NCBI GenBank assembly: GCA_021734045.1
Contig: JAIPJR010000052.1
Coordinates: 1-21,310, forward strand
Origin: Fidelibacterota bacterium
GTDB taxonomy: Bacteria > Fidelibacterota > UBA8477
Direction of reading: 5' to 3'
DNA: 21,310 nucleotides
The first letter of the stretch is position 1; every line of letters begins with the position of its first letter. Positions 1 to 21,310 of this stretch are shown here, one piece after another. Both the position numbers and the translations under genes were made by a program. Under the pieces are notes generated by a model. The model saw nothing but the letters and a program-made list of their open reading frames with translations. It was not told the origin of the DNA and ran no database searches.

Positions 1-88
1 TCAGTTTTTCAATAAGCTCGGTGTTGTTTAAGACTTCTGAATCACAATTGTGAAACTCAGCCAAAATGTGTTGTCCAAGATTTTTCAA
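1..88 (-). CDS. speD: S-adenosylmethionine decarboxylase, N-terminal part (cut by window edge)
   Basis: Only the first 29 codons are inside the window; the gene continues past position 1. The peptide begins MKNLGQHILAEFHNCD and continues with SEVLNNTELIEKL. This matches the opening of bacterial SpeD proenzymes, where LGxHLLxEFxxCDxxxLND is the first strand of the fold. The family makes decarboxylated SAM, the aminopropyl donor for spermidine; the pyruvoyl cofactor comes from self-cleavage at a serine outside this window. The start is inferred as TTG at 88-86, because an in-frame stop lies at 118-116 and no in-frame ATG lies between. A purine-rich AGGGG sits about 11 nt upstream, which is longer than ideal. 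An overlapping frame with an ATG nearby does not give a protein of recognisable family. Identification is from a short stretch but the match is specific. Confidence 0.78.
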   Translation of the reverse strand, partial: MKNLGQHILAEFHNCDSEVLNNTELIEKL

Positions 89-151
89 CTCGCATAAAGC
101 CCCTATAAGAATGAGTTATAAAAAGCACCTGCCACTCCACAGCAGCCAACA

Positions 152-180
152 ATTGTACGTGGTACCAACTGGTTGTGCAA
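152..180 (-). promoter_or_regulatory. Candidate sigma70-type promoter of speD
   Basis: On the minus strand TTGCAC (180-175) and TACAAT (157-152) are separated by exactly 17 nt. This would place the transcript start near 145, leaving a leader of about 57 nt before the inferred TTG start of speD. The -10 matches consensus at five of six positions and the -35 at four. It was found by eye and is not tested. Confidence 0.45.
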
Positions 181-191
181 TAAAATTCTAA

Positions 192-208
192 CAGTCTGTG
201 CAAGACTG
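192..208. repeat. Short perfect inverted repeat between the small membrane gene and speD
   Basis: Arms CAGTCT (192-197) and AGACTG (203-208) flank a 5-nt loop. Read on the minus strand the hairpin is followed by an A/T-rich stretch (TTAGAATTTTA) without a clean U-run. It could be a weak 3' end signal for the upstream minus-strand gene. The stem is only 6 bp, so chance is possible. Confidence 0.3.
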
Positions 209-280
209 GAAAAGGTGTGATAAGGCCGACATTTTTATACTGAATCAATTTCGCACACTTATTCCAGCCTTTATTAACGT

Positions 281-314
281 GAAAATTCCCGAACATCTCT
301 GCCCGGGAACTTTC
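281..314. repeat. 11-bp-arm inverted repeat downstream of the small membrane gene
   Basis: The arm GAAAATTCCCG (281-291) and the arm CGGGAACTTTC (304-314) pair over 11 positions with one G-U wobble, around a 12-nt loop. It lies about 50 nt past the stop of the minus-strand gene ending at 362. There is no T-run on either strand, so it is not a canonical intrinsic terminator. It may stabilise the mRNA 3' end or be an operator. The stretch 89-361 holds this, a second short hairpin and the candidate speD promoter; I see no convincing gene in it. Confidence 0.4.
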
Positions 315-361
315 CATGGGAGCTGGTTGGTTAGCAGCTAGTCGGTTTTGCTTTAACGCGT

Positions 362-703
362 TTACAAGACGGTGACATGGTTTCCAATGAAATCGCTGTA
401 ACGCATTTGGCCGCTCAGGACTTGACGAACTTCCTGGATATCCATAACCGTCTGGATTTTATCGCCATCGGGCAGGTGAAATGTCACCACACCAGTCCGC
501 ACATGACGGCCGCTGAGACGATCCAGATCCTGCATGCTTTCCATCAAATCCCGATCAAATGTAGCCGGATTATTCATCTCAATATCCAGGATGAGATAAT
601 CGGCTGATTTGGCTGTCAAGGATTCACTGATCACAATCAGATTAAACAGAATGGCGACTGCAATCGCGGTTATGCTTGAAATTTTTATTTGGTTACGACT
701 CAT
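362..703 (-). CDS. Small membrane-anchored hypothetical protein
   Basis: This gene encodes 113 aa. I chose the ATG at 703 because AAGGAGG lies 8 nt upstream of it; a longer reading to 808 would add 35 residues with no ribosome-binding site. A short basic N-terminus (MSRNQIK) is followed by a single hydrophobic segment, about residues 8-28 (SSITAIAVAILFNLIVIS), then a polar domain of about 85 residues. The layout fits an inner-membrane anchor or uncleaved signal with the domain outside the cytoplasm. The polar part has a short strand-like segment (DYLILDIEM) and a strand-turn-strand stretch (VVTFHLPDGDKIQTVMDI). I do not recognise the family. It sits between speD and the DUF488/winged-helix pair, all on the minus strand, but with large gaps on both sides, so it is probably transcribed alone. 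Confidence 0.6.
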   Translation of the reverse strand: MSRNQIKISSITAIAVAILFNLIVISESLTAKSADYLILDIEMNNPATFDRDLMESMQDLDRLSGRHVRTGVVTFHLPDGDKIQTVMDIQEVRQVLSGQMRYSDFIGNHVTVL

Positions 704-889
704 CTTCCTATCCTCCTTCACGCTCTGAACCTTAGACCCGTGTTTGTTGGAGGGTTGTCTGAGAACCGTAACTTTTGCCATTTGGCGTGAAATATTTCCC
801 GCGTACACCCGAAGATCTGGAACACGGCAGGGAAAATAGCTATGACTAAGCGCGAGTAGTCACAGAGAAAGATTCACCAAATATATAAA

Positions 890-1069
890 TCACTTCACTT
901 GGTAGAAGCACCGTTTGGGTGAAACGATTTTCTCCGATTTTTTCAGGTCATTGAAAATTTTGGAAACTTCATCTTTGGGAATCCCGGTCAATTCTGCCAC
1001 ATCACCCGCTTTTAACGGTTTCGCGGCTGCCCGCATGGCATCCAAAATCACTTTTTCTTTTTCCATCAT
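890..1069 (-). CDS. 59-aa winged-helix-like putative regulator
   Basis: This short reading frame begins MMEKEKVILDAM and ends KRCFYQVK. The core KPLKAGDVAELTGIPKDEV followed by SKIFNDLKKSEKIVSP has the spacing of a helix-turn-helix plus a following basic helix and wing. It resembles the MarR/ArsR-like minimal winged-helix proteins of about 60 aa that are common in anaerobes and archaea; that comparison is from memory. A ribosome-binding site (AGGA, 7 nt before the first ATG at 1069) supports the start; the second ATG directly follows. It lies 44 nt downstream of the DUF488 gene on the same strand, so the two are probably co-transcribed. DNA binding is inferred from the helix pattern. The Lys-rich composition and good site make it a credible real gene despite its size. 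Confidence 0.72.
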   Translation of the reverse strand: MMEKEKVILDAMRAAAKPLKAGDVAELTGIPKDEVSKIFNDLKKSEKIVSPKRCFYQVK

Positions 1070-1113
1070 TACACCATCCTGATTAGGGTTTCAAATTTTT
1101 TTGCCTCTCGTTC

Positions 1114-1518
1114 TCATGAGCAATGTCTCTTACAAACGACATCTGCACCTTTTTCAGTCAAAATTTCTTTTAAAATGGATCGGTGGCAGCGGGCTTCATT
1201 CGCACAGTAACAGCCAACGGAAAAATTGCTGCCATGTGATAATGCCGCCAGTGTTTCCAGAAGATGAGCATTATCCGGTGTGGACATTTCCTGGCGATAT
1301 TTTTTCGAAAACCGCCGCCAGTCATCATCCGATACGGCCGCCTGCGCCAATTTTATCAATTCAGGGCTGGGTGAGAGATTCGGCAGCCAGACATCGTACC
1401 AGTTTTGCGTGCTGAATTCCGTTTTGGGAACACCGCGTGGCGGACGACGAACCGTTCCGATTCGCACGCCTTCATCTTGCGAGCGTTCGCTTCCTAGGCG
1501 GACAATCCGGAGAGCCAT
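1114..1518 (-). CDS. DUF488 family protein
   Basis: This 134-aa protein is full length for the family. Diagnostic blocks are the early RIGTVRRPPRGVP, the YDVWLPNLSPS block near residues 41-51, the WRRFSKKYRQEM block in the middle, and the C-terminal FSVGCYCANEARCHRS, where the paired Cys and the CHR motif are the most conserved part of DUF488. The biochemical role of DUF488 is not established. The Cys/His-rich end suggests a redox or nucleophilic site, which is inference. The ATG at 1518 has GGAG about 9 nt upstream. It is likely the first gene of a two-gene unit with the winged-helix protein at 890-1069. Family assignment is confident; function is unknown. Confidence 0.85.
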   Translation of the reverse strand: MALRIVRLGSERSQDEGVRIGTVRRPPRGVPKTEFSTQNWYDVWLPNLSPSPELIKLAQAAVSDDDWRRFSKKYRQEMSTPDNAHLLETLAALSHGSNFSVGCYCANEARCHRSILKEILTEKGADVVCKRHCS

Positions 1519-1548
1519 AGCGTAATCTCCTATTAACCCCTCTTTAAT

Positions 1549-1569
1549 TCTCCCCTTGAAAAGGGGAGA
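1549..1569. repeat. Perfect 9-bp palindromic hairpin (C4/G4 arms)
   Basis: TCTCCCCTT (1549-1557) pairs perfectly with AAGGGGAGA (1561-1569) around a 3-nt loop. It lies in the gap between the end of the phosphoesterase gene (1622, minus) and the start of the DUF488 gene (1518, minus). Neither strand has a T-run after the stem, so it is not a classical intrinsic terminator. The flanking TTAACCCCTCTTTAATT and the C4/G4 arms look like a fragment of the dispersed palindromic repeats seen in many environmental genomes. It could act as a 3'-end block for the long phosphoesterase mRNA. Confidence 0.55.
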
Positions 1570-1621
1570 TAACCATTAAAAATAAACTACGGTCTATGCG
1601 CTTGACTTGACGACTTTGTGG

Positions 1622-3841
1622 TCAAGCTCCAAAACAAGCCAGGCGCCCATTCATATTACCCAAAGCAATCACCTTTTTACCCACGCCGGGTGGTGAAAAA
1701 ATGAATCCCGGACCCAGTGAATATGATCGGCTAATTGCTCCCGTATCCAGATTCACTGCGGTGAATTTTCCCCGCAGGGTCCCGAAGTAAAATTGATTTC
1801 CCATCAGAACCGGGAATGAGTCAAAAATGTCTTCCCCAATATCAACCTCCAGCACCTGCTCACCCGTGGCCACATTCATTCCCACCACATGGCCGGTAAT
1901 GCTGGTCATATAAGCGGCGCCTTTATAGAAGACCGGTGAGGAGTAGCTGGGTTTGCATTTGGCCACCAACGGACTTTGCCAGTCGTACTCGTCATATCCC
2001 CTGGGAAATTTCCATAGTTCCTCACCCGTCGTGCTATCCAGGCAATGAGTAGCATAATCATGGGTTACCACGATAATCCGCCCGTCCAACACACCGGGAT
2101 TACAGGTGGCAGGGGAAAGATGCGGTGTTGTCATGGATTTTACCCAGACCTCTTCACCGCTCATGGCATTCACGGCATAAAATTTCCCGTCCCAGGCGCC
2201 AAAATACAGATTGGTGTCATCGTAAGCCGGTGTGGCTTTAATGAGATTGCCTGTCTGGTACTGCCAGACGATTTCACCATTATCCGGTTGAATGGCCAGC
2301 ATCACACCCTTCCCGGTTCCCACCACCAGGAATTCTCCGGCCATACGGCTGGATGCGATGACGGACCCCGGTACCGCTTTCGTCCAGATCTCCCGTCCCG
2401 TGGCAGGATCGAGACAGATCAACCTTTCGTCAATGGTTCCGAAATAGAGGCGATCCCCATGAATCAACGGATTACTCAAAATTGCATCCGGACCACTTTT
2501 GTATTGCCAGTCCGGCGCCCCTTCTGAAACCTTCCGGGCGTGAAGTGTACCGTCATTGGTACCGATGATGACGCGACGATTAAAAATTGCCGGGCGACTT
2601 TGAACACCCGCAGGAAGATTCACTTCCCATCGCAATTTGACCGTATCAGCCGGTTTTTTATAAATCTCTCCCCAGCGCCATTGCATGGCTGGGGAATTCA
2701 GCCCGGGGGAAACAGTGGCAATTTCATAATGACCAGCCGGCTGGTTATCCAATGCCATTTTCAGTCGTCTGGCGCGCCGGGACACGATGGTGGATTCGCT
2801 CGCCAATTTCCCGTTCAGCAGAACCTCCACACCGTCCTGCCAAAGATTTTGATTGGCAGTAATATGCCATTTCCCAAGCCACTGTCGCGTTTTCAGTGGA
2901 TCCAATCGGTCTGTAAGTGCGCCGCGTTTGCGCTGATCCAGGGGCAATGACAAGACTTGCCGAAGTTCATTTTTCACCGGATCCCGCTCGTGCAGAATGG
3001 CGTTTTCTGCCGTGATTTCCCAGGCGCAGTAAACGGCTTTCGGCGAAACCACACCACCACTGGTGACCACCTGAATATCATTCACACCATACTCCCGGCG
3101 AGAGTGGATATGGCCCGCCAACATCGCCAGGACATTGTGACCCGCCAGCAATTCAAACAGCGCACGATCCGAATCAAGATATTGACCCGGCAGGCAGGGC
3201 GGATGGTGAAAACCAATCATGACGGGTTTGTCGTTCAGTTTTTTCAGTTGCGCCTCCAGCCAGGTCAGTTCCGACGGATCCAGGTGCCCGTACTGCTCCA
3301 GCAATACTGAACCGTCCACCAAAATTACGGCCAGATTCTCCCGCTCAATGACCCAATGCGTGTCGCCGAATCGGTTCCGAAAAGCGTACCGGCCCGCACG
3401 GCTCCAGCGCGCATCGTGATTGCCCATGACGGCGTAAACCGGCTTATCATACCCCTCAATGGCAGCGCGACTCCGATCCAATTCCTCCTCCCAGCCGTGC
3501 TCAGTGATATCGCCGGTGTCAATGACAAATTCTGCGTGTGGAAAGGCCTGGCGCACATCGCTTAAAAACACCTCCATGGGATCGGTTTCCGGACCCGCAT
3601 TGCTATGCGAGTCAGAGCCAAAGACAAACCACCAACTCTCCGAGTCAGCCGTGGCGTCCGGTTTCAGATTGCCCAGTATTTTTCCTGGAAAACTCCCGAA
3701 CCAGGTCAGCGCCAGGGCTGTTCCCGCCGTACTCTTTACAAATTGCCGACGGTTGATGACATACCGTTGGTTATCCGTGAGCTTGTTTTCAGGTGAGTCG
3801 GCGGTCTGGGTCTTGGGATTGGCGTGTTTTTTTGGTGACAT
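1622..3841 (-). CDS. Tat-exported metallophosphoesterase fused to a PQQ-type beta-propeller
   Basis: This 739-aa protein has a long basic N-terminus carrying a twin-arginine signal at residues 31-37 (RRQFVKS) followed by a hydrophobic stretch, so it should be exported folded. Residues about 70-265 form a calcineurin-like phosphoesterase with all metal-site blocks: SDSHS (Asp77, His79), DTGD (Asp108, Asp111), GNHD (141-143), HH (212-213) and GHIH (His244, His246). A linker leads to repeated propeller blades from about residue 380 to the end (for example GTNDGTLHA, YFGTIDERLICLDPATG, YFGAWDGKFYAVNAMSG), the PQQ/BamB-like type. The target is unknown; a phosphomonoester or phosphodiester in the periplasm or at the surface is likely. 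The propeller may bind substrate or a partner rather than PQQ. It is transcribed divergently from the lipid-type operon at 3977. Start ATG 3841 has only a weak upstream site. Confidence 0.88.
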   Translation of the reverse strand: MSPKKHANPKTQTADSPENKLTDNQRYVINRRQFVKSTAGTALALTWFGSFPGKILGNLKPDATADSESWWFVFGSDSHSNAGPETDPMEVFLSDVRQAFPHAEFVIDTGDITEHGWEEELDRSRAAIEGYDKPVYAVMGNHDARWSRAGRYAFRNRFGDTHWVIERENLAVILVDGSVLLEQYGHLDPSELTWLEAQLKKLNDKPVMIGFHHPPCLPGQYLDSDRALFELLAGHNVLAMLAGHIHSRREYGVNDIQVVTSGGVVSPKAVYCAWEITAENAILHERDPVKNELRQVLSLPLDQRKRGALTDRLDPLKTRQWLGKWHITANQNLWQDGVEVLLNGKLASESTIVSRRARRLKMALDNQPAGHYEIATVSPGLNSPAMQWRWGEIYKKPADTVKLRWEVNLPAGVQSRPAIFNRRVIIGTNDGTLHARKVSEGAPDWQYKSGPDAILSNPLIHGDRLYFGTIDERLICLDPATGREIWTKAVPGSVIASSRMAGEFLVVGTGKGVMLAIQPDNGEIVWQYQTGNLIKATPAYDDTNLYFGAWDGKFYAVNAMSGEEVWVKSMTTPHLSPATCNPGVLDGRIIVVTHDYATHCLDSTTGEELWKFPRGYDEYDWQSPLVAKCKPSYSSPVFYKGAAYMTSITGHVVGMNVATGEQVLEVDIGEDIFDSFPVLMGNQFYFGTLRGKFTAVNLDTGAISRSYSLGPGFIFSPPGVGKKVIALGNMNGRLACFGA

Positions 3842-3941
3842 GTCCTACTCGCATTTCCGTGTGGTTCCGGTTGTCAGATTCATGAGAGCCAATCTACCCA
3901 TGAAGCCACGTAACTGCCAGAGCAGATTGATTTCGTTGCGA

Positions 3942-3970
3942 TTGAAAAAGAGCGCTTCTCATCGTATTGT
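3942..3970 (+). promoter_or_regulatory. Candidate promoter of the membrane-protein operon; predicts a leaderless mRNA
   Basis: TTGAAA (3942-3947) and TATTGT (3965-3970) are separated by 17 nt. The expected transcript start, about 7 nt past the -10, falls on the ATG at 3977. This fits the lack of a Shine-Dalgarno sequence before that ATG. The whole intergenic space to the divergent phosphoesterase gene is 135 nt. Confidence 0.45.
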
Positions 3971-3976
3971 TACCGG

Positions 3977-5155
3977 ATGCAGGGTATCTCTCTAAATCCC
4001 GGCAAATTGGTTGCCGCTGACGAATTACCTGGAACGCTGATTCGTGAATTGGTGGTCATCCGCCGAATCGGCTGGCTGGTATTGGTTGCTGGTTATTTCG
4101 TTATGGGTCTCACCTGGTACTGGGGCGCGGCAAATCAATGGGTCCTCCAGACCGGAATTCTCTGGTGGTTCGTCTATTACCAATTGGTGAGAAAGATTGA
4201 TAAGAACCGGGCAGCAGCCGATGCTCAGCTTTACGATACATTGGGCTGGGGGAACCGGCTTACGCTGGTGCGGGGTGGATTAATCGCGATCGTCGGTGGC
4301 TTTGTTTTCCAAAACTGGTCGGCAGGCATTTGGGGCTGGATACCGGGCATTTTCTATACCCTGGCAGCGATTATCGACCGGGTAGATGGGTATGTGGCCC
4401 GGAAAACCCGCCAAGTGAGTCTTCTGGGGCGGGAACTGGATACGGTATTTGATGCGTTAGGGTTGGCGGTAGCGCCTTTATTGGCGGTGTGGTACGGGCA
4501 GGTGCACTGGAGCTACCTGTCGGTCAGTCTGGCCTATTACCTGTTTCAGTGGGGACTGAAACGACGACGAGACAGGAATCTTCCCGTCTATCCTTTACCA
4601 CCCAGTTTTCTGCGCCGGGCATTGGCTGGTTTTCAGATGGGCTATATCGCCGTGGTGCTCTGGCCGGTCTTCCAACCACCGTCAACCCAAATTGCCGGTG
4701 TAGCATTTATGATACCGGTTTTAATCGGTTTTTGTGTGGACTGGCTCCTGGCTACCGGACGACTTTCAATTTCTTCTCCAATCAGGCGGCGGATAACCCT
4801 ATTTGGTGAAACCATTTTCCTGCCGGCTTTACGGTTGCTTTTAATCTGGCAACTTGGGGTTATCGCTGAACGGGTGGACTATGTCCTGATTCCCGGAGAA
4901 AGTGTTTCTTTCACCAGTATCCTTTTCGGGTACACCTTTCTGATTCTTGCGGGAATGATTCTGGTCGGTGTGGCGGGACGAATTGGTGCGCTAGCACTCA
5001 TTGGCTTCATGGGCTGGCATTATCTATCTCATCCAATCCTGCTGTCCGATTATCTCGCCATTTTCAGCCTGGTTTGGTTGCTATTACTGGGGACGGGGAA
5101 ATTCAGCCTCTGGCAATGGGATGAGGACTGGGTGAACCGTTACGACGGAACTTAA
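3977..5155 (+). CDS. CDP-alcohol phosphatidyltransferase family membrane protein
   Basis: This 392-aa protein carries the full CDP-alcohol phosphatidyltransferase signature: D134-x2-DG(137-138)-x2-AR(141-142)-x8-G151-x3-D155-x3-D159. These residues bind the two metal ions and the CDP moiety. The usual upstream NxLTLxR-like block is present as NRLTLVRG (93-100). The family transfers a phosphoalcohol or phosphatidyl group from a CDP-activated donor onto an alcohol, at the inner membrane. The acceptor cannot be told from sequence. At almost 400 aa it is about twice the size of a minimal PgsA or PssA; the extra C-terminal half (from about 200) has five or six hydrophobic segments of unknown role. 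The next gene starts on the base after the stop codon, so the two are coupled. Context suggests a head-group transferase for the neighbouring pterin-like pathway (inference). Confidence 0.87.
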   Translation: MQGISLNPGKLVAADELPGTLIRELVVIRRIGWLVLVAGYFVMGLTWYWGAANQWVLQTGILWWFVYYQLVRKIDKNRAAADAQLYDTLGWGNRLTLVRGGLIAIVGGFVFQNWSAGIWGWIPGIFYTLAAIIDRVDGYVARKTRQVSLLGRELDTVFDALGLAVAPLLAVWYGQVHWSYLSVSLAYYLFQWGLKRRRDRNLPVYPLPPSFLRRALAGFQMGYIAVVLWPVFQPPSTQIAGVAFMIPVLIGFCVDWLLATGRLSISSPIRRRITLFGETIFLPALRLLLIWQLGVIAERVDYVLIPGESVSFTSILFGYTFLILAGMILVGVAGRIGALALIGFMGWHYLSHPILLSDYLAIFSLVWLLLLGTGKFSLWQWDEDWVNRYDGT

Positions 5156-6139
5156 GTGAAATCCGGAACCCGATTGATTCAGGGAATTAGCTGGATTGCA
5201 GCACTCTTGCTGGCCGGTCTGATTTTTTCGCAACTTCCCCTGCATTCCATTTTACAAACAGTGGGCGCTCTCAGTATTGGACAATGGATACTTTGGGCTG
5301 GCTTGAATCTTGGCATCATCGCGTTTCTCACCCTCCGCTGGCAAATTTTGACAACCCTGCTCGGTGGCTCCATCCGTTTTCGTCAATTACTGGCAATCCG
5401 CCAGGCCGGGCAGGCGATTAGTTTTGTCACACCCGGACCCCAGATCGGCGGTGAGCCTTTACAAGTATTTTGGCTGTGGAAAACCTGCGGTATGCCGGGT
5501 GATTCTGCTGTTTTGAGTGTAGCCCTGGACCGGTTTTTCGAATTCTGGTTTAATTTCTCCATTCTCCTGTTGGCTGTTCTGATTCTCATTTTGTCACCGC
5601 TGGCTGATTTGGCGGGTTGGACTCAAATCGGTGTCATTCTGTTGGGCATACTTCTAACGATTGGCGGACTCGTCTGGGTGTTGTTTCAGCGTGCCCGGTG
5701 GATTTCCCGGTGGTTGCAGCAGATGGCCTTTCGTTGGCAAAATCTGCCGCGTTTAAAGCATCTCGATACACACTGGCAATCGATGGCACAGCGCTTTAAA
5801 GAACGGGTTCCATTTCAAAAGCCTGTTCTCCTTCTGGCAGCAAGTGTAACCCTTGCAGGCTGGGCAGGCTTGCTTACTGAACTTTGGCTGCTGTTACGAT
5901 TTCTTCATCTCTCTGTCGATATTTTTCAGTTTATTTTCATCTTCGTCGCCATGCGACTGGCTTTTCTGTTACCATTACCCGGGGGAATCGGCACATTGGA
6001 GACCGCACTATTTTGGGCTTTTCAGGCATTAAATTTCCCTGCCGCTGCTGCGATTGGACTTATCGCCCTGATGCGATTGCGGGACGCTGTTATCCTCGCG
6101 GGTGGTCTTGTTGCCATGCGCAGCGTGAAGCCTTCCTGA
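5156..6139 (+). CDS. LPG-synthase TM / flippase-like integral membrane protein (UPF0104 type)
   Basis: This 327-aa protein has about eight hydrophobic segments. Two conserved blocks identify the lysylphosphatidylglycerol-synthase transmembrane / flippase-like family: FVTPGPQIGGEPLQ at about 90-103, and LPLPGGIGTLE at about 272-282 (usual form PGGLGxxE). The MprF-type aminoacyl-transferase domain is absent, so it is only the membrane part. Members are associated with moving glycerolipids or glycolipids across the inner membrane; the cargo here is unknown. Translation starts with GTG directly after the TAA of the upstream gene, with GGA about 6 nt before it, which indicates tight coupling to the phosphatidyltransferase. 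The pair would make and translocate a lipid product (inference). Confidence 0.85.
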   Translation: MKSGTRLIQGISWIAALLLAGLIFSQLPLHSILQTVGALSIGQWILWAGLNLGIIAFLTLRWQILTTLLGGSIRFRQLLAIRQAGQAISFVTPGPQIGGEPLQVFWLWKTCGMPGDSAVLSVALDRFFEFWFNFSILLLAVLILILSPLADLAGWTQIGVILLGILLTIGGLVWVLFQRARWISRWLQQMAFRWQNLPRLKHLDTHWQSMAQRFKERVPFQKPVLLLAASVTLAGWAGLLTELWLLLRFLHLSVDIFQFIFIFVAMRLAFLLPLPGGIGTLETALFWAFQALNFPAAAAIGLIALMRLRDAVILAGGLVAMRSVKPS

Positions 6140-6170
6140 ATTATTTAAACAATCCATCTGGGGAAACGGT

Positions 6171-6752
6171 TTGCGCTGGTTGATTTTGAGTGTGTATCTC
6201 GTCCAATTCATTGAAATCATCTGGTTTCCAATACCCAGTGACGTATCCACCCTGCGATTGGTGCGTTCGGGAGAACGACGTCCCTGGGTGCTTTTGACTG
6301 TTGGGTTATTGGGCATTTTCACCTTTCATCTGCCACTACTATTTATCACTTATCCGGAGATCTTGAAACAAATGACCCCGCTCCTGCCACCCGGGCTCCA
6401 GCCGATCCCGGCATTCATGACAATGTCCTTTCTGCTGTTGGGCTCAGCTTTCACAATTTTGGGTGTGCGGGCACTGCGGATGAGACAGAAAAATGCCCCA
6501 GACGCGCTGACCACAGCCGGGATTTACCGGATTTGCCGCCACCCCATCAATCTGGGATTAATGCTCATTATGGTGGGATTCATTCTGGTCTATCCATACT
6601 GGATCATGGTACCGGGAGCAGTGGCATTTTTTTACAACCTGCACACCCGGTCCTGCTGGGAGGAGAAGCGCTTACTTTTGGTGCATGGTGAAGGTTATCA
6701 GGCTTATCAGCGTCGGGTAGCCATGTATGGTTTACGCGTAAAGCCAAAATAA
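6171..6752 (+). CDS. Isoprenylcysteine carboxyl methyltransferase-like membrane methyltransferase
   Basis: This 193-aa protein has four to five membrane segments and the C-terminal hallmark of the ICMT/phospholipid methyltransferase family: GIYRICRHPINLG (117-129, family form GxYRxxRHPxYxG) and then EEKRLLLVHGEGYQAYQRRV (164-183). The RHP and paired Glu contribute to SAM binding and membrane methyl transfer. Bacterial members methylate lipids or unknown membrane substrates; few act on prenyl-cysteine. The start is TTG at 6171 after the purine stretch GGGGAAA; there is no in-frame ATG upstream. The gap to the preceding gene is 31 nt, so it is third in the operon. Its last 46 nt overlap, tail to tail, the end of the SAM methyltransferase gene on the other strand. 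Confidence 0.83.
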   Translation: MRWLILSVYLVQFIEIIWFPIPSDVSTLRLVRSGERRPWVLLTVGLLGIFTFHLPLLFITYPEILKQMTPLLPPGLQPIPAFMTMSFLLLGSAFTILGVRALRMRQKNAPDALTTAGIYRICRHPINLGLMLIMVGFILVYPYWIMVPGAVAFFYNLHTRSCWEEKRLLLVHGEGYQAYQRRVAMYGLRVKPK

Positions 6753-7624
6753 TCCTGGTTGGCGGCAAAATAATGCAGCTCGCCAGCGGCTAATTGACTC
6801 CGCCGCTCATTAACCCAATCCGAAACCCCCTGAAGTCCCGCCAACGCTTGTTCAATGGTATCCAGAATATTGGCAATAAAATCCCGGGGCCCGTTATCCG
6901 TCTGGTCATTGCCTTCAAGCGACCAGTTGGACTCACCTGTGGCCACGACTGTATGTCCGGCCTCCCTCAGCCATTCACCTAAATGCAAACCGGTTCGACT
7001 GGCCTGCCAGGTGAGTTCCGGAAATCGCCAGTCCATATCGTGGTGATATGCTCGTAGAATATCATCATCCCGGGGATGGGGCGGTTCGAAAACCGTTTTA
7101 CCGGTATAATTCAGACTGAAATAATACGCAGCGCCCGGTTTCAGACGGTCCAATATGCGTGGTAAGAGCAGCGGTACGGGCAATAAATCTATCACAGCAT
7201 GGCCAATGATCAGATCATAAGTCGCTGGTGGCATGTCATCCACCATTTTTAAAATATCACCGGTTTTCCAATTGATTTGGACGTCCGCGTCCCCGGATTC
7301 AACCTGCCACGCCTCCTGATTGGTGGTGAATACTTTTTTATGTTGGACACACCAGCGATCCAATGTTTTCTTGGCGGAATTCTTAAAATCCGGCTCTACT
7401 TCAATTGCCGTGTATGTCGCATTTTTTAACAAATCAGCTTCCAGCAATCGCTGGATCATGGTGCCAATGCCGGCCCCGATTTCCAAAATCTGAAGCGGCT
7501 CACCCGCCTGCCGTTCATGGAGAAAAACCGCCAACTGCTTCCAGACTTCAGGATTCAGGCTGGCGTCGTCTATTCGTTTCTTAATCGCCAGATATTTTCG
7601 GTAATCGAATGGAGCGACGGTCAA
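6707..7624 (-). CDS. Class I SAM-dependent methyltransferase
   Basis: This 305-aa protein has motif I at ILEIGAGIGTM (46-56), an acidic post-I strand (TAIEVEPDF), and a motif-IV-like segment DLIIGHAVIDLLP. It is a soluble Rossmann-fold methyltransferase; the substrate is not evident. I set the start at TTG 7624, which overlaps the glycosyltransferase stop as TTGA and has GGAG 8 nt upstream. A reading from 7672 would overlap the previous gene by 52 nt and add 16 residues without family character. The resulting N-terminus (MTVAPFDYRKYLAIKKRIDD) fits methyltransferases I remember from similar neighbourhoods. It is last in the soluble pterin-type gene set and overlaps the convergent ICMT-like gene by 46 nt. 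Confidence 0.85.
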   Translation of the reverse strand: MTVAPFDYRKYLAIKKRIDDASLNPEVWKQLAVFLHERQAGEPLQILEIGAGIGTMIQRLLEADLLKNATYTAIEVEPDFKNSAKKTLDRWCVQHKKVFTTNQEAWQVESGDADVQINWKTGDILKMVDDMPPATYDLIIGHAVIDLLPVPLLLPRILDRLKPGAAYYFSLNYTGKTVFEPPHPRDDDILRAYHHDMDWRFPELTWQASRTGLHLGEWLREAGHTVVATGESNWSLEGNDQTDNGPRDFIANILDTIEQALAGLQGVSDWVNERRSQLAAGELHYFAANQDYFGFTRKPYMATRR

Positions 7625-8703
7625 ACCAGTGTCTCCAGGAATGCGCGAATTGTTGCACAGCTCTGCTGCCATGTGGGATGCCGACGGTAGGCGTGGCGGG
7701 CATTTCGGCTCAGGGTGAGAAGCAGATTCCGATCATCATGCAGATGTTTTAACCTCAGGGCTAAATGCTGATGAGAACCCGGAGGAATCAAATAGCCGTT
7801 CTTACCGTTGGTGATAATTTCTTTCGCCGCACCGGCCGTGGTACCGATAACCGGTAGTCCAAACTGCTGGGCTTCCACATACACGATTCCGTACCCTTCC
7901 AACGTTGACGGCAGCGCCATCACATGGTGCGTTTGGTATAATGCCGCCAGATTGGAACCGCGAACCGGCCCCCGAAAGCTCACCTGTTTTTGCAGACCGA
8001 GTTTTGACACCAGGTTTTTAATCTGTTGTGCATAGCGGGGTTCCATATCGGTCCGGCCGGCCACGGTAACCTGGTAATCGTCCCGCGGTAACTGCCGCAC
8101 CGCCCGAATCAGCACATGGAGTCCTTTGCGGGGAATGACATTGCCCACGAAGAGAATTTTCAGCGGTCCGGGCGCTGTCATGTGGTGCGGAATTTTTTGC
8201 GGCTCGATTTTCACCCGGGGGAAATTATCACCGGCCGGTACTGCCACCGCATGGGGTGGCAATTCGCCCCCCACGAGCGACTTCGCCTGTTGAAGCGAGG
8301 TCTGACTGTTAAGAATCAGACCATCCACGGATTTGAGATGTCTCCGCTCCCCATGACGATACAACCAGGCGCTGTACACCGGATGGGCATCAAAACTGGT
8401 CAGGAGATGGACCAGGCTTACGATGGGGTAGCTGGCCGTTCGTCTCAGGTGGTCATTCAACCCGAAAACAGCCGGGTGCACCCATTCATCCTCAATCAGT
8501 ATATCAAGGTCAGCTTCTTCAATCGACGGGATTAATCGGTTGCCCGGTTGGTGACGACGGGACTGCCAGTACGAACCGGGTGGGATGCTGAAAATCATCA
8601 CGTCATCGGCGTGATCTTCCAGATATTCCACCAAACGCGCATCATACAAATACCCACCACTGAGGGTGTTAAGTTCACCATAAATTACCAAGCCAATGCG
8701 CAT
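7621..8703 (-). CDS. Family 4 (GT-B) glycosyltransferase
   Basis: This 360-aa protein fits the GT4 fold. The N-terminal domain has the acceptor-side loop SGGYLY (15-20). The C-terminal domain opens with LFVGNVIPRKGLHVLIRA (184-201) and carries the EGYGIVYVE motif (269-277), the E-x7-E that holds the donor sugar nucleotide. GT4 enzymes are retaining transferases using UDP-, GDP- or ADP-sugars; donor and acceptor are unknown here. Start ATG 8703 has no clear ribosome-binding site and lies 20 nt after the PTPS-like gene, so coupling is likely. Its stop overlaps the TTG start of the methyltransferase. Its place between a PTPS homologue and a methyltransferase suggests glycosylation of the pathway product (inference). 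Confidence 0.88.
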   Translation of the reverse strand: MRIGLVIYGELNTLSGGYLYDARLVEYLEDHADDVMIFSIPPGSYWQSRRHQPGNRLIPSIEEADLDILIEDEWVHPAVFGLNDHLRRTASYPIVSLVHLLTSFDAHPVYSAWLYRHGERRHLKSVDGLILNSQTSLQQAKSLVGGELPPHAVAVPAGDNFPRVKIEPQKIPHHMTAPGPLKILFVGNVIPRKGLHVLIRAVRQLPRDDYQVTVAGRTDMEPRYAQQIKNLVSKLGLQKQVSFRGPVRGSNLAALYQTHHVMALPSTLEGYGIVYVEAQQFGLPVIGTTAGAAKEIITNGKNGYLIPPGSHQHLALRLKHLHDDRNLLLTLSRNARHAYRRHPTWQQSCATIRAFLETLV

Positions 8704-8723
8704 TTTTTTGAAAGAAGCGGCGC

Positions 8724-9101
8724 TTAAAAAGCCTGCCTGAAAGCGGCCCAGTTGGTCTCATTCTCCCACAACTTCACGGTAAATGTACCGGGGCCGGACG
8801 GTTCAATAGCCCGGAGCAACCGCTGACACAGAATCCGACTAAAATGCTCCAAGCTTGGATTCAGATTTTTGAACTCGGGTAATTCATTTAACAGGCTATC
8901 CCGATAATACTCCAGGGCATCATCCAATGCTGCTTCAATGGTCTCAATATCCACCAGGTAACCATGTTCATCCAATTCCGAACGCTCGATTTGAATCTCC
9001 GCGGCATAATGATGGGCGTGCGGGTCATTTTCCACACCCCAATCGCCACCGATGAGATAGTGTCGGGCGATAAAGTCTCGTTTTACTGCAACTGTATACA
9101 C
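8724..9101 (-). CDS. 6-pyruvoyl-tetrahydropterin synthase / QueD superfamily protein with Glu at the Cys position
   Basis: This 125-aa protein has the length of a single PTPS/QueD domain. Zinc ligands are His14 (ARHYL), His28 and His30 (HAHHY). The catalytic cysteine that sits four residues before the HxH pair in QueD and PTPS is replaced by Glu24 (ENDPH). A Cys-to-Glu exchange at this place defines the PTPS-III group, reported to make 6-hydroxymethyl-dihydropterin from dihydroneopterin triphosphate; whether that applies here is open because GTP cyclohydrolase II does not make that substrate. Later blocks are VDIETIEAAL, NLNPSLEHF and LWENET. I chose GTG 9101, with AAGGA 8 nt upstream, over a TTG at 9137 that has no such site. 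It follows the dehydrogenase gene by 86 nt. Confidence 0.85.
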   Translation of the reverse strand: MYTVAVKRDFIARHYLIGGDWGVENDPHAHHYAAEIQIERSELDEHGYLVDIETIEAALDDALEYYRDSLLNELPEFKNLNPSLEHFSRILCQRLLRAIEPSGPGTFTVKLWENETNWAAFRQAF

Positions 9102-9187
9102 GTGGATATTCCTTTCTTGAGATTCATTTCTTCCCAAACCAAACGAAGCCTGATTAAGGCGTCACTGTTCATTGGTGATTTACTTTT

Positions 9188-10219
9188 TTAACTGTCATAA
9201 ACGAAAACCGCCTGGAGTACATCTTCCGGTGTTTGATCCAAGAGCTGATAGGCATCGGCAGCGGAGGAGAAGGGAATCCGGTGAGTGATGAATTGCTCCG
9301 GATGGGTCCGGCAGATCATGTCCCAGGCGACTTGAAGCCGGCGGGATTTTTCCCAGCGACCGGTGAGGTGCGGGGCAAGTGTACTAACCTGACTGCTGAT
9401 GAGTTGCATGCGATTGCGGTGAAAGCGCCCACCCAAATTTAGCGGTGTATTTTTGTCACCATACCAACTTCCTACCACAATCCGGCCCGAAAAACTGGTG
9501 AATTCAATGGCCAGATTCAATGCGTCCGGATTGCCGCTCAATTCGAATACCAGGTCTGCTCCATCCTTCGGCTGATGCATGTGCAGCGCCTGTTTCAGGG
9601 TGTTGAGTTCAATTTCAAAACCCGGATGGAGGGCTTTATCCACAGCCAGTCGTTGAGCCAAATGTCGCCGCTCCTCGAGGGTTTCGAGGGCATAAAGTCC
9701 TGCCAATGGAAATGCGTTTAGCAGGCTGGAAACCAGCAAGCCCAAGACACCCTGTCCGATGACAATGACACGCTCACCGATTCCCGGGGCGGCGTCCTGG
9801 ACCAGATTCACAGCCGTTTCCATATTGGCAAGAAAAACTGCGGCCAGGGGATCCATTTCTTCCGGTAACGGAAAGACCTGATCCGGCGTAGTGATGAAAT
9901 GAGACGCGTGCGGTTGGAAGGCAAAAACCAATTTATTCTGCCAGTCCGGATCCACACCAGAGCCAACGCCCTCGACACGACCGACGGCGGCGTATCCGTA
10001 TTGCAGAGGATAACTGTTTTGGTTTTCCAGACTTGGCAGGGAATCATCAAGCGTCATGGTCGCCGGAATTTGATGGCGATAGACCAACATCTCCGTTCCG
10101 GCACTGATAGCTGAATACCAGGTGCGCACGAATACCTCATCCGATTTAAGCGCTGGAAGCTCTACCTCCTGAATGGTTACGGTGCCTGGCTCGGTAAACC
10201 ATAATTGATGTGCTTTCAT
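9188..10219 (-). CDS. Medium-chain dehydrogenase/reductase lacking zinc ligands, BchC-like
   Basis: This 343-aa protein is a full-length MDR enzyme with a GroES-like N-terminal domain and a Rossmann domain whose GQGVLG loop (155-160) binds NAD(P). The catalytic-zinc sites of alcohol dehydrogenases are gone: the usual CGTD reads AGTE (40-43) and the usual GHE reads GYA (75-77). There is no four-Cys structural zinc loop. The pattern SAISAGTEMLVYRHQIP with YPLQYGYAAVG closely resembles the BchC branch (bacteriochlorophyllide 3-hydroxyethyl oxidation), so an oxidoreductase acting on a bulky ring side chain is plausible, though not chlorophyll. A label of zinc-dependent alcohol dehydrogenase would be misleading. 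The ATG overlaps the reductase stop as ATGA, with GGGG 7 nt upstream. Confidence 0.86.
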   Translation of the reverse strand: MKAHQLWFTEPGTVTIQEVELPALKSDEVFVRTWYSAISAGTEMLVYRHQIPATMTLDDSLPSLENQNSYPLQYGYAAVGRVEGVGSGVDPDWQNKLVFAFQPHASHFITTPDQVFPLPEEMDPLAAVFLANMETAVNLVQDAAPGIGERVIVIGQGVLGLLVSSLLNAFPLAGLYALETLEERRHLAQRLAVDKALHPGFEIELNTLKQALHMHQPKDGADLVFELSGNPDALNLAIEFTSFSGRIVVGSWYGDKNTPLNLGGRFHRNRMQLISSQVSTLAPHLTGRWEKSRRLQVAWDMICRTHPEQFITHRIPFSSAADAYQLLDQTPEDVLQAVFVYDS

Positions 10220-10929
10220 TCCTCATCCCCTTGGTAAGCTAACCGCCCCCAAATAATTTGATCGTCACCCAGCACCGCCGTGTGCATCGCACGCAACCGG
10301 GGTAATTTTTCAATCGGATGACGCCCCAGATCACCCGTGGCATTATAGCCCCCAATGATTCGAGGTGCGATGGTTAGAATCAGTAAATCAGCCAGTTTGG
10401 ATTTTAAAAAATTGGTAATAACCCGCGCCCCACCTTCGACCATGAGGCTGGTAATGCCCTGTTTCCAAAGTGTCTCTAATACGGATACAAGTGGCACGTA
10501 CCCCTGTTCGTCAGGCGGCAAGGTAAATAGTTGCGCATGGTCAGCCAGCTCCTGTTTTCCCGGGTGAGTTGTAAATAACCATGGTTCGTGATTCGGATGG
10601 TTAAATAGTTGGGCATGCAGGGGAATGCGTAAGCGGGTGTCTAAGACGACCGGCCGGGGATTCGGACCCTGCCATGACCGGGCTGTGAGGCGGGGATTAT
10701 CAGCTAAAATTGTCCCAACACCCACCAGAATGGCATCGTGAAGTGTACGTAATTGGTGGGTTAGTTGATGTGCTTGATTGCCGCTGAGGGCGTAGGATTC
10801 GCCAGCCTGAGGGGTAATGCTGCCATCCCAGCTTTGGGCATAGGCAAGGGTCACATAAGGGCGTTGACGGACCGGGGAATTTTCCCTGCGCTCACGAAGC
10901 CATTGTTCAATCTGTTGGTTGAGGTTCAT
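10216..10929 (-). CDS. Stand-alone RibD C-terminal (pyrimidine reductase) domain protein
   Basis: This 237-aa protein matches the HTP/DHFR-like reductase half of RibD: PYVTLAYAQSWDGSI (24-38), ILVGVGTILADNPRLTAR (67-84) and VEGGARV (164-170), which bind NADPH and the ribosylamino-pyrimidine phosphate. The N-terminal zinc deaminase domain of bacterial RibD is absent. Stand-alone reductases of this type occur in archaea and fungi, where reduction precedes deamination (MJ0671, Rib7). The likely substrate is the product of the adjacent GTP cyclohydrolase II. Its ATG lies 23 nt inside that gene. Bacterial riboflavin synthesis normally needs the deaminase; its absence here suggests diversion to another product (inference). 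Confidence 0.88.
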   Translation of the reverse strand: MNLNQQIEQWLRERRENSPVRQRPYVTLAYAQSWDGSITPQAGESYALSGNQAHQLTHQLRTLHDAILVGVGTILADNPRLTARSWQGPNPRPVVLDTRLRIPLHAQLFNHPNHEPWLFTTHPGKQELADHAQLFTLPPDEQGYVPLVSVLETLWKQGITSLMVEGGARVITNFLKSKLADLLILTIAPRIIGGYNATGDLGRHPIEKLPRLRAMHTAVLGDDQIIWGRLAYQGDEE

Positions 10930-11563
10930 GGGAATCGTTGCCGCTGGTGGCGGCCCTATCGGATTTGATCTGCAACAGGTGATTCATGCGCTCGGCTTTG
11001 GTGAGCAGGTAAGCTGCGTTTTCCGGTGTGACAGCCCCTTCCAGCGGGATGCGGGCATTGACCCGAATGTCTTCCGCCTGAAGCGCGCTAATTTTAGATG
11101 GATTATTCGTCATGAGCCGGACGGACTTTACACCCAATTCATCCAAAATACGCGCTCCCACGGTATAATCCCGCTCATCCGCCTGATGACCCAGCAACAA
11201 ATTGGCATCCACGGTGTCATAGCCCTGATCCTGGAGATTGTAGGCTCGTAATTTTTGCAGCAACCCGATTCCGCGTCCCTCCTGTCTGAGATAGACGATG
11301 ACACCCCGACCCTCCGTAGCGATTAACTGTAGTGCCCGCTGTAATTGCTCACCGCAATCGCAGCGCCGGGAGCCCAGGACATCGCCCGTAAAACATTCGG
11401 AATGGATTCGCACCAGCACATCGTCCGCTTGATCCACATCCCCCATGATCAAAGCCAGGTGCTCTTTTTCATCATCAGTATTTGTGTAATAACAGAGTTG
11501 AAATTCACCAAATGCGGTGGGAAGCCGGGCGCAGGTGACACGCGTTACAAAGGGAGGTGACAT
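10907..11563 (-). CDS. ribA: GTP cyclohydrolase II
   Basis: This 218-aa protein is a complete single-domain GTP cyclohydrolase II. The zinc cysteines Cys57, Cys68 and Cys70 lie in HSECFTGDVLGSRRCDCG, and RQEGRGIG (93-100) holds catalytic and GTP-contacting residues. The enzyme opens the imidazole ring of GTP, releasing formate and pyrophosphate, to give the 2,5-diamino-6-ribosylamino-pyrimidinone phosphate. The DHBP synthase domain of RibBA fusions is absent. The C-terminus is about 20 residues longer than E. coli RibA (about 196 aa) and polar. The ATG at 11563 lacks a ribosome-binding site. No FMN riboswitch lies upstream, which argues against ordinary riboflavin-supply control. It is the first gene of the pterin-type set, 73 nt after argS. 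Confidence 0.93.
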   Translation of the reverse strand: MSPPFVTRVTCARLPTAFGEFQLCYYTNTDDEKEHLALIMGDVDQADDVLVRIHSECFTGDVLGSRRCDCGEQLQRALQLIATEGRGVIVYLRQEGRGIGLLQKLRAYNLQDQGYDTVDANLLLGHQADERDYTVGARILDELGVKSVRLMTNNPSKISALQAEDIRVNARIPLEGAVTPENAAYLLTKAERMNHLLQIKSDRAATSGNDSHEPQPTD

Positions 11564-11571
11564 AATTTGTA

Positions 11572-11600
11572 ATGTTAATCCCGGTGAGTATTACAGGCAA
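11572..11600 (-). promoter_or_regulatory. Weak candidate promoter before the GTP cyclohydrolase II gene
   Basis: On the minus strand TTGCCT (11600-11595) and TAACAT (11577-11572) are 17 nt apart, each matching consensus at four of six positions. The predicted start would fall 1-2 nt before the ATG at 11563, giving a practically leaderless transcript, in keeping with the missing ribosome-binding site. Read-through from argS is an equal alternative. Confidence 0.3.
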
Positions 11601-11636
11601 GGACTCACACGCAGGAAAGCCCGCATGATCTAACCT

Positions 11637-13262
11637 TTACATTCTTTCAGGTGCGGTAACGCCCAAAATTTGCAAACCGTTACGGAGCGCTATTTTTACC
11701 GCCTTGAGTAGGAACAATCGCGCTTGCGAGAGGGGTACGTCCTCGCTAATCACCCGGTGCTCGGTGTAAAATTTGTGCAGCGCTGTCGCCAGGGCATACA
11801 GATAATTGGGCAAATGGTGAACTTCCAGAGACCGGAGGCAACGTTCCACGACTTCCGGGAAGGCGAGCAGTTCATTAATGAGCGCTAATGTTTCCGCTTC
11901 ACCCAGGCGGGTCAGATCGGCGTGAACATCGTAAGTAATACCCCGCTCTTCAGCTTTTCGGAAAATACTGGCGATTCTGGCGTGGGCATACTGCAGGTAA
12001 AAGACCGGATTTTCCTCGGTTTGCCGTTTGGCCAGGTCCAAATCAAAATTGAGGTGGGACCCGGCACCGCGCATGATATAAAAATATCGCACCACATCCA
12101 CACCAACTTCATCCAGCAATTCGTCCAGCGTTACAAATTCTGCTTTGCGGGTGGACATTTTAACTACTTCATCGCCTCGCATGAGGGTGACGAACTGGTG
12201 GATGACGACATGGACTTTACTGGTATCAAATCCCATCACCTTCAACGCGGCCAGCACATCCGGATAGGTGTCCTGGTGATCCGCGCCAAAAACATCAATG
12301 ATGAGATCAAACCCGCGTCTGAATTTTTCCCGGTGGTAGGCCATATCCGGCAGACGGTAGGTGGGTTCGCCGGTAGATTTTACCAGAACCCGGTCCTGAT
12401 CAAATCCCAGCTCAGTCGTCTTAAACCAGGTTGCGCCATCCTTTGTGAATACCAGATTTTTTCGGCGCAATTCATCCAAAACTTCTTCGATTTTACCTGT
12501 CTCGTAGAGTGTGTTTTCATTGTAAAACACATCATGTGTGACGCCCATGCGGGCCAGGGTATCTTTGATGATTTGGAAAATGCCCGCCTCAGCGTGGGTT
12601 TTGAAAACTGACAGTTCGGTCTCAACCGACAAGTCCGGTTGCTGTTCCAGCAATTCTTTGGCAATCTCCACCAGGTACTCACCCTGATAGCCATCTTCCG
12701 GTAATGCGGTAGATTGTCCCTTTAAAGTGAGATAGCGCGCTCGGAGTGATTCTCCCAGCTTGCGCATCTGCCGGCCGGCATTATTAAAATAGTACTCACG
12801 TACGACCTCGTACCCTGACCATTCCAAAATATTGGCGATGGTGTCACCCAACACCGTCTGGCGTCCATGACCAACTGTGAGTGGACCGGTGGGGTTGGCA
12901 CTGACGAACTCGACCTGGGCTTTTTGACCGGCACCGGATTTATTCCGGCCGTAATGGAAGTCCTGGGTAACGATTTTTCGTAATTGATGGGCCAGGTAAT
13001 CTGGTGACTGGAAAAAGTTAATGAAACCGGGTGCCACAATTTCGTACCGGTCAACGATTTCCGGGTCAAGTATCAGCCCTTCCATAATTGTGTGGGCGAT
13101 CTGCAGGGGTGCCTGACGCGCTACACGCGCCAATGCCATGGCGATATTGGTGGACCAATCACCATTTTCCGCTTTTTTCGGTCGTGAAAACTGGGGCTCC
13201 TCCACCGGCCAGCCCAGTTCAGTTAACCGGGTTTTCAGATGCTGTTCCAGGTAGGATTTCAT
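11637..13262 (-). CDS. argS: Arginyl-tRNA synthetase
   Basis: This 541-aa protein matches class Ia ArgS in length and order. The N-terminal additional domain (1-100) is followed by the HIGH-type motif in FVSANPTGPLTVGHGR (VGHGR at 130-134), the KMSKS-type VKMSTR around residue 370, and a C-terminal DALR anticodon-binding domain beginning around YLQYAHARIASI. It charges tRNA-Arg in the cytoplasm; family members need the tRNA for amino-acid activation. Its ATG overlaps the rsfS stop as ATGA, so translation is coupled. The association rsfS-argS is unusual as an operon pair but both serve translation. The ORF is intact. Confidence 0.96.
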   Translation of the reverse strand: MKSYLEQHLKTRLTELGWPVEEPQFSRPKKAENGDWSTNIAMALARVARQAPLQIAHTIMEGLILDPEIVDRYEIVAPGFINFFQSPDYLAHQLRKIVTQDFHYGRNKSGAGQKAQVEFVSANPTGPLTVGHGRQTVLGDTIANILEWSGYEVVREYYFNNAGRQMRKLGESLRARYLTLKGQSTALPEDGYQGEYLVEIAKELLEQQPDLSVETELSVFKTHAEAGIFQIIKDTLARMGVTHDVFYNENTLYETGKIEEVLDELRRKNLVFTKDGATWFKTTELGFDQDRVLVKSTGEPTYRLPDMAYHREKFRRGFDLIIDVFGADHQDTYPDVLAALKVMGFDTSKVHVVIHQFVTLMRGDEVVKMSTRKAEFVTLDELLDEVGVDVVRYFYIMRGAGSHLNFDLDLAKRQTEENPVFYLQYAHARIASIFRKAEERGITYDVHADLTRLGEAETLALINELLAFPEVVERCLRSLEVHHLPNYLYALATALHKFYTEHRVISEDVPLSQARLFLLKAVKIALRNGLQILGVTAPERM

Positions 13263-13687
13263 TCGTCGAACAGGGGTTTTTCAGATTCGGGACGGTCATC
13301 CCGGGTGTCATCATCTTCCAAAACCGTGATCTCAGCATCTGCCCAGAGTCGTTCCAGGTCATAATATTTACGGGCGGAATCGTGAAAAATATGAATGACA
13401 ACATTCACATAATCCAAAAGGATCCACTCTCTGGATTCGTACCCTTCTTTGTGCCAAGGTTTTTCGTATGGCGCCATTTCATCCAGAATATGGTCAGCGA
13501 TGGCTTTTACCTGGGTATCTGAACTACCGGAGCAGATGATAAATGCGTCAGTGATGGATGTGAGTTTGTGAACATCCAGAATTTGCACATCGTTGGCCTT
13601 CTTTTCCAGGGCAAGCTGTCCGATGTGGTTGGCCATTTCCATGGATTCCTCAAAAGTGGTAATTCTACGATTTGATTTTTCAGACAT
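13259..13687 (-). CDS. rsfS: Ribosome silencing factor RsfS (Iojap/YbeB family)
   Basis: This 142-aa protein has the DUF143/Iojap core: ITDAFIICSGSSDTQVKAIAD (45-65 region), GYESREWILLDYVNVVIHIF (82-101) and RKYYDLERLWADA (106-118). It binds uL14 on the 50S subunit and blocks subunit joining when nutrients are short. The C-terminus carries an extra acidic tail of about 20 residues (DDDTRDDRPESEK). Start ATG 13687 has an AGGGGG run about 15 nt upstream, longer than optimal. It lies 101 nt after the LytR_C gene and overlaps argS by 4 nt. The neighbourhood (LytR_C then rsfS) is common in bacteria. Confidence 0.94.
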   Translation of the reverse strand: MSEKSNRRITTFEESMEMANHIGQLALEKKANDVQILDVHKLTSITDAFIICSGSSDTQVKAIADHILDEMAPYEKPWHKEGYESREWILLDYVNVVIHIFHDSARKYYDLERLWADAEITVLEDDDTRDDRPESEKPLFDE

Positions 13688-13788
13688 AGATAATAATTAA
13701 CCCCCTGTTGGGTTGGCTATAACGGTTTATGAAGGGTGAAAAGTTTTCGTATGACGATTTGATGGACAATGAAGCCCTGTCCTGACAG

Positions 13789-14349
13789 CTACATTTGCGA
13801 CTTCTGGTAGGCGGGTATTGATGCGTAATCCTTCCCCAATATCAATGTAGCATCCAGGCGCAGACTGGCATCCGGTGCGAGCTTGACCAGCGATTTATCA
13901 ATCCCCAGTTCCTCGGCCAGCTTATAGCCGGCATCAGCATTGGCAGAGCGAACCAAAATCATGGTTTCACTGTAATCAAAACGATCGGCATTATCGGTTT
14001 GTAGCACATCAAAACCTTTGGCGCGGATGAGTTCTTTGTACTGAGCGGCCACGCCGGTGACACCGTTTCCATTCAGAATCTCCACCTTCATGCTCAGATA
14101 GGGCTTTTCTGCGCTCAGGGTTTCGGGCTTTACAATGGTTTCCTGTGGCAGGCTGGCCAGTGAGCGCTGGATTTCTGCGTTGGTGGTGTTACGGTTCCAG
14201 AAAGACCAGATGAAGGAAATAACCAGAACAGATAGTGCCAAAAGGAGGAGATTAACGAGCCAGTCGCCCATTTGTGTCGGGCGTTTTTTCCGGTTTTTCT
14301 TGGTACTACGGCGTACTTGACGGGAGCGTTGCTGATTCAAAAACGGCAT
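13789..14349 (-). CDS. Membrane-anchored LytR_C domain protein
   Basis: This 186-aa protein has a strongly basic cytoplasmic N-terminus (residues 1-28, many Arg/Lys), one transmembrane segment (about 29-47, WLVNLLLLALSVLVISFIW), a linker, and a C-terminal LytR_C domain starting at VEILNGNGVTGVA (about 92-104) and ending near LDATLILGKDY. LytR_C occurs at the end of LytR-CpsA-Psr proteins and alone as here; its role is unclear, possibly cell-wall or polymer binding outside the membrane. The catalytic LCP domain is absent. It lies directly upstream of rsfS, a neighbourhood in which LCP/LytR_C genes are frequently found. Confidence 0.85.
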   Translation of the reverse strand: MPFLNQQRSRQVRRSTKKNRKKRPTQMGDWLVNLLLLALSVLVISFIWSFWNRNTTNAEIQRSLASLPQETIVKPETLSAEKPYLSMKVEILNGNGVTGVAAQYKELIRAKGFDVLQTDNADRFDYSETMILVRSANADAGYKLAEELGIDKSLVKLAPDASLRLDATLILGKDYASIPAYQKSQM

Positions 14350-14421
14350 ATAAACGGATTACTCCACATGATGAAGGTTGGCGGTCATTGAAACGACGGT
14401 GAGCATATGACGATTAAATGT

Positions 14422-14934
14422 CTAACGAATGCCCCACATCCAGGGATTGTAATATTGTTGATAGGGAAAATTGTTATAGGAAATATGCAGCGCCGTGTTT
14501 TCGGTGGGACGATACAGCATTTCACCCTGCCAGAATAGCTGACCATTCTGAAGCGGTGAATTAAAAAATTGGGCGTTATTGCTGTTGGTCATGTTTTGGT
14601 TGGTGCTGCCAAACTGTCCCAGCGGTGAATGCAGCCAGCCCACGGTTCCGGCCAGGGATAATTTGGGATTCACCGCGTAGCTGAACTGGCTGGTGAACAG
14701 ACCCAGGGATTGGGCTTGACCGCCGCCGGACATCATGGAAAGGCTGTAGCTGTGATGAAATTCGATCCGGGACATATCAATAAATCCCAACAGAAGGCCA
14801 TTACTGGTGTAGCTGGGCAACCCCAACTGGTTGCGCAGGCCGGTTTCTTCGATAGTACCATTGCGTAGTTGGCCGAAAGCTACCAGCGGCAGGATGGTTG
14901 CCAGAACGATTCCCCATTTTGCTAAGCGTTTCAT
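14422..14934 (-). CDS. Secreted or outer-membrane hypothetical protein
   Basis: This 170-aa protein has a clear Sec signal peptide (MKRLAKWGIVLATILPLVAFGQ, cleavage probably after AFG or AFGQ). The mature part has alternating-residue strands (IEFHHSYSLSMMSGGG, FSYAVNPKLSLAGTVGWL, GEMLYRPTENTALHISYN) and an Asn/Gln-rich loop in the middle (SPLGQFGSTNQNMTNSNNAQ), ending in aromatic-rich YYNPWMWGIR. The pattern suggests a small outer-membrane beta-barrel or surface protein; I do not recognise the family. The ATG has GGGAGG 9 nt upstream and lies 4 nt after the stop of the uridylyltransferase-like gene, so the two are very likely co-translated. That pairing is odd for a nucleotide-sugar enzyme. 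Confidence 0.72.
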   Translation of the reverse strand: MKRLAKWGIVLATILPLVAFGQLRNGTIEETGLRNQLGLPSYTSNGLLLGFIDMSRIEFHHSYSLSMMSGGGQAQSLGLFTSQFSYAVNPKLSLAGTVGWLHSPLGQFGSTNQNMTNSNNAQFFNSPLQNGQLFWQGEMLYRPTENTALHISYNNFPYQQYYNPWMWGIR

Positions 14935-14938
14935 TTAT

Positions 14939-15685
14939 TTAAGCCTCCCGGCGTTGCGCCAAAATCTGTTCCGCTTCCTGTAATTGTTCCACGGTGTTGA
15001 TACCGTGAATCTCAGAAAATGTTTCGGCAGATTCAACCGCGACCTGGTCGCCCTGCGCTTTCAGAAAGCTGAGAACATCCGGAAGATAATATTCTTTCTG
15101 GGCGTTGTCATTCCCCACTTTGATTAAATTCGCGAATAGCTTTACCGCATCAAAAACATAAATACCCGAGTTAATTTCAGCAATCTGCTTCTGATCAGAT
15201 GTAGCATCTTTGTCCTCCACCACATAATCAAACAAACCATCTGCCGTGCGTATGACCCGGCCATAACCGGTAGGATCCGGCGCTTCCGCCACCAGCATGG
15301 TGGCAGCATACTTTCCCGATCGGTGGGTCTGGATCAATTTTTCCAAGGTTGTTTTTTTCAGCAAAGGTGCGTCTCCGGAGAGCACCAGAATGTCACCATC
15401 AAAGGCTGCGAATTCTGAACGCGTCATCTCCACCGCATGGGCGGTTCCCAACTGCGGTTCCTGAACCACAAAGCGTACATCCGGACTCTTTACCGCCTGG
15501 AAAACCTGCTCCCGCATATGTCCCACAATCACCACAATCCGTTCCGGTTGCAGACTTTTAGCCTGGTCCACCACATGTTCAATCAGTGTCCGGCCGTTCA
15601 GCACATTACAGACTTTTGGCACATCTTTCCGCTGCATGCGGGTCCCTTTTCCCGCTGCCATGATGGCCGCACCCAATGGTTTCAT
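14939..15685 (-). CDS. Nucleotidyltransferase, GlmU uridylyltransferase domain only
   Basis: This 248-aa protein is a sugar-nucleotidyltransferase. The nucleotide-binding loop AAGKGTRMQRKDVPK occupies the first 25 residues, and GTAHAV, LSGDAPLL and INSGIYVFD blocks follow, as in the N-terminal half of GlmU (UTP plus GlcNAc-1-phosphate gives UDP-GlcNAc). The left-handed beta-helix acetyltransferase half is missing, since the protein stops after about 248 of the usual 450 residues, and no remnant lies downstream. The acetylation step must be done elsewhere, or the substrate is another sugar phosphate. I set the start at ATG 15685 with GGAG 6 nt upstream; a TTG four codons earlier overlaps that site. 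The next gene follows after 4 nt. Confidence 0.85.
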   Translation of the reverse strand: MKPLGAAIMAAGKGTRMQRKDVPKVCNVLNGRTLIEHVVDQAKSLQPERIVVIVGHMREQVFQAVKSPDVRFVVQEPQLGTAHAVEMTRSEFAAFDGDILVLSGDAPLLKKTTLEKLIQTHRSGKYAATMLVAEAPDPTGYGRVIRTADGLFDYVVEDKDATSDQKQIAEINSGIYVFDAVKLFANLIKVGNDNAQKEYYLPDVLSFLKAQGDQVAVESAETFSEIHGINTVEQLQEAEQILAQRREA

Positions 15686-15770
15686 AAATTGCTCCAAATT
15701 ATGACCGGTTTCCCTTCGGCCCTGTTACGCTTTGCTTTGCATGGGTCGACGCACACGCAAAAAATTTTTG

Positions 15771-16937
15771 TCATTCTTCAATCCCAGCGGTTTCATTTTC
15801 AAAGACCACCGCTTTGATATAACCACCGCCCAGCACCTGGTCCTCCTGATAAAATACAGCAGATTGTCCGGGTGTAATGGCGGCCTGGGGATTGTCATAC
15901 ACAACACGGGCAACACCATCAGCTTCCGCCGTGACAGTCGCCCACTCGCCGGGATGGTTGTAGCGAATATGCGCAAAAACACGGATGGGTTCACCCATTG
16001 GCATTTCCTCAAACCAGTTTAAATCTTCCACTAAAAAGGTGTCCGCCAACGTCTCCTCCCGGCGTCCGACCCGAATGGTGTTGTGGTCCGTGTCGATTTG
16101 TGTGATGAACATAGGTTCCCCAGTCGCCAGCCCCAGACCTTTGCGCTGACCCACGGTGTAAAAGGGGATGCCTTTGTGCTCACCCAGTTTTTTTCCGTCC
16201 ATATCCACAATATCTCCCGGGGTAACATCTGCCAGATCGGTAGCGTGTTTCTCTTTTAGAAATCGTCGGTAATCATTATCGGGAATAAAACAGATATCCT
16301 GACTTTCGGGTGTGTGTGCCGTACGCAGGTTGGCATCCGCTGCCAGAGTACGGATCTCCTCTTTTGTCAAGTCACCCAGAGGGAAGAGCGTTTGCGACAG
16401 TCCATCGGGCTGAATTCCCCAGAGCACGTAAGACTGATCCTTTTTGGCGTCTCGCGCCCGGGCAATTCGCCAGGTACCGGTTTCCGGATGACGAACTTTG
16501 CGGGCATAATGACCGGTGGCAATATAATCAACCCCCAGATCATCCACCTTTTCCAAAAGGGCACGCCATTTCATCTCCGTGTTGCACAAAACACAAGGGT
16601 TCGGTGTGCGGCCGCGTTTATACTCTTCTACAAAATTTTTCACCACCATTTCCCTGAACTTCTCTGAGTAGTCCAGGGTGTAATGGGGAATTCCCAACTG
16701 TGTACAGACGATGGCAGCATTGTGAATATCATCGAGGGAACAGCAATTGCTGTCCTCTACCACATTGCCCCCGGAATCCTTGTAACCCCATAGTTTCATG
16801 GTGATGCCCACCACATCATAACCGGAATCCACCAGGAGCTTGGCTGCGACGGAGCTGTCCACGCCACCGCTCATAGCCACCACCACTTTGGCGCCGGATT
16901 TTGACTTTTTAAAGCTGTTATTTATTTCGCTAAGCAA
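15771..16937 (-). CDS. mnmA: tRNA-specific 2-thiouridylase MnmA
   Basis: This 388-aa protein has the PP-loop SGGVDSS (23-29), the nucleophile Cys118 in NPCVLCNTEMKW, and the second cysteine Cys216 in ESQDICFIPD that forms the persulfide and takes part in sulfur transfer to U34 of Glu, Gln and Lys tRNAs. GIPFYTVGQRKGLG lies in the central domain. Length and motif order match E. coli MnmA (about 370 aa). The inferred start is TTG at 16937, overlapping the stop of the cysteine desulfurase gene by 8 nt; no ATG is available before the PP-loop except one inside it. Translational coupling with the desulfurase, which supplies the sulfur, makes functional sense. Confidence 0.94.
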   Translation of the reverse strand: MLSEINNSFKKSKSGAKVVVAMSGGVDSSVAAKLLVDSGYDVVGITMKLWGYKDSGGNVVEDSNCCSLDDIHNAAIVCTQLGIPHYTLDYSEKFREMVVKNFVEEYKRGRTPNPCVLCNTEMKWRALLEKVDDLGVDYIATGHYARKVRHPETGTWRIARARDAKKDQSYVLWGIQPDGLSQTLFPLGDLTKEEIRTLAADANLRTAHTPESQDICFIPDNDYRRFLKEKHATDLADVTPGDIVDMDGKKLGEHKGIPFYTVGQRKGLGLATGEPMFITQIDTDHNTIRVGRREETLADTFLVEDLNWFEEMPMGEPIRVFAHIRYNHPGEWATVTAEADGVARVVYDNPQAAITPGQSAVFYQEDQVLGGGYIKAVVFENETAGIEE

Positions 16938-18084
16938 TGGCTTTACTCTTTTTTTGTAATTTATAAACTTCCTGCTTCAAAATATCCGTGAAGCGTTCCA
17001 ATGTCTCCCGTGTGGTGTCCCGGCCGATGGAAATGCGGATCGTTGCCCGCGCCAAATCATCCGGCACCCCAATGGCAGTCAGCACCCCAGAAGGTTGTTG
17101 GGCACCGGAAGTACAGGCCGAACCGTTGGAAACGGCGACACCAGCTAAATCCAGGTTGATGAACAGGCTCTCGCCATCCACATGGGGGATGGAGATGTTC
17201 AGGATGTTAGGCGCCCGCAGTTCCGGATGCGTATTCAGGCGAATACCGGGAATGTCATCCAGTGCGTGACTCAACTCAGTCATTAAAACCTGTTCATCCG
17301 CAACCCGCGTTTCCCGCTCCTGTTCAATGAGCTGCGCCGCAGTCGAAAAGCCCACAATTCCGGGAAGATTTTCTGTACCGCCCCGCAGGTTGGATTCCTG
17401 CGAGCCCCCCTCAATCAGGGGTTGCAGGGCAGTACCCTTGCGCAGCCAGAGAGCGCCCACACCTTTGGGGCCATAGATTTTGTGCCCGCTTACACTCATG
17501 GCATCCACGGGCAGATCTCTGCACACAATCGGCAGTTTTCCCAGCGCCTGGACTGCATCGGTATGGAACAGCGCACCATGTTCTTGTACCATTTTCCCCA
17601 GTTCGGTAATGGAATTGATGGAGCCCAATTCATTGTTCACCCAAATCAGGCTCACCAGAATGGTGTCAGGCCGCAAGGCAAATTGTAGCGTTTCAGGATC
17701 CACCAGCCCCCATTTATCAGTGGGCAGATAGGTCACTTCAAAACCCCATTCCTGTAGTCGCTGACAACTGTCCAGAACCGCTTTGTGCTCCACTTGGCTT
17801 GTAATGATATGACGGCCTTTGTGCTGATTGGCCAGGGCAAGTCCTTTTATGGCCAGGTTATCGGACTCAGTACCGCCGCTGGTAAAAATGAGCTCATTCC
17901 CCGCGACACCCAGCACCTCCGCCAACTCATCCCGTGCCCGGGTTAATTCGTACTTCGCCAGGCGACCGGTCGTGTAGATGCTGGATGGATTACCCGGCAC
18001 GGTTTCCATGGTCTGTGACATGGCTTGAATAACCTCCGCTCGAACGGGTGTTGTCGCTGCATAATCCAGATAAATTGTGTTCAT
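16930..18084 (-). CDS. Cysteine desulfurase (NifS/IscS family)
   Basis: This 384-aa fold-type I PLP enzyme has the PLP-binding lysine Lys202 in SVSGHKIYGPKG, His100 in the TSQVEHKAVL block, and the sulfur-carrying Cys324 in SNGSACTSGAQQPSGVL; the short mobile loop is typical of group I enzymes. It removes sulfur from cysteine for thiolation or Fe-S assembly. The start at ATG 18084 (MNTIYLDYAATTP) is the family-typical N-terminus. A longer reading to 18153 adds 23 residues without family similarity. The mnmA gene overlaps its 3' end, so the main role here is probably 2-thiouridine synthesis. No iscU is adjacent. It is a NifS or IscS type; which paralogue cannot be decided. Confidence 0.93.
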   Translation of the reverse strand: MNTIYLDYAATTPVRAEVIQAMSQTMETVPGNPSSIYTTGRLAKYELTRARDELAEVLGVAGNELIFTSGGTESDNLAIKGLALANQHKGRHIITSQVEHKAVLDSCQRLQEWGFEVTYLPTDKWGLVDPETLQFALRPDTILVSLIWVNNELGSINSITELGKMVQEHGALFHTDAVQALGKLPIVCRDLPVDAMSVSGHKIYGPKGVGALWLRKGTALQPLIEGGSQESNLRGGTENLPGIVGFSTAAQLIEQERETRVADEQVLMTELSHALDDIPGIRLNTHPELRAPNILNISIPHVDGESLFINLDLAGVAVSNGSACTSGAQQPSGVLTAIGVPDDLARATIRISIGRDTTRETLERFTDILKQEVYKLQKKSKAIA

Positions 18085-18169
18085 TGCAATACCACCATCG
18101 TGGGCAAACATAACCGCGCACCCCAAAGGTGGCAAGGGGCACCTGATTCCCACATAACTAAAAGTAAAA

Positions 18170-18985
18170 TTAAGTATCTAGGTCGTTATGGACACCGGCG
18201 TACCGCAGGGTATTGGCCAGGTTTTTATAAAACGGGGGTTGGACCTTTTCCATGTGCTGAATCGCCGCATCTACATCGTACTCGAAGCGTTCCACTTCCC
18301 ATTGGACATCATCGGGACTGATGGTTAAAAAAGCAACCGCTCCCCGCTGGTCCTCATCAAACGGCAAGCCGGTGGCACCCTGGCAGTAAATATTCAGGTT
18401 ACCGATGAATTCCTGCCGGGGCAGATGGGTGTGGCCATGCACCAGAACATAGCGATCGGAGTTGGGATGACGGCGACTGGCGTGATTCCGCCATTGGCGC
18501 GCTTCCTCCAGCGTAGGGGGCATATCATCCCGGCCAAACCAGGCGTGCGTAAATTCCACATACGTCCCGTTAATGTGTTCGAAATAGCTAAGCCGCATGC
18601 TGCGGACAAAATCGGTACCAGCCTGTCCCAGCTGCTCTGCGGTCCATTTTTCATCCGCGATAATGCCGATACAAACCGGATCATCCGGATCCATTCCTTC
18701 AATAGTCGGCCGGTCATATTCCCAGATTCGTTCTACAAGGTAGCGGTCATGATTACCCCGGATAAAAACGCAGTTATCTAAAGCCTGAAGCCGTTCCAGA
18801 ACCTCTCTGGGCGAACTGCCCAACGCAAACAGGTCTCCCAGGCAGATGAGTTGATCCACATCGGGATGGTTATCGATAATTTCCAACGCCTTTTCCAAAG
18901 CAAAGATATTCCCGTGAATATCCGTGAGGATTGCGAAGCGTCTTTTTTTATGTGTAAGGGGAGATTTCCCTTGAGTCATTGTCAT
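18170..18985 (-). CDS. Cytoplasmic metallophosphoesterase (YfcE/MJ0936-like)
   Basis: This protein is about 271 aa with all calcineurin-like metal motifs: DIHGN (near residue 22), GDLFALG, GNHD, FTHAW and GHTH. No signal peptide or membrane segment is present, so it acts in the cytoplasm on an unidentified phosphomonoester or phosphodiester. The family includes small phosphodiesterases and Ser/Thr phosphatases of unknown substrate. The start is uncertain: ATG 18985 is used here, but a GTG at 19003 or an ATG at 18979 is possible and none has a textbook ribosome-binding site. It precedes the desulfurase gene by 85 nt on the same strand, so it may head the long minus-strand transcription unit. 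Confidence 0.85.
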   Translation of the reverse strand: MTMTQGKSPLTHKKRRFAILTDIHGNIFALEKALEIIDNHPDVDQLICLGDLFALGSSPREVLERLQALDNCVFIRGNHDRYLVERIWEYDRPTIEGMDPDDPVCIGIIADEKWTAEQLGQAGTDFVRSMRLSYFEHINGTYVEFTHAWFGRDDMPPTLEEARQWRNHASRRHPNSDRYVLVHGHTHLPRQEFIGNLNIYCQGATGLPFDEDQRGAVAFLTISPDDVQWEVERFEYDVDAAIQHMEKVQPPFYKNLANTLRYAGVHNDLDT

Positions 18986-19029
18986 GTCGGAACACCATTC
19001 CACCTTCTAAGGATTTGATGTATGCGGTA

Positions 19030-19057
19030 AATGTAGGTTCACCAAACTAATATTCAA
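19030..19057 (-). promoter_or_regulatory. Candidate promoter for the metallophosphoesterase / desulfurase unit
   Basis: Minus-strand TTGAAT (19057-19052) and TACATT (19035-19030) are 16 nt apart inside an A/T-rich stretch, giving a start near 19023 and a leader of about 40 nt. Each hexamer matches consensus at four positions. The remaining space up to the tRNA promoter (about 19060-19276) shows no gene or strong structure. Confidence 0.3.
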
Positions 19058-19276
19058 TATAGATTGATACCGTAATATTTATGTTTTTATCGTGCTCGTT
19101 TCGGTACAGAATACTAACCATATGGCCTGATCCATTTTCTTGTCTAGATATTGTACCCGAATAAAAATCAACACCTGTGAGCATTCGCACACGATGCCTT
19201 CATACCGTCATAGAAATGTCTCTACGCCGTCCGCCCCACTGGAGCGAAGCGCCATGTTTCCGCCCTCTGAACAAAC

Positions 19277-19305
19277 TTGCAATGGGAAACCAACCCCGCT
19301 ATATT
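19277..19305 (+). promoter_or_regulatory. Promoter of tRNA-Thr
   Basis: TTGCAA (19277-19282) and TATATT (19300-19305) are separated by exactly 17 nt and end 18 nt before the tRNA. The -10 matches at five of six positions. A GC-rich CCGCGC follows the -10, a discriminator-like feature seen in stable-RNA promoters. Confidence 0.55.
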
Positions 19306-19323
19306 TCCGCGCTTTTTTAACAT

Positions 19324-19396
19324 GCCACCCTAGCTCAGCTGGTAGAGCAATGCTTTCGTAAAGCATAGGTCGTCGGTTCGAGTCCGACGGGTGGCT
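19324..19396 (+). tRNA. tRNA-Thr (anticodon CGT)
   Basis: A complete 73-nt cloverleaf is present. The acceptor stem GCCACCC pairs with GGGTGGC (19389-19395); the D arm is GCTC/GAGC with the AGCTGGTA loop. The anticodon stem ATGCT/AGCAT encloses the loop TTCGTAA, so the anticodon is CGT, reading ACG (Thr). The variable loop AGGTC has 5 nt, and the T arm GTCGG/CCGAC has loop TTCGAGT. The discriminator is T, and CCA is not encoded. All stems are perfectly paired. It reads ACG only, so a TGT or GGT isoacceptor must exist elsewhere. Confidence 0.97.
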
Positions 19397-19514
19397 CAAA
19401 CACCATCATGCATAGCAAGCATTCATTCACGGCGAGAAACTACCCGCGAACACCGGATTTCCTGATCCTGTTCTTTCATTTTCAGTTTCACACGCCTACC
19501 CGGAGAAAGTCATC

Positions 19515-20408
19515 ATGGGGCGCGTTCGCCTAAAAACACCCTCCACTTTTTCAGACTATCTGGACCTGACCAAGCCGGGAATTATGATGGCCATTCTCAT
19601 GACCACATTCATGGGGTTTTTCATCGCGTCCCGGGGGGTGATGGATTGGAGCCGGCTGGTGTGGCTGTTGGTGGGAACTGCGCTGGCATCGGGGTCTGCG
19701 GGGGCGTTGAACCACTATTGGGAATCTGATATCGACGCCAACATGGCGCGCACGGCTGACCGCCCCTTGCCCGCCAAACGATTGGTCCCCATTTTAGCAC
19801 TGAATTTTGGTGTTCTGCTCGGATTGAGTGCGCTAACAGTATTGGTGGTCTTCATCAATCCTATCACCGCTTTTCTGGGCGGACTCACCATCGCATTGTA
19901 CATTTTTATCTACACACCTCTGAAGCGCAAATCCACCCTGAATACACTGGTGGGTGCCATTCCGGGAGCACTGCCACCATTGGCTGGCTGGATGGCGGTG
20001 CAGAATCACCTGACCTGGGAAGCGGTAAGCATCTTTCTGGTGTTTTTCCTTTGGCAAATGCCCCACTTCTATGCCATTGCCTGGTTGTATCGGCAGGATT
20101 ATTCCAAAGGCGGATTCATTATGTTGCCCAATGTGGATAAAACCGGGAACCGGCTGGCTTTCGAAGTGGTTTTTTACGCTGCTATTTTGGTAATCTCATC
20201 CGTATGGATGACCTTTGAAACCCACCTGGGCTGGATTTTTCTGGTCATCAGCACACTCATGAGCGGATACTTCCTCTACACCTCCATTCGCATGGCCATT
20301 CAAAAAAATCAATCCGCTGCCCGGCGGGTGATGATTACATCCTTTTTCTATCTACCGGTGCTACTGGTGGCTTTGTTGGTGGATCACCTGCTTACCATTA
20401 CATTTTAA
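19515..20408 (+). CDS. ctaB: Protoheme IX farnesyltransferase (heme O synthase)
   Basis: This 297-aa UbiA-family prenyltransferase has about nine membrane segments. The first polyprenyl-diphosphate site is NHYWESDIDANMARTADRP (66-84), and the second conserved region is YTPLKRKSTLNTLVGAIPGA followed by LWQMPHFYAIAWLYRQDYSKGG. It attaches a farnesyl chain to heme B to give heme O for heme-copper oxidases (CtaB/CyoE). The ATG at 19515 has GGAG 9 nt upstream. It is followed within 28 nt by a RibD-C/DHFR-like gene on the same strand, and a DUF420 gene lies beyond on the opposite strand, consistent with an oxidase maturation neighbourhood. Confidence 0.95.
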   Translation: MGRVRLKTPSTFSDYLDLTKPGIMMAILMTTFMGFFIASRGVMDWSRLVWLLVGTALASGSAGALNHYWESDIDANMARTADRPLPAKRLVPILALNFGVLLGLSALTVLVVFINPITAFLGGLTIALYIFIYTPLKRKSTLNTLVGAIPGALPPLAGWMAVQNHLTWEAVSIFLVFFLWQMPHFYAIAWLYRQDYSKGGFIMLPNVDKTGNRLAFEVVFYAAILVISSVWMTFETHLGWIFLVISTLMSGYFLYTSIRMAIQKNQSAARRVMITSFFYLPVLLVALLVDHLLTITF

Positions 20409-20436
20409 TTTGAACAACGATGGGATGAGACACCTC

Positions 20437-21096
20437 ATGTCGCATGGCATCAAAGTCCTCGCCGTATTTGCCACCTCTCTGGACGGGCGTTTGGGTCCGG
20501 CGGATGTATCGCGATTCGTGCGGATTAGCTCAGATGCCGACATGGAACACCTCATGCGGGTGCGTGATCTGGCCGATGCCGTCCTCATGGGCGCTGCCAC
20601 CTTCCGGCATTATCCCAAACCACATGCGGGTCTGGAGCGCGACGATTTTCCTGTTCACTGCATTATGACCCGCAGGGGTGAATTGGATTTTTCAGCTAGC
20701 TTATTTCAGCAGAGCCCGCCCCTGCCTGTAACCATTTTCTCCTCTGCCAATGCCCCGGATCATTTACCGGAAAAGGTGAACTGGCTGAGCGTACCGGAAC
20801 TGGAAAATTCAGACGGCCGCGGCATATCAGAAATTTTAGCGCATTTACAGAATCAGGGAATCAAAACACTGCTGGTGGAAGGTGGCGGCCAGGTGTTTCG
20901 TCAATTCTTAGCCGCCCGGGCGGTGGACGAACTCTACTTAACCCTGGTTCCGCATTTCATCGGGGGCGAAACCAGCCCGCGGCTCACCGGTTTTGGTGCG
21001 GCATTACCACAACCCTTTCCCCGGACAACGACCTTAGAAAGCTGGGCAATCGGAAATGAGCGCTATTACCACCTGGCCATCCATTACGATGGATAG
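20437..21096 (+). CDS. RibD C-terminal / dihydrofolate-reductase-like protein (second copy in window)
   Basis: This protein has 219 aa from ATG 20437; earlier in-frame starts (TTG 20410, ATG 20425) are possible but lack a better site, and the purine stretch GATGAGA sits at a suitable distance from the chosen ATG. Blocks typical of the HTP reductase fold are VLAVFATSLDGRLG at the N-terminus, AVLMGAATFRHY, and TLLVEGGGQVFRQF, followed by DELYLTLVPHFIGG. It probably binds NAD(P)H and a pyrimidine or pterin-like substrate. It is only distantly similar to the RibD-C protein at 10216-10929 and has no deaminase domain. It follows ctaB with a 28-nt gap. A role in riboflavin, folate or a respiration-linked cofactor cannot be decided. 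Confidence 0.82.
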   Translation: MSHGIKVLAVFATSLDGRLGPADVSRFVRISSDADMEHLMRVRDLADAVLMGAATFRHYPKPHAGLERDDFPVHCIMTRRGELDFSASLFQQSPPLPVTIFSSANAPDHLPEKVNWLSVPELENSDGRGISEILAHLQNQGIKTLLVEGGGQVFRQFLAARAVDELYLTLVPHFIGGETSPRLTGFGAALPQPFPRTTTLESWAIGNERYYHLAIHYDG

Positions 21097-21162
21097 CAGT
21101 GGCAAACCCTTTATCTAAAAAAATCTGAGTCACCGTAAAAAATATTTTGGGAAATAAATTCG

Positions 21163-21310
21163 CTACGCCGACACCGCCCCCGCATAAAGATAAAGCATCA
21201 AATACACCAGAACGCCGCTCACCGAAACATATACCCACACCGGCCAGACCCATTTCACCAGCCTGCGATGGACATTAAACCGCCCTTGCAGCGCGAACCA
21301 AACAGCAGCC
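21163..21310 (-). CDS. DUF420 family membrane protein, C-terminal fragment (cut by window edge)
   Basis: The last 48 codons before a TAG at 21165-21163 are visible; the start is beyond the window. The segment NVHRRLVKWVWPVWVYVSVSG followed by VLVYLMLYLYAG is the characteristic end of DUF420 proteins: an HRR-type loop and a last membrane helix with PxWxYVSVTGVxVYLMLY. DUF420 proteins (CtaM/YozB-like) assist heme-copper oxidase assembly. The location beside ctaB supports that. The 66-nt gap between it and the preceding reductase is convergent and A/T-rich but has no clear terminator hairpin. Confidence 0.8.
   Translation of the reverse strand, partial: AAVWFALQGRFNVHRRLVKWVWPVWVYVSVSGVLVYLMLYLYAGAVSA

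Follow-up and report, generated by a model that had tools for sequence, protein, structure and literature searches.

The window analysed here is a stretch of 21,310 nucleotides of DNA from a Fidelibacterota bacterium, in which nine genes are arranged as two converging groups. The plus strand encodes a CDP-alcohol phosphatidyltransferase with an intact catalytic motif (3977-5155; CDP-OH_P_transf, PF01066, E=1.4e-15), a flippase-like membrane protein of the LPG_synthase_TM family (5156-6139; PF03706, E=9e-30; TIGR00374 over cut-off), and an accessory PEMT/ICMT-like membrane methyltransferase (6171-6752; PF04191, E=2.1e-7). The minus strand encodes a stand-alone GTP cyclohydrolase II (GCH II; 10907-11563; GTP_cyclohydro2, PF00925, E=1e-71; NCBIfam ribA over cut-off), a RibD_C reductase domain (RibD-C; 10216-10929; PF01872, E=2.3e-45; TIGR00227 over cut-off), a BchC-like MDR dehydrogenase of the ADH_zinc_N family (9188-10219; profile matches and alignment), a PTPS-like T-fold protein (8724-9101, longest ORF 8724-9137; PF01242, E=1.1e-24), a GT4-type glycosyltransferase (7621-8703; PF00534, E=6.9e-37), and a class I SAM-dependent methyltransferase (MT) of uncertain start (6707-7672; PF08242/PF02636). 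Open reading frames and profile matches confirm the positions and families that an earlier note on this DNA had given for all nine genes. Of the overlaps it had listed (23, 4, and 4 nt), those of GCH II with RibD-C (23 nt) and RibD-C with MDR (4 nt) are exact, but that of GT4 with MT is 52 nt by longest ORF and falls to 4 nt only if MT begins at a TTG overlapping the GT4 stop. For the PTPS-like gene, GTG 9101 is a more probable start than TTG 9137, being the point at which every aligned relative begins. No riboflavin, folate, or queuosine genes were found within the window; FolB and FolK of this assembly lie on another contig. Promoter and terminator scans gave chance-level results only.

Gene neighbourhoods were compared across 57 well-covered loci, each with at least 7 kb on either side of the MDR gene, and neighbours were counted within 8 kb. 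A PTPS-like gene accompanies MDR in 55 of these loci, GT4 in 56, and a methyltransferase in 47, and genes for GTP cyclohydrolase, RibD-C, CDP-alcohol transferase (30/57), and flippase-like protein (26/57) are each found in approximately half. At least one of GCH II/III or RibD-C is present in 40 of the 57, and the neighbourhoods of many loci are without them. Hosts include Proteobacteria, Chloroflexota, Thermodesulfobacteriota, Gemmatimonadota, Streptomyces, and haloarchaea, which bears out the recurrence in Actinobacteria and other distant phyla that the earlier note had suggested. The core of MDR, PTPS, GT4, and MT keeps a single order and strand throughout many bacterial phyla and the haloarchaea, with MDR preceding PTPS in all 90 loci and GT4 preceding MT in 65 of 68; MT is fused to GT4 in two loci (L092 and L097). 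Of the 66 loci having both RibD-C and MDR, 50 have RibD-C immediately upstream, 38 of these with overlapping genes. Minimal clusters also occur, such as Rhodobacteraceae locus L119 with MDR, PTPS, MT, and RibD only, and in five Anaerolineae loci a ComB-like phosphatase gene separates MDR from PTPS. Genes for YceI lipid-binding protein and cytochrome b561 are close by in some loci. The ICMT-like gene was found within this set only in the window and in L017, and is a local accessory.

Because order and strand are conserved in loci from many phyla, the gene set lies far beyond chance, and we consider it near certain that the nine genes represent a dedicated pathway. No described cluster of these genes was found in the open-licence literature, nor was a description of the cross-phylum cluster and its fusions. 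The pathway may in this respect be called undescribed, with the caveat that the structure of one family member, SCO6650, has been solved and deposited (3d7j) as that of an uncharacterised protein.

Ring opening of GTP by GCH II and the reductase chemistry of RibD-C are established for these enzyme families. In an alignment against an E. coli GCH II reference sequence, the window GCH II, which is the sole GCH II of the assembly and has no RibB domain, retains the zinc cysteines and catalytic Tyr of the classical enzyme. The window RibD-C matches PF01872 only and is without the deaminase domain of bifunctional RibD. GCH II-RibD-C fusions occur in three loci (L017, L043, and L070) with no deaminase domain between, and in L092 a creatininase-family protein is fused to RibD-C, again without a deaminase domain; the two genes overlap in L091 and L118. 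These creatininase-family proteins, accessory and absent from the window, match PF02633 over cut-off and the ArfB model only below cut-off, and the fusion to RibD-C supports a putative role as ArfB-type formamide deformylase. The catalytic Tyr of GCH II is replaced by Met only in Streptomyces loci L014 and L118, both of which carry a creatininase, and haloarchaea have GCH III instead of GCH II, the GCH III gene (PF05165) overlapping the MDR gene in L012. Taken together, both kinds of fusion, the pairing of Met-type GCH II with creatininase, and the haloarchaeal GCH III make 2,5-diamino-6-ribitylaminopyrimidinone 5'-phosphate the likely entry compound.

As GCH II and RibD-C belong to riboflavin enzyme families, the genes could be read as part of an operon for riboflavin (or F420) precursors, beside which the other genes lie by chance. 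RibB and RibH are, however, absent from all three genomes tested of the window's genus (G000, G001, and G002), in which controls were detected, and RibH is absent from 14 of 14 Chloroflexota carriers. In five of the latter the only GCH II is the one in the cluster. Gammaproteobacterial carriers hold additional GCH II copies beside ribBA-sized ones, and the deaminase domain is missing and the neighbours conserved. Given the lack of RibB and RibH in the genus and of RibH in the Chloroflexota carriers, the cluster is not a source of riboflavin and its product is not vitamin B2, which settles the riboflavin question raised by the earlier note. A riboflavin or F420 precursor operon is ruled out for the window's host, barring a lumazine synthase missed in all three genomes, and we give that reading almost no credence overall.

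The early genes might alternatively stand in for a missing GCH I in this host and feed folate synthesis. The two genus members with the cluster (G000 and G001) have neither FolE nor FolE2 but possess FolB and FolK, and FolE is present in the cluster-free member (G002) and, across the order, in 17 of 20 genomes. However, the two cluster-bearing assemblies are 92% and 82% complete, folate requires no GT4, MT, or lipid enzymes, and GCH I (FolE) is kept in 21 of 25 other carrier genomes, which rules out a general replacement of GCH I by the cluster. We regard a folate-feeding role in this host as very improbable.

The MDR protein was confirmed by alignment to be without zinc ligands: the catalytic Cys and the GHE His are missing, with S-x-GTE and YGY there instead. 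An acidic residue (D/E) occupies the NAD position at the end of beta-2 in 13 of 13 aligned proteins and, judged from these residues, the enzyme is a zinc-less MDR of the NAD type. Among proteins of solved structure it is closest to polyol and secondary-alcohol dehydrogenases, including sorbitol, xylitol, and galactitol-1-P dehydrogenases. Identity with BchC was rejected (TIGR01202, 73.7 bits against a cut-off of 291.25). We propose that the enzyme may oxidise C2' of the ribityl chain.

The structure model of the PTPS-like protein (pLDDT 97.3) adopts the T-fold of the PTPS superfamily, with 3d7j (SCO6650) as best PDB match (TM 0.89) and E. coli QueD at TM 0.82. Among 73 aligned PTPS-like sequences, His14, Glu85, and the pterin-anchoring Glu113 are invariant, the catalytic Cys of the CxxxHGH position is absent from all, and the Asp-His pair is replaced. 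The family, as far as alignment can tell, has kept its pterin-binding glutamates and lost its catalytic Cys/His. Functions of the PTPS-I/QueD and PTPS-II types are excluded by the loss of the Cys and Asp-His pair, and that of PTPS-III by the lack of an ExxHGH motif, clade A having ExxxHxH and clade B AQxxHGA. Clade B proteins also miss the third zinc His, so the PTPS-like protein may be a binder rather than an enzyme.

The missing catalytic triad is also what would be expected if the product remained a pyrimidine, with diamino-ribitylamino-pyrimidinone or a breakdown product glycosylated directly, as in vicine, and with MDR and the PTPS-like protein modifying the chain without forming a pterin ring. 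The first step would be that of vicine synthesis, a glycosyltransferase is present in nearly all clusters, and, with GCH I usually present too, another route to pterins would be superfluous. Against this, the pterin-type pocket is retained in 73 of 73 proteins, and vicine-type chemistry needs no C1' reduction by RibD-C. A pyrimidine end-product is, in our estimation, rather unlikely.

The window protein has the CDP-alcohol transferase motif DxxDGxxAR-8/9-GxxxDxxxD, as do 42 of 47 relatives. The gene occurs in clusters of both Bacteria and haloarchaea and, of the 37 loci that also have the flippase-like gene, 26 have the two side by side. These findings, together with the YceI and cytochrome b561 genes near some loci, would suit a membrane lipid, in which the ribityl chain is retained and the transferase places a phosphatidyl or archaetidyl group on the polyol phosphate of a ribityl-pyrimidine or pterin; the flippase-like protein would flip the lipid, GT4 and MT would decorate the head group, and the product might be redox-active or UV-absorbing. 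CDP-alcohol and flippase-like genes are not, however, nearby in about half of the well-covered loci, and minimal clusters such as L119 exist, leaving this reading rather improbable as a whole. The membrane anchoring suggested by the earlier note is plausible but more weakly supported than the core.

We tentatively favour, at somewhat below an even chance for the scheme as a whole, a route from GTP through a ribityl-pyrimidine to a dihydropterin that is glycosylated, methylated, and probably lipid-linked or moved across a membrane. It builds on the observed gene conservation, active sites, fusions, and absence of riboflavin genes. GCH II would open GTP to 2,5-diamino-6-ribosylamino-4(3H)-pyrimidinone 5'-phosphate, with variants via the formamide using GCH III in haloarchaea, and Met-type GCH II plus creatininase-family deformylase in Streptomyces. 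RibD-C would then reduce C1' to give the 2,5-diamino-6-ribitylamino compound and, being without a deaminase, would leave the 2-amino group of the pterin in place. MDR would turn the C2' hydroxyl into a ketone, with which the 5-amino group could condense to a 7,8-dihydropterin whose side chain is a polyol of the neopterin type. The PTPS-like protein might bind the intermediate and assist either in closing the ring or in a subsequent change to the side chain. GT4 would add a sugar and the methyltransferase a methyl group, and the CDP-alcohol transferase and flippase-like protein would probably link the product to phospholipid and/or carry it across the membrane. We infer the substrates of MDR and the PTPS-like protein, the ring closure, the acceptor of GT4 and methyltransferase, the lipid step, and the end-product; lipid linkage is the less certain. 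Weighing against the scheme, a neopterin-type product would also be accessible via GCH I, present in 21 of 25 carriers, which speaks for a different product or for separate regulation. The loci without nearby GCH II/III and RibD-C or without CDP-alcohol and flippase-like genes, and the possible binder role of the PTPS-like protein, count against it as well. The full proposal of a GCH I-independent pterin route, with C1' reduction and C2' re-oxidation, to a phospholipid-joined, glycosylated, and methylated pterin common to Bacteria and Archaea is rather unlikely. All the evidence agrees with the broader claim made earlier, of a pathway dedicated to a pterin or pyrimidine that carries sugar and methyl groups.

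A gene set conserved in many bacterial phyla and haloarchaea suggests a metabolite that nobody has named. The pathway would account for the GCH II kept by riboflavin auxotrophs, for the role of SCO6650-type PTPS homologues, and for creatininase-family proteins beside bacterial RibD-like reductases. Since the genes are few and present in laboratory organisms, the question is directly testable; carriers include a Streptomyces, a Haloarcula, and Methylosinus trichosporium OB3b.

In comparison with known systems, the riboflavin pathway (RibA/RibD; archaeal ArfA-ArfB-ArfC) shares with the cluster GCH II or III, a putative creatininase-family deformylase in some clusters, and a stand-alone pyrimidine reductase, which is the archaeal order of steps, whereas the cluster has no deaminase, RibB, RibH, or RibE, leads on to GT4, MT, and lipid genes, and occurs in many hosts without lumazine synthase. 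GCH II products are diverted from riboflavin elsewhere: in faba bean, GCH II is the first enzyme of the route to vicine, a glycosylated pyrimidine, and in the RibA/TrpF folate bypass of Chlamydia its product is diverted to dihydroneopterin. Unlike both, the cluster has RibD-C reduction and a proposed MDR re-oxidation in place of spontaneous or Amadori chemistry. Cyanopterin carries a methylated sugar, and the glycoside pterins of cyanobacteria derive from GCH I. These compounds (cyanopterin, biopterin glucoside; PMC13259868) share with the cluster a glycosyltransferase, there acting on pterin, but are made without GCH II, RibD-C, or MDR. Known PTPS, QueD, and PTPS-III enzymes (COG0720) have in common with the PTPS-like proteins the T-fold, the first zinc His, and the glutamates that bind pterin; the PTPS-like proteins are without the motifs of those enzymes (CxxxHGH, CxxxxxHGH, and ExxHGH; PMC5041015), having lost the catalytic Cys and Asp-His. 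The PTPS-like gene also differs in context, lying with GCH II, not with GCH I or QueC/QueE. The Streptomyces coelicolor GCH II, SCO6655, has reportedly been studied by the same group as SCO6650. SCO6650 (3d7j) belongs to the same PTPS-like subfamily as the window protein and is its best match in both sequence and fold, and Streptomyces loci carry the same gene set, with GCH II of the Met type.

Open reading frames and family profile matches bore out the nine genes of the cluster at 3977-11563, with their proposed coordinates, two converging strands and families. The start of the PTPS-like gene was revised and is most likely GTG 9101, because all its relatives begin there; the methyltransferase (MT) start is ambiguous. 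A second stand-alone RibD_C/pyrimidine-reductase-like gene lies ~9 kb from the cluster (20410-21096, plus strand; 2070-2723, minus strand, in locus L016), and is 89% identical in congener G001, where it is kept.

The earlier note had mentioned similar gene sets in distant phyla, and co-occurrence proved conserved from both the dehydrogenase (MDR) and PTPS sides. The MDR protein search recovered the same neighbours on plasmids of haloarchaea, Methylosinus, Streptomyces, Rhizobium, Thiodictyon, and Microbacterium, and an MDR-alignment scan of 84,980 genomes gave at least 590 relatives and 80 loci. Seed-member profiles were run across all loci, and counts were taken from the 57 in which the MDR gene is flanked by 7 kb or more on either side. 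Within 8 kb of that gene, the profiles detected PTPS (55/57), GT4 glycosyltransferase (56/57), MT (47/57), RibD-C (33/57), GTP cyclohydrolase (GCH) II (25/57, plus GCH III in 4), CDP-alcohol transferase (30/57), and flippase-like (26/57) genes. Order and strand were kept for MDR>PTPS in 90/90, GT4>MT in 65/68, and RibD-C>MDR in 50/66 cases, the last pair being adjacent in all 50. In the window's phylum, the cluster was present in all five genomes with strong PTPS matches (E below 1e-33) and was not found around four weaker matches whose surroundings were examined. The MDR tree places the window and its congener within a well-supported gammaproteobacterial group (100/98), with another genome of their phylum falling elsewhere, and horizontal transfer is therefore likely.

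Several loci merit separate mention. Metagenome-bin contigs L031 and L033, labelled Klebsiella pneumoniae, carry the cluster with an MDR that groups with environmental Gammaproteobacteria, and are probably mislabelled. The Rhodobacteraceae SC52 plasmid (L119) has a minimal MDR-PTPS-MT-RibD cluster without GT4, GCH II, or lipid genes. Recurrent neighbours of the cluster are a membrane protein (14 loci, including L015, L017, L051, L068, L095, and L120; sulfatase-like by a weak Pfam match in L015), a YceI gene (11 loci), and a cytochrome b561-like gene (about 8 loci).

Riboflavin synthesis was considered as the cluster's role. It was rejected for this host, in keeping with the earlier note, because RibB and RibH were not found in any of three genomes of the window's genus (control genomes were all positive), nor RibH in any of 14 tested Chloroflexota carriers. 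The single GCH II of the window's assembly is the cluster copy, as it is in five of these 14 carriers; gammaproteobacterial carriers instead have extra GCH II copies besides a ribBA-sized one. The genus is an apparent riboflavin auxotroph.

Four independent facts point instead to 2,5-diamino-6-ribitylamino-4(3H)-pyrimidinone 5'-phosphate as the candidate entry compound. GCH II and RibD-C form one polypeptide without a deaminase in L017, L043, and L070. A haloarchaeal GCH III gene overlaps the MDR gene in L012 and adjoins it in L064, L081, and L082; GCH III is unrelated to GCH II and yields the formamide of the same pyrimidine. GCH II of Streptomyces L014 and L118 has Met where all 43 other readable cluster enzymes have Tyr, with a creatininase-family gene alongside; Spoonamore reportedly found in 2006 that Met-type GCH II SCO6655 takes the reaction only as far as the formamide. 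Locus L092 encodes a creatininase-RibD-C fusion, and in L091 and L118 the two genes overlap, as would be expected if the creatininase were an ArfB-type deformylase; its match to the ArfB model is only below the cut-off.

The PTPS-like protein retains His14, Glu85, and Glu113 in all 73 aligned sequences, in which the catalytic Cys was not found and other residues stand in place of the Asp-His pair. The HxH zinc pair is retained in one clade and reads HGA in the other, and the second zinc His is missing from some Anaerolineae proteins. The structural model (pLDDT 97) is closest in fold to SCO6650, then to QueD. The solved SCO6650 structure was deposited as uncharacterised, and its authors reportedly detected neither zinc nor PTPS activity, in line with these findings. 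Kept pterin-site residues, lost catalytic residues, and fold thus indicate a predicted pterin-site protein with changed chemistry. Membership in PTPS-I, -II, or -III was excluded by their defining motifs (PMC5041015). In Haloarcula marismortui pNG700 (L011, 10021-10455) the unannotated gene is split between two frames, apparently by a frameshift or sequence error; at the same place the Haloarcula sinaiiensis cluster has an annotated 6-carboxytetrahydropterin synthase match. Streptomyces plasmids L115, L116, and L117 have no cluster and carry orphan relatives (76-82% to the cluster form) adjoining cupin, MBL-fold, and BTAD-regulator genes.

The MDR lacks zinc ligands and carries an acidic residue of the NAD type; polyol and secondary-alcohol dehydrogenases make up most of its solved relatives. 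We infer that it would oxidise ribityl C2' to a ketone within reach of the neighbouring 5-amino group, and that the two would close a six-membered ring, giving a 7,8-dihydropterin. In five Anaerolineae loci (L036, L042, L045, L057, and L059), MDR and PTPS are separated by a gene for a ComB-like phosphatase (2-phosphosulfolactate-phosphatase family), which fits a phosphorylated intermediate. What speaks most strongly against a pterin product is the additional presence of GCH I (FolE) in 21/25 carriers. FolE and FolE2 were not found in the two cluster carriers of the window's genus, the window's assembly (G000) and G001, both of which have FolB and FolK; congener G002, without the cluster, has FolE. 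After the proposed ring closure, GT4 and MT, which form a single polypeptide in L092 and L097, would decorate the product, and the CDP-alcohol transferase (motif intact in 42/47) and flippase-like protein suggest its possible lipid linkage or export.

The gene set was nowhere described in the literature searched, and SCO6650 is deposited as uncharacterised; the complete pathway is therefore new, with known component families and one member noticed earlier in Streptomyces. According to a 2026 review of bacterial pterins, folate, biopterin, and monapterin derive from GCH I, and molybdopterin from GTP by a separate route (PMC13259868). The proposed dihydropterin would share the skeleton that GCH I forms through an Amadori shift.
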